Positions 1 to 64,000 of a DNA stretch of 64,000 bases are shown one piece after another; positions within the stretch are counted from its first letter, which is position 1; every line of letters starts with the position of its first letter. This stretch comes from Chlorella sorokiniana (Eukaryota; Chlorophyta; Trebouxiophyceae; Chlorellales; Chlorellaceae), in NCBI GenBank assembly GCA_025917655.1, contig CP084610.1, forward strand, positions 744,001 through 808,000, in the 5' to 3' direction. The translations under genes and the position numbers were made by a program. Below the pieces are notes generated by a model that saw nothing but the letters and a program-made list of their open reading frames with translations, did no database searches and was not told where the DNA came from.

Positions 1-1
1 C

Positions 2-944
2 CAGGCGCTCGGCACAACTGCGGAGGACCTGGCGGCCTGGCCGTGGCGGCAGTTCATCTCACAGCCAGCATGCAGCACAGGGGAAGCAGAGGAGGCCGCA
101 GCCAAAGATGCATCGCCACCGCCCTGCCTGCCTGACGGTTCAAGCCAGCCCCCGCGGCCAATGCCCAGCCAGGCGGCGGCAGCACCAGGGCTCTGGGCTC
201 CTGGCAGACGCGGACGGGCGGCCGCTGATGCAGACGCTGGGAGAGGCCAGCCGCCAGCTGGCCCCACATCCTCCCCGCCGACGCCGCCGAACAACCCTGC
301 CGCGGCAGCACCATCGGCTCAGCAGCGCGGCCGGGCAGGCAAGGGCAGGCAGACGCAGCAGGCAGCAGCAGGCAGGCTTCCATCTGCCGTGGACAGCCGC
401 GCTGCTCCTGCTGTTCAACGCAATCAACGCGGGCGCAAGCGCAGCAGGGCTGACCCGGCAGCATCTGCCCGCGTGCCTGCTGAGGACGCCATCCCCAGCA
501 GGCCCCTGGCTGCGGGCAGCAGCGCAGGCGGGCTGGGCAGCCAGGTGGGTGGGCCCAGCATGTTTGACGCGCTGTTTGGCGACCTGCTGGCCCAGCTGGC
601 AGGGCCGGCAGGGTCGCAGCAAGAGCAGGCAGCCACCGTGATGCCCACTGGCAGCACCCCCATGCTGCACTGCCACCAGCACACTGCCGGGTCAGCCAGC
701 GGCCGCAGCGACAGCTACCGCAGCAGGGGCGGCGACCGTGCCCGGGGCCGGTGGGGCAGCTGCCACTCGCAACAGCGAACCCAGCCTGCTGCTGCCGTCC
801 TTGCCGCCGAGCCAGCCCTCCCTCGAGGCGGCCCCTGCGGCGGTCCGCCTCGGCGGCCTGCGCCGGCCGCTGTCGCTGAAGGAGCGTGTGCGGCTGGCGA
901 CTGCGGGCTCAGTCAGCCAGGACTGCTCGCAGGACTGGCTGTAG
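2..944 (+). CDS. 3' end of an unrecognised low-complexity gene (left end outside window)
   Basis: Frame 2 is open from the left edge, so the gene begins outside the window. The visible part is rich in Ala, Gln, Pro and Gly, with one more ordered stretch around 560-610 (MFDALFGDLLAQL). A second plausible coding stretch lies in frame 3 from about 642 to the stop at 944 and ends LSLKERVRLATAGSV...QDWL. The change of frame between them implies a short intron or an indel that I could not place with confidence. I do not recognise a family and see no catalytic motif. The assignment rests on the open frame and on the ordered C-terminal peptide; it could be a disordered regulatory or RNA-binding protein. 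Confidence 0.4.
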
Positions 945-1131
945 GCGCCGTGCGCGCCCTGCCATGCTTGCCCCAGTGTGTGTGCCCTGACACAAGCCAT
1001 TGCCTGCTGTGTGGCTGGCCAGTGAGGTTGTTAGATCACAAGGGGTCTGATCACGTGCTGCTGAAAGGCGGAGTTCGTTTTGCACGGAGGCGCAGAGAGA
1101 GTTTGCAGGCCCCTAGATCACAAGGGCCGCG

Positions 1132-4100
1132 TCACCCCGTGCTCTGCGCCGCGCCGTGGTAGCGCTGCGCCGCCTGCAGCATGTCGGCCAGCAGGCAGCG
1201 CAGGTCTGCGTCGGCGGCGATGTCCTCCAGGCTGACGTGCAGGCGGTAGCGCCAGTAGTGCTGCGGGTTGGTGGGGTCGTTGATCTGCTGCCGCTCCGGG
1301 GGCAGTCGGGCAGGCGCGGCGACAGCGGCAGCAGGTCCTGCAGCGGGAACACCGCCAGCAGGCTGGGGCTGTCCATGTGCTGCTGCAGGATGTGCTCCAG
1401 CACCGCGGGGTGCACGCAGCCGGAGCCTCGCCTTCGCCGTTGAGCATCTGGAGGAGCAACGAGAGGGCGGGGGGGGGGTGGAGTGGCAAGACTCAGGGGG
1501 CAAGGAAATACTGGCAGTGTGAGGCTGCCCGATATTGCTGCAGCCTGGGTGGAGGCCAGCAGGAAGGGCGTGCACGTGCAGGAGGATGGGGCCCGCGGCA
1601 CCGCGCATGGCAGCCGCCTCGTGCGCCCCCGCCGCGCACCTCCTCGTAGAACGCTTGCCGCCGCTGCTTGTCCTGCTCCCACCAGCCGCGTGTGGTGGAG
1701 GTGTCGTGGGAGGAGGGGGAGGCCACCGTCATGTAGGGGTAGGCCAGGGGGTCGCCAAAGCGCGCGCCCTCCCCGCAGGCATGCGCTGTATGCGCAGGCC
1801 TGCCAAGGGGAGAAGAAAAAAAGGGGTGTGTCGTGGGGATGGTCAGTCGCGCATGGCTTGGGCCTGGCATGCAGAGCGGAGCAGCTACACAACAAGACCT
1901 GAGGGTGCTTGTCTCGTCTTCCTTTACCCGCAGCCCCCTGGTGCCCTGCCTGCCTGCCCCGATGCAGCCCACACTCCCACCCCTCTGTGCCCACCCACCT
2001 ATCAGGCCCAGCTCCTGCATGACGGGGTGCACGCAGGCTGGGATCATGCCCAGGTCCTCCCCGCACACAAGCATGTCGGTGGCCCCCATCAGCGGAGGCA
2101 GCGTGCGGTGCGACTGCTTGCGCCACAGCGAATCCTGCGGGCCACAAGGCGGGGAGAGCTCTGCGTGGCAAGCGGCACCCAGCCGAGCCGACCCTGGCTT
2201 CTGACGTGTGAGCGGCACAACAGGCTGGCGGGCTGCAGGGACCTGCACGCCCCGCCTGTCCCGCTGGGCCCCAGCGCCCCCCCCCCCCACGCCGCCACCT
2301 GTCTGTGGTGGAAGTAGTCGTTGTGCAGGCGCAGCAGCTCGTCCCTCCAGTGCTGTTCCAGGGCGGCGAAGCTGGAGGTGGTGTCCAGGGCAAAGCGCTG
2401 CGCCGACAGGAGGGGCGGGCAGGCAGCGGGGCGGCGCTGAGCGCGCACGCCGCACGGGCTGCGCTTGCTGGCGCAGCAGCCGCCGGTCTGTCCATCCCCG
2501 CCCCGCATTGGGCTCTGAGAACGTGGGCGACAGCCTGCTGCTGGCATGCTCACCGGGTAGAAAGCGTTGGGGTCCTGCGCGTCCCGCAGCAGCACCACGT
2601 TTTGCCGCAGCATGAGCAGCCCGCGCCGCACCGCATCCGCCTCGCCCTGGGACCCGTCGCCAGCCAGACAGCGACGCGCAGGCAGCTGCGCAATGGCCTG
2701 CTCGCTGCGCAGCACACGAGATGGGGCCAAAAAGGGAGGCTGTCAGGGGGGCCACTATGGCAGCTCTGCTTTAGATTATCGCAGGCACCGCAGTCGTAGC
2801 GCAGTAGCGCCCCACATCGCCAGCCGCATGCGCACAAACCACGAAATGCCTTGCTTGCATGCACCAACCCTGAGACACTCCCTCCAGGCTTTGCCGCCGC
2901 ACCTAGCATACATCTTGCGGAAGCGGTACCGGCCCCCAACCTGCTCCTGCAGGTACCGCGCCGCCACCTCGGGCGCCAGCTCAGCGCCAAACGTTTCGCG
3001 CAGCACCTCGTCGGTGATCCACGGCTCGCACAGGCGGTCGAAGTCCCAGATGCCGCGTGACTCCAGCTCCTGCAGGGGGCGTGGGCGGGTGCGGTGGGCA
3101 GGTGTTTGGTTGCGGACCTTCTGGCAGTGGCGCTGCTGTGTGGGGAGCTGGGCAAGGGAGCTGGGGAAAGGTGCTGGGCCTCGGGAGGGGGAAGCACTGC
3201 AGGCACAGCCAGTGCGACTCAAATAAATCCAGGAGCAGCTGGCGAACGCAGTGCTCGGAGGAGTGTGGGCAGCGCGTGCCCGCCTCACGTGTCGTGTGAG
3301 GGGCAGGGAGGGGCGGAAGCGGCCCAATATGCCGGAGCAGCAGTCTGCGGGGATCTCCCAGATGCGAAAGAAGCCAAGGATGTGATCGATGCGGTATGCG
3401 TGGAAGTACCTGCGGCGACAGTGCACGGCGCAGCCACCATGATGAAAGTTGAGGTAGCAGCAGGAGAGCACTTGGGGGTGCTCCTGGAATCACTGAGTTG
3501 TGGCCAACCGACGAGTACCACTTCCCCCTGCCTGCCCCTTGCTGGACAGGCGCGCAACTCCCAGCCCCGCCCCGCTCACTCGGCCATGTGCGCAAGCCGG
3601 CGGCGCCACCAGAGGCACCCGTCCTTGGCCATCTCCTCCCAGTTGTAGGTGGGGAAGCCCCAGTTCTGGCCGTTGGGGTCAAAGTAGTCGGGTGGGGCGC
3701 CTGGGGGCAGGGAGGCAGTGCAGGGCGTTTGAGGCGGCACAGGGGTGGAGGAGTTTGGCAACCCTTGCGTGCACACAGGCCGAGCAGGGCACAGGAGCCG
3801 CCACTCCTGCTGCTTCGCGCTGCTGCCCAGCGCCCCACCGGTGGATGCATCCATGCGGAAGAGCTGCGGGTAGAGCCAGGTGTCCACGCTGCACTTGTCC
3901 ACGCCTGCGGGACGCAGCAGTATGGCGCAGCCCTGGACCCGTGAGCCCCGACGCGCCTGCCCAAGCAGGCGCTTCCTCCTGCCGTAGGACATGACAGAAA
4001 GCGTCTTGGGCCCTACTCCGTTCCACCGCCCCCACCCACCAACCCACCAATGGGCAGGTCCCCCTTGAGCGCAACGTTGCGCGAGGCGGCGTAGCGGCTG

Positions 4101-6953
4101 GCCCGTGCCAGCTGGAGATGCAGGTGGTACTGCAGCCAGTACGTGAAGCGGATGCTGGGGTGCCACTCCTGGCTGGGGCTGGACAGGCGGTCCAGCATCT
4201 GCGACCACGGGGGGAGGCGAGCCATGCGTGCTTTTCAGGGTTTGACAGCACCCCAGAACATCACATCAGAACCAGCAGAGGCCAGGTCGGGGCAGCAACA
4301 AAGCGCACGTGTGAGGCCAGCGAGAGGGGCCCCTCCCCCACCTCCTGCGTGGGCTGGCTCAGCGCGCCCCAGCGCCAGTGCTCCCCCGTGCCAAACAGGC
4401 GGCGCAGCACGCGGAACACGGCGTACGGCTGCAACCACTCGCGGTTGGCGGCCTCAAAGGCGCGGAAGGCCTCGCTGTCCAGGTCGGCGGCGCCGCCTCG
4501 GTCAAACACCGCGCGCGCAATGCGCAGCTTGGCCTGCGGCAGCACAAAGACGTCGGAGGAAGGGGGCGATGCAGCGGCAGCTTGGGTTCTCCAGCAGTGT
4601 TGGGGACTCCTGCTCACGTGAGAGGGAGGCACGCTCCTAAGTGCACCCGACAGGCCCTTGCGCCCCAGCAGCTGCCGGCCAGCATCGGCCCAGCAAGCAT
4701 GGCCCGCCCCAGCCCACCTCCATGGTTCGCTCGTAGTCCACCCCCCTCCACCGCCTCCAGCTCCCGCCGTGCCGCCTCAATCTCCTTCTCAATGTCCTGG
4801 GGCAGGCTGTCTGCGGAGTTGGATGGAATGGTGGGATGGGCAGGCAGGGTGGTAATGTGAGACGGTCTGCATCGACCGATCCGCCGCACATGCAGTGGCT
4901 TGTTGTCGACGGCGGCGCGCAGGCTGGAGGGCCGGCAGCTGGGCTGCCCCGGCGCTCGGCACTCACCGGCCAGGGCCTGCAGGCGCAGGTAGAGGGGGTG
5001 CAGGGCGAAGACGCAGAGGGAGGAGTAGGGGTAGGAGTCGCGCCAGGTGCCGCGCACGCTCGTGTCGCTCACGGGCAGCACCTGCGCCAGCGGCGGCACG
5101 CGGGGCGGCAGGCGCACACGTGCGGTCACCGCACCGACGTCGATCAGGGGTGGCAGGAGGCGGCGGCAACGAGGGACGCGGCGGGAGGCGGGGTGCGCCC
5201 TGGGCTGGGCACGGCTGCCGCTGCACCCGCGCGCCCCACCCCTGCACCCCCGGCCCTTGCCTGCCCTCGGCTGGCCCCTCCTGCCGCACCTGGATAAGGC
5301 TGAAGCCGGTGGCTGCACAGATGTCCACCAGCTGCTCCAGGTCCAGAAACTCGCCCGCACCCACGCTGGAGGCGCTGCAGGGCGGAGGAGGATCCATGGG
5401 GGCAGCGCGGGCGGCAGCATGTCACAGGGGGCCGTTGGCGGCACAAGTCAAGGCAAAGGTGGCGGCGCCCTCAGGCCTTCTCCCAAAGCAGCCACCCGCC
5501 GCGCTGCCCCCAGCCGGACGCACCTCCTCAGGCTGAACACGGGCACCGCGATGCCGGCGCCCCGCCAGCGCTGCTTGCGGCGGAAGCAGCCGTCGAGGCG
5601 GGCGACGAGGGCGGGGGTCGCGCGCCCTCGTTGGCGGGCAGCGCCACCAGCCGGTTCTCCCCGCCTCCAGGTGCAGCGCGCCGTCGAGGCGGCGCAGCGC
5701 GTACTTGTAGGTGCAGGGCAGGGAGGCCAGGGGCACCCGCACCTCCGCCTCCCAGCACGACGGAGACTGCGGGCTCATGGCCAGAGGCTCCTGCCCGGGA
5801 GGGAACACGGGGGGAAACAAGGGGGTGGGGGGGTGGGGGAATTGCATGGTGTGTGTTGATGTGTATTTTATGTGGGCAGAAGGGGCCCCAACCCATCAAC
5901 CGAGCGGGCACGGCGCGGAAGGAAAATGGGGCAGGGGCACCACACCCCCGCCCACCTGCAGCTGCCAATTGCCCAGCTGGGCTGCTCCCCCAGGATGCAG
6001 ATGCCCTCTCCCTGCTTCAGCTCGCCGTCGCTGCGGGGGCGGGGGCGGCAGCGGGGGCAGCACTGAGCGCGGCATCCAGCCACTCATGAACAAGCGGCCT
6101 GCCTGGTGGGACCCACTTCAGCGGCCGCGCTGCCTGCAACAGACCGCCCTCAAGGCCCCAACAGCAGCCACTCACTGCACTTGGAAGCGCACCACCACCT
6201 CGCCGGCGGCCGGCTGCAGGCGCGGCACGCCCCGCCGCTGGCGGTGCACCGGTTGCGCCACACCACGCGCGCAAAGGCGCTGCGGGCCAGCACGAGCGAC
6301 GGGTGCCCCTCGTCCGTCCAACTCTCGTCCACATCCACTGCAGCGGCACGCACAGCGGGCGTGACACCCGTGCATGCCACCGCACCCGGGACAGCACACG
6401 AGGGAGGGGGGGGGTGGCGGCAGCGCCCTGCCGCACATGCAGTGCTGCAGCCCCACCTATCGCGCCATCCTCCAGGCCCTCTGGCAGCACCACCGTGTGC
6501 CGCTCGCTGGCCCACTTGAGCACCTCAAACGCCTCGCTCACCACCGCCAGGCGATACGTGAACTGGCTGACGGCGGGGATGGGCACCAGCCCCTCCCACA
6601 GCAGCTCTTCGCCCACGTGGCGGCAGCTCAGCCAGTGCGCCCTGGCGGGGTCCAGGGGGGTAATGATAAGGCCCTGCGAGTGGGCTTGGGCGGCACAGGC
6701 GCAGGTGCAAGCCCTCGCTCCAGCGAGATCCCGGCCAGTCCCCCCGCTCACTTTTTCACGTCCCAGTCGCCAAACAGGGGCCCATCGCCGCACACGGCGA
6801 CATGCTCCCCCACTGCGTCCAGTAGGATGTGCGGAAGCGCAGCAGGAGGGAGCCTGGTGGGCTGCTGCCACCCGCCAGTGCTGTGCTGTCGGGGGCGGCG
6901 GCAGAAGTCGGCGCTGCAGGCTGCACGGCTGCCATGCCGCCCTCAGCCTCCAA
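1132..6953 (-). CDS. DPE2: DPE2-like 4-alpha-glucanotransferase (GH77 with two CBM20 domains), about 14 exons
   Basis: Family role: a cytosolic disproportionating enzyme that moves glucose from maltose onto a soluble glucan, linking starch breakdown to sugar metabolism. The N-terminus (6,953 to about 6,460) has a CBM20 (LRFRTSYWTQWG, GPLFGDWDVKK); a second CBM20 follows (VVVRFQVQ at 6,180; DGELKQGEGICILG near 6,020; LGNWQLQ near 5,960). GH77 motifs follow in order: GTWRDSYPYSS (5,030), AYRIDHILGFFRIWEIP (3,390, nucleophile Asp), VCGEDLGMIP (2,060, acid/base Glu), SSHDTSTTRGWW (1,700, third catalytic Asp) and the typical C-terminus DPTNPQHYWRYRLHVSLE (1,250) to the stop at 1,132. Introns are short and GT-AG. 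The frame changes at short C/G runs near 6,807 and 5,659, probably sequencing error. It is divergent from the metaxin gene, with about 280 bp between. Family call is firm; exact exon edges are not. Confidence 0.92.
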
Positions 6954-7230
6954 CGGCTCTGCCTTCCGCTTCTTGGGTGTCCAGCGGCGCTGAATCGGTC
7001 CCAGACGTTAGGTTTGCGCTTGCTCTATTGTGCAAGTGTGATCAGGTGCACATGGGGCCGAGGTTTGGAGGCAGCATACAAGATTCGATATGCGGGAGCG
7101 ATCACTTGCTTCAGATCGAAGCAAGAGCACTGTCCCGGGCAGGTATGTGCCGTCAAGCAGTACATTCAGGCTTCAGTTCTCGTGTGTTTCATCGTGCTTT
7201 CTGAGTCTGTTGCTTTGGTTTGGTTACGGA
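6954..7230. promoter_or_regulatory. Shared upstream region of divergent DPE2 and metaxin genes
   Basis: The start codons of the two divergent genes are about 280 bp apart, so this stretch must hold both 5' UTRs and core promoters. It is less GC-rich than the flanking exons. I see no clear TATA box or named operator. Confidence 0.45.
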
Positions 7231-8849
7231 ATGTCAGAGGCATCTGCAGCTGTCCAATTGATTTTATACAAGCTGCCGCCCCGATGGGGCCTGAGCTCGC
7301 TAAGCGTAGCGTGTGTGGAGGTAGAGGTGCGCTGATGTTGATTCAATGTGCATGCTTACAATCGCCGAGATCAGTCCAGGCCTTGTTTTGGACTGCTCAA
7401 CCAAAGTTTTGCCCTGGAATAGAACCCTTTGCGGCTTTGCCTCTCCTTGTATGTTCTTTCAAAGTTGAAATGAATTTCGTCTGTTGTCTTTGACACCCAG
7501 GTGGCCTGCCAAAGACAGCTCGCCCACCGCTGCCGCTCCCGACCACTGCGTGGTTCCCACTGCGCAGGCCTACCTGCGGCTGGCCAAGGCCCAGTTTGCG
7601 GTGCAGGAGTGCAGCTCGCGCAGCGCCAGCCCCACCTCCCAGGTGCCTGCCCTGGACACCAGCGCGGATCTCGTGGGCACTGATGGGGCTACGGCGGCTG
7701 CGGCGCCGCTGGGCGAGAGGGCCGCTGCCCGCGCCATGGTGGACTACCTCCGCAGCAAGGTGGATGCGCGGGAACGGCGGGGCGGCGAAGGGGCGGGAGG
7801 CGGGCGATTTGGTTGATTTGGCTGCATTGGCTGCCATAGGAATGCATGAGCAGTGCGCCCCTCCTCCCCGCCATGCCCAGGTGGTGGATCTGGACAGGGG
7901 CCTGACAGCTGCGCAGCGAGCAGAGGCGGCGGCATTTGCGGCGTTGGTGGAGGCCAAGCTGCGCCCTGCCATCGCCCACACCACCTGGTGCGAGGCGGGC
8001 GCTTTCGCGCAGCACACCGCGCCCGCCTACGGCGCGGGCCTGCCCTTCCCGCTGTCCTACTTCGTGCCGCGCCGCAGCGCAAGGCGGTGGCGCAGCACTT
8101 TGCGGGCCTGAGCAGCAGCCAGGTGGGCTTTGCGCCAGGGGATTGGGCACGATGCGGAAATCGCTTGCTGCGTTGCCTGCGGCAGGGCCCCCGCGGCAGC
8201 GCCCTGAAGGCACCCTCTCGGCGCTGTCGCAGATCTATCAGGGCGCCGCCGACGCACTCGACGCGCTGGCGATGCGCCTTGGCAGCAGCGGGGGCGACTT
8301 CTTCTTCGGCCCGCGGCCCACCAGCCTGGACGCCCAGCTGTACAGCTGCCTTGCCTTCCTGCACGCCGCGCCGGTGGTGCACCCGCAGCTGCAGCGCAAG
8401 CTGGCCGGCCACCGCGTGCTGACGGCTTACGTGGAGCGCGTCTCGCAGCTAGCCTTCTCCGCCAGCGTGCCCGCCGCCGCGGACGCGCACCTCGACTGGT
8501 CTGCGTGGGACCAGGGCGGCGCAGACGACAAGTGAGCAGGGCCTGCCCTGCGCACTGCGCATGTCGCACGTGGGCTGGGTTGTGAAGAGGGAGATGAGGC
8601 TCGACCCACGCCGGTGTTCTTGCCTCTGGCGAGCGCCTTGCATCCCTGCTTTCCGCACGCTTCCCCTGCATGCCACCTCAGGTATTCCAAGGCCAAGAGC
8701 GAGCAGGAGAGCGAGCTTCAGCGCAAGGGTCGCCGCTGGCTGCTCTGTGCCGCGGCGGCCATTGCGGCCTATGTCTACCTCAGCGGCCAGTACCAGTTCA
8801 ACCTGCTGTCGGGTACGAGCTGGTTGACGACGACGAGGACGACGAGTAG
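7231..8849 (+). CDS. Metaxin-like outer mitochondrial membrane import protein, 5 exons
   Basis: Plant-type metaxins are outer-membrane proteins with glutathione-transferase folds that help beta-barrel protein import with the SAM complex. Exon 1 (7,231-7,319) starts at ATG and reads LILYKLPPRWGLSSLSVACVE. It joins in phase to exon 2 at 7,569 (AYLRLAKAQFAV...ASPTSQVPALD), the N-terminal thioredoxin-like part. Exon 3 (from about 7,881) has VVDLDRGLT and LPFPLSYFVPR. Exon 4 (from about 8,187) has TSLDAQLYSCLAFL. The last exon (from 8,683) has a C-terminal membrane anchor (WLLCAAAAIAAYVYLSG) and an acidic tail VDDDEDDE, as in plant metaxins. The exon 4/5 splice restores a Lys codon exactly. Frame changes near 8,070 and 8,815 look like single-base indels. 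An expressed true gene is the likelier reading than a pseudogene. Confidence 0.85.
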
Positions 8850-9173
8850 CGGCGCCCGCTGGCAGCCGTTGATGCTCGTCGTTCACCCTGCTACGCATTT
8901 ACAATGTTGCACGGCTCTGGTGTTGTGTTCAGCAGCAGCTGAAAGTCTCTGCAGTATGCACCAGGTTGCAGCCCTCATAGTCGTACGGGCAAAGCAGAAG
9001 CTGCTTGGGGTGTGAATCTGATGCGCACGCGATGCACCCGCAAGGCGCCTGGTCACCCTGTGCTGGCTCACGCTTGGCTTGCTTCAAGCTGTGCCAATTG
9101 CCGTAACTCGGTAGCTCCGTGCTCTTTCGATTGAACCCCGCCTATCTCGCCACCTTTGAAGCCTGCCCTGAAC
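8850..9173. other. Intergenic stretch with no recognised feature
   Basis: About 320 bp between the metaxin stop and the next start. It must hold a 3' UTR and the promoter of the following gene. I see no repeat, RNA gene or strong motif. Confidence 0.4.
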
Positions 9174-9739
9174 ATGGCAGCCTGCGGCTGGAGCTTTCGT
9201 GCGGGCCTAAGCTTGCACGGCAGTGCCCGCGTGCATTTGAAATGGGGCAGGTGTAGCTATCAGCCCGTACAGCGCGCCAGACTGCACGTGCGGGCAGCGG
9301 GAGGAGAAACCGAGCCTGACCTTTCTAAGCAGTTCAGCGAGTTTAAGAAGCGCATGAAGGCCTCCATGCCCGAAGTAGAGCAGCGCACAATCACGGCACC
9401 TCCCCCAGGTGCAGCCCACCTTGCCCCCTTCCCGCCTGCGCCGGCGGTTCACACTACCACACAAGCAGCCTGTTGGGGCCTGCCAAAACAAGCTGACAAT
9501 GTCTGCTTCACACCTTTCATTGCCCTCCTGCCCTCAGGTTCTCGGCCACACGCAGCGCAGATTGGAACTCAGGTCCCACCGCCGACAAGCTGCGCCAGCA
9601 GGAGCGCGCCGCGCTGGATGCTTGGACTCAGGAGCGCTTCATGCAGCTTGCGGCGGTGGGCACCATGGCTTTGGTGCTGGTGCTGCTCTTTGCAGCAGGT
9701 GGGCCGCCCTCCGACGCACGCTGCACTTTGCCCTGGTGC
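9174..9739 (+). CDS. Small plastid-like single-pass membrane protein, unrecognised
   Basis: The start is the ATG at 9,174. The first about 40 residues are rich in Ser, Arg and Ala with few acidic residues (MAACGWSFRAGLSLHG...VRAAGG), like a plastid transit peptide. A charged helix follows (FSEFKKRMKASMPEVEQ). After an intron (about 9,409-9,537) comes a second conserved-looking segment (WNSGPTADKLRQQERAALDAW) and a membrane helix (LAAVGTMALVLVLLFAA). The two exons are in register only if one C is added to the C-run at the exon 1 end, near 9,405. The C-terminus is uncertain: without a further splice the stop is at 9,739, while a GT-AG intron to about 9,778 would extend it. I do not recognise the family. 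A thylakoid or envelope protein is inference. Confidence 0.55.
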
Positions 9740-10091
9740 TGACCAGTGCAGTTGCATGTGATGTGATTGTCTTCCAGTGATCCATGGTGCATGCTTCATT
9801 TCCATTGAGAGCATCACGCGTTACAGAACTGCGACTGTACATTACAACCAGGGACGCCGCCCATTTCAGACACATTTCTGTCGATCTAATCTGCATGATT
9901 TGTTTTTCTGAGCAATAGCAACAGAAGTGTAAAAGGTTTTCTTGCACATGTACAAGGGAACGTTTTGGTATCGAACGCTGTGGCTGGACAGCAGGCTATC
10001 AGTAGCAAACGGGAGCTGTGAGGGAAGGATGGAGCGAGCAAAGATCACGTGGTTGTGGCGGGACAGCTGGATGATGACGACGTAGGGGTCA
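9740..10091. other. Region between convergent 3' ends
   Basis: About 350 bp between the small membrane protein and the E2F stop, two convergent genes. It is AT-richer than its surroundings and fits 3' UTRs. A possible extra terminal exon of the upstream gene (after an AG at 9,778) lies here. Nothing else seen. Confidence 0.35.
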
Positions 10092-12043
10092 TCACAGACT
10101 GAGACCCGCAGAGCCGTGCGGGTCCTTGAACAGGTCTGCCAGCGCGGGGAACATGCTGCCGGCACCAGCACCGCCAGCCTCCCAAACCACACGTCCGACA
10201 CGTCCAGCCGCAGCAGCGCCCGGCGACGCCTGCAGGCACGAAGAAGCCCGGTTGTGAGGCTGCAGCAAGCAGGTAGTTGTGGGGCAGACAGGTGGGCACA
10301 GCTGGCGCGGTGAACAGGCAGCGCAGCGCGGCAGTCAGCATGCCTGAGCTTGAAGCGCCGGAGACAGGCGCGGCGACTTGCGGCTGCCGGTGCCTCCGCC
10401 GCTGCCCGCAAGCCCCTCCCCGCTTAGGGCCAGCCCGCCGCTGTGTGCCGGCATTTGCAGGGTGGTTGCCGGGGTGGCGGGATGCCGGCGGCGCCGCCGT
10501 GCAGCATGGAGAGGAAGGGGAGGGCTGGGGAGATGCCCATGGGAGGCCCCACCTCCCACAGCATGCCCGCGTCGGGCGATGGCGCCGCCGCTGGCAGCTG
10601 CCCCAGCAGAGGCGGCGGCGGCGAGGCCGCCTCCCGCATGGCATCCACCTCATCAGCCCCCACCGCGCCGCTCCCCTCGCCCATGCCGCCGCCACGAGCC
10701 GCAGAGCCCGTGCCCCCGCCCTGGTCTGCCGCCGCTGCCGCCGTCGGCGATATGCGCGTCGCTTCAGCGGTGCCGTCGCCGCCCTGCAGCGGCCGCGCCA
10801 GGAATTTCCACACCTCGATCGGCTCGCGCTCGCTCCTGATGATGACCCTGCAGGCCGAGAGTTAGGGAGGCCGATGGCAGCAGGGCAAAGGTAGAGGGCA
10901 TGGTTTGCACTTGGTGGCCCGCCGATGATGGACACATCGGCAGCAGGCAGGCTCACAGGGGCGATGCAGGCCGCTAGCGCAGGAGCTCGACCGGCCCGCG
11001 GCTCCCCGCGCGGCTGCGCACCTGTACCGCCGCTTGTCTGGCCCCGCCCCGCGGTGTGGCCCTCTGGCACCTCCAGCGTGGTGCCCTGCGGGGCCAGCAC
11101 CGCCACCACCTGGTCCGAGGCGGCCATGGGGGCAGCGCCATCACGTCGGCGTCGGTGACGTAGAGGCGCGCGCGGTTGAGTGCGTGGTCGGTCATGCGCC
11201 GCATGGCCCCCACACCGCCCCCAGCTGCGAGTCAAGCTCCTCCTCCGCTGCGCGCTCAGCGTCCAGCTGGCGCTGCAGCGCAGAGGTGGGGCCTCCCTCG
11301 CCGGCGTCGCCGCCACCGCCTGCGGGGCCGGGCGAAGCGAGCGCGGCGGGTTTGGCAGTTGAGGTCAATGCACCGCCCCAAAAGCGCATCACAACATGTG
11401 GTGAGCACAGCGGAAGAGCCTAGGCGGACCCACCTGCTGCATCTCTGCCGGCGTCGACGCCATCGGGCGCCTGAGGCGCGCCCTGCTGCGGCGTGGTGAA
11501 CTGCACATTGTTCTTGCCGCACTTGCCGATGAGGCCGATGCCCTCTAGCACGTTTGTGATGTCGTAGATGCGCCGCTTCTGCACTTGCAGCGCCTCGGCG
11601 GCCTTGTTCAGGTCCAGCACCCCTCCCTCCGCCTCATCCATCAGCCCGATGAACTTGCGGGTCAGCAGGCCCAGGCTTGAGTCGTAGCGGCAGCCTGCAG
11701 GCGCGGGACAGCACCACGTGCATGTTGGGGGAGGACTTGGCGGGAAGGTCATTCTGTGGTGCGCAGGCCACAAAGTGCCCCACTGTTGAATAGCGTGCAG
11801 GGTACCGCGAAAACCGCCGGCGCGCAAGCCGCACGCACCCGTAGCCTGGGTACCGCCCGCGGCTGCCGTGGTGGTCTTGGCAGGCGACCGCGAGTACATG
11901 CCCTGTGTACTTCGCCTGCCACGGCGAGCCGCCACCGAACCAGTCTCCTCCTGCACCGTGTCAGGCAGACACCCGCCGCAAGCGTCAGCAGGCGGGAGGT
12001 GGACAGGAGCCGCATCCTTGCAGACGGCAGGGCGCGTTGCCAA
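10092..12043 (-). CDS. E2F-family cell-cycle transcription factor
   Basis: E2F binds promoters of S-phase genes as a dimer with DP and is restrained by retinoblastoma protein. The winged-helix DNA-binding domain lies around 11,690-11,500: [15 protein letters not shown], then [19 protein letters not shown] and GKNNVQ. Next come a leucine-zipper-like helix ([18 protein letters not shown], near 11,270) and the marked box ([31 protein letters not shown] near 11,100). The C-terminal third is Ala/Gly-rich and ends with SDVWFG near 10,190, similar in style to an Rb-binding acidic/aromatic motif, then [20 protein letters not shown] to a stop at 10,092. Joining the last two needs one extra G in the run near 10,181. 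The true start was not resolved; the N-terminal exon reaches at least 12,043 and may extend upstream. The [12 protein letters not shown] motif separates it from DP. Confidence 0.85.
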
Positions 12044-12535
12044 GCCTGATGCACTTGGGGCAATGTCCCCACCTGCTCGGCTTCATCCTCGTCTGGACTG
12101 GGCTGCAGCAGGGCAAGGGTGAGAAGGGCTTTGGTGGGTGTGGCTGGCAGGACCCGGTAGAGGCCGCGTGGGGCCACGCAGCACTTTCCCGGCTATTGAG
12201 TCTTTAAAATGGCCCACCTGGCGCGGAGCTCTCCTGGCGCGCCCCATATCGGAGGGCCAGAGCCCTGCTGGAGCCCTGCGCAGGACTGTGGGCAATCTTA
12301 AACGCAAATGCAGGATATGCAAGGGGATACTAATGTGCAAGGGCAGCGTTTCTCGCCTGAAACTGAGCCTCTGCGGTACAGCTTGCACGGAGCATCTTGC
12401 GAGCGAGAATGCATTTCTTGCAGGTCATCACATGGAGAACGGTCCCAATTGAAGCACAAACTACTGTCTGGACTTGCACTTCGCCAGCCAGCCCATGACC
12501 CAGCCCTGTGAACCATGAGGCACTTTCACAGCTTC
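12044..12535. promoter_or_regulatory. Divergent upstream region of E2F and hexosaminidase
   Basis: About 490 bp between two divergent genes. Part may still be 5' coding or UTR sequence of E2F. An AT-rich patch at 12,200-12,210 (TCTTTAAAATGG) could act as a core promoter for either gene. No tandem motif seen. Confidence 0.35.
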
Positions 12536-15500
12536 ATGTTTGCCATTTCGGCACCGTTAGTTGTGCTGCTGTGCTCTTGTACATGCACGACAGCCCTGTG
12601 GCCTGCACCCGAGGCCATCTCGAAACCTAGCACCCCCGCACACTGTGCCTTAAGCGGCACCTGTCGTGGAAGGCTGTAGGGTACACCAGCGACATACTCG
12701 ACGCAGGCTTTGATCGGTGAGCTCTCTGGGAGACCCTCGCTGCGGCGGCAGGGTGGCTGCGAGCACGCCACTGCCTCGCCGCCGCGCCTTGCAGCCCCTT
12801 TTGTTGCACACTTGATCTTTGCGTCCCTGCCGCGGCTGAGCAGGTATGCCAGCATCTTGAAGAGCACGCCGCTGGGCATCGGCGACCGCGACGACGTCAC
12901 CTTCCACGAGGCGGAGGAGCCCGGCCTGGGCAGGAAGAAGAAGCGGCGGCGCTGCCACGTGCTGCGCAAGGTGGAGGTGTCTGTGACCAGCAGCGACCAG
13001 TCGCTGACGCTGGAGACGCGCGAGTCGTACTCGCTGTCCATCGGCAGCAACGGCGCCGCCATCCTGGTACAGGTGGGTGTGTTTCTGTGTGTGTGAAGAG
13101 GGGGGCACTGCGGCGCGGCCGCCAACGGCAGCTCGAGAGGGTCAACACTGGACACTGGTTTGTGGGGTGCAGGCCAACTCCGTTTTGGCGCACTGCGAGC
13201 GCTGGAGTCGCTGGCTCAGCTGGTGCGCCGCCGCTCCGTGCGTGACGTGGAGGCCGAGCCCGAGCTTGCGGGCGCTGTGCCCGACACGGCGCTGTGGCAG
13301 GGTGAGGTTGGCTAGGCGGGCAGCACAGCGCTGCTGCTGCATGTTGCTGCCCATTTGGTGGGTTGTAGCCGCATCTGACCCCAGGCCTGACAGCGGTGAA
13401 GCCTGGCAAGACGCTGCAGCTGCCCGCCTCGCTGCAGACGAGGCTGCCGACAACGATGTGGACCCTGTGGAGCGTCGACGCCACAGCACCGTGCTCCTGG
13501 TGGATGAGGTGGACATTTACGACGCGCCACGCTTCCGATACCGGTGGGTGGAGTGTAGGGGTGGGGCGGTAGTGTGTGTGTGTGGGGGGCTGCCAACCTT
13601 GGCCAGCTCAATCGCGCAGGTGCCTCTCCCACACGCACCCGGCGGGCCGGCTCGCTGCGCCTCCTGCAGGGGCCTGCTCATCGACACCGCCCGCCACTTC
13701 CTGCCCCTGTCGGTCATCAAGGTGGGTCAGGTCCTGGCCTGCATGCCCCCTGCCGCAGAACCCGGGCCAGCTTGGCTGCAGGCGCGCCTGGCTGGGCCGC
13801 TGCCGCCTCTCCCTGCCCTGCAGCATGCAAAGGGCGCAGGCCAGCTTTGCCCAGTGCTGGCTGGAGCCCACGCCCGCTCCCAGGATCTCACACCCATAGA
13901 TTTCCAAACAAAGGCCCTTGCTCACCCACATACCCGCACACCTGCACGCAGGCCCACCTGGACGCCATGGCCATGGTGAAGATGAACAGCCTGCACTGGC
14001 ACCTCACCGACGACCAGTCCTTCCCCTGGCAGTCGGAGGAGCTGCCCAAGCTGTCGGCACGGGGCGCCTACGCCCCCGCCGCCGTCTACACACCCCGACG
14101 ACGTGCGGCAGGTGGTGGAGTACGCGCGCTTCCGCGGCATTCGCGTCATCCCGGAGCTGGACACGCCGGGTGGGGCGCGCGCAGGGGCACAGAAAGGGGG
14201 CGTTTGTGGTGCTGCATGTTTATCACATCATGGATGCAGTTGATTGGGTGGAGAGCCTGCAGACCTTTAGCTGTCCAGCTGAAGCGGCAATACTTTGCCG
14301 CTGGCCGTGGGCATTGCTGCCAGCACCAATGGCATGCCACCTGCCCCACTGCTCAGGCCACACGCAGAGCTGGGGTAAGGGGCACCCCGAGCTGCTCACC
14401 GAGTGCCACGACGGCGACGGGCAACCCACGGGCGAGCTGGGCCCACTCAACCCTGCCCGCAACGAGACGTACGGGGCGGTGTGGCGCCTACTGCGCGAGC
14501 TGGCCCGCGTTTTCACTGATCCTTACGTCCACCTCGGAAGTGACGAAACAAATCACACGTGTTGGAAGGTGCGCTCTACGATGGCGGCATGAGTGGAAGA
14601 GGGGCCGGGGGGGTGGGGGCGACCGCTGCCGGCCACGCGAGTAATGCTGAGGGGAGCCTGTGTGCGAGCCAACCACGGTGCCTGCCCCTTCTCGCTTGTG
14701 TGAGCTCCCTGCAGAGCAACCCCGAGGTGCTCGAATTCATGGACGCCCAGGGCTTTGAGGACGACTTCCTGCGGCTGGAGGGGTACTACGTGGAGCAGGT
14801 GGGGGGCTGGGTTGATGCAGCCCGCACCAAGCGGCAGTGATGGTCGCGTACCCTCCCCTGCAACATTCCCTGCCCGAGGTTCTTGCGCGAATGCACCAGA
14901 CGCTGCCACTCCCTCCACGCCACGCAGGTTGTGCGCCTGGCCACCACTGCGGGCAAGGCGCCCATCGTGTGGCAGGAGGCGTTTGACCGCGGCGCACGGC
15001 TGCCGCCCTCTACGCGGGTGCAAGTGTGGAAGTGGTGGAAGGACGGCGGCGCGCAGCAGCACGACAGTCGAGCAGCCGCAGGCAGTGCAGGCGATGCACA
15101 GGACGGCGGCAGGACCAGCATCGTTGCAGGTGGCGGCGCACAGCGCGGAGAGGGCGCTGCTGCGGCTTGGCGGCGCTCTCTTTTGGAGCAAGCGGCTACT
15201 AGTTCTTCCAGCTGCGAGCTCAGCCGCGGCTGCACGGGCCTGCGGACTGACGAGGCGTGGAAGGAGGAGCTGGCGGTGAGGCTGGCGGGTGCTGCCGCAC
15301 CGCACAATGAGCATCGCCTGCCTGCTGCTGCCCTCCACCCCGTGTATCCGTGCTGGCTGCCCGCCTGCACCTCGCCCAAGCGCCCTTGCCTGCGGCCCCT
15401 CCCCCTCAACACACACACACACACAATTTACCATCACCCCCCGCGCCGCCGCCCTTTCTTAACGCTTCATCCGTACCCGGAACACCCCCGCCCCCCACCC

Positions 15501-16173
15501 CCCCCGCCCTCCCCCCGTGAGACGCAGGCGGTGACCTCCAAGGGCTACGACGTCATCCTGTCAGCCCCCTTCTACATCAACCTGGGTGGGCGCCGCCGCT
15601 TGCAGCAGCCGGCTAGGGCAGCTATGAGCAAACTGCACAACCCAGCAGTCCTCGCTGCACTCTGTGTTGACTCGCCCATCCCTGGGTTCCCACGCGGCGC
15701 AGGCTGCTACGCGGGCGAGGAGTGGAGGCAGTACTACGCCGTGGACCCCACAGATTTCGGGGGAACCACAGAACAGGTGCGGCGCTGCGCTGGGCCCGCG
15801 GCGCATGCGCTTCGCTGGTTTCCTGTGGGCGGATGGAATGCTGTTGTGCCTTCCAGGCTGGTTGCGGTGTGCAGCTCGCAGCCCGCCCAGCCACACCTGA
15901 ACCCCCCATCCTGCCTGGCCTGCAGAAGGACCATGTGCTGGGAGGCACCGCGTGCGCGTGGGGCGAGTACATCGACGCAGTAAACTCCATCAACCGGGTG
16001 TGGCCCGCGCGGCGGCGGTAGCCGAGCGCCTCTGGTCCCCCGCCCGTGTCACCGACCAGGGCGACGCCGCGGAGCGGCTGGCCGCCCTGCGCTGCCGCAT
16101 GCTGTCGCGAGGCATCGCAGCGCAGTCCATTGGGCCTGGCTTCTGTCCCGGAGAGCTGACCACTCGCATGTGA
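12536..16173 (+). CDS. Beta-N-acetylhexosaminidase (GH20), secreted or vacuolar, about 10 exons
   Basis: GH20 enzymes remove terminal GlcNAc/GalNAc from glycans. The ATG at 12,536 opens a signal peptide ([17 protein letters not shown]) followed by the plant-like LWPAPEAIS. Later exons give, in order: an N-terminal GH20b region; [12 protein letters not shown] (13,185); [12 protein letters not shown] plus [12 protein letters not shown] (13,510 and 13,670); [18 protein letters not shown] (13,975); [12 protein letters not shown] (14,140); [14 protein letters not shown] (14,360); the catalytic Asp-Glu pair in [13 protein letters not shown] (14,530); APIVWQEAF (14,960); VQVWKWW (15,025); [14 protein letters not shown] (15,545); GEEWRQYY; and [11 protein letters not shown] (16,015) to TGA at 16,173. 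One exon has an unusual Gln/Ser/Gly-rich insert of about 65 residues (15,055-15,265). Frames shift at homopolymers near 13,183, 14,093 and 16,004, each repaired by one base, so sequencing error is likely. Confidence 0.9.
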
Positions 16174-16312
16174 CACTGCAAAATGTTCGATGCTCACTTG
16201 TTTCATAAAAGTGACTGGTGAACGCAATGGCTTGATGTGTGAGAAGGGCGTACTTGCTCGGGTTTGGTCAACACAGTTGGTGGAGTGGTCACGTGCAACG
16301 CCATGTTCAACC

Positions 16313-17573
16313 TCAACAAGAAGCACGGCCCTCCTGCTGCTTCTGCAGCTTCTGCTGCCCCGCCTTGACAGCCTGCTGCAGCGCAGTCTGTGCCTCTTTC
16401 ACGACGTGCTGCACACCCTGCAATGCCTGCCGGCCCACCCGCTGCGCCGCTTGGCCCGTCTGCTGGGCGCCCAGCTGCGCCTGCCGCAACAGTGCCCCTG
16501 GCCGGATAAACGGCCTGGCCTTGGTGATGGGTGATTCAGCTGCAGCGGTTGCAGGTGCGGTACCTGCATCCACACCAGGTCCGTCGACCGCCCGGTGCTG
16601 CTGCTGCTGCTGCCGCCGCCGGCTCTTTGCCTGCTGCGCAAGTGCTGCCGCGCTGGCCGCCGTTTCCTGCGCTTTGGCAGCTGCTTCGCTGATGGCTCCG
16701 CCGTTGTCCAGCTGCTACGCTCAAGGGGCGGGTGTGGGTGCAGCACAAGGATCAACGTGCGACGCAGTCTGTGACCAGTGGAGGGCAGGGCTCATGGGCG
16801 TGCCACCCCTGCCCTGCACCGCCTGCCTCGCACCTCAAACACGCGGGCAAGCTGCGCAGCAGTGTCTGCGTCTGCTGCCGCAGCTCTTGCTTGGTCAATG
16901 CTGCAACCCATCACGTCGCCCACCTGCGACAAGCGCGAGTTGGCGTGGCCAGTGGGGGCGCCTGGCCTCGAGCCGACGGTGTGGGTTGGGGCCATCACCC
17001 CATTCAACCTTTGGCGGCCCCTGCCCCCTCACCCACTCATCGTTCACAAAGCGACCCTCCTCGGCCAGGTAGCTGCCGTTGGGCTGGCGCGTGATCTTGA
17101 CGCCGCAGCCGTTCATCATGGAGTTGCTCCACTGGCCGCGGTAGACGCTGCCTTCCTGTCCCCACACATACACGCCAAAGCCGCTCATGTTGTTCTCCTC
17201 AAACTCGCCCTCATACCTGTACAGGAGAAAGTGTTTGGCTTGAAGAATATTCATGTGCGTGTGGCGACTTTCCTGAAAAAGGAGCACCAACCGATCGACG
17301 TGCTGCAATGAGGCAAGCAGGCACTGCCAACCTGTCGCCATTGCCGTAGCGGAACACGCCTCGCACGTGGCACTTGTCATCCTTGACCAGGCCCTCGTAT
17401 GATGAGCTATCCGGCCACCGCACTGACTGCCACTGCACACGGGGCTGCAGCAGGCCACCAACAGAAGATGAGGGGTCAGCTGCCAGCGGCAGTCGCACCC
17501 ACCGAGGACGCAACGACAGCAGGCGGCGGACAGCGGCTAGCTGCTCCTGGCTCAGCGGCGCGAGCACCCGCAT
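16313..17573 (-). CDS. MORN-repeat protein with Ala/Gln-rich C-terminus, 4 exons
   Basis: MORN repeats bind phospholipids or scaffold membrane-linked complexes. From an ATG at 17,573 the first exon reads MRVLAPLSQEQLAAVRRLL and then a MORN unit, SSYEGLVKDDKCHVRGVFRY. Exon 2 (17,216 to about 17,034) has two more: YEGEFEENNMSGFGVYVW and YRGQWSNSMMNGCGVKI, then GSYLAEEGRFVNDEW. Exon 3 (16,937-16,832) is helical and Ala-rich (IDQARAAAADADTAAQLARVFE). The last exon is rich in Ala/Gln and forms a long helix (ALLRQAQLGAQQTGQAAQRV) to the stop at 16,313. Plant MORN proteins with a short repeat block and no kinase domain are the nearest match. Its 3' end is about 140 bp from that of the convergent hexosaminidase gene. 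No function can be assigned from sequence alone. Confidence 0.75.
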
Positions 17574-17976
17574 GCAATGAATTATTTGTCGTGTCAGAAA
17601 GCAAAGGGTGCGGCGAAGCAACGAATGAAGAGGGGGCAGTGGCTTGCCTGGGGCTCCTTCATCCCGAGCTTACTGGGTCATCAATGCAATGCGATGCTTT
17701 GGGCGGCTTTCGGGGAGTTCTGAGAGCTGAAAGCATGAGGAGGGGCCCGGCAGGACAGAATAGTACACTGCAAAATGGTGTTGGTGCTCATGTCGGGCTT
17801 TGTGGTTCCTCGATTGGCGACCGATCACATATTGGGTCTCATCCGTGCCTCTACACGCGATGGTGCTGGCCTTTCAACGCCTCCTCATCCCAGCTTTCCC
17901 TCCTCTGTCTCTGTCGTCATTGCCAAAGAGCACAACGCGATCTTCACCAGTGTTACTCTGTTGCAAAGCCGGCACA
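17574..17976. promoter_or_regulatory. Divergent upstream region of MORN and Ap4A phosphorylase genes
   Basis: About 400 bp between divergent start codons. I find no clear TATA box or repeated operator; it should hold both promoters and 5' UTRs. Confidence 0.35.
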
Positions 17977-19385
17977 ATGAAGAATACCGTCGCTGGCGCC
18001 AGCCGCTCAGTACCGGCTGCGCCGTCCACTGTGTCGCTGTGGGAAGCCATCACAGAGCGCTATGATGCAGCGCAGCAGGCGCCGCTGCCACCATGACAGA
18101 AACAAACACTGAAACTGTGGAGGATGGCGGCATACCCTTTGTGCTGCGAGTAGCCGCGCGCTTGCGTGACAAGCCCAAGCCCAAGCTCACGGAGTCTGCA
18201 GGCTAGTGGCTTGGGTTTTGATGCCGCTTGCCAATGCCATCACAAGCCTGTCTGAGCTCATAACCGCACCACAGTGAACCCATGTCTTGCTAGGCACCGT
18301 GCAGGAGCCAAGAAGCAGTGGGTCAACCCGTTCCTGCCGTATGAGCAGGCCCTCTGGGTGGCCAACATGGGTGAACGCCACGTGCTGCTGCTCAACAAGT
18401 TCAACATTGTGCCCTGGCACTGCCTGGTGGTCACCGCGGAGTTCAGGCGGCAGGAGGAGGAGCTGGATGCGGAGGACCTTGGGGCCGCATGGCGGGTCAT
18501 GCAGGTGGGCGGCGGTGGTGGCCGGGCTACACAGCGAGGCGGCGCCCGCTGCACGCGTGCATGGTGTCCCTCACTGCAACCACATGCATGCAGAGCATGC
18601 CCTGCGGCGGCCTCGCCTTCTACAACTGTGGCCCCAACTCGGGTGAGCGGCTCTTGTCCAGCGTGGTCTGCGGCCCACATCCCAACAGTGGTGTGTGGCA
18701 CTGCATCCCGCAGGAGCCAGCCAGCCTCACAAACATGTGCAAGTAGTGCCACTCCCACTGGATGACTTGCACGGTGTGAGCAGCTCTGGCAGCAGCAGCA
18801 GCGGCAGCGGCAAAGCTCCGGCACGGCCACCTGTTTGGTCGGCAGTAGCAGCAGCCACAAGCGAGGCTGCAGCGGGCGAGCCAGTGGAGCTGCGCTGCCT
18901 GCCGTTTGCCGCTTTGCTGCGGCGCTGGACGGCGGCGAGGTGGGGCTGCGGGCGCTGCGGCCAGCGCCAGCCTTGAGCGGGTGTACCAGCAGCTGATGGA
19001 GCGGTGCCAGGCGTTTGTGGCGACGAGGACGGGGCAGCAGGGCGTCACCCCATTGGATGGCTCTCTGTCATATAACCTTGGTATGCAGACGTCTTGATTG
19101 CTGAGTAGGGACGCAGCGAGCATGGACGACACAGTGCATGGACGACACAGTGACACACTGAATCGCACGCTGCTCAAGGGAGGTCCCCGGCCCCTGTGCC
19201 CCGCTGCAGTGCTTACTGCCGACTTCATGATGGTGGTGCCGCGGAGGGCGGAGGCTGACGGCCCCGTCAGCTGCAACGCAGTGGCCTTTGCCGGCAGCAT
19301 CTTCGTGAAGAGCAGCGAGGAGCAGGACTATGTGAGGCAACAAGGCCCCCTTTGCATCCTGGCTGCTGTTGGATTTGAGTGGTGA
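17977..19385 (+). CDS. Ap4A phosphorylase (ATP adenylyltransferase, HIT-like), about 5 exons
   Basis: Family role: phosphorolysis of diadenosine tetraphosphate to ATP and ADP, clearing a stress nucleotide. The ATG at 17,977 opens VSLWEAITERYDAAQQ; the next part, EDGGIPFVLRVAARLRDKPKP, is one frame off, so a base is probably missing near 18,075. Exon 2 (18,297-18,505) carries KKQWVNPFLPYEQALWV and HVLLLNKFNIVPWHCLVV. Exon 3 has GGLAFYNCGPNSG. Exon 4 has the active-site motif QPHKHVQVVPLP (HxHxQ near 18,725; the middle His is the nucleophile in this family). The C-terminal exon (from about 19,210) gives ADFMMVVPRR, NAVAFAGSIFV and GPLCILAAVGFEW to a stop at 19,385, the expected tail. Further frame changes near 18,910-18,970 leave that part of the model uncertain. 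It is convergent with the transporter gene. Confidence 0.85.
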
Positions 19386-19658
19386 CAGAGCCTTGTGTTG
19401 CACTTGTTGCCGATGCGGGTCTGGGGCGATCAAGTAACAAGCACTAGCACAATGCAAAACAAGCTGGAGTGCAATCAGCGGGACAGGAGCAGCATGGAAA
19501 CAGTGAATGAATGTCAGAGAGTAAAAGCGAGGATTGTAGGGCTACAGTCATTGATGCAAGAGCTTGTGTTGTTGGGGTCCGCTGAACTGGGGGCGCAAGG
19601 CACACGGGCAAAAGTGGCTTTGAGTTGGGCTCAGCAAGAGTTTTCGCATGCAAACCAC

Positions 19659-21836
19659 CTACTGTTGCTGGCTGGCAAAAACGTCCCCTCTGCTGTTGGT
19701 GCGGCCGTGGCCTGATAGCGCTTGTGACATTGACAGCTCTAGCGACCCAAGCTGCGTGCTGCTGGCGCCGCTGGCTGTGAAGCCATTGGGTGCACCCGTC
19801 AGCTGCAGCGGCCCGCCCTCCATGCCTGCCCGGCTCTTCAGGCGGTCGCGGCCAATCACTGGCACCTGCTGCAGGAGGCGGTCTTTTATGGACTTCTGGC
19901 GTGCCTGCACAGGGGTTGAGGGGTAAGCAGGGTGGGCCCGGGAAGGCGGAAAGCCAGGTGAAAGATCAAGAGCAAAAAACAAGCAGCAATGTGAGTCAAC
20001 ACGCCCTTCACACCAACGAGCCCCTCAAGATGGCACCGCTGCTGCCTCACCCTCAGTGCAGAGCGCATTGCATACCACACCGCTCCCGCCATGCTGACCG
20101 CAAGCCCCGTTGCGTTCCACGGCTCGAAGATGAAGTCGCCAAACGCAAAGGCACCCACGATTGTCATAATGGCGTTCTTCAGATTGCCTGCGCGCCAGGG
20201 GGGCGGGGGGGGCGGGGGCGGGGGGCCGCGCGTGAGTGGCCGCCCTGGTCGAGTATTTAGGCAGAACAAAGTGTGGGTTTAAAACAAGCGTTCGAAAGTC
20301 AAAGTGGCAGCCAGCGGCAGCTGGGCGTGTGCAGCAAATGCACGGGCACGTGCCTGCCACCGAGGTCATGAGCGGCTCGTTGACGCGGGTGCACACAAAG
20401 GTGGAATGGTTGATGGTCAGGCCCAGGGCAGATGAGGCCAGCAGCACGAGCTGGAAGGTGGGGTGCCAGAGCAGCGGGTAATCCGCCATGCGCACTGGCT
20501 CGCCCTTGAGCACCACCGCGCCCAGCAGCATGGGCAGCGACAGCATCGAGTTGTAAAACAGCATGCCGGTGGTGCTGCGGCGCAGGGTGGAAGGGTGGAG
20601 GTGGTGCTGTCAGCGCGGGAGCAGGAGGGGTGAAGGTGGGGATGGAGGGGGTGGGGGTGGGGGTGGGGGTGGGGGCACATGAGGGAGGGCTGCCCAGGAC
20701 AGGAGGCGCAGAGAGTGTGACTGGGGCACTTTTATGGCAGCGTGCGGCAGCCACCTTCACAGATGTTATGCAAGTCAAGCCCACAAACCTGAGGCCGTTG
20801 CTTGCGGGCGTGTTCTTGACCATGATGAGGTAGAGGGAGGTGAGCAGGTCGTTGCACAGCACCGCAGCATAGCCGCGAGGGTTGAAGCTGAGGTCTGTGG
20901 CAGCAGCTATCAGCGCGCCTGCGAGGGGCAGGACAAAGAAGCTTTTAACTGTGCCAGGCCTCCACAGCACATGTTGGCCTGTGCCCGCATTGCCTCCATG
21001 CAAACAACCCATTTGGTGGTGGGAGTGGCAGCCATACATGCCTCCAATCATGATGCCCATGGCGCTGAGAGTAGGCCAGTCATGGCTCTTCTTCAGCCAG
21101 TATCGCTCCAGCAGGATGGTGAAGAGCAGCGTGAAGCGGCGCAGCGCAATGAACATGGGCACGTTGAGCCCTGCGGTGCCTGCAGCACACAGGCGGAATA
21201 AAATACATCCACAAACTGAGGCTCCATGCATGCTTCATCTTGACTGCGCGCACACTTCCCACGCAACGACAGCCAGCTCACCAATTAGCCCGCACACCAC
21301 ATTCATCACGTTGACCATTGCCAGCGGTGCCAGCTGCCGCACAAGAGCCAGGGATAGCGTTGGGCGTGCCACCATAAAGCTGACGGGCGCGATGAACGCC
21401 ATTTGCAGCAGCGCCACCGTCAGCGGATAGTGGAAACCAAAGTTGGTGAAGACAGCCTGTGCAGACGCAAGCAGCGGGAGATGTCCTCATCGAGACACCA
21501 TGAGACCACTGACAGATGATCAAAGCAAACAATGGAATGCCCAACTCAAAACCACACGTTGCCCACAGTTGGACATGCACAACCAGGCTTGCAGTGTTGA
21601 CTTGCTAGGCGAGCAGCGGCAAGACCAAAGGGCTGCGGTTTGGCGGCGGTTGCCGGGGCAGGCCCTGCTGCTGCTGGAAGCGATCGGCAACCATCAACGC
21701 TGGCTGCAGCAAGAATGGTGCATGCCCAGCGGGCGGCTCTTGCCTTTGTCGTGAACTGAACTAGCATACTTGAAGACATGAAATATAGGATGGCACCCAG
21801 CCTGACCAGAGGCGGGTGATCGTGAGTCTCCACCAT
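19659..21836 (-). CDS. SLC35D-like nucleotide-sugar transporter, about 7 exons
   Basis: Such proteins exchange cytosolic UDP- or GDP-sugars for nucleoside monophosphates across Golgi/ER membranes. The ATG is at 21,836 (MVETHDHPP). Membrane segments follow in separate exons: LGAILYFMSSSMLVQFTTKA; FGFHYPLTVALLQMAFIAP; PLAMVNVMNVVCGLIG; the family signature LNVPMFIALRRFTLLFTI and LLERYWLKK (about 21,160-21,090); LSAMGIMIGGALIAAATD; GYAAVLCNDLLTSLYLIMVK; MLFYNSMLSLPMLLG; FQLVLLASSALGLTINHSTF; and NAIMTIVGAFAFGDFIF, with WNATGLAVSMAGAVWYA. The cytosolic tail is Ser/Gln-rich and ends at 19,659. The RRFTLLFT and KNAIMT-type motifs favour the UDP-GlcA/GalNAc branch (SLC35D, plant UTR7/UUAT) over UDP-galactose types; substrate choice is inference. 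One intron holds a G-rich tract at 20,642-20,676. Confidence 0.87.
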
Positions 21837-22369
21837 GTCGCACGAGCTGCCTGTTGCTCTAGGGCCCGCGCTCGAGAACCACACAGCTGGGACAGCCTTT
21901 CAACTGAAAAGGTACCCTTAGGCCGCTTGCTGTCAATCCGCTTGTTGAAACTTGCGTCTGATTCGGGGTCGCAAAGCTGAAAGACGCCTCAAAGGCATCG
22001 ACGGGAGGTACTACTCGCACTACGCCTCTTGCATTCATGTTACGCCCTCATTCCGGGTTTCCAGAAGGCCTTTTGAGCCCATCGACTGTGACTGCACAAG
22101 CCCTTGTTCGAAGGGGCGCTAGAACCCTGTCCTTGGTGATCGGTTGCCGTCGCGGCTTCCCTCGCCGTCTGATTTCCTCTATGAGCTTTTAGTGCGCGCT
22201 TGCGGTCAATTCATCAGGCAAGGTTGTGATTGGGCGTATACTAGCCAGCAACTCGCCACAGCGGTGACGGTGCCGCCCTTGAATCGCATGCCTAGCACGC
22301 CTTGGCAATCTGTTGAGCAAGTTATCGTGTTGTCGTTTGTGTGCAGCTTTACTTGGCCACAGATATTGG
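21837..22369. promoter_or_regulatory. Divergent upstream region of transporter and TMEM234-like genes
   Basis: About 530 bp, notably less GC-rich than the exons. It should hold both promoters. I see no RNA gene, repeat or strong named motif. Confidence 0.35.
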
Positions 22370-22957
22370 ATGCCTACAGTGGCTGCAGTGCTGCTGCCAA
22401 TTGTGATTGGCCTCATCTGGGGCGTCACCAACCCCTTCATTGCTAAAGGCACTAGAAGAGCGGCAGCGTGCCCCGTTCACGAGCGAACAGGTGTGGCATG
22501 GTGTTTCTGCGATATCACACGTATCATTAGCCTCTGGAATTGACTGCAGGCTAACCCCTTTGTCAATTGTGAGTGCAGGCCTGGTTTTCTTGGACAGCCT
22601 GCTGCACCACCTGTTCACCCCAGAGTTCATCATCCCTCAGGCGCTGAACTTGTGCGGCAGCGTATTGTTTGCTGCAACCCTAGGAAGAGGCAACGTCAGT
22701 TTCACGGCTCCCGTTGCCAACGGTCAGAGCAGGCTGTAGATTATCCTGACAGCTGTGGTGTTGACAAGGCTTCAAATGCTCACCTGAGGTTCTGAACCCC
22801 ACCCTCTTGGTTCTCTGTAGGTGCGAGCCTCGCGGCGAACGCGGTCCTTGACCACCTGTTGGGTGACCGCTTGAAAAGGCCAGCCACGGGCGTTGCAGGC
22901 GTGCTGCTTGTGTTCGTTGGCGTCACGCTCTGCACGCTGTCGCAGCAGCAGCAGTAG
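22370..22957 (+). CDS. TMEM234-like small multispanning membrane protein, 3 exons
   Basis: Exon 1 starts at ATG 22,370 with MPTVAAVLLPIVIGLIWGVTNPF, matching the WG-T-P motif at the head of TMEM234/UPF0546 proteins, which resemble drug/metabolite transporters. Exon 2 (about 22,575-22,721) gives FIIPQALNLCGSVLFAATLG and FTAPVANG, the conserved N-CGS and P-NG parts. Exon 3 (22,822-22,957) gives SLAANAVLDHLLGDRL, then a last membrane helix (GVAGVLLVFVGVTLCTL) and four Gln before the stop. The end of exon 1 can be read in two frames (GTRRAAAC or LLKALEERQR); the second looks more natural and would need a one-base change. Four membrane helices in total. Cellular role is unknown beyond family membership. 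Confidence 0.8.
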
Positions 22958-23065
22958 CTGCAGCGTCAGCAGCGTTACGGTGCTGCCACCCACACCGGTG
23001 GTGGCGTGGAGGGCAGCAAGCAGCCCTTTGACCTGTCTGAGGCTCAGGGGCAGGGTCCCGACCCC

Positions 23066-24264
23066 ATGGACACCTCAGCGGCTGGGTCCAGCAGGGCGCC
23101 AGCTGGCAGGGCATCGGGGCATGAGCAGCGAGGGCTGCTTGAGCTGGAGGAAGCACTTGGCTTGGCAACAGCATTCTTCGAAGGCAATCCTGCTGTGGCT
23201 GCGTGGGCGGACAGCGGCGAGGACGAACTCGCCAGCGCGCCAGGCTCGCCGGGTGACGCGACGGAAGGCGGCCTGGAGGAGGCGTTTGCGCGATGGGGTT
23301 TGGAAGATGATTGGCTGCTGCAGGGCGGCAAGGCGGCTGCACCAGATGCAGATGCAGGGCTTGACCTGGGTGGCCTGGATGATTTTGGCGACCTGGCGGC
23401 CAGCGATCTTTCTGGCATAGAGGTGCCAGGCACTGACTCAGCAGCTGCTGCCAGCGGTGCCGTGGAGCCGCCAAACACGCTGGACGCCTCGCCGCCTGCC
23501 GGTGCACAGGAGGAGGAGGTGGCACAGCTGCGGGATTTGCGGCTGGACGACATTGATGTCGACGCGCAGGACGCCACGGCTCCGGGTGCGTGCCCTGGGC
23601 AAAGCGGGTCAGCGGGCTGGCGGTTACCTGGTACATCCTCCACAACTTGTGTATTGTTATGTGATAGCTGCTCAATGGTGCAGGGAAGGGCCCGCTGTCT
23701 TTGGAGGCGGCGCTGGCGAAGGGACCGGTGGTGGCTCCCGACCCGCCAGCACCCGTCATTGTGCCCGCCCCCACCGACGTGGAGGCGGCAGAGCGGGACC
23801 CCATGGCGGCCTTGGAGGCCGCCATCCAGGCTGACAAACCAGAGTGAGGGGCATGCCGGGTATCTGCGCTCAGCTTGCTGCACGCTACCTTGCATCCTCA
23901 TAGGCCTGCTCCAACGAGAGCATGCTCCGGGCTCTGCTCATGCCCCACCCACAGGTTCAAGCCGTCCCCTGAATGGCTGCGCATGATGGAGTCGGTGCGA
24001 GAGGAGCTGGAGGAGGCCGCACAGGAGGGCCAGCCAGAGCTGGTGGACAAGCCTGCCGGCGACAGTAGCAGTGGCTACGCTCCCACAGTGACCCCGGGCG
24101 AGCCAGTGCCCCAGCAGAGCGAGCCACAGGCAGAGGGGCCTGTGGAAGCAAACACGGCTGGGCCTCCACCTGAGGGGCGCTTGTGGCAGGACGACGAGCA
24201 AGGGTCACAGGGCGCGCAGATGCCTGCGCAGGCAAGGCAAACAGGTGACCACGGCAGCAGATGA
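23066..24264 (+). CDS. Acidic, disordered ORF; probably the 5' exons of the TTI1 gene
   Basis: Three exons: 23,066 (ATG) to about 23,587 with many Asp/Glu, Gly and Ala (LEEAFARWGLEDDWLL; LGGLDDFGDLAASDLSG; LRDLRLDDIDVDAQD); about 23,683-23,846 (PMAALEAAIQADKPE); and from 23,955 (FKPSPEWLRMMESVREELEEA). The third exon can read on to a stop at 24,264. It also has a GT donor at 24,252 which, joined to the AG at 24,444, enters the TTI1 frame in phase (T-DGAKTVPES). So this may be a separate gene of unknown function or a long acidic N-terminal extension of TTI1; I favour the extension because the splice is clean and the gap is small. The SPEWLRMMESVREEL peptide is the only ordered-looking part. 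Confidence 0.55.
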
Positions 24265-24444
24265 TGACCAAGCCCTGGAACATGTTGCATGATTTGAACC
24301 CGTGTTTCTTTTGTCAAGTCAATGACGTCATACGACCCTGCGTACATTGCACCTGCAACAAACCAACCTTCAATCCAAGCTGGCCTAGAAAGTAGGCATC
24401 GACCGCCTCATGCATGGTTGCGTGCCTGTGTTCATGCTGCAGAT

Positions 24445-27400
24445 GGAGCAAAGACGGTACCTGAATCTGCTCATGAGGCTGTGCCTGCGCCCTCAGTAGC
24501 TACGCTGGAAGACGAGAGTCGCCGCACCTTTGCGGCGCTGCAACCCATCTGCTCACTGCTCCTGGTGCAGCGTGCAGACCCTCAGCGGACAGTGGAGCTG
24601 TTGCGAGGTGCGATGCGGTTTCAGTGCTTATCTGCGGCTGCATAAGCTTTGTCTTTTCGCTCAGCGCTAGTGCACATTGGGTTGCCCTTTTTATGCGCTT
24701 TGGCATACAATGATAGTGAATTCCCCATCCATGCGCTAAGCTAAATCAGATCAGCACCTGACTGCTCCACCATTCACATGCTTCCCCCTCCCTCTGCATG
24801 CAGGGCTCGAAGGCGTGCTGGAAGCAGCATCCTTGGCAGGCCTGCAGCAGTGCCAGGATTACGTGATGTTCCCGCTGCTGTTGATGCTGGATGCCATAGC
24901 CGCCAACCGGCAGAACGCGCAGCCAGGGCAGCAGGCGGGAGCTGCTGCTGCTGCCAGTGGGGAGGCGGCCGCACTGATGGCTCTGCCAGCCATGTCATCT
25001 GACCGTGCAGCAGAGGCTGCCCTTGCGTGCTTGCTGCAAGTAGTGCGGCGCTGCAGTTTTCAGACCGGTGACAGCTTGCTCAGCATGCTTAGGCGGCTGG
25101 CCTCCATATTGGAGATCCCCAGGGATGCTGCCTCTGAAGAGATACGGCTGCAGGTCAGGCTCCTGAGGATGTCCTGCAACCAGTGCTCACCTCTTTGTCG
25201 GCCCCATGCTCACAGAGCTTCCCTTCCTTACGGCGTTTGCAGGCACTGCTCTGCCTGGGCGCAGTAGCTGAAGGGGTGGCTCGCCGCCGACCACCGCCAG
25301 GGGTGCAAGAGTCGCTGCTGGAGACGTCTTCTGCACCGCTGGTTGGCTATTTGTCATCGCTCGCGCTTCGGGTGGGCTGGCGTGCGCTGTACGACCTGGT
25401 GTTACCCCCTCGTGTTTATGTAGCAGTGGTGCTTGCAAAGGATGGCGAGCCTGCAATGCTCTGTCGCACAGCTGGCGTTAGCCTGAGGCGCTCCGTTAGC
25501 TTTTGGCCCGCCCACAGATTGCCGAGGCAGAGGCTGACAGCGGCGGCAGTGGGAGCAGGGCTGTTCACGATGCGGCCTTGGAAGGCCTTCTGTACCTGCT
25601 GCATGCCATATCAGGGACAACAGCCAACGCTGCAGAGGCCCTGCAACCGGCAGCAGGGCAGGCTCAGCGTGCAGCAGACGCGCTGGCCTTCTTCCTACCT
25701 GGCATTGCCGTGGGGTTGTGCAAGGCCCTGCTGCTTGCAGGGCCAGGCAGCGGCAGCAGCAGGAGCGGCGCTGCAGGCCCGATCAGCAGCAGTGCAGGTG
25801 TTGTGGCCGTGCTTCGTGCACTGGTCACGCTGCTGACGGCCTGCCTGTGCGATGCTGTTGTCGCACCGGCCCTGCATGGTGTCGACACTGGCAGCGCCCT
25901 GGACCCCGAATCCGTGGCAGGCCGGCAGGACAGCAACATGCCAGACGCAGCAGTTGGCGAAACCTCTGCTTCTCTGCAGCAGGCTCTGCAGCAGCTGCAC
26001 AGGTTGTCACAGCAGGCCAAGCAGCCCAGCAAGGCTGGCAGCAGCCCCAGCAAGCCACAGGCTTCTGACACCGCAACAGCCGCACAGCAGTTGCCACACC
26101 AGCACAATCAGCAGCAGGAGCAGCAGCAAGGTCAAATGCGGGTGCAGCGAACCGCTGATTGGGTGCATGACACCGCATTGCGACTTGACGAGCTGCTGCG
26201 CACTGCTCTGCCGCCACTTGCAGCGCATCATCGCCCATCAGTCAGAGAAGCACTGGCTGTGGGTATGTTTCCATCTGCGCCAGTTTGCATGCGACTGTCC
26301 ATTGTGCCATGTTTGCTTGCCAAGGCGACAACATGGCAACATCGGCCTCTTGGTTGCTGCCTACAGGTTGCTGCCAGCTTTGGACACCTGCAGCATGGCG
26401 CTGGAGATGAGCACGCAGGAGATGCTGCTCCAGCTACTGTTTTCTGCTGCTCAGGATGGGTGGAACGACGTTGCCGCGCCAGCTTGTCACTGGCTGCAGC
26501 AGCAAGCCTCGCGCTTGCCGTCCAGCGCCGCAGCGACAGCCATTGGGGCCGCAAGGGGTTCCAGCAGCGCCTTTGCAAATGCCACTGAGAGCCTCACGCT
26601 GCGGCTTATCGAAGGCTTGCCAGGAGCGTTGCGCAGCGGCGATGCGCCAGGCAGGCAGCATGCCTACCAGCTTGCGAGCGCTCTACAGGCATGGCGCCTT
26701 GCTGCTTGGCTTGATGGCTGCTGGGATCATTGGTCTTGGTCTTTGGTGTTTGGTCTTGCATGTTGCATAGTTCACACGCTTGCACGCTATCATGCTGACA
26801 GTGGCTTCAGTTTTGTCTCTTGCTGCAGGTCTCCGCGCCATCCTGGTTTGCTTCGCAAGTCATCCACCACCCGCTCCGCCTCCAGCAGCTGCTTTGCTGC
26901 TTCGCAGAGGCATTTACCTTTGATGCGTCAATGGCAGGCATGCTGCTGTACTCAGCAGCGCCTCCTCATGGCGCTGCCACCTCGTACGCTCCCGCCCCAC
27001 ATTCCGACACAGCTGCTGCAAGCAGCGCGAGCACAACAACAGCCGTCGGCGCAGCGGGCAGCGCTTCAGTGCAACGGGAGCAGGTGCAGCAGCAGCGGAC
27101 TGCCTTGCATCAGACAGAAGGCGGCTCTGAGGGCTCTGTTGTGCTGCTGCCACGCATGCCCATGGGGCTGGTCCTGATCACTACAGCAGCTTCTTACGAG
27201 GCAGTGGCCACAGCTCTCCGCTCTGCCGCAGCACTAGCGGCTGCGGCGGACCGAGCCCCGCACAGCAGCGGCACCGCCCTGCGCAGCCTTGTGGATGGCT
27301 GTTTGGCCAAGCTGCGAGAGTTGCTGACAGCGTCTGTTGACAGGCAGGCCCCGGCGAGCGAGCTTCTTGCAGCTGCAGGCATCGTAGGGCAGGCGGCCGA

Positions 27401-30400
27401 CTCTGCTGAAGCTGGCCAAGCGCCATGGCAGCTGCAGGCGGCTTCCCTGGCTGTTGTGCTGGCAGAGCTGGTACTGGGCGCCTCCGAGTTGTGGCAGCCA
27501 AAGTGGAGCGTGAAGCAGGGCAGCCATTCCAATGACGGCTTGAGCGGCGGTACAACAGAGTTGGAGGCTCTTTCAGCAGCAGCCCTGCAGGAGCTGCTAC
27601 AGCCTGCTGTGTGGTCGCTGCCTACAGGGGTGGATGCGGCAGCAGGAGAAAACGGAGCCAGGGCTGGTGCTGGCCAGCCACCCTTGCTTGAAGCCATCCC
27701 AGCACCCAACCGCCGCAGTGTGCAGCAGCTGGGCTGCAATGCACTGCTGCTTAAGTCGGCTATCGAGTGCTGTGGCGTGGTGGCCCGCGCTCTTGGTCCC
27801 CGCTTCCCACAAAGCGGCCGCCTGCTCCGTACCACCCTTCTGCCGCTGCTGGAGAAACTTGGTGAGCTGGCAACCATTAATTGTAGCGCCTGCCTGTGCG
27901 CTGCCCTGCCCCTATACCTAGGCACCTTCCTTTGCCTGCCTTGTTTTCTGCAGCTGATGGCGCACAAGTAGTTGCATCGGCTGCCGCTGCTGCGCTGGGC
28001 AGCATTTGCTGGTGGTGTGGCTACGGTGGCAGCCTGAGGCAGCTGATTACTGCCAATGCTGATTACGTGGTTGACGGTTGCTGTGCGCAACTGAGGCAGG
28101 CAAGTCGGTTTCTCGGTGGTAGCTAAATGACATTCATCATTGTGGCTGGCGCTCATGTCTCTTGTGCAATTACCCTTTCGCTTTAAGTTTCGTGCTTGAC
28201 GCAGCTGGAAGCCCACCCCGAGCACCCCAGCTCTTCACAGCATTGCTGCAGCAAGCAGGAGTAGCACCGCAGCTGCTTCCATTGCTAGCAGAACCAGCTG
28301 TCAACGCCGTGCAGGCGAGATCCTGTCCAGAATGCGTAGGACGGGGCGATTCTGTGTTGTGGGAGGTCGGGGCACATTCATGTTGGCTGCGTTGACTGTG
28401 CTACAGCTGTTAGGCAATATGCTCAACTTCTCTTTCCACCCTTGTTGCAGGGCCTTGGAATCCTGGCGCGTCGCCAACAGCCGCAGCACGTACTTGCTTT
28501 CCTGCAGGTGCTGCTGCCGGTGGCACATGCAGCAGGATCAGTGGCGAAGCCGGCATTGGATGAGATGCGTCATATGGCATCTCAAGTGCAAATGAGGTGG
28601 GAGGACCATCAGCGTCGGCGTGAGGACGAGGAAGCTGCGGCTGCTGGGGCTGCAGATGCTGCCACTCTGGAGGAGATCCGGCGCTTTTTTTGAGCGACGT
28701 CAGAAGCTTCAGCAGGAGAGGCAAGGGATGGAAGGTATGCAGACAGGTATGAGCATCAAACTTTACATTTTTTGCATGCACCGGCCACTGCTGAATTGTC
28801 ACACTGATGTTGTGCAGATGAGGAGCAGGAGACGCTCGTGCGGCTGAGTGGCTATGAGCAAGAGCAAGTTTCTCTCCTGCGCCGCCACATCCATGCTGCT
28901 GGCACCCTGGCTGAGGCTGTTGCCAACGCTGTCTCCCCTCTGGCCATGTCAGAATCACTCCAGGTGTCGTAGGCACGGCAACCAGGCCTGGAAACCTTGC
29001 CATCAGGTTCACACTAGATCCATCTGCTTGAGCTCTGCACTTCCCTGACCCTGGTTTCAGGTTGCGGTGCAATCGTTTGGAGTGTGCATCGAGGCGCTCA
29101 CAGCGCTGGCAGCTGTGACAGAAGCTGTAGACCTGGATGAACATAAGGTTGCAATGCTGCGCGTCTGGGTTAATTGCTTTGTTCAACCGCCTGGAATTTC
29201 AGTAGTTGACAAGAACAGCTTCCTCTGTGCAGATTCAGGCACTGGTCCACAAGCAGTCGACCGTTTCGGGCCCCAACCCCATCACCCCACGTGTGCTACC
29301 CAGCGTGCACCTTGCATGGGCCCCGCTTGTTGCCGTGCTTCAAGACTGGCGGGTACCCGTTGTTGAAGCCGCCCTCCAGTTTTTGGCGGACTGCGTTTGC
29401 CTAGCTGGTGAGGTTTGCACATTGCAAGGCTTGTATTTGCCGGGCATGCTTTGCACACAGACAGTCTTACGGATCAACTGTTGCAGGCTCTTTCTTGCGG
29501 AAGCGCTTCCATGATGAGACCGTGCCTGTGCTGCAACACTTGCTAAAAGATGGGCCCACACAACGAAACATCATCGCACCAGGTGCTCGGCTGCCCTGCA
29601 GCCCTGCCCTTTCAGCGAGCATATCACACACCATTCCAAAATTGTTTGATACCATGTATCTGCAGGGCAGGACGTGGTTCATACCCCTGCTACTTTGCAA
29701 CGGGCCCAGCTCGCCGTTCTCAGGTGGGTGGGCGCCTGCATAACATGGTGCATAACACGATTGGGGTTTCTGAACCTCATTTGTATGCCATACCGCTTAC
29801 AGGTGCCTACACCAAATTGCAGCATGCGGCAGCCTGCTGGCCATTGCTGGTGTCACCAGTCGGGCCAGCGATGCATTGGTGCCCTCGGTTCAGGCGTTGC
29901 TCACCGCAGTTGGCGACTTGATGGGAAGTTGCCATCCTGCACCTGTCCGCGAGAAGGCAACACAGGTGGGGCATCATAACGCTGTGGGCGCGTAGTTGTC
30001 TGTATGGTCTTTTGCTTGAATTCCCAAGTTCCTTGTGCAGGTGTATGTTGCACTTGCAAAAATTGACCCAGATGCTGCTTGGTGTCAGTTGCACGCTGCG
30101 GTACTGTCATCAGCAGGCGAGGACATCGTTGCCACCAACGACACGCCAAAAACTGCTGGATTACATTTGAAGAGTGAAGGCCGGGCTCTGGTGTTCCCCA
30201 TACGGCAAGAAATAGCACCGCAGTTGGTTGGTGTGCGAGCATCGCAAGGTGCCAGTGGATCAGATGATGCGCTTTGGAAGACGATCGTGCCAGCAGGATT
30301 GAGGGAGTGCACTCTATCGAAGTTGAGGTCTATGCAGAAGGAGGTAGAGCAAATGGATGCCCCATGGCATAGGCGCATCAACGACCCCTCCTCTACTGCT

Positions 30401-30403
30401 TGA
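24445..30403 (+). CDS. TTI1: TTI1 (TELO2-interacting protein 1) homologue, about 17 exons
   Basis: TTI1 is a HEAT-repeat scaffold which, with TEL2 and TTI2, works with HSP90 to mature PIKK kinases such as TOR and ATM. Visible landmarks: TFAALQPICSLLLVQRADP (24,540); LQQCQDYVMFPLLLMLDAI (24,845), the typical TTI1 N-terminal motif; ALEGLLYLLHAISG (25,580); LLPALDTCSMALEMS (26,370); LLRTTLLPLLEKL (27,820); LITANADYVVDGCCAQLRQ (28,045), a TTI1 signature; APQLFTALLQQAG; ALDEMRHMASQ; PRVLPSVHLAWAPLVAVL (29,295); LRKRFHDETVPVLQHLL; and VYVALAKIDPDAAWCQLHA (30,042) near the C-terminus, with TGA at 30,401-30,403. All introns I checked are GT-AG with one possible GC donor (near 26,690). Frame changes at the C-run at 28,216 and the T-run at 28,685 are each mended by one base. 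A 3'-flanking LINE begins about 35 bp after the stop. Confidence 0.9.
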
Positions 30404-30437
30404 TTGATTTCTAGTGAAGTATCTATCTGTTTGAATA

Positions 30438-33400
30438 TGTCATGGTACGCTTGTTTAATGTCTGCCTTCGCGACAGTCACTGTCCCTTCCGGACGGGGAA
30501 CAGCGCCCATGCAACTCAGACGCGAACGGGCCCGTCCCCGCTGCAGCAGAAGCCAACAGACCTGATGGGGCTCTCGAAACCGAGAACTCATCAGGCCAAC
30601 AGAACACGGAAAGCCTAGGCCCGCGCACCCCCATTGCGCCGAGGAACTGTGCCAAGGTTCCTCGCCCCGCCAACGGACCGCTGGGCGGACCACGACCTAC
30701 CCCCTAAAGGGGCTCACTATAATCGGCCCGCAGGCGGGCATACTTTGGGCAGTCAAACACCATGTGATGCTCGTCTTCCACGGCACCCAACGAGCAATGG
30801 GGGCAGGTCCGGCTGGGCCTGTCCAACCCCTCACGCCGCCCAGTCTCCACCAGCAACCAATGACATCCCGTGCGGAACCTGGCCAGGCTGGCCATGCGCG
30901 CACGGCTGTCAACCTCGGTCAGGTACGGTTGCGGGCGACGGCAGTAGGTATCACGCGTGAGCCCCCTCACACTAGCACAGTAATACTGCACTTTGGGCTG
31001 GGATGGTGCTCCCCGCAAGACGCCCTCGACGTACGCCTCGTCGGCGAGGCCGCACGCCTCGCCAACATCGACCTGGCGGGGCTCCCACCCATCAAGGGGA
31101 CCCAACCCCAGGCTGCGAAGGTATCCTACAACCTGGGTCCCCCACGGCTGGCGGGCCACCCCACCCGCCCCACCGTGCGCCCGCAAAAGGTCTAACTGCT
31201 CAAAGAGTGCCCACTTGGTGACGCGCGTATCTGGGAGGCCCACCAGCCTGTTCCAGAAACGGGTCACCAGCTCGCCCAGTGAGTGGCAAGGGGGTAAAAC
31301 CTTGCCTCGGCCAACACCACAGGAGCGGGAGTGCTTTGCGGCAGGCGCCCCATCGCGTGCCGCAAGAATGAGCGCAAGAGCCGCTCGGAAGCATTCTCCC
31401 CACCCCCTCGCAAGAACTGCGGCGCCCACACCTCGCAGCCGTACGACACCACAGGCAGCATCAAAGCCTTGAAAAGCCGCCTTTGCAACCCAAAGTCAGA
31501 CGTGCCAATGTGTGAGAGTTTGCGCCGCATGGCGTGCAAGGCCCGTAGGCCCGCCCTGCCCAACTCTGCGCAGGCAAAGGGCCCAAACGCGTGTAGCTGA
31601 TGTACCTCCACCCCAAGGTACCTAAAGGAGGGGGCGGTGGCCAGCCGCTCCCCGGTACGTGAGGCGTGGTGCTGGCCTTGTCGCCATGCGAGAAGAGGCG
31701 GGGAAGACCACCACCTTGGTCTTCTCAACATTAACGGTCAGGCCCCAACGCTCACAGTATCGCTCCAGCACCCCCAGCTGTGCTTGGAGCCCAGCTGCCG
31801 TAACGGACACGAGCAGCAAGTCGTCAGCATACAACAACGGTGGGACCCTGTGACCACGCAGGGTGGGCAGCTCAACCCCATCCGCACTCATCACCCACTG
31901 CTCAAGGTCGTCTAGAAACAAGCCAAACCAAGTGGGGCTCAGCGGGCACCCTTGCTTGACGCCAATGGAGGATTGGAACAAAGGAGTGAGGCCCTCTTGC
32001 GTGCGGACACACATGGGCACATCCCCGTACAATGTTATGTTACACCGGTTTAACGTCTGCCTTCGGGACAATCACTGTCCCTCGCAGACGGGGCATAGGG
32101 CCCATGCAATGCCTTCACCGCATCAAGCAACGCCGTGGGCATCCCACGGCGCGCAAGCTTGGCCCAGAGCAACCTCCTATCCACCAAATCGTACGCTTTC
32201 TTGAAATCCACAAAGCAAGTGAACAAGGGAGCACCCCGTGCCCGAGCGGATTCAATCAGCGTGCGCAACACGAAAATTTGGTCAGCGGTCCGGTGGTCCT
32301 TCCGGAATCCTGCTTGGCCTGCAGCTCTCAAGCCTGCCCCCTCCGCCCAGTCCGTGACCCTCTTGTTCACCAAGACGGCATATAGCTTTGCCAGCAACGT
32401 GCCAACTGCAATGCCCCTGTTGTTGCCAGGCTCCAACGGATCACCGGCCTTGAGTATGGGAGTGATAGCACTCACAGCAAGGACCGACATGGTGCCAAGA
32501 CGACGGCAGGCATTGAAGACAGCTGCTATGGCAGGAGCCAATGCGTCACATCCCCCTTTAGGATGTCAACCTGCTCAAAGCCTGTCACGGCGGCTCGCCG
32601 TTTGAGGCGGGGACGGCAGCTCGCACCTCAGCTGCGGTGAAGGGCCCATCAAAGGACTGGGGCGCAGTGCTGACCTCAATCGGTTGCGAATGGGTGGGTG
32701 GGTGGTTTGCGGGTAAGGGTTGAGTGTGGCCAGAGCTCTCATGGGAAGGCAAAGGGGCAAGGGGTTGTGCCAACAATCCCTTGAAGTAGTCGTACCACTG
32801 GCGAGGCGTAATGGCAGGTGTGGTCGGGTGACCCATGCGGCCCAACGGCCACCAAACTTTCCGCCAGAAAGCTGCCATGTCCGCATTGGCAAGCTTGACA
32901 GCCAAAGCCCCTTTTGTCCGCCGCAGCTCACGCTTCATTTGGGCAGCAAGGCGACGGTACTCCGTGGCTGCCTAACGATAGGCGTGAGACTCAGGGCCCG
33001 CGGAGCGCAGTTGGCGCTGCACCTCGTGGCGTGCCCTGTTAACCTGACGGCGAACCTCTACACGACTGGCGCGGCGGCGGCCCTGGCCCCGAGTGGAGCG
33101 TTCATCTGCGGCATCACCTCCGCCAACGACTGACCCACGACCGAGCGCAGGTTTGCAATGACGCCTTGCAGGCCCTCGCTGTCAGACACGGTGGCCGCGG
33201 CGCTAACGACCTCGGCCAAGCGTGCCTGAACAGCGTCAGACTGCAGGAGGGCTTGCCACTCCTCCGCTTTGGCGGGGTCCCAAGTGGGCGCCACAGGGTC
33301 AGGCAGGGTATAAACAAACGTGCCCCCTGCTCAGCCTCTGCAGCCCCACCCAGCACCCCAGCAGGGAACGAGCGACACCCGCAGGCTGACCCGGCAGTGG

Positions 33401-34068
33401 TCCGAATGGGCGTCAATTTCCCGCACAACAAGGCGTGAGAGGAGGGGGAAGACCCGGGGCAGCCCAGGAAGAAGTCAACCTGCTGCTGCCCCCACCCACA
33501 GGGTAGCAGGTGCAGGCGCCTGTCTCATCGCCTGCCACTCTGCCATTGGCAATGCGCATGCCCGTCGTCTGACACAAGTGTAGCAACTCATTGGCATAGC
33601 CAATGTTGTAGCCACGATCTTGGGACTGCCGCGGGATGCCCGTGGGGAGGCCCCTTCCTCGCCCACGGCCAACGCGTGCTGGAGGGCGACGTTGTGCTCA
33701 TCCGAGCCACCAGCCACCCAATCAGGACGCTCCCTGGGTCTGGCATTGACATCGCCAGCAAGCAGCACAAGTCCGCGCCCTTGTGCTGCAACAATGTCCT
33801 CCCCCAACGTCCCCCACATCCCCTCGTCTGCCTCGTACACCGCCCCGTACCGTTTGGGTGCAAAGTATGCCACGCACAAGGCGAGGTCATCTCCTAGCCC
33901 AACCGCACGGTGCAGATGTAACCACGCATACCGGCCGTGAGCATCTCCGCGACCAAGGGTCACGTACTGTGCCACGTCAGCACGCGCGTAGACCACGATG
34001 CCGCCCCGTGAGGGGAGGGACGGGTCCAAGGAAGGGCGGGGAAAATGATACGCCTCATACCCTTCGCA
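30438..34068 (-). mobile_element. LINE family B, 5'-truncated copy (endonuclease + reverse transcriptase)
   Basis: A non-LTR retrotransposon in reverse orientation, with its 3' end beside the TTI1 stop. Order from right to left: APE-type endonuclease (GGIVVYARADVAQY; LVLLAGDVNARPRERPDW at 33,700; SDHC in the last part); a linker; reverse transcriptase with NNRGIAVGTLLAKLYAVLV, FVDFKKAYDLVDR, GVKQGCPLSPTWFGLFLDDL and LLYADDLLLVSV (31,810), so the YADD site is intact; SFRYLGVEV; and a C-terminal finger-like motif PHC..EDEHHMVFDCP (30,760). The frame is broken several times by stops and shifts and by a 72-bp self-insertion, so it is not coding now. The 5' end is cut in the endonuclease domain at 34,068. 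RT clade is uncertain. Close copies of the 5' half occur at 47.9-48.9 and 62.3-64.0 kb. Confidence 0.9.
32035..32106 (-). mobile_element. 72-bp 3'-end fragment of LINE B inserted within LINE B
   Basis: The last about 70 nt of family B, ending in its GTAACATAA tail, splits the reverse transcriptase reading frame between FKKAYD and the YADD motif. CAATG is repeated at both sides (32,030-32,034 and 32,107-32,111), a target-site duplication, so this is a tiny, extremely 5'-truncated retro-insertion. Removing it rejoins VKAL with YGDVPMCVRT. Confidence 0.85.
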
Positions 34069-34178
34069 CACGCCCGCACTTGCTTACAGCGCGCGTGTTT
34101 TGATTCTGGCAGTTAGTCGCACTTGCGCCTTTTGCCAGCGCTTTCCGCGCCGCTGTTCGTTGCATTCAATTTAGATAC

Positions 34179-34662
34179 ATGGTGGCTACTCGCAGAAGCC
34201 GCCTGGAGCATGGCGTTGGAGATCAGGTCTGGGAGGCCGAGGCGGCGGCCGTTGGCGCTGCCCAGGACGCTGACCTGCCTGTCCTCCGGCGCAAGGCTCA
34301 TCTGTGGGGCGTCTCCCTCCCTCCCAAGGTGACCACTGCTGCCCTCCGCGATCGGCTTTTAGTCTTTCTGCGTTCGAGGGTGGCTGGAGGTGTCTCTCGG
34401 GATGGGATCGATGACGCAGTGGTGGCGGTTGGTGTCGTTGCGCCGCTTGTCGGCACGCAAACTGCCGATGCTTCAGCCGAGGCTGACCCTGGCACCAGCA
34501 ACACGGCATCTGTCGATGTTTCTGGTGCCAGGGGCAGTGGGGAGGTTGGGGTGGAGTGTTGGAATCAGCGCATCCTGCGCACGGTTCAGTCTGCCGTCCT
34601 GCATCCAGATGAGCTTGTACAGCCCGCTACTTGCCGACTCTGCGTTCAGCGACCCGTCTAGA
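34179..34662 (+). CDS. ORF fragment with SAP-like helix pair, possibly from a mobile element
   Basis: ATG at 34,179 (MVATRRSRLEHGVGDQVW). The middle part (LPVLRRKAHLWGVSLPPKV, then TTAALRDRLLVFLRSR) has the look of a SAP-type DNA-binding helix pair; the rest is Ala/Val/Thr-rich. The stop at 34,660-34,662 lies at the edge of the heat-shock-element array, so the ORF may have been cut by insertion of the next LINE. It sits between two retroelements with no neighbour that explains it. I cannot name a family; a 5' piece of another retroelement (ORF1 or gag-like) is as likely as a host gene. Confidence 0.4.
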
Positions 34663-34815
34663 TCCATCTAGAAGCTTCCCCGTGCATTCTTCTACAAGCT
34701 TCCAGAAACTTCTAGATCCTTCCGGAAGCTTCTACACACTTCTGTGCATCCGCTTCTAGAAGCTTCTCCGACCTTCTCGAAGCTTCTACGGCCTTCCTTC
34801 CAGAAGCTTCCAAAG
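34663..34815. promoter_or_regulatory. Array of heat-shock elements (five perfect TTCnnGAAnnTTC)
   Basis: Five perfect three-unit HSF sites lie at 34,700-34,712, 34,720-34,732, 34,754-34,766, 34,774-34,786 and 34,798-34,810, with partial units around 34,668 and 34,690. The sequence is built from near-repeats of TTCTAGAAGCTTC. The array lies about 200-350 bp upstream of the LINE ORF1 start (35,010) on the plus strand, where an internal promoter would be expected. No other such array was noticed in the window. Confidence 0.85.
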
Positions 34816-35731
34816 CTCACCTAATCCTTGTGTAGGGGATCACCAGGGGCTCACCAAATGGTGCTGTGCATGCTTTGACTTTCTACCTGGCGGCCTACTT
34901 AACAGGCCTCTCGCCCTCAGTGGCAACCATTCCATCCTTTTCTTTCAGCCTTTCTCAACAGCAGCCTCCATGTAACTTTCAGCCCTTGCTTGAGCCAGCG
35001 ACAACTCAACATGGAGGCGACCAGCCCTCGCCGGCGTGTTATGCTGCCTGCTTTGCAGCGGGCGAGCGACGCGTCGGGCCCTCGCCAGCGCGCGCGCCGC
35101 CGCTGCTGGGGGCAGGCCAGGGGTGATACCCTCCCTGCCCATCCGCAGCGGCGTCGCCGCGTGGCGCGGCACAAATGCTGGGCTCCGTGCTGCTGCTGTT
35201 GATGCCGTGGGTGTGGGTGATGCCGCGCCTACGCAAAGTGGGCAGCAGCATGGGGGCGACGGTGGGGAGTTGGCTGCCCATGGGCTGCAGGGTGGTGTGG
35301 GTGATGCCACTGCCCGTCCTGACGCCCATCCTCGGCATGTAGCGCTGGCGTCGCCCGGCTACATGTCGTTGGAGCAGGCAGCTATGCTGTTGCAGTTGGT
35401 TGCCAGGCAGCACTCCCACCAAGCCGCCAGTACCAGTGGCAGGGGGGCCAGCAACCGCAGCATTCCAATGCGAGCCAAAAGCTGGTTTTCATGGGATTGC
35501 CTGTGGCAGCTGGCAGCCCTCCTGCGGCTGTGGAGCAGATGTTGCAACACTTCTGCTCCACAGTCATGGGCCTGCAGGTCACGCCGCAGGTCCATTTTGT
35601 GCGTGGTGCACATGCGCCGTGGGTGGGACGGCCTCAAAGCACGGTGGTGGCTACCTTCAGTATCTCTGAAGGACGCGCCATCCTCGCTGCTAAGAGGCAC
35701 TTGCCCAGGGGGTGTTGGGTTAGCATCGACG
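34663..35731 (+). mobile_element. 5' end of an L1-type LINE: HSE promoter, 5' UTR and ORF1, cut by a Z insertion
   Basis: After the HSE array and a pyrimidine-rich leader there is an ATG at about 35,010 (MEATSPRRRVMLPALQR). The frame then changes more than once (near 35,100 and 35,470). The last part reads LVFMGLPVAAGSPPAAVEQML, then PQSTVVATFSISEGRAILA and AKRHLPRGCWVSIDV, which has the layout of the RNA-binding domain of L1-type ORF1 proteins. The element ends abruptly at 35,731, where a poly(T) (the reversed tail of a Z element) begins. It may be the missing 5' part of family Z; I have no overlap to prove it. Confidence 0.65.
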
Positions 35732-36455
35732 TTTTTTTTTTTTTTTGAGGGGGTGCTCTTACACTTGGCCAAGACAAGGCCAAGACAAGGCCAAGACAAA
35801 AAAAAGGGGGGCGTACTGGGACAGGGAGAAGGGGGCGTCCAGGAGGGGGCAGGCTAAGAAAAGGAGGGGAGCCATGGAAAGGGAAGGTGCAAGCCACTCA
35901 GAAAGGGGCGAGGAAATCGAGTGTGGAAGCGTGCTGGAGGGAGCCATGGGAACAGGGACAAGTCAACGCAGGAGCCGAGCGCTGGGGAACCGTCAGCCAA
36001 TGGATGCAAAGAGCAAGGACGGGGCAAGCCGAGGGCTGGCGGGCACACGACTACCGACAGCAAGGGCATGTACGCGCTCCGCAGGTGTGCCTGCCGGCCC
36101 GCTAGGACCGGGCGGCGCGGGTGCCGCAAGGCAAGCCGGGCGGGGGCGGCGGACCCCGCCGGCACGTTGCCACACACGGTGGCGAACGCCCATCACCCGC
36201 CGCGCCACTACACACGCACTTGCCGCCATCGCCGCTGCCGCTGCCGGCCGCCCAACTGCCGCCGCCTGCAAGAATGGAAGGAGCCCCAGCAGCGCGCATG
36301 TAAAGATGAACAGAAGTCAGGCTGTATCGCATGGCCCAAAAGGGAGTGGAAGCAGCACGGTCGAGTATAAAAATAACAAGAAGGCCGCTGAGGCCGTGGG
36401 AAAGCGCCCCGCAAAGAAGAGGAGGGCCCCAGCCAGAAAAGGGCAGGGCGGAGAG

Positions 36456-37487
36456 TTAACCGACGCCCGCGCGTGGTGCAGCCCGTGCCATTGCTGCCCC
36501 GCCGCTTGAAGGGGCTGCCCCGCCTTCACGCTCCATACTCAGCAGCGGCCCCGCAGGAGGGAGAGCCGCAGGTGAGGCTCCACCAGGGCGAGCGGAGGCA
36601 GGGGAGAGCTGCAGGCGTGGAGGGGGCAAGGGACCAAGGCAGGACGCAGGGGCAATTGCAGGCACCCGAGACGCAGAAGGGCCCTCCACTGGTGCGGCCA
36701 CCGGGTGGGACAGGCTGAAGCGCAACCGCATAGCACCCGCCTCCACAACACAAAGCGCGCCCTTGTGGGTCCACCGCGCTTTGAACTGGCCCATACGGAG
36801 GGAGGTGTCGCGGCCACGGAACCACTCAGCATAGGTGCCATCCAGCCGGCGCATGTTGTGCGGGGCCCGCGCCCAGTCCCGCTTGATGGCAGCCAGCACC
36901 GCTGCTACCGTGGCACCGCACACGCTGGCCGGCGAGATGGGCTGGCCCGCAAGAGTTCGCCGGCCGCGCATCTGCCACACAGCGTAGAGGGAAGCGGTGC
37001 GCAGGTGTGCCCATACGTGGCGAAGACGGGCGGGTGGGGCCCAAGTGGCATGCTCATCTGCAAGAAAGACACGGGGACAGAGGGGAGGAGGGCGCACACC
37101 CGAGACAGCCGCAAAGACACGACAGACCCACTCGGCAGCAGCGGCCACGGCGGGGCAGAGCAAGAATGCATGGGTCAGCCCATCAAGGGGCGGATCCGCT
37201 GCTGCCGCACAATCACCGTGCTGGCACAACGCATCTGCCGCTGGCACGACCCGAATGTGGCAAAGGAAGGCGCCCACATACAGGCACCCATGCAACACGC
37301 GGTATGCCACAGTGTACTGCTCACGGGGCAGGTCTGCCTCGCGCAGGCGGCGCCATACACCGCGCACCGCAGCGCGCTCCGCTTGGGCAGCCTCATTGAG
37401 GCCCGCCGGCGCTGCCGCTGCATCCACTGTGTCGTCCCTCAAAGGCCAAGCTGGTGGTGGGGCCGGCTGTGGCTGAAGCTGCTGCAA
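36456..37487 (-). CDS. LINE Z ORF2 C-terminal fragment
   Basis: Open for 343 codons in reverse. It contains CQHGDC and HAFLLC (a CX4C...HX4C finger as found after the RT in L1-type LINEs), a conserved basic region (AIKRDWARAPHNMRRLDG) and a Pro/Ala-rich tail ending APRAGVG. It is the same sequence as 40,964-41,863 (-), part of 48,906-49,403 (-) and 59,479-60,332 (+). It is a piece of a larger ORF2 and not a stand-alone gene. Confidence 0.8.
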   Translation of the reverse strand: MQQLQPQPAPPPAWPLRDDTVDAAAAPAGLNEAAQAERAAVRGVWRRLREADLPREQYTVAYRVLHGCLYVGAFLCHIRVVPAADALCQHGDCAAAADPPLDGLTHAFLLCPAVAAAAEWVCRVFAAVSGVRPPPLCPRVFLADEHATWAPPARLRHVWAHLRTASLYAVWQMRGRRTLAGQPISPASVCGATVAAVLAAIKRDWARAPHNMRRLDGTYAEWFRGRDTSLRMGQFKARWTHKGALCVVEAGAMRLRFSLSHPVAAPVEGPSASRVPAIAPASCLGPLPPPRLQLSPASARPGGASPAALPPAGPLLSMEREGGAAPSSGGAAMARAAPRAGVG

Positions 37488-37506
37488 CCGCTCTTCCTCA
37501 GCATGC

Positions 37507-37507
37507 T

Positions 37508-37538
<31 letters not shown>

Positions 37539-37695
37539 GTGCTCTTACACTTGAGACGTGGGGGATCTCAAGAAGCGTAGGTAGGCCGAAGCCACGAAGC
37601 ATCATGACCGATGAGGCAGCCAAACAGCAGCGCGAACGCGCATGTGACAGCAAGATGGGGCATGCAGTCACGGGGACGGTACGCAGATTTCCTTT
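37507..37695 (-). mobile_element. Mini-Z: 189-bp 3'-end insertion with 10-bp target duplication
   Basis: A poly(T) of 27 plus the last about 160 nt of Z, inserted in the ORF2 of another Z. CTCAGCATGC flanks it on both sides (37,497-37,506 and 37,696-37,705). The uninterrupted target is seen at about 49,491-49,505. The insert's 5' end stops at the internal A-rich run of Z (reading TCTGCGTACC after the As). The same insertion is present in unit 2 (42,011) and, rearranged, at 59,260. Confidence 0.9.
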
Positions 37696-38055
37696 CTCAG
37701 CATGCTGCCGCTGCGCCACCCGTTCAAAGACGGCAAGGCGCTGCCGCTGGCCCGGGCGCTGACACGGCAGGAGATCCACCTCCCACTCTGCTGCCCGCCG
37801 GCGAGACATGACCCGCTCGTGAAGCCGCGTGTCGTAGGAGGAGGCCCAGCGTAGCTCCAACGCTTGCAAGCCCGTGGCGGCAGCAGACGGGCCTGGCTCA
37901 TCTGCAGGCTGCCGCCACAGGGCTGGCCTGCAGCCCGCCGAAGGAAGGTATCGCGGGCCGCAGCGCTGCCGGGCTGCCAGGTGGATGCGCCGCTGTGTGG
38001 CTGCCTTAACGGTGAACCCCAAGAGGTCCACGCTGCCAAAGCCCCACACGGTGGG

Positions 38056-38967
38056 GTCCACGCTGGCGGTTGTCCCGGCCCAGGAGGGCAGGCTTCTCCA
38101 TCTTTCCTTCTCCTATGCAGGCCTTCCCTTTTCAATCCTTGGCTGTTATGCGCCCACGGAGGCGTGCAACCGCCCTGCATTTTTCTCCAGGTCCCTTGCT
38201 GCAGCAATCCCCACCGACCGCCTTGTGCTCATGGCTGGCGATTGGAACCACGTTTCTGATCCCTTGGACGTTGCCGGCGCTACCGCCCTTTCACGGCATC
38301 GATTTGCCGGCGCGGAGGAGTTTGCCTGCGGTGGCGGCTCAGCGCAACCTGGTGGATGTGTGGTGGCGGCTCCACCCGGCGGCACGTGCAGTCACGCACG
38401 TAGCCTCCGGGGCTGCAGGCGGGGCGCGCTTGGACCGTTGGTATGCGGCAGCGCCCCTGCTTGCAGGGATTAGCAGCGCAGGCATCCTTCATGGCTTCCC
38501 TGGCGATCACCTCGCTGTGGATGTCCATTTGTCGCCCCCTTCCGTCGTCCCTGCTGGCCCTGGGCGCTTCCGCCTCCCTGACCACTTCCACTCCGACCCA
38601 GATTTTGTCGCTTTTGTCCGCCAGCACATCCACACCTTTGCAGAGGAGCACCCCGTGCAGCCTGGCGCCCGCCGCGCTTATTGGGTTGCAATCAAGGCCC
38701 ACCTCTCCACCCACGTCGTGGCATTCACTGCAGCCCGGCGGCGGCAAGCGGATGCCACGAGGCGCGTTGTTGGCTGCAGTGGAGGACGCCATGCGAGCAT
38801 ATCTTAGCCAGCCCAGCCACCCAGCCACGCTTGGCCTGCTCCGACGTGCGACCGCAGCCTTGAGGGAGCATGACGCGGCAGCAGAGCAGCGGCGGCGCGA
38901 ACAGCTGGACGTCCTTTGGCATTGGAACCATTTCTCGAGCAGAGCGTGTCATCCTTGCGCAGGGGCC

Positions 38968-38999
<32 letters not shown>

Positions 39000-39348
39000 A
39001 CATGTGGTCCGAAGACCGTCCTTTGGCATTGCTTCGGCGAGCGCCCTACACGCTGGTTTCACATGTTGGACCGCAGCGCCTTACCAAACCAGCCCCTGGC
39101 AGAGCTCTTACACCCATCTGACCCAGCAGCCCCAGCAGCAGACCTCAGCACACCCGCGGGCCGTGAACTTGCCTCAACCCGGGCGGTGGCCTTCTTCTCG
39201 GCGGACAGCCCTGTGGGCCTCTTCCACTCGGAGGCTACCGACTCCGCAGCAGCGGGGCGGTTGTTGGACGCGCTGGATGCCACCCTGTCCCCTGACGAGG
39301 CGGCTGCCACTCTAGGACCTGCTGGTGGGCCCATCACTGATGCTGAGG
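38056..39348 (+). mobile_element. LINE Z endonuclease and RT N-part in plus orientation (head-to-head with the Z to its left)
   Basis: Reads LLHLSFSYAGLPFSILGCYA and LVLMAGDWNHVSDPLD (38,225), an APE-type endonuclease, then HFHSDPDFVAFVRQHIHTFA and the region before the RT (39,018-39,348: [20 protein letters not shown], then ITDAEV). The U6 copy at 38,925 interrupts the frame. The head-to-head junction at about 38,055 (GGGGTCCACG/CTGGCGGTTG) is found identically at 42,560 and, reversed, at 53,157, so all three descend from one event. Confidence 0.85.
38925..39017 (-). pseudogene. U6 snRNA retrocopy inside LINE Z ORF2 (copy 1)
   Basis: Reverse complement of a full-length U6: the 5' hairpin GGTC-TTCG-GACC, the invariant AATTGGAACGATACAGAGAA, TTAGCATGGCCCCTGCGCA and AGGATGACACG, to GAGAAATGGTTC. 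It is flanked by 14-bp duplications GTCCTTTGGCATTG (38,911-38,924 and 39,018-39,031), so it arrived by target-primed reverse transcription. It adds 107 bp and breaks the host LINE frame. No upstream U6 promoter is visible. Confidence 0.93.
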
Positions 39349-39905
39349 TTATGTTATGTTATGTTACACTGGTTTAACGTCTGCCTTCGGGACAATCACT
39401 GTCCCTCGCAGACGGGGCATAGGGCCCATGCAACTCAGACGCAAACGGGCCCATCCCTGTTGCAGCCGAAGCCAACAGACAGGAACGGGCTGGCCCTCGA
39501 AACCGGGAACTCATCAGGCCAGCAGCGCACGGGAGTCAAAGCCCGGGCCCGCGCACCCCCATCGCGACGAGGTGAAGATGCAAGATGCAGCAAGCACACG
39601 GGATGGCAAGCAAGCACGCAAGCAAAGCATGATGACAAGGATGCAAAGCAAGGCAAACTGCGAAAGAGTCAGAAAAGGCAAGGAAGAATCCAACGCAAGC
39701 CGGGCACGGGCTGGCAGGGGCCGCGAGAACGGCGACGTAGGCCCACTCAAGCCGGGGTCGCCTCGCGCTGGGGCTGGGGCTCAGACTCGCCGCTGCGGGT
39801 GTCGTCTCCAGCCAACGACAGACGGTAGCAGCGGTGCACAAAGCTAGCCACCGCCACCGATTCCTGCGCAAGGAACTGTGCCAAGGTTCCCTGCCCCGCC
39901 AACGG
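39349..39905 (-). mobile_element. LINE B 3'-end insertion in LINE Z
   Basis: Starts with TTATG repeats (reversed CATAA tail) and continues with the family B 3' UTR, related to 30,440-30,670 but about 10% different and with an extra block (39,575-39,870). It splits the Z ORF2 exactly between ITDAEV and QAVFPD; the unbroken site is at 51,879 (-). Only GG could be a target duplication. Confidence 0.85.
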
Positions 39906-39922
39906 TGCAGGCTGTGTTTCCT

Positions 39923-39925
<3 letters not shown>

Positions 39926-39961
<36 letters not shown>

Positions 39962-42900
39962 AGGTGCTCTTACACTTGAGACGTGGGGGATCTCAAGAAG
40001 CGTAGGTAGGCCGAAGCCACGAAGCATCATGACCGATGAGGCAGCCAAACAGCAGCGCGAACGCGCATGTGACAGCAAGATGGGGCATGCAGTCACGGGG
40101 CTGGTACGCAGATTTTTTTTTCTTTTTGTTTTGTGTGTGTATGTGTGTTCGGTATGTCGCTGTGAAAGCAGATGAAACGCGAGATCCCGGCAACCGCCAG
40201 ACTGGGGCAGGCAGCGGCACAACAGGGCAAGGCAAAGAACTGAAAGACCCGAGGCGAGGATGGAGCAACCCACCACGGAAGAGACGCAAAGGCAACCAGG
40301 CCAAGACAAAAAAGGGGGGCGTACTGGGACAGGGAGAAGGGGGCGTCCAGGAGGGGGCAGGCTAAGAAAAGGAGGGGAGCCATGGAAAGGGAAGGTGCAA
40401 GCCACTCAGAAAGGGGCGAGGAAATCGAGTGTGGAAGCGTGCTGGAGGGAGCCATGGGAACAGGGACAAGTCAACGCAGGAGCCGAGCGCTGGGGAACCG
40501 TCAGCCAATGGATGCAAAGAGCAAGGACGGGGCAAGCCGAGGGCTGGCGGGCACACGACTACCGACAGCAAGGGCATGTACGCGCTCCGCAGGTGTGCCT
40601 GCCGGCCCGCTAGGACCGGCGGCGCGGGTGCCGCAAGGCAAGCCGGGCGGGGGCGGCGGACCCCCGCCGGCACGTTGCCACACACGGTGGCGAACGCCCA
40701 TCACCCGCCGCGCCACTACACACGCACTTGCCGCCATCGCCGCTGCCGCTGCCGGCCGCCCAACTGCCGCCGCCTGCAAGAATGGAAGGAGCCCCAGCAG
40801 CGCGCATGTAAAGATGAACAGAAGTCAGGCTGTATCGCATGGCCCAAAAGGGAGTGGAAGCAGCACGGTCGAGTATAAAAATAACAAGAAGGCCGCTGAG
40901 GCCGTGGGAAAGCGCCCCGCAAAGAAGAGGAGGGCCCCAGCCAGAAAAGGGCAGGGCGGAGAGTTAACCGACGCCCGCGCGTGGTGCAGCCCGTGCCATT
41001 GCTGCCCCGCCGCTTGAAGGGGCTGCCCCGCCTTCACGCTCCATACTCAGCAGCGGCCCCGCAGGAGGGAGAGCCGCAGGTGAGGCTCCACCAGGGCGAG
41101 CGGAGGCAGGGGAGAGCTGCAGGCGTGGAGGGGGCAAGGGACCAAGGCAGGACGCAGGGGCAATTGCAGGCACCCGAGACGCAGAAGGGCCCTCCACTGG
41201 TGCGGCCACCGGGTGGGACAGGCTGAAGCGCAACCGCATAGCACCCGCCTCCACAACACAAAGCGCGCCCTTGTGGGTCCACCGCGCTTTGAACTGGCCC
41301 ATACGGAGGGAGGTGTCGCGGCCACGGAACCACTCAGCATAGGTGCCATCCAGCCGGCGCATGTTGTGCGGGGCCCGCGCCCAGTCCCGCTTGATGGCAG
41401 CCAGCACCGCTGCTACCGTGGCACCGCACACGCTGGCCGGCGAGATGGGCTGGCCCGCAAGAGTTCGCCGGCCGCGCATCTGCCACACAGCGTAGAGGGA
41501 AGCGGTGCGCAGGTGTGCCCATACGTGGCGAAGACGGGCGGGTGGGGCCCAAGTGGCATGCTCATCTGCAAGAAAGACACGGGGACAGAGGGGAGGAGGG
41601 CGCACACCCGAGACAGCCGCAAAGACACGACAGACCCACTCGGCAGCAGCGGCCACGGCGGGGCAGAGCAAGAATGCATGGGTCAGCCCATCAAGGGGCG
41701 GATCCGCTGCTGCCGCACAATCACCGTGCTGGCACAACGCATCTGCCGCTGGCACGACCCGAATGTGGCAAAGGAAGGCGCCCACATACAGGCACCCATG
41801 CAACACGCGGTATGCCACAGTGTACTGCTCACGGGCAGGTCTGCCTCGCGCAGGCGGCGCCATACACCGCGCACCGCAGCGCGCTCCGCTTGGGCAGCCT
41901 CATTGAGGCCCGCCGGCGCTGCCGCTGCATCCACTGTGTCGTCCCTCAAAGGCCAAGCTGGTGGTGGGGCCGGCTGTGGCTGAAGCTGCTGCAACCGCTC
42001 TTCCTCAGCATGCTTTTTTTTTTTTTTTTTTTTTTTTTGAGGGGTGCTCTTACACTTGAGACGTGGGGGATCTCAAGAAGCGTAGGTAGGCCGAAGCCAC
42101 GAAGCATCATGACCGATGAGGCAGCCAAACAGCAGCGCGAACGCGCATGTGACAGCAAGATGGGGCATGCAGTCACGGGGACGGTACGCAGATTTCCTTT
42201 CTCAGCATGCTGCCGCTGCGCCACCCGTTCAAAGACGGCAAGGCGCTGCCGCTGGCCCGGGCGCTGACACGGCAGGAGATCCACCTCCCACTCTGCTGCC
42301 CGCCGGCGAGACATGACCCGCTCGTGAAGCCGCGTGTCGTAGGAGGAGGCCCAGCGTAGCTCCAACGCTTGCAAGCCCGTGGCGGCAGCAGACGGGCCTG
42401 GCTCATCTGCAGGCTGCCGCCACAGGGCTGGCCTGCAGCCCGCCGAAGGAAGGTATCGCGGGCCGCAGCGCTGCCGGGCTGCCAGGTGGATGCGCCGCTG
42501 TGTGGCTGCCTTAACGGTGAACCCCAAGAGGTCCACGCTGCCAAAGCCCCACACGGTGGGGTCCACGCTGGCGGTTGTCCCGGCCCAGGAGGGCAGGCTT
42601 CTCCATCTTTCCTTCTCCTATGCAGGCCTTCCCTTTTCAATCCTTGGCTGTTATGCGCCCACGGAGGCGTGCAACCGCCCTGCATTTTTCTCCAGGTCCC
42701 TTGCTGCAGCAATCCCCACCGACCGCCTTGTGCTCATGGCTGGCGATTGGAACCACGTTTCTGATCCCTTGGACGTTGCCGGCGCTACCGCCCTTTCACG
42801 GCATCGATTTGCCGGCGCGGAGGAGTTTGCCTGCGGTGGCGGCTCAGCGCAACCTGGTGGATGTGTGGTGGCGGCTCCACCCGGCGGCACGTGCAGTCAC

Positions 42901-43471
42901 GCACGTAGCCTCCGGGGCTGCAGGCGGGGCGCGCTTGGACCGTTGGTATGCGGCAGCGCCCTGCTTGCAGGGATTAGCAGCGCAGGCATCCTTCATGGCT
43001 TCCCTGGCGATCACCTCGCTGTGGATGTCCATTTGTCGCCCCCTTCCGTCGTCCCTGCTGGCCCTGGGCGCTTCCGCCTCCCTGACCACTTCCACTCCGA
43101 CCCAGATTTTGTCGCTTTTGTCCGCCAGCACATCCACACCTTTGCAGAGGAGCACCCCGTGCAGCCTGGCGCCCGCCGCGCTTATTGGGTTGCAATCAAG
43201 GCCCACCTCTCCACCCACGTCGTGGCATTCACTGCAGCCCGGCGGCGGCAAGCGGATGCCACGAGGCGCGTTGTTGGCTGCAGTGGAGGACGCCATGCGA
43301 GCATATCTTAGCCAGCCCAGCCACCCAGCCACGCTTGGCCTGCTCCGACGTGCGACCGCAGCCTTGAGGGAGCATGACGCGGCAGCAGAGCAGCGGCGGC
43401 GCGAACAGCTGGACGTCCTTTGGCATTGGAACCATTTCTCGAGCAGAGCGTGTCATCCTTGCGCAGGGGCC

Positions 43472-43503
<32 letters not shown>

Positions 43504-44429
43504 ACATGTGGTCCGAAGACCGTCCTTTGGCATTGCTTCGGCGAGCGCCCTACACGCTGGTTTCACATGTTGGACCGCAGCGCCTTACCAAACCAGCCCC
43601 TGGCAGAGCTCTTACACCCATCTGACCCAGCAGCCCCAGCAGCAGACCTCAGCACACCCGCGGGCCGTGAACTTGCCTCAACCCGGGCGGTGGCCTTCTT
43701 CTCGGCGGACAGCCCTGTGGGCCTCTTCCACTCGGAGGCTACCGACTCCGCAGCAGCGGGGCGGTTGTTGGACGCGCTGGATGCCACCCTGTCCCCTGAC
43801 GAGGCGGCTGCCACTCTAGGACCTGCTGGTGGGCCCATCACTGATGCTGAGGTTATGTTATGTTATGTTACACTGGTTTAACGTCTGCCTTCGGGACAAT
43901 CACTGTCCCTCGCAGACGGGGCATAGGGCCCATGCAACTCAGACGCAAACGGGCCCATCCCTGTTGCAGCCGAAGCCAACAGACAGGAACGGGCTGGCCC
44001 TCGAAACCGGGAACTCATCAGGCCAGCAGCGCACGGGAGTCAAAGCCCGGGCCCGCGCACCCCCATCGCGACGAGGTGAAGATGCAAGATGCAGCAAGCA
44101 CACGGGATGGCAAGCAAGCACGCAAGCAAAGCATGATGACAAGGATGCAAAGCAAGGCAAACTGCGAAAGAGTCAGAAAAGGCAAGGAAGAATCCAACGC
44201 AAGCCGGGCACGGGCTGGCAGGGGCCGCGAGAACGGCGACGTAGGCCCACTCAAGCCGGGGTCGCCTCGCGCTGGGGCTGGGGCTCAGACTCGCCGCTGC
44301 GGGTGTCGTCTCCAGCCAACGACAGACGGTAGCAGCGGTGCACAAAGCTAGCCACCGCCACCGATTCCTGCGCAAGGAACTGTGCCAAGGTTCCCTGCCC
44401 CGCCAACGGTGCAGGCTGTGTTTCCTGAC
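39926..44429. repeat. Tandem-duplication unit 2 (4,504 bp)
   Basis: Near-identical copy of unit 1, offset about 4.5 kb. It begins with a poly(T) of 31 and has the complete Z 3' UTR (39,957-40,970), the Z ORF2 C-terminus (40,964-41,994, reverse), mini-Z (about 42,013-42,199), the head-to-head junction (about 42,560), the plus-strand endonuclease (42,575-43,415), U6 (43,429-43,521), the RT N-part (43,522-43,852) and the B insert (43,853-44,409). Differences from unit 1 are mostly one-base changes in G or C runs (for example near 41,834 and 42,959), so the duplication is very recent or the copies are being homogenised. Confidence 0.9.
43429..43521 (-). pseudogene. U6 snRNA retrocopy inside LINE Z ORF2 (copy 2)
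   Basis: Same insertion as copy 1, with the same 14-bp flanking duplications (43,415-43,428 and 43,522-43,535). It was carried here by the tandem duplication and not by a new retrotransposition. Confidence 0.93.
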
Positions 44430-45287
44430 TTTTTTTTTTTTTTTTTTTTTTTTTTTGGGAGGTGCTCTTACACTTGAGACGTGGGGGATCTCAAGAAGCG
44501 TAGGTAGGCCGAAGCCACGAAGCATCATGACCGATGAGGCAGCCAAACAGCAGCGCGAACGCGCATGTGACAGCAAGATGGGGCATGCAGTCACGGGGCT
44601 GGTACGCAGATTTTTTTTCTTTTTGTTTTGTGTGTGTATGTGTGTTCGGTATGTCGCTGTGAAAGCAGATGAAACGCGAGATCCCGGCAACCGCCAGACT
44701 GGGGCAGGCAGCGGCACAACAGGGCAAGGCAAAGAACTGAAAGACCCGAGGCGAGGATGGAGCAACCCACCACGGAAGAGACGCAAAGGCAACCAGGCCA
44801 AGACAAAAAGGGGGGCGTACTGGGACAGGGAGAAGGGGGCGTCCAGGAGGGGGCAGGCTAAGAAAAGGAGGGGAGCCATGGAAAGGGAAGGTGCAAGCCA
44901 CTCAGAAAGGGGCGAGGAAATCGAGTGTGGAAGCGTGCTGGAGGGAGCCATGGGAACAGGGACAAGTCAACGCAGAGCCGAGCGCTGGGGAACCGTCAGC
45001 CAATGGATGCAAAGAGCAAGGACGGGGCAAGCCGAGGGCTGGCGGGCACACGACTACCGACAGCAAGGGCATGTACGCGCTCCGCAGGTGTGCCTGCCGG
45101 CCCGCTAGGACCGGCGGCGCGGGTGCCTCAAGGCAAGCCGGGGGGGGGGGCGGCAGACCCCGCCGGCACGTTGCCACACACGGTGGCGAACGCCCATCAC
45201 CCGCCGCGCCACTACACACGCACTTGCCGCCATCGCCGCTGCCGCTGCCGGCCGCCCAACTGCCGCCGCCTGCAAGAATGGAAGGAG
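44430..45287 (-). mobile_element. Tandem unit 3, partial: Z LINE 3' UTR with poly(A)
   Basis: A poly(T) of 27 at 44,430-44,456, then the Z 3' end and 3' UTR as in units 1 and 2, up to GCAAGAATGGAAGGAG. There the sequence switches to an inverted Z segment (45,288-45,337: CAAAACAAAAAG, then ATCTGCGTACC in plus orientation). This is the left arm of the palindromic block that follows. Confidence 0.8.
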
Positions 45288-45334
45288 CAAAACAAAAAGA
45301 ATACAATCTGCGTACCACCCCGTGACTGCATGCC

Positions 45335-45371
<37 letters not shown>

Positions 45372-45520
45372 GGTGCTCTTACACTTGAGATGTGGGGGAT
45401 CCCAAGAAGCGTAGGTAGGCCGAAGCCACGAAGCATCATGACCGATGAGGCAGCCAAACAGCAGCGCGAACGCGCATGTGACAGCAAGATGGGGCATGCG
45501 GTCACGGGGTGGTACGCAGA

Positions 45521-45794
45521 TTTTTTTTTGAGGGGGTGCTCCTACACTTACGGGCCAACCGCTGCCAGCCGCGGCGAGACGGCCCCGCCGCAAGGCCCGC
45601 AATGAAGTCCGCATGCCGCAAATAAGCCTGGCTGACGATCCGCGACGCAAAGGCGGAGTACGCCCCCTCGCCGAGATCAGCCGAGGCGTAGCGGCCCTTG
45701 CCTCGCCCACATCAAGCTCCAGATACATGCAACCAGCTGGCTGAAACCGTTTGGAGCTAAGATAATCAGCGTCCGAGCGTAATACACCGTCGAC
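45521..45794 (-). mobile_element. Element S, copy 1: short non-autonomous element sharing the Z 3' terminus
   Basis: Poly(T) of 9, then the Z-type terminus for about 20 nt (GAGGGGGTGCTCCTACACTT), then unrelated sequence. On the minus strand this reads an open peptide, SDADYLSSKRFQPAGCMYLE and AFASRIVSQAYL...FIAGLAA, ending about at the terminus. It is not part of any Z copy I can see. It is joined head-to-head with a plus Z end at 45,795; the identical junction occurs at 61,745. Confidence 0.65.
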
Positions 45795-46345
45795 CATTGG
45801 CCGACGGTTCCCCGGCCGCTCGGCTCCTGCGTTGACTTGTCCCTGTTCCCATGGCTCCCTCCAAAGACGCTTCCACACTCGATTTCCTCGCCCCTTTCGA
45901 GTGGCTTGCACCTTCCCTTTCCATGGCTCCCCTCCTTTTCTTAGCCTGCCCCCTCCCGGACGCCCCCCTTCTCCCCGTCCCAAGACGCCCCCCTTTTTTG
46001 TCTTGGCCTGGTTGCCTTTGCGTCTCTTCCGTGGTGGGTTGCTCCATCCTCGCCTCGGGTCTTTCGGTTCTTTGCCTTGCCCTGTTGTGCCGCTTTCGCC
46101 CCAGTCTGGCGGTTGCCGGGATCTCGCGTATCATCTGCTTTCACGACGACATACCGAACACACATACACACACAAAACAAAAAGAAAAATATCTCGCGTA
46201 CCACCCCCGTGACCGCATGCCCCATCTTGTTGTCACATGCGCGTTCATACGCTCTTTGTTTGGCTGCCTCATCGGTCATGATGCTTCGTGGCTTTGGCCT
46301 ACCTACGCTTCTTGGGATCCCCCACATCTCAAGTGTAAGAGCACC

Positions 46346-46388
<43 letters not shown>

Positions 46389-46473
46389 TGGGGCATGCGG
46401 TCACGGGGTGGTACGCAGATTGTATTCTTTTTGTTTTGCTCCTTCCATTCTTGCAGGCGGCGGCAGTTGGGCG

Positions 46474-47095
46474 TGTTGAAATACGATCAACGTCCCTATA
46501 TGGCACCACAAATGGGCACATACTAATTAACCTCCGGGTTGGCGCTTTTAACAGGTTATGGGCCCCAATGCGCTAGATGGGCGCGCTGTCACATACACCC
46601 ACAGATTGTGGGTTCGATTCCCATCACGGGACATCCAGGTTTCCGGCCTGTAAAACGTTTCTCCACTCGGAAGCGGGGGAGCAGCCCCGCCTTCACGATC
46701 GTGGTTAGGTACGAAGCGAGCATACGGAACGTTGCTCGGGGGAGTGTTGAAATACGATCAACGTCCCTATATGGCACCACAAATGGGCACATACTAATTA
46801 ACCTCCGGGTTGGCGCTTTTAACAGGTTATGGGCCCCAATGCGCTAGATGGGCGCGCTGTCACATACACCCACAGATTGTGGGTTCGATTCCCATCACGG
46901 GACATCCAGGTTTCCGGCCTGTAAAACGTTTCTCCACTCGGAAGCGGGGGGAGCAGCCCGCCTTCACGATCGTGGTTAGGTACGAAGCGAGCATACGGAA
47001 CGTTGCTCGGGGGAGTGTTGAAATACGATCAACGTCCCTATATGGCACCACAAATGGGCACATACTAATTAACCTCCGGGTTGGCGCTTTTAACG
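46474..47095 (+). mobile_element. Tandem miniature LTR retroelement (TRIM-like): LTR-internal-LTR-internal-LTR
   Basis: Three 80-bp terminal repeats (46,474-46,553; 46,745-46,824; 47,016-47,095) start TGTTG and end in TTTTAACA or a near variant. They separate two almost identical 191-bp internal regions. A 5-bp duplication GGGCG flanks the whole (46,469-46,473 and 47,096-47,100). Directly inside the first LTR is GGTTATGGGCCCCA, a primer site complementary to the initiator-Met tRNA anticodon arm. A purine tract CGGGGGAG precedes each downstream LTR. It is non-coding. The tandem form is what LTR-LTR recombination gives. It sits in the right arm of a Z palindrome, so it is younger than that arm. 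Looks whole. Confidence 0.88.
46570..46630 (+). other. tRNA-like A/B-box segment in the miniature element (repeated at +271)
   Basis: GCGC-TAGATGGGC-GCGC (46,570-46,586) resembles a D arm or A box, and GTGGG-TTCGATT-CCCAT (about 46,608-46,624) is a T arm with a perfect B box GGTTCGATTCC. The spacing is that of a tRNA. The acceptor stem and anticodon arm do not pair, so it is not a functional tRNA gene. The second copy has its B box at about 46,882. Confidence 0.6.
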
Positions 47096-47886
47096 GGGCG
47101 GCCGGCGGCGGCAGCGGCGATGGCGGCAAGTGCGTGTGTAGTGGCGCGGCGGGTGATGGGCGTTCGCCACCGTGTGTGGCAACGTGCCGGCGGGGGGCCG
47201 CGCCCCCGCCCGGCTTGCCTTGAGGCACCCGCGCCGCCGGTCCTAGCGGGCCGGCAGCAGCACACTGCGGAGCGCGTACATGCCCTTCTTGTCGGTAGTC
47301 GTGTGCCCGCCGGCCCTCGGCTTGCCCCGTCCTTGCTCTTTGCATCCATTGGCCGACGGTTCCCCGGCGCTCGGCTCCTGCGTTGACTTGTCCCCTGTTC
47401 CCATGGCTCCCTCCAAAGACGCTTCCACACTCGATTTCCTCGCCCCTTTCGAGTGGCTTGCACCTTCCCTTTCCATGGCTCCCCTCCTTTTCTTAGCCTG
47501 CCCCCTCCGGACGCCCCCTTCTCCCCGTCCCAAGACGCCCCCCTTTTTTGTCTTGGCCTGGTTGCCTTTGCGTCTCTTCCGTGGTGGGTTGCTCCATCCT
47601 CGCCTCGGGTCTTTCAGTTCTTTGCCTTGCCCCGTTGTGCCGCCGCTCCCTGGTCTGGCGGTTGCCGGGATCTCGCGTATCATCTGCTTTCACAGCGACA
47701 TACCGAACACACATACACACACAAAACAAAAAGAAAAATATCTGCGTACCACCCCGTGACCGCATGCCCCATCTTCTTTGTCACATGCGCGTTCGCGCGC
47801 TGTTTGGCTGCCTCATCGGTCATGATGCTTCGTGGCTTTGGCCTACCTACGCTTCTTGAGATCCCCGTCTCAAGTGTAAGAGCACC

Positions 47887-47917
<31 letters not shown>

Positions 47918-47918
47918 A

Positions 47919-48013
47919 CTAATATCAAGCGCAGCCGAACGCCGGCGCGAGGTGGGGCAGCCCGGTGAGGCGGGCTAGAGGAACTCCAGGGTGGGCGAGA
48001 GTAAGTAAACATC

Positions 48014-48057
<44 letters not shown>

Positions 48058-48905
48058 CGTCGACGTTACCCATTCGCGGCAGAACGGGCGGTGGGACACG
48101 CTGTGCGTATGTTGCGCAGGGCTGCCTCGCCGTACACAGTACGCCCGGCGGGCCGGCCACTTGCCTGGTGGGATTCTGGTGCACGGCAGGCGGTGACAGG
48201 AGTTGGGTGGTGCCACCCCCGCCACCGCCGCCGCCACCGCCGCCCCCACCACGCAGGAGGCCCCCCTCCCTGTGCAGCTGGCACCCACACGACAGGCCCC
48301 AGTTCAGCCCATGGCACGGGCCTAGGGGTGCGGGGGTGAGGAGGAGCTGCTGATCACCATGCAAAACACCTACGGGGCGCTGCGACGTCAGCCCTCGTCT
48401 GTGTTTAGCACGGTTCAGGGAGAGCATATCCTGGTCTATACTGAGGCTTGGCTACCAGAGGGGGGCCAGTTCCAGTGCTGTCCGGGTATGAGGCGTATCA
48501 TTTTCCCCGCCCTTCCTTGGACCCGTCCCTCCCCTCACGGGGCGGCATCGTGGTCTACGCGCGTGCTGACGTGGCACAGTACGTGACCCTTGGTCGCGGA
48601 GATGCTCACGGCCGGTATGCGTGGTTACATCTGCACCGTGCGGTTGGGCTAGGAGATGACCTCGCCTTGTGCGTGGCATACTTTGCACCCAAACGGTACG
48701 GGGCGGTGTACGAGGCAGACGAGGGGATGTGGGGGACGTTGGGGGAGGACATTGTTGCAGCACAAGGGCGCGGACTTGTGCTGCTTGCTGGCGATGTCAA
48801 TGCCAGACCCAGGGAGCGTCCTGATTGGGTGGCTGGTGGCTCGGATGAGCACAACGTCGCCCTCCAGCACGCGTTGGCCGTGGGCGAGGAAGGGGCCTCC
48901 CCACC
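47919..48905 (+). mobile_element. LINE B 5' half (endonuclease), joined to a Z fragment
   Basis: Begins directly after the poly(A) of a Z copy with CTAATATCAAGCGCAG, then a (CAA)n run and a CCGCCACC-rich stretch. From 48,359 it reads the family B endonuclease: MQNTYGALRRQPSSVFSTVQ, then GGIVVYARADVAQYVTLG and LVLLAGDVNARPRERPDW. At 48,905 it breaks off into the reverse-oriented Z ORF2 C-terminus with no poly(A) and no clear duplication, so this edge is a rearrangement. It is the same sequence as 62,319-63,295. Confidence 0.85.
48012..48058 (+). repeat. (CAA)n microsatellite in LINE B
   Basis: About fifteen CAA/ACA units, which in one frame would encode poly-Gln. The same array occurs at 62,412-62,458 with the same length, within the duplicated B segment. 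Confidence 0.9.
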
Positions 48906-49440
48906 CGCCCCAAGAGTTCGCCGGCCGCGCATCTGCCACACAGCGTAGAGGTAAGCGGTGCGCAGGTGTGCCCATACGTGGCGAAGACGGGCGGGTGGGG
49001 CCCAAGTGGCATGCTCATATGCAAGAAAGACACGGGGACAGAGGGGAGGAGGGCGCACACCCGAGACAGCCGCAAAGACACGACAGACCCACTCGGCAGC
49101 AGCGGCCACGGCGGGGCAGAGCAAGAATGCATGGGTCAGCCCATCAAGGGGCGGATCCGCTGCTGCCGCACAATCACCGTGCTGGCACAACGCATCTGCC
49201 GCTGGCACGACCCGAATGTGGCAAAGGAAGGCGCCCACATACAGGCACCCATGCAGCACGCGGTATGCCACAGTGTACTGCTCACGGGGCAGGTCTACCT
49301 CGCGCAGGCGGCGCCATACACCGCGCACCGCAGCGCGCTCCGCTTGGGCAGCCTCATTGAGGCCCGCCGGCGCTGCCGCTGCATCCACTGTGTCGTCCCT
49401 CAAAGGCCAAGCTGGTGGTGGGGCCGGCTGTGGCTGAAGC

Positions 49441-49466
49441 TTTTTTTTTTTTTTTTTTTCTTGTCT
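49441..49466 (-). mobile_element. Poly(A)-only micro-insertion with target duplication
   Basis: Nineteen T followed by CTTGTCT interrupt the Z ORF2. GGCTGAAGC occurs on both sides (49,432-49,440 and 49,467-49,475). The intact target is seen at 37,471-37,485. On the minus strand the insert is AGACAAG plus poly(A): an aborted or extremely truncated retrotransposition product. Confidence 0.8.
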
Positions 49467-50856
49467 GGCTGAAGCTGCTGCAACTGCTCTTCCTCAGCAT
49501 GCTGCCGCTGCGCCACCCGTTCAAAGACGGCAAGGTGCTGCCGCTGGCCCGGGCGCTGACACGGCAGGAGATCCACCTCCCACTCTGCTGCCCGCCGGCG
49601 AAACATGACCCGCTCGTGAAGCCGCGTGTCGTAGGAGGAGGCCCAGCGTAGCTCCAACGCTTGCAAGCCCGTGGCGGCAGCAGACGGGCCTGGCTCATCT
49701 GCAGGCTGCCGCCACAGGGCTGGCCTGCAGCCCGCCGAAGGAAGGTATCGCGGGCCGCAGCGCTGCCGGGCTGCCAGGTGGATGCGCCGCTGTGTGGCTG
49801 CCTTAACGGTGAACCCCAAGAGGTCCACGCTGCCAAAGCCCCACACGGTGGGGTCCACGAAGACGGAATCCCACGCGCCGAGCAGCATGGGGCGGCCGCC
49901 CCCACCACGCAGCAGGGCTGCCATACGGTGCCAGCCGGGAGGGCCGGCGCCGCCGAGAGGGGGCGCAGGCTGCCATCACCCCGGACAGCGTAGTGCACAG
50001 GGCCGGGCAGCCCTGGCAACTGCCGGCGCACCCACTCGGCCGCCCCGTCGCGGCAAAGCTGCCACCCCGCCGGCGGCGGCTGGTCCGCCACCGCACGCCA
50101 GGAGGCAGGCACGCAGCCCCAAGCAATATGCAAGGCCAGAGTGGGCCCGCGAGCATCGCATCCCGCAAGCGGCCCACCGTATAGATGCCAGCTGCGGCCA
50201 GCGGCTCCCACGCCGGGCTGACGGGGTCGAGCACGGCGCCATCAGGCCCGCGGACCTGGCGGTTGTGGAAGAGGCGCTCCGCCAGGACTTGGTGGTGTGA
50301 GAGCCGCGGTGGGGGGGAGGAGGCGGTGTGGAAGCGTTTGCTGGAAGCCGCTCAAATAAGCTGCTAGACGGGGTGGGAGGAGGCGTGTAGTGACCTGCAG
50401 CCCGCTAACAGCAATGGCGGGCCCAAGGGAAGGGACGGCATCCACCAGGCGCGCCGCAACAAGGAGCTTCCAAGCATGACAGCCTGGCTGCAGAAGGCGG
50501 GCGGTGACCTTGGCACGCAAGCAATCAGCATGCACGTCGGGGGCAACCAAGTTAATGCCCCCTCCAACCACGGCAAGGCAGCAGTGTGGCGGGCTGGGTG
50601 GCTAACGGCAGCACCGCGCAGGACATCAGAGGGTGACATGCCACCCACAAAAGAGAAAATGACGCTAACAATGCGGCGCCACATGGCAGGCGGCGGGCGC
50701 ACAAAGGTGGCGTGATACACCACCATGGCCGCCAGCACCTGCTTGGCCACGTGGGCCCTCCCCAGCCAGGACAGCTCGTGCCGCGCCCAACGCTCAGCAA
50801 CCTCCCTCAGCCTTACCACGAGAACTTGGAAGGTTGCCTGTGTGGCCACCTGGGCG

Positions 50857-52227
50857 TCAAGGCCCAGGTGAATGCCGAGGTGGCGGATGGACTCTGACGG
50901 CGAAGGGAGCGCACGCCAGTGACGCCACACAAGCGCGTTGCAGGGTCGATGGTGGACTGATCGCCAAACAAGATGCCCTTGCACTTGCGCAGGTTGAGCC
51001 TGGCCTGGGTGGCTGCGCAAAAGTCGGCCACAGGCCCCGCCAGGGCGGCGTGCGCGTCACGCGGGGCCAAGACATGGATGGTGATATCATCTGCATGTTG
51101 GTGGGAGATTGGAGCAGGGGAGCCCCAGGCAGCAGCAGGGGCCTGCAAACGCCCTGCTGCTGCGCACGGCGCAAGGAAGCTGCGAGGGGTTGTGCAGCAA
51201 TGAGATACAACAAAACGCTAAGGGGGCTGCCCTGTTGCACACTGCGTGCGAGTGGGAAGGCTGGGGTGTAATAGCCGTTCAGGGACACCATGGCAGTGCA
51301 CCCGGACAGCATCAGCTGCACCCAACGCACAGCAAGCTGCGGGAAGCGCATGCGGCGCATGACATCAAAAAGCCAAGGGCGATCAACCCTGTCGTACGCC
51401 TTTTCAAAGTCCAGGAAGACGATGCAGCCAGGCGCATCCTGCTCTCTCAAGTACTCCACCTCCTCAAGGTGCAGCAGGACATTGTCGCCAATCCAACGGT
51501 CGGGTAAGAAGGCGGTCTGGGTGGGGTCGATGACGGAGAGAAGGGGCCCAGCGAAGAGGGCCGACAACACCTTAGCTAGCAGGCGGTAGTCACAATTCAG
51601 GAGGGTGATGGGGCGGTGGGAGGCAAGCTGCCGGGTGTCAGCGGTGCCAGGCTTGGGCAGCAGGACAATGAGGCCAGCCGTAACCTCAGAGGGCAGGAAC
51701 GGCTCCACCCCAGCTGCCAGGCTACCCTCATCAGCAGCGGCAGCAACAGCCAAGGCCTCATCAGCCATGCCCAGGAAGAACGGGCGCAGCTCAGACCAGA
51801 ACGTCACGTAGAAGGAATACGGCAGACCATCCAGGCCAGGGCTGGTGCCAAGTGGCAGGTCAGGAAACACAGCCTGCACCTCAGCATCAGTGATGGGCCC
51901 ACCAGCAGGTCCTAGAGTGGCAGCCGCCTCGTCAGGGGACAGGGTGGCATCCAGCGCGTCCAACAACCGCCCCGCTGCTGCGGAGTCGGTAGCCTCCGAG
52001 TGGAAGAGGCCCACAGGGCTGTCCGCCGAGAAGAAGGCCACCGCCCGGGTTGAGGCAAGTTCACGGCCCGCGGGTGTGCTGAGGTCTGCTGCTGGGGCTG
52101 CTGGGTCAGATGGGTGTAAGAGCTCTGCCAGGGGCTGGTTTGGTAAGGCGCTGCGGTCCAACATGTGAAACCAGCGTGTAGGGCGCTCGCCGAAGCAATG
52201 CCAAAGGACGGTCTTCGGACCACATGT

Positions 52228-52259
<32 letters not shown>

Positions 52260-52311
52260 GGCCCCTGCGCAAGGATGACACGCTCTGCTCGAGAAATGGT
52301 TCCAATGCCAA
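50857..52311 (-). CDS. LINE Z reverse transcriptase ORF (palm and fingers)
   Basis: Open for 484 codons in reverse; its first codons are antisense U6 sequence. It covers RT blocks 0-4: [70 protein letters not shown] and [16 protein letters not shown]. The frame then departs from the coding one before the catalytic Asp-Asp pair, which is in the overlapping frame at about 51,080 ([10 protein letters not shown]). It is part of the Z element and not a host gene. Confidence 0.85.
52210..52302 (+). pseudogene. U6 snRNA retrocopy inside LINE Z ORF2 (copy 3, inverted)
   Basis: The same 93-nt U6 as copies 1 and 2, here in plus orientation, with flanking CAATGCCAAAGGAC at 52,196-52,209 and 52,303-52,316. 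The 5' hairpin, the ACAGAGA box and the catalytic AGC triad (in GATTAGCATGG) are all intact. The U-rich 3' end is missing. Confidence 0.95.
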
Positions 52312-53157
52312 AGGACGTCCAGCTGTTCGCGCCGCCGCTGCTCTGCTGCCGCGTCATGCTCCCTCAAGGCTGCGGTCGCACGTCGGAGCAGGCCAAGCGT
52401 GGCTGGGTGGCTGGGCTGGCTAAGATATGCTCGCATGGCGTCCTCCACTGCAGCCAACAACGCGCCTCGTGGCATCCGCTTGCCGCCGCCGGGCTGCAGT
52501 GAATGCCACGACGTGGGTGGAGAGGTGGGCCTTGATTGCAACCCAATAAGCGCGGCGGGCGCCAGGCTGCACGGGGTGCTCCTCTGCAAAGGTGTGGATG
52601 TGCTGGCGGACAAAAGCGACAAAATCTGGGTCGGAGTGGAAGTGGTCAGGGAGGCGGAAGCGCCCAGGGCCAGCAGGGACGACGGAAGGGGGCGACAAAT
52701 GGACATCCACAGCGAGGTGATCGCCAGGGAAGCCATGAAGGATGCCTGCGCTGCTAATCCCTGCAAGCAGGGGCGCTGCCGCATACCAACGGTCCAAGCG
52801 CGCCCCGCCTGCAGCCCCGGAGGCTACGTGCGTGACTGCACGTGCCGCCGGGTGGAGCCGCCACCACACATCCACCAGGTTGCGCTGAGCCGCCACCGCA
52901 GGCAAACTCCTCCGCGCCGGCAAATCGATGCCGTGAAAGGGCGGTAGCGCCGGCAACGTCCAAGGGATCAGAAACGTGGTTCCAATCGCCAGCCATGAGC
53001 ACAAGGCGGTCGGTGGGGATTGCTGCAGCAAGGGACCTGGAGAAAATGCAGGGCGGTTGCACGCCTCCGTGGGCGTAACAGCCAAGGATTGAAAAGGGAA
53101 GGCCTGCATAGGAGAAGGAAAGATGGAGAAGCCTGCCCTCCTGGGCCGGGACAACCG

Positions 53158-53475
53158 CCAGCGTGGACCCCACCGTGTGGGGCTTTGGCAGCGTGGACCT
53201 CTTGGGGTTCACCGTTAAGGCAGCCACACAGCGGCGCATCCACCTGGCAGCCCGGCAGCGCTGCGGCCCGCGATACCTTCCTTCGGCGGGCTGCAGGCCA
53301 GCCCTGTGGCGGCAGCCTGCAGATGAGCCAGGCCCGTCTGCTGCCGCCACGGGCTTGCAAGCGTTGGAGCTACGCTGGGCCTCCTCCTACGACACGCGGC
53401 TTCACGAGCGGGTCATGTCTCGCCGGCGGGCAGCAGAGTGGGAGGTGGATCTCCTGCCGTGTCAGCGCCCGGGCC
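53158..53475 (+). mobile_element. LINE Z ORF2 C-terminal segment, plus orientation, left of the copia insertion
   Basis: Reads VDPTVWGFGSVDLLGFTVKA, TQRRIHLAARQRCGPRYL and MSRRRAAEWEVDLLPCQRPG. It continues on the other side of the LTR element at 59,212 (GGGCCAAAGC...). Its left edge is the shared head-to-head junction with the reversed endonuclease. Confidence 0.85.
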
Positions 53476-53828
53476 TGTTGGATGGAGGTAGTTACAAAGA
53501 GCGCAAGAGTATGAAAGAGGGCGCAGAATGGCGCTAAATAGGCTGGAGCAGCACAATGCTACTATTGGCATTATTCCGGCATATGCGGGGTAGTGTTTGT
53601 GGTAGTGGCATGACGGCGGGGCTCAGGTGCACAGAAATGCATGGCATGGGGGTCAATCAACTTAGAATAAAGTGGGAAAGCATAATCGAAGGGTGTCTGA
53701 GCATATTAGGCGGGTCAAGCTCATGCATGACGAAAGGGTGTCCACGTCAGCAGCGTCTGCCACGTGGCAGCTGGGGAGATGTGCTGCGGGTGTGCAGGCT
53801 GGACATGTGGCTCAGCCACATCTCAACA
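53476..53828 (-). repeat. copia LTR (3' LTR)
   Basis: 353 bp, starts TGTTGG and ends CTCAACA. It contains a G-box core (CCACGTGG at about 53,759) and, near its end, an inverted repeat ATGTGGCT-C-AGCCACAT. Almost identical to the other LTR. Confidence 0.95.
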
Positions 53829-56800
53829 CTCCCACGCAGGCTGCACAGCCGCTGCACTCAGGCGATGCCCATAGCTGCGCGGCAGTACTTGAACTTGTTG
53901 GTGGGCACGGGCTTGGTCAGGATGTCAGCAACCATGGCATCGGTGGGGATGTAGCTGAAGTTGACTTCGCCACGGATGACGCGCTCGCGTGCAAAGTGGT
54001 GGATGATGTCGATGTGCTTGGAGCGAAGGGAGATGACTGGATTCTTCAGCATGTGAATGGCTGATTGGCTGTCTGACTTGATGTCGATGCAGGCGATGTG
54101 CAGGTCCAGGTCAGCGAAGAGCTTGCGCAGCCACAGTGCTTCCTTGACGGCGGAGGCGGCTGCCATGTACTCAGCTTCTGTAGTAGATGAGGCGACGGTG
54201 GGTTGCAGGCGTGAGCTCCAGGTGATGGCGCCGTTCTTGAAGGTGAAGACGTAGCCGGTGGTGGAGCGGCGGGTGTCGATGTCGCCAGCATGGTTGGCGT
54301 CGCAGTAGGCGTCGAGGGTAGCGTTGGACGGGCTGAAGATGATGCCGTAGTCAGGGGTACCAGCGAGGTAGCGCAGCACATGCTTGGCTGCAGTCCAGTG
54401 GGAGGTGGTGGGCTTGGACATGTAGCGGGCCAGCGCTCCCACGGCTTGGGCGATATCGGGTCTGGTGCAGGATGCCAGGTACATGAGGGAGCCGATGAGT
54501 GTGGAGTAGGGGTGCTCTGAGATGTCCAGTGGGTCTCCGTCGGCGGTGAGCTTGAAGGCGATGCTTGAGGGTGTGTCGAAAGGCTTGGACTTGTCCATGC
54601 TGAACTTGGACAGCAGGTCGGTGGTGTGACGGGTCTGGGTCAGCTTGATGGTCTTGGAGGCGCGGTCTCGCATGATGTCGATGCCCAGGAAGAAGGAGGC
54701 TGGGCCCAGGTCGCGGGTGTCGAAGGCGGTGGCTATCTGCTTCTTGATGGAGCTCAGCATGGATGTGTCGGCGGTGATGACCAGGATGTCGTCGACGTAG
54801 ATGAGCAGGTAGACTGGTGGAGAGGACAGCTTGATGAAGAGGCCTGGGTCAGCAGCTGACTCGGTGAAGCCCATGGACTCGATCTCGGTCTTCAGGGTGC
54901 GATGCCAGGCTCGAGAAGCTTGCTTGAGTCCATAGAGGGCCTTGTTCAGCTTGCATGCTTGGTCATGGTTGCCGTTGTGGTAGCCAGGAGGTTGCTGAAT
55001 GTAGACGTCTTCGTCCAGCTTGCCGTTGAGGAAGGCGGTCTTGATGTCCAGCTGGTGAATCTCTAGGTCCAGGTCGGCAGCAATGGCCAACACGGTGCGC
55101 AGGGTGGAGTACTTGGAGACAGGTGCAAACACTTGGTCGTAGTCGATGCCTTCGCGTTGGTGGAAGCCTTTGACGACGAGGCGGGCCTTGTAGCGCTCGA
55201 TGTTGCCGTTGGCGTCGCGCTTCTCCTTGTAGACCCACTTGACTGGAATGGGCTTGACGCCAGGAGGTGTAGGTTGCAGGGTCCAGGTGTTGTTGGCGGC
55301 CAGGGAAGCGATCTCCTCGTCCATGGCGGAGCGCCAAAGGTCGGCGTTGGGAGATTGCAGGGCTTCCTCCAGGGTGGTAGGCTCAGCTGTTGCGGTGGCG
55401 ATGTTGATGGTGGCTCGAGAGGTGATGCGGTATGCGTCGTCCTGCCACTGGCTGGCTGGGCGGCGCGCAGCGGCACGCTCGGTGCGCCGCAGGGCGATGG
55501 GAGGAGAAGGTGGGTCTTCAGGCTCGGCTGGTGCTCCCACGGACTCGGTGTCGCCGGTGTCATCGTTGTCGATGAGGGAAATGGTCTCTGGCAGGATGGG
55601 CTTGGGCAGGTTGGAGCTGGCCTCATTGAAGGTGACATCGCGGCTGATGACGATGGAGCCGTTGTCCAGCAGGATCTTGTAGCCTTTGGTGTTGGTGGGG
55701 TAGCCGATGAAGCGGCCGGGCTCGCTAACTGCATCGAGCTTGGAGCGTAGTGCTGTTGGAATGTGGGCGTAGGCACGGGCGCCAAAGATGCGCAGGTGGG
55801 AGAGGTCGGGCTTGGTGCCGTGAAGCATCTCGTAGGGGGTGACGTCTTGGGCAGATGTTGGCGAGCGGTTGCGCAAGTAGTTGGCGGTGACGATGGCTTC
55901 GGCCCAAAGATGCTTGGGCAGGTTGTACTCGGCCAGCATGGGGCGCGCCTTGTCCAGCAGGGTGCGGTTGAGACGCTCAGCCTTGCCGTTTTGCTGGGGC
56001 GTGTAGGAGACGGTGGTCTCTGACTGGATGCCCTTGGACTTGTAGAAGGTGTCCAGGTCGTTGTTGATGAACTCGCCGCCGTTGTCAGAGCGGATGCGCT
56101 TGACGGTGTGGCCGGTCTGACGCTCCAGCAGGTTGACGGTGGTCTTCAGGAAGTCAGCGGCGTCAGACTTGCGGCGCAAGGGAGCGATGTGAGAGTAGCC
56201 AGTGTAGTCATCCAGGATGGTCATGAAGTACAGGCTGCCACCGTGGGAGGGGACTGGCATGGGACCGCAGAGGTCGGTGTGCAGCAGCTCCAGAGGCTTG
56301 TGGGTGAAGGAGGTGGAGGCGTTGAACGGTTGGCGATGTTGCTTGCCCAGGGTGCAGGCGTCGCAGGTGTCTGCGCTGGTGGCTTTGAAGTCAGAGGGGT
56401 CGATGCTGATGCCGGTGGCCATGGTGGTGAGCTTGGCCAGGTTGTCGTAGCCGAGGTGGCCGAGGCGGCGGTGCCACAGGTTGGGTGTGTGGGCGCGTGC
56501 AGCGTAGGCGATGGTGAGGGCGTAGGCGGCGGAGCCTGGCTCGAGGCAGCGGCTGGCCAGGTGGTAGGTGTTGCTGGTGGCGTCGGTGTAGCCGTAGGCA
56601 ATCATGTGGTTGCCCATGGAGATCTGGCAGCCGGTGCGGTCAAAGGAGAAGCTGATGCCTTTCTGGGTGGCTCGGTTGACGGACAGGAGGTTGTCGGCGG
56701 CGTCTGGCATGTAGAGCACGTCGGTGAGCTTGATCAGGTTGTCAAGGTTGGGCTGCAGGTACGCGTCGCCGATGAGGGTGGCCTCTCCTACGCTGCCGTT

Positions 56801-57924
56801 GCCGAAAGTGATGCGGATGGGCTGCGGCGCCGGGCGCAGGTTGGTGAGGAGTTGCTGGTGTGGTGTGATGTGCCGGCTCGCTCCAGTGTCCACGATCCAG
56901 TTGTCGCTGATGGTGTTGGAGGTGGTGGCGGCGGTGAAGGCGATGGCGCTGTACTGGGCGTTGACGCTGCGGTTGGAAGGCGGCGGGCGTTGGTTGAAGC
57001 GGCGGGCTTCCATGTCGCGGCGCTTCTTGTTGCACTCGTGGGCGTAGTGGCCAGGCTTGTGGCAGTAGAGGCAGGTGCCTTCGGCGTAGGCGCGGGCATC
57101 GCGGGAGGAGCGCTCGTCGACGCGGATGCCGAAGGTGCGTGGTGGGCCAAAGCTGGGTGGTGGACCGTTGAAGTTGGGCGGCCGCATGCGGGGGTTGCTG
57201 CTGCGGGGCCACTGCCGCGAGGGCCGTTGTTGCGGTTGATGCCGTTGATGTTGCGGGGAGCGCCATTGCTGTTGGAGTGCCGGTCGTCGCGGCGAGGATG
57301 GAAGGAGGCCATCAGGGCTGAGTCGGAGCTGCGGATGACGTCGGGCTTGGCGCGGCGGTGCTCGGCTTGCAGAAGGTGGGGCAGGATGTCATCCACGGTG
57401 AATGTGCCGGCGGAGGCGGTGGTGGTTTCGATGACGGTGACGACTGTGTCGAAGGTGGAGGGCAGGCCAGCCAGGACTTGGCACGCCACGTCGATGTCTT
57501 CGACCTTGTGGCCGGCGGCGTTGAGCTGGTCTTGCAGGGCCTTGGCACGGTTGGTGAAGGCGGTGACGGTCTCGGTGGAGGCCATCTTCAGAGAGTTGAG
57601 CTCACGGCGCAGTTGGAGCTTGCGTGCGAAGGACTTGGCGGCGAAGATGCCTTGCAGAGTGGTCCAGGCTTGGTTGGCCGTGGTGCAGCGCAGGATGGTT
57701 GGCTGGTGGTGGGGCTTGACGAGGAGGCCGATGTAGGAGAGGGCGAGCTCGTCTGCCTTGATGTCCTCGGGAGTTGTTGGGGCCTCGGTGCTGACGACGG
57801 TGTGCCAGCACTTCTTGGTGGTGAGGAAGAACTTCATGTTGGCTGCCCACACTGTGTAGTTGTCCCAGTCCAGCCGCTCAATGGACATGCCGTCTGTCGC
57901 CATGCTGTCCACGCTTGTGTGCAA

Positions 57925-58856
57925 CTGCTGACTGCTGACGGCTGGCGGCCGCTAGCAGGCACCTTGTGCCTCTGCTAGTGCGTGCTCGGAGGTGCCGCGG
58001 CAAGGGGTGCCGCAGATTGTGCCGCCGGAGATGGCTGGCGGAAAGGTGGGGAAGGTCGGTGCCTAAGAATAAGTAGCCGGTACGTGGCACACGAGGCCAG
58101 GCACCGAACGGGGAGCTGCGTGCCACACGTGGACAGCACAGCCCAGGCACCACCTTTGAGTAAATGTAACAGAAGTGGAGGAATAGACGGGAAAGGGGGC
58201 AGGACAGATGTGGATGGCAGCGGCGCTCGACGGCGCTAGGGCACTGCCTGAAGGAGAGTGCCCAGGGGGCAAAGGCAGCGGCGCACTTAGGCGCTGGGGC
58301 ACTGCCAATAACGGAGGGGCCAGAGGGGCGGAGCAGCGGCGCGCGGAGGCGCTAGGGCGCTGCTTGCACTTATCTTAAGTGGTTGTGTCAGCGTAGAGCT
58401 ACGGCAGTGGGTTGAGGCAAAGTGGAAGTTTAGTAACTTGGCGGGAGGCGGGGTATCGAGCTGGTCACAAGTGACCCAACTCGCTTACTCAGCTGCCACA
58501 CAGCTGCTCAAGCAGCTGTCTCTTTGCGAGCAGGTGCTGTCGAAAGCAGATTTAGGCTGCCGGAAAGCAGAATTGAGCTGTCGGCTGCTGGCTGGCAGCT
58601 AGGCAGCAAAAGGCGCTGGCTGTGCGAGCGAAAGGCGGCGCTGTGCGAGCGAAAAGGCGCTGCTATGTGCGAAATGTGCCGCAAGCAAAGGCGGGCTTAG
58701 TCTGAGAGGCTTCGGTCGAAGGCGCCGTTCCGGAGGTCGAGGCGGAAGTGCTCGCGAGTGGTGCGAGGGGCGCTGGCAGCGAGAAAAGGCGTCTGGGGTG
58801 ACGGCAAGAGCGTGTGCCGGACTCAAGGGCAGAGGAGGGAGCTGGGGCCCATAACC
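57925..58856 (-). other. Untranslated leader of the copia element
   Basis: About 930 bp between the 5' LTR and gag without a long open frame of its own. It contains three tandem degenerate units of the type GGCGCTNGGGCACTGCC (about 58,220-58,370) and several GTGCGAGCGAAA-like repeats at 58,620-58,680. A packaging or dimerisation role is possible but not shown. Confidence 0.5.
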
Positions 58857-59211
58857 TGTTGGATGGAGGTAGTTACAAAGAGCGCAAGAGTATGAAAGAG
58901 GGCGCAGAATGGCGCTAAATAGGCTGGAGCAGCACAATGCTACTATTGGCATTATTCCGGCATATGCGGGGTAGTGTTTGTGGTAGTGGCATGACGGCGG
59001 GGCTCAGGTGCACAGAAATGCATGGCATGGGGGTCAATCAACTTAGAATAAAGTGGGAAAGCATAATCGAAGGGTGTGTCTGAGCATATTAGGCGGGTCA
59101 AGCTCATGCATGACGAAAGGGTGTCCACGTCAGCAGCGTCTGCCACGTGGCAGCTGGGGAGATGTGCTGCGGGTGTGCAGGCTGGACATGTGGCTCAGCC
59201 ACATCTCAACA
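58857..59211 (-). repeat. copia LTR (5' LTR)
   Basis: 355 bp, nearly identical to the copy at 53,476. For the element, which reads right to left, this is the 5' LTR; the half-tRNA primer site lies directly inside it. Confidence 0.95.
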
Positions 59212-61260
59212 GGGCCAAAGCAAATGCCGTCTTTGAAGCAGCGGCAAATGCTGAGAAAGGAAATCTGCGTACCGTCCCCGTGACTGCATGCCCCATCTTG
59301 CTGTCACATGCGCGTTCGCGCTGCTGTTTGGCTGCCTCATCGGTCATGATGCTTCGTGGCTTCGGCCTACCTACGCTTCTTGAGATCCCCCACGTCTCAA
59401 GTGTAAGAGCACCCCTCAAAAAAAAAAAAAAAAAAAAAAAAACTGCGCGAGGCAGACCTGCCCCGTGAGCAGTACACTGTGGCATACCGCGTGTTGCATG
59501 GGTGCCTGTATGTGGGCGCCTTCCTTTGCCACATTCGGGTCGTGCCAGCGGCAGATGCGTTGTGCCAGCACGGTGATTGTGCGGCAGCAGCGGATCCGCC
59601 CCTTGATGGGCTGACCCATGCATTCTTGCTCTGCCCGCCGTGGCCGCTGCTGCCGAGTGGGTCTGTCGTGTCTTTGCGGCTGTCTCGGGTGTGCGCCCTC
59701 CTCCCCTCTGTCCCCGTGTCTTTCTTGCAGATGAGCATGCCACTTGGGCCCCACCCGCCCGTCTTCGCCACGTATGGGCACACCTGCGCACCGCTTACCT
59801 CTACGCTGTGTGGCAGATGCGCGGCCGGCGAACTCTTGCGGGCCAGCCCATCTCGCCGGCCAGCGTGTGCGGTGCCACGGTAGCAGCGGTGCTGGCTGCC
59901 ATCAAGCGGGACTGGGCGCGGGCCACGCACAACATGCGCCGGCTGGATGGCACCTATGCTGAGTGGTTCCGTGGCCGCGACACCTCCCTCCGTATGGGCC
60001 AGTTCAAAGCGCGGTGGACCCACAGGGGCGCGCTTTGTGTTGTGGAGGCGGGTGCTATGCGGTTGCGCTTCAGCCTGTCCCACCCGGTGGCCGCACCAGT
60101 GGAGGGCCCTTCTGCGTCTCGGGTGCCTGCAATTGCCCCTGCGTCCTGCCTTGGTCCCTTGCCCCCTCCACGCCTGCAGCTCTCCCCTGCCTCCGCTCGC
60201 CCTGGTGGAGCCTCACCTGCGGCTCTCCCTCCTGCGGGGCCGCTGCTGAGTATGGAGCGTGAAGGCGGGGCAGCCCCTTCCAGCGGCGGGGCAGCACTGG
60301 CACGGGCTGCACCACGCGCGGGCGTCGGTTAACTCTCCGCCCTGCCCTTTTCTGGCTGGGGCCCTCCTCTTCTTTGCGGGGCGCTTTCCCACGGCCTCAG
60401 CGGCCTTCTTGTTATTTTTATACTCGACCGTGCTGCTTCCACTCCCTTTTGGGCCATGCGATACAGCCTGACTTCTGTTCATCTTTACATGCGCGCTGCT
60501 GGGGCTCCTTCCATTCTTGCAGGCGGCGGCAGTTGGGCGGCCGGCAGCGGCAGCGGCGATGGCGGCAAGTGCGTGTGTAGTGGCGCGGCGGGTGATGGGC
60601 GTTCGCCACCGTGTGTGGCAACGTGCCGGCGGGGTCCGCCGCCCCCCGCCCGGCTTGCCTTGCGGCACCCGCGCCGCCGGTCCTAGCGGGCCGGCAGGCA
60701 CACCTGCGGAGCGCGTACATGCCCTTGCTGTCGGTAGTCGTGTGCCCGCCAGCCCTCGGCTTGCCCCGTCCTTGCTCTTTGCATCCATTGGCGGTTCCCC
60801 AGCGCTCGGCTCCTGCGTTGACTTGTCCCTGTTCCCATGGCTCCCTCCAGCACGCTTCCACACTCGATTTCCTCGCCCCATTCTGAGTGGCTTGCACCTT
60901 CCCTTTCCATGGCTCCCCTCCTTTTCTTAGCCTGCCCCCTCCTGGACGCCCCCCTTCTCCCTGTCCCAGTACGCCCCCCCCTTTTTTGTCTTGGCCTGGT
61001 TGCCTTTGCGTCTCTTCCGTGGTGGGTTGCTCCATCCTCGCCTCGGGTCTTTCAGTTCTTTGCCTTGCCCTGTTGTGCCGCTGCCTGCCCCAGTCTGGCG
61101 GTTGCCGGGATCTCGCGTTTCATCTGCTTTCACAGCGACATACCGAACACACATACACACACAAAACAAAAAGAAAAAAATCTGCGTACCACCCCCGTGA
61201 CTGCATGCCCCATCTTGCTGTCACATGCGCGTTCGCGCTGCTGTTTGGCTGCCTCATCGG
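59212..61260 (+). mobile_element. LINE Z 3' half, plus orientation, right of the copia insertion
   Basis: After the copia duplication a diverged short Z stretch leads into mini-Z (59,262-59,417) with a poly(A) of about 25. The sequence then rejoins the ORF2 C-terminus at CTGCGCGAGG; about 130 bp of target are missing here compared with unit 1. The C-terminal ORF (59,479-60,332, with one frame change near 59,640) has CQHGDC, THAFLLCP, FKARWTHRGALCVVEAG and the end APRAGVG. The 3' UTR (60,333-61,258) follows and is cut at GCCTCATCGG by further poly(T) insertions. Confidence 0.85.
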
Positions 61261-62286
61261 CAATTTTTTTTTTTTTTTTTTTTTTGAGGGGGTGCTCTTT
61301 TTTTTTTTTTTTTTTTTTGAGGGGGTGCTCTTACACTTGAGATGTGGGGATCCCAAGAAGCGTAGGTAGGCCGAAGCCACGAAGCATCATGACCGATGAG
61401 GCAGCCAAACAGCAGCGCGAACGCGCATGTGACAGCAAGATGGGGCATGCAGTCACGGGGGTGGTACGCAGATTTTTTTGAGGGGGTGCTCTTACACTTA
61501 CGGGCCAACTGCTGCCAGCCGCGGCGAGACGGCCCCGCCGCAAGGCCCGCAATGAAGTCTGCATGCTGCAAATAAGCCTGGCTGACGATCCGCGACGCAA
61601 AGGCGGAGTACGCCCCCTCGCTGAGATCAGCTGAGGCGTAGCGGCCCACTGCCTCAGCCACATCAAGCTCCAGATACATGCAACCAGCTGGCTGAAACCG
61701 TTTGGAGCTAAGATAATCAGCGTCCGAGCGTAATACACCGTCGACCATTGGCTGACGGTTCCCCAGCGCTCGGCTCCTGCGTTGACTTGTCCCTGTTCCC
61801 ATGGCTCCCTCCAGCACGCTTCCACACTCGATTTCCTCGCCCCTTTCTGAGTGGCTTGCACCTTCCCTTTCCATGGCTCCCCTCCTTTTCTTAGCCTGCC
61901 CCCTCCTGGACGCCCCCTTCTCCCTGTCCCAGTACGCCCCTTTTTTGTCTTGGCCTGGTTGCCTTTGCGTCTCTTCCGTGGTGGGTTGCTCCATCCTCGC
62001 CTCGGGTCTTTCAGTTCTTTGCCTTGCCCTGTTGTGCCGCTGCCTGCCCCAGTCTGGCGGTTGCCGGGATCTCGCGTATCATCTGCTTTCACAGCGACAT
62101 ACCGAACACACATACACACACAAAACAAAAAGAAAAATATCTGCGTACCACCCCCGTGACTGCATGCCCCATCTTGCTGTCACATGCGCGTTCGCGCTGC
62201 TGTTTGGCTGCCTCATCGGTCATGATGCTTCGTGGCTTTGGCCTACCTACGCTTCTTGAGATCCCCGTCTCAAGTGTAAGAGCACC

Positions 62287-62317
<31 letters not shown>

Positions 62318-62318
62318 A
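61261..62318. repeat. Second palindromic centre: nested poly(T)/Z ends, element S copy 2, Z plus end
   Basis: T-run 61,264-61,285; only 12 nt of Z terminus (GAGGGGGTGCTC); T-run 61,298-61,317; reversed mini-Z to 61,472; element S in reverse (61,473-61,745); Z 3' end in plus orientation (61,746-62,291); poly(A) 62,292-62,318. From the reversed mini-Z rightward it matches 45,367-46,350, and the last part also matches 47,350-47,918. Confidence 0.85.
61473..61745 (-). mobile_element. Element S, copy 2
   Basis: Same as copy 1: a Z-type 20-nt terminus with a short poly(A), and an open minus-strand peptide (SDADYLSSKRFQPAGCMYLE, then YASADLSEGAYSAFASRIVS) here without the small differences of copy 1. 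Identical head-to-head junction with a plus Z end. Confidence 0.65.
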
Positions 62319-62413
62319 CTAATATCAAGCGCAGCCGAACGCCGGCGCGAGGTGGGGCAGCCCGGTGAGGCGGGCTAGAGGAACTCCAGGGTGGGCGAGA
62401 GTAAGTAAACATC

Positions 62414-62457
<44 letters not shown>

Positions 62458-64000
62458 CGTCGACGTTACCCATTCGCGGCAGGAACGGGCGGTGGGACAC
62501 GCTGTGCGTATGTTGCGCAGGGCTGCCTCGCCGTACACAGTACGCCCGGCGGGCCGGCCACTTGCCTGGTGGGATTCTGGTGCACGGCAGGCGGTGACAG
62601 GGAGTTGGGTGGTGCCACCCCGCCACCGCCGCCGCCACCGCCGCCCCCACCACGCAGGGAGGCCCCCTCCCTGTGCAGCTGGCACCCACACGACAGGCCC
62701 CAGTTCAGCCCATGGCACGGGCCTAGGGGTGCGGGGGTGAGGAGGAGCTGCTGATCACCATGCAAAACACCTACGGGGCGCTGCGACGTCAGCCCTCGTC
62801 TGTGTTTAGCACGGTTCAGGGAGAGCATATCCTGGTCTATACTGAGGCTTGGCTACCAGAGGGGGGCCAGTTCCAGTGCTGTCCGGGTATGAGGCGTATC
62901 ATTTTCCCCGCCCTTCCTTGGACCCGTCCCTCCCTCACGGGGCGGCATCGTGGTCTACGCGCGTGCTGACGTGGCACAGTACGTGACCCTTGGTCGCGGA
63001 GATGCTCACGGCCGGTATGCGTGGTTACATCTGCACCGTGCGGTTGGGCTAGGAGATGACCTCGCCTTGTGCGTGGCATACTTTGCACCCAAACGGTACG
63101 GGGCGGTGTACGAGGCAGACGAGGGGATGTGGGGGACGTTGGGGAGGACATTGTTGCAGCACAAGGGCGCGGACTTGTGCTGCTTGCTGGCGATGTCAAT
63201 GCCAGACCCAGGGAGCGTCCTGATTGGGTGGCTGGTGGCTCGGATGAGCACAACGTCGCCCTCCAGCACGCGTTGGCCGTGGGCGAGGAAGGGGCCTCCC
63301 CACGGGCATCCCGCGGCAGTCCCAAGATCGTGGCACCAACATTGGCTATGCCAATGAGTTGCTACACTTGTGTCAGACGACGGGCATGCGCATTGCCAAT
63401 GGCAGAGTGGCAGGCGATGAGACAGGCGCCTGCACCTGCTACCCTGTGGGTGGGGGCAGCAGCCAGGTTGACTTCTTCCTGGGCTGCCCCGGGTCTTCCC
63501 CCTCCTCTCACGCCTTGTTGTGCGGGAAATTGACGCCCATTCGGACCACTGCCGGGTCAGCCTGCGGGTGTCGCTCGTTCCCCGCTGGGGTGCTGGGTGG
63601 GGCTGCAGAGGCTGAGCAGGGGGCACGTTTGTTTATACCCTGCCTGACCCTGTGGCGCCCACTTGGGACCCCGCCAAAGCGGAGGAGTGGCAAGCCCTCC
63701 TGCAGTCTGACGCTGTTCAGGCACGCTTGGCCGAGGTCGTTAGCGCCGCGGCCACCGTGTCTGACAGCGAGGGCCTGCAAGGCGTCATTGCAAACCTGCG
63801 CTCGGTCGTGGGTCAGTCGTTGGCGGAGGTGATGCCGCAGATGAACGCTCCACTCGGGGCCAGGGCCGCCGCCGCGCCAGTCGTGTAGAGGTTCGCCGTC
63901 AGGTTAACAGGGCACGCCACGAGGTGCAGCGCCAACTGCGCTCCGCGGGCCCTGAGTCTCACGCCTATCGTCAGGCAGCCAAGGAGTACCGTCGCCTTGC
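62319..64000 (+). mobile_element. LINE B 5' half, running off the right edge
   Basis: Same start as 47,919 (CTAATATCAAGCG, (CAA)n, proline-type repeats), then the endonuclease: NTYGALRRQPSS, GGIVVYARADVAQY, LLAGDVNARPRERPDW, SQVDFFLGCPGS and, near 63,540, EIDAHSDHCRVSL, the last catalytic block. After that come AKAEEWQALLQSDAVQARLA and LRSVVGQSLAEVMPQMNAP, identical to 33,058-33,294 in reverse. Frame changes near 62,930, 63,145 and 63,310 show that it is not intact, or reflect sequencing error. The RT lies beyond the window. Confidence 0.87.
63652..63888 (+). CDS. LINE B linker segment between endonuclease and RT
   Basis: An open helical stretch (TWDPAKAEEWQALLQSDAVQ, then LQGVIANLRSVVGQSLAEV), present in the same form in the reversed copy at 33,058-33,294. 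The agreement between two distant copies suggests recent common origin. It is part of the element and not a host gene. Confidence 0.7.
   Translation: MAPTWDPAKAEEWQALLQSDAVQARLAEVVSAAATVSDSEGLQGVIANLRSVVGQSLAEVMPQMNAPLGARAAAAPVV

What the first reader, a model, noticed from the sequence alone, without database searches (positions are those of the whole stretch)
46474..47095. Miniature LTR element with a copia-type half-tRNA primer site and a tRNA-like internal domain
Seen: three 80-bp LTRs and two 191-bp internal regions in tandem, 5-bp GGGCG duplication, purine tract before each LTR. The primer site GGTTATGGGCCCCA is the same 14 nt as in the copia element at 58,843-58,856, and it matches the initiator-Met tRNA anticodon arm, as in Drosophila copia half-tRNA priming. 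The internal region also has a perfect B box and an A-box-like D arm. A TRIM whose body is tRNA-derived, and perhaps Pol III-transcribed, would be unusual. It is probably moved by the copia machinery (inference).
Basis: partly seen in the sequence, partly recalled or inferred. Interest (0 to 1): 0.88.

Follow-up and report, generated by a model that had tools for sequence, protein, structure and literature searches.

The report
Tiny retrotransposon hitchhiking on copia
A 351-letter jumping element with no genes of its own is found in some 70 copies in a probable green-alga genome, and hybrid copies joined to a full-size copia element at their shared tRNA-primer site suggest that the two are copied inside the same particle; the claim that its body is a tRNA holds for one arm only.

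Summary
Window 46,474-47,095 holds an LTR-body-LTR-body-LTR array (80-bp LTRs, 191-bp bodies, GGGCG target duplication) of a TRIM family with 70 body matches held. Its 14-nt primer site is the copia one. The main result is new: at PBS boundaries (106 of 111 sites examined) 6 TRIM-LTR|copia-body and 6 copia-LTR|TRIM-body junctions (11 independent) stand beside 58 TRIM and 19 copia ones; at the PPT|LTR boundary no such swap was found beside 84 pure ones. One 4.8-kb hybrid has a perfect 5-bp target duplication. Neighbouring bodies in arrays are never identical (0 of 25 pairs). This fits joining of co-packaged cDNAs by plus-strand transfer at the shared PBS. The 'tRNA-derived body' is only partly supported: the T-arm/B box is near-invariant (69 of 70 bodies; 13 of 20,000 shuffles), but the D-arm/A box is no better than chance and the Rfam tRNA model does not match. 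Pol III is unlikely to make the genomic RNA: a start near that box leaves out the 5' repeat, and the LTR's TTTT would stop an earlier start. Closest known: TRIMs, above all Helenus (Kojima 2024), whose tRNA-like part lies in the LTR.

The parts
46469..46473 (.). left target-site duplication GGGCG
   Evidence: repeated at 47096-47100; one search scores TSD5
46474..46553 (+). LTR 1 (80 bp, TG...CA)
   Evidence: 109 LTR matches in the held sequence
46554..46744 (+). body 1 (191 bp, non-coding)
   Evidence: 70 body matches in the held sequence, 69 places
46554..46567 (+). PBS 1 GGTTATGGGCCCCA, complementary to a tRNA anticodon arm with CAT anticodon (half-tRNA type)
   Evidence: 5'-half tRNA-like locus
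46569..46580 (+). A-box-like stretch TGCGCTAGATGG (2 mismatches of 7 fixed positions; not significant)
46608..46625 (+). T-arm-like 18-mer GTGGGTTCGATTCCCATC; B box GGTTCGATTCC at 46611-46621
46738..46744 (+). polypurine tract 1 GGGGGAG
46745..46824 (+). LTR 2
46825..47015 (+). body 2 (6 substitutions from body 1)
46825..46838 (+). PBS 2
46879..46896 (+). T-arm-like 18-mer, body 2 (B box 46882-46892)
47009..47015 (+). polypurine tract 2 GGGGGAG
47016..47095 (+). LTR 3 (last base G instead of A)
47096..47100 (.). right target-site duplication GGGCG
58857..59211 (-). 5' LTR of the copia element (TSD GGCCC at 59212-59216)
58843..58856 (-). PBS of the copia element, identical 14 nt
53829..58856 (-). 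internal region of the copia element: copia-type gag, gag-pre-integrase, integrase core, RVT_2
53476..53828 (-). 3' LTR of the copia element (TSD GGCCC at 53471-53475)

Best explanation
[quoted passage not shown] SHOWN: structure, target duplications, the identical PBS, similar PPT/LTR starts, arrays of non-identical units, and chimeras joined exactly at the PBS. INFERRED: its RNA, probably made by Pol II from a TATA-like LTR promoter (TATATGG in 92 of 92 full LTRs), is packaged with copia RNA; a cleaved initiator-Met tRNA half primes both. During second-strand synthesis a plus strand ending in the shared PBS sequence anneals to the PBS complement of another cDNA in the same particle. Between two TRIM cDNAs this gives arrays with one LTR between bodies, as in the window. 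Between TRIM and copia it gives LTR-swapped hybrids, which integrase inserts. The T-arm motif in the body is a conserved cis-signal or a relic of a tRNA; its role is open.
For: PBS junctions, 106 of 111 sites examined: TL|TB 58, CL|CB 19, CL|TB 6, TL|CB 6, inverted TL/CL joints through a palindromic PBS 4, other 13. PPT|LTR boundary: TB|TL 66, CB|CL 18, TB|CL 0, CB|TL 0 (a looser rule gave 68, 22, 0, 0), although about 11 nt (GGGAGTGTTGA) are shared there too. No two-LTR junctions in the held sequence. Composite at C2:3063145-3067914: TL, copia body, TL, TB, TL, flanked by TGTGC on both sides, inside an older copia copy. TSDs in 17 of 23 complete TL-to-TL arrays. Adjacent bodies: 0 of 25 pairs identical, median 6 differences against 8 for all pairs; several units match a body at another locus exactly. 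Copia domains.
Against: Five of the 23 TL-to-TL arrays lack a TSD; two of these five are parts of larger composites. Eight arrays that begin with a copia LTR showed no TSD either: seven continue upstream into copia sequence, so their outer end was not seen, but the eighth (C5:1452973-1453596, CL-TB-TL) has none. Only one chimera was followed from TSD to TSD, and its copia part is rearranged near the 3' end, with a switch into the last 8 nt of a TRIM body. Hybrid joints away from the PBS also exist: copia LTR 1-243 fused to the TRIM LTR (three places on C4, two of them duplicates), CL(1-185)-TB(10-189) at C10:585048, a CL/TL mosaic at C4:2321112, so the PBS is not the only switch point. Several chimeras lie in rearranged clusters with inverted or truncated ends (C5, C8). 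Strand-transfer order is inferred from products. No transcript, particle or cDNA was observed. The complete initiator-Met gene was not found.
Confidence: 0.72

Rival explanations
1. A Pol III-driven TRIM (TRIMp3, Helenus-like): the internal A and B boxes start the genomic RNA.
For: Exact B box inside a T arm, 13 of 20,000 shuffles. T arm best matches nuclear tRNA-Arg(ccg), 20 of 23 nt, 2 of 2,000 shuffles as good against 19 nuclear tRNAs. 69 of 70 bodies keep the 18-mer. No TGTAA in 92 full LTRs; TTTT near the LTR end in 90 of 92 and none in 65 bodies. Precedent: Kojima 2024, PMC10886601.
Against: The boxes lie behind the PBS, so an RNA started near them lacks the 5' LTR repeat that first-strand transfer needs; a start further upstream in the LTR would meet TTTT at once. 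D part not tRNA-like (1,215 of 2,000 shuffles as good). No Rfam tRNA match at E<=10. Body positions 156-188 are just as invariant.
Confidence: 0.1
2. The hybrid junctions arose in genomic DNA by microhomology or recombination at the 14-bp PBS, not during reverse transcription.
For: The copies lie in dense, rearranged clusters with apparent segmental duplications (parallel maps of C4:2.327-2.336 and 2.342-2.352 Mb).
Against: No TB|CL or CB|TL at the PPT|LTR boundary despite about 11 shared nt; if the two sites were used in proportion to length, 11 of 11 at the PBS has p about 0.002 (a rough model). None of 10 sites of other PBS-sharing sequences is joined to a TRIM or copia body. A composite with both outer LTRs intact and a TSD.
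Confidence: 0.15
3. Retrozyme-like life cycle: a circular unit-length RNA is reverse transcribed by rolling circle, giving arrays.
For: Retrozymes also share only PBS and PPT boxes with their partner, and multimers are modelled for them (PMC4918200, passages). Unit-length RNA would fit the TTTT at the LTR end.
Against: Units of one array differ from each other (0 of 25 adjacent pairs identical), which a circle copied repeatedly would not give. No hammerhead or other ribozyme family at E<=10.
Confidence: 0.03
4. Arrays grew after insertion by unequal crossing-over between LTRs.
For: One solo LTR with TSD (CAACC) exists at C2:3075194, so LTR-LTR recombination occurs.
Against: Adjacent units differ almost as much as random copies, and some match other loci exactly. 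Cannot make LTR-swapped hybrids.
Confidence: 0.07
5. The tRNA resemblance of the body is chance, and the invariant blocks serve packaging or RNA structure.
For: Only about 23 nt resemble tRNA; ARAGORN finds no tRNA at its default threshold (window, element). CCCAC/GTGGG stems with a variable 5-nt loop suggest a competing hairpin. Other blocks are equally invariant.
Against: Shuffle tests at about 1 in 1,000; the TTCGATT loop is invariant in 65 of 65 aligned bodies, which a mere hairpin does not need.
Confidence: 0.3

Closest known systems
Helenus (TRIMp3), Kojima 2024, PMC10886601
   Same: TRIM with tRNA-like boxes; fungal families have 5-bp TSDs and a copia-shared PBS, most often to the tRNA-iMet anticodon loop; tandem arrays are noted for the zebrafish family LTR-11_DR.
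   Different: Helenus carries the tRNA-like sequence in its LTRs; here it lies in the body behind the PBS, and only the T arm is supported. [quoted passage not shown]
TRIMs and tandemly arrayed TA-TRIMs (Gao et al. 2016, PMC4717578)
   Same: Short LTRs, no coding capacity, 5-bp TSDs in the examples shown, L3I2 arrays; the table rows for Chlamydomonas and Volvox read 6 and 5 in total.
   Different: Partner identified here by hybrid junctions without LTR or body similarity beyond PBS and PPT/LTR start; in that survey 278 of 289 subfamilies had no retrotransposase-encoding relative.
Drosophila copia and fungal Copia half-tRNA priming (as cited in PMC10886601)
   Same: PBS complementary to a tRNA anticodon region, directly after the LTR.
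   Different: Primer tRNA of this organism only half identified.
Retrozymes (PMC4918200)
   Same: Non-autonomous, share only PBS/PPT boxes with the autonomous partner, multimers.
   Different: No ribozyme found; array units differ.
Cassandra (5S rRNA TRIM), and Dasheng/RIRE2 chimeras of rice (the latter recalled; only a search listing seen)
   Same: Pol III-related TRIM; chimeras taken as a sign of co-packaging.
   Different: No 5S sequence; at the two LTR boundaries the swap here is confined to the PBS side.

Membership tests
TRIM | Two short direct terminal repeats (TG...CA) around a short non-coding body | tested here: met
   80 + 191 + 80 bp
TRIM | PBS after the 5' LTR and PPT before the 3' LTR | tested here: met
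TRIM | Target-site duplication | tested here: met
   5 bp in 17 of 23 TL-to-TL arrays, 4 bp in 1, none in 5
TRIM | Trans-mobilised by an autonomous LTR element | tested here: inconclusive
   supported by hybrid junctions and one TSD-flanked composite; genomic evidence only, movement not observed
Helenus (TRIMp3) | tRNA-derived sequence within the LTR | tested here: not met
   T arm lies in the body, 46608-46625; no tRNA match in the element at E<=10
Helenus (TRIMp3) | Both box A and box B conserved | tested here: inconclusive
   B box within the 18-mer exact in 69 of 70 bodies; A box weak
Helenus (TRIMp3) | Pol III transcription | not testable with these tools
   no RNA data
Half-tRNA (copia-type) priming | PBS complementary to the tRNA-iMet anticodon arm | tested here: inconclusive
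   11 of 14 nt match a 5'-half tRNA-like locus, two copies; the remaining ACC would lie behind an intron or gap and was not found
Retrozyme | Hammerhead ribozyme in the LTR | tested here: not met
   Rfam scan of 801 bases, E<=10
Cassandra | 5S rRNA sequence in the LTR | tested here: not met
   Rfam scans

The most novel reading that the evidence does not exclude
TRIM arrays are in general built inside the particles of the autonomous partner by intermolecular plus-strand transfer at the shared primer-binding site. TRIM-copia hybrids are the by-product, so PBS-junction hybrids identify the helper element of any TRIM even when no other sequence is shared. The part about this family is what the evidence supports; generality is untested.
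Probability: 0.4. Interest if true: 0.7.

Novelty: new variant of a known kind. Interest (0 to 1): 0.52.

Why it matters
Most TRIMs have no known helper: in the 2016 plant survey, 278 of 289 subfamilies had no retrotransposase-encoding relative (PMC4717578, passage). Here reciprocal hybrids joined exactly at the primer site name the helper and point to the replication step at which they and the arrays form. The same screen can be run on any genome. It also suggests that copia particles copy several different RNAs together. The T arm inside the body is a second, weaker lead to how small parasites borrow tRNA-like signals.

Tried and rejected
Rfam at gathering and at E<=10 on the element: only a chance lncRNA match. 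ARAGORN at its default threshold: no tRNA in the window or the element; at laxer settings it calls tRNA-Ser/Tyr and many organelle-type shapes, judged meaningless. Extended antisense pairing of the body to the primer tRNA's D arm: 207 of 500 shuffles as strong, dropped. Covariation in the predicted body fold: no clear compensatory pairs, pair 50-54 broken in 28 of 65. A nuclear tRNA gene as donor of the T arm: none within 2 mismatches of the 18-mer; one hit with 2 mismatches on a small tRNA-rich contig, C15; the reversed control pattern gave 2 hits. An intact initiator-Met gene: a 17-mer with 2 mismatches and a recalled 72-nt consensus found none; the two C2 loci have no recognisable 3' half in the stretch fetched. 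Rolling circle and unequal crossing-over: see rivals. Literature: 10 searches, of which I saw the listings and starts of abstracts; none of the listed entries names this family or PBS-junction TRIM-helper hybrids, but the library lacks most subscription journals and several searches showed only their top rows.

Full report
Names used: TL = 80-bp miniature LTR, TB = 191-bp body, CL = 353-bp LTR of the copia element, CB = its 5,028-bp internal region. A bar marks a junction. 'Call n' is the tool result.

OBSERVATION. The element is as described. Three TL and two TB stand in tandem at 46474-47095 between GGGCG repeats. The copia element lies on the minus strand, 53476-59211, with LTRs of 353 and 355 bp, a GGCCC target duplication and the same 14-nt PBS directly behind its 5' LTR. 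Pieces of its reading frames match Pfam copia-type gag, gag-pre-integrase, the integrase core and RVT_2. Gag and pol are open in different frames in this copy; I only describe this.

FAMILY. The window is part of a 38.8-Mb genome of 15 contigs; 13 of them sum to 38.61 Mb. The body search returned 69 places (40 of 42 candidates scored); in the stretches held, 70 body and 109 LTR matches are present, and the T-arm 18-mer search finds 70 sites with at most one mismatch, plus one with two on C15. The LTR count is a lower bound: one search scored 40 of 114 candidates, and a solo LTR fetched later (C2:3075194, TSD CAACC) is not among the 109. Of 23 complete TL-to-TL arrays, 17 have a 5-bp TSD, one a 4-bp TSD and five none, two of the five being parts of larger composites; two of the 17 (C3:2056375 and C3:2084967) look like copies of one by segmental duplication. 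Eight further arrays that begin with CL scored no TSD: seven run on upstream into copia sequence, one (C5:1452973) does not and has none. Most LTRs and many bodies are 97-100% identical to the window copy, others down to about 91% (LTR) and 83% (body), so part of the family is young.

HYBRIDS. I classified the junctions at 106 of the 111 exact 12-nt PBS cores of the genome; the other five were not fetched. Result: TL|TB 58, CL|CB 19, CL|TB 6, TL|CB 6, CL|PBS|inverted TL 2, TL|PBS|inverted CL 2, other|other 11 (ten recurrent other sequences, probably further LTR families, and one isolated site), other|TB 1 (a truncated TL), CL|other 1. One CL|TB pair and both inverted pairs are repeated by the apparent C4 segmental duplication, so the hetero-junctions are 11 independent ones. 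At the PPT|LTR boundary the same script found TB|TL 66, CB|CL 18, TB|CL 0 and CB|TL 0; the rest are genomic flanks or unclassified (25 other|TL, 14 other|CL, 6 other|other, 2 TB|other, 1 edge). An earlier, looser rule gave 68, 22, 0 and 0 with 45 unclassified. No TL-TL, TL-CL or CL-TL two-LTR junction exists in the held sequence (exact match of the last and first 10 or 12 letters). Hybrid joints at other places do exist: CL 1-243 fused to TL (C4:2327405, 2342868, 2360976), CL(1-185)-TB(10-189) at C10:585048, a CL/TL mosaic at C4:2321112. These look like template switches elsewhere and show that the PBS is the main but not the only switch point.

COMPOSITE. C2:3063145-3067914 reads TL, CB (from its first base, rearranged near the 3' end), the last 8 nt of a TB, TL, TB, TL. 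It sits in an older copia copy whose positions 835-839 (TGTGC) are duplicated on both sides; the gap in the middle was fetched and is CB 1499-2835. A hybrid with TRIM ends on both sides was therefore inserted as one unit.

ARRAYS. In 25 pairs of neighbouring bodies none is identical; the median is 6 differences, against 8 for all pairs of 65 bodies, while single units match bodies at other loci exactly. In the window, body 1 equals the body at C4:2350258 and body 2 differs from body 1 by 6 substitutions. This speaks against rolling-circle copying and against growth by unequal crossing-over.

MECHANISM. In LTR elements the plus strand that starts at the PPT runs through the LTR and copies the primer end, so its 3' end is the PBS sequence; it then anneals to the PBS complement of the minus strand (established knowledge of the retroviral/LTR pathway). 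TRIM and copia share just this 14-nt end; otherwise TL/CL and TB/CB share only chance-length words and the PPT/LTR start. If the acceptor is another cDNA in the particle, the products are B|L|B arrays with one LTR between bodies, TL|CB and CL|TB, all of which are seen; PPT|LTR swaps are not expected and were not seen. The palindromic core GGGCCC of the PBS could also let two such ends pair with each other, which would give the inverted joints. That this happened in particles is inference. A rough length-proportional model for 11 of 11 events at the PBS rather than at the 11-nt PPT/LTR similarity gives p about 0.002.

PRIMER. The PBS complement is TGGGGCCCATAACC. Two nuclear loci 19 kb apart hold a tRNA-like 5' half ending ...GGTAGCGTGTGGGGCCCATA, then unrelated sequence. 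This fits an initiator-Met gene interrupted behind nucleotide 37, but no 3' half was recognised; 400 further bases were fetched for one of the two loci. So half-tRNA priming is likely and the tRNA is not fully proven.

tRNA-LIKE BODY. Exact B box in 13 of 20,000 dinucleotide shuffles of the body; a T-arm shape in 57 of 20,000. I compared the region with the 19 tRNA genes that one search lists on C1-C13 (one search scored 63 of 450 candidates, so genes are missing). Best: tRNA-Arg(ccg), 20 of 23 nt over variable loop and T arm, reached by 2 of 2,000 shuffles; the D part alone is reached by 1,215 of 2,000. The 18-mer is exact in 69 of 70 bodies. But positions 156-188 are as invariant as 55-83 in 65 aligned bodies, so conservation does not single out the T arm. 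RF00005 does not match at E<=10. I conclude: a T-arm-like motif, probably real, and no demonstrated tRNA.

POLYMERASE. TATATGG is present in 92 of 92 full LTRs and TTTT near the LTR end in 90 of 92; TTTT is in 0 of 65 bodies; TGTAA (recalled as the algal poly-A signal) is in 0 of 92 LTRs and 54 of 65 bodies. A Pol III start set by the body boxes would fall about at the LTR/body border and leave out the 5' repeat; a start upstream would meet TTTT (general knowledge of Pol III promoters and terminators). In Helenus the boxes are in the LTR (PMC10886601). Hence Pol II is favoured for the genomic RNA; the missing TGTAA in the LTR is a point against it, and a side transcript by Pol III is not excluded.

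LOCATION. Of the 70 bodies, all but two (C2:737,371 and C11:743,829) lie in one cluster per contig; contigs C1 and C8 have one body each and C7 none. Copia copies lie in the same clusters where both were seen; the copia search scored 40 of 83 candidates and listed none on C1, C6 or C11. Chlorella centromeres consist largely of LTR/Copia and LINE elements (PMC11005252, passages). I infer, without proof, a Chlorella-like green alga and a centromeric window.

LITERATURE SEEN. PMC10886601: abstract, results, discussion. PMC4717578: section on tandem arrays and passages. PMC11005252, PMC4918200, PMC10085805: passages. Dasheng/RIRE2: search listing only, the rest recalled.

VERDICT. An ordinary TRIM in anatomy, with a variant position of a tRNA-like arm and unusually direct genomic evidence for its helper and for how its arrays form.

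Noticed in passing
window 38917-39017 (-), 43421-43521 (-), 52210-52310 (+): Full-length U6 snRNA sequences (90.5 bits); the one at 52210 lies antisense in a LINE-like frame (RVT_1 match) and the other two in similar repeats. The one at 43421 is flanked by GTCCTTTGGCATTG on both sides, so it looks like a U6 retrocopy with a target duplication of at least 14 bp that was then multiplied with its host element. They are three of the four full-length matches found in the genome, 47 of 1,970 candidates scored.
   Followed up: partly
G000 C4:2006301-2010843: A tandem row of nine U6-related matches about every 555 bp, eight of 64 bases at 48.4 bits and one full-length.
   Followed up: no
G000 C4:2327304, 2331900, 2342767, 2347842: TRIM and copia LTRs joined head to head through the palindrome GGTTATGGGCCCCATAACC; possibly two plus-strand ends paired by their self-complementary GGGCCC.
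   Followed up: partly
G000 C4:2327405, 2342868, 2360976: Hybrid LTRs: copia LTR 1-243 followed by the TRIM LTR from about base 7; copia LTR pieces ending at 235-243 recur on C12.
   Followed up: partly
G000 C2:3042758, 3047264, 3088050; C3:2056292, 2084884, 2121635; C4:2278182, 2283657, 2289127; C7:801118: Probably two further LTR families use the same PBS, two bases behind ...CAACA, and were not seen joined to TRIM or copia bodies.
   Followed up: no
G000 C2:623010 and C2:642157 (-): Two near-identical loci with the 5' half of an initiator-tRNA-like sequence ending right behind the CAT anticodon and one A, with no 3' half found in the stretch fetched; a B-box-like motif lies just upstream, so a permuted or split tRNA gene could be looked for.
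   Followed up: partly
window 46205-46231 and 46382-46408: 27-nt inverted repeat, 96% complementary, with an A-run just before the second arm, left of the element; may be ends of LINE copies in opposite orientation.
   Followed up: no
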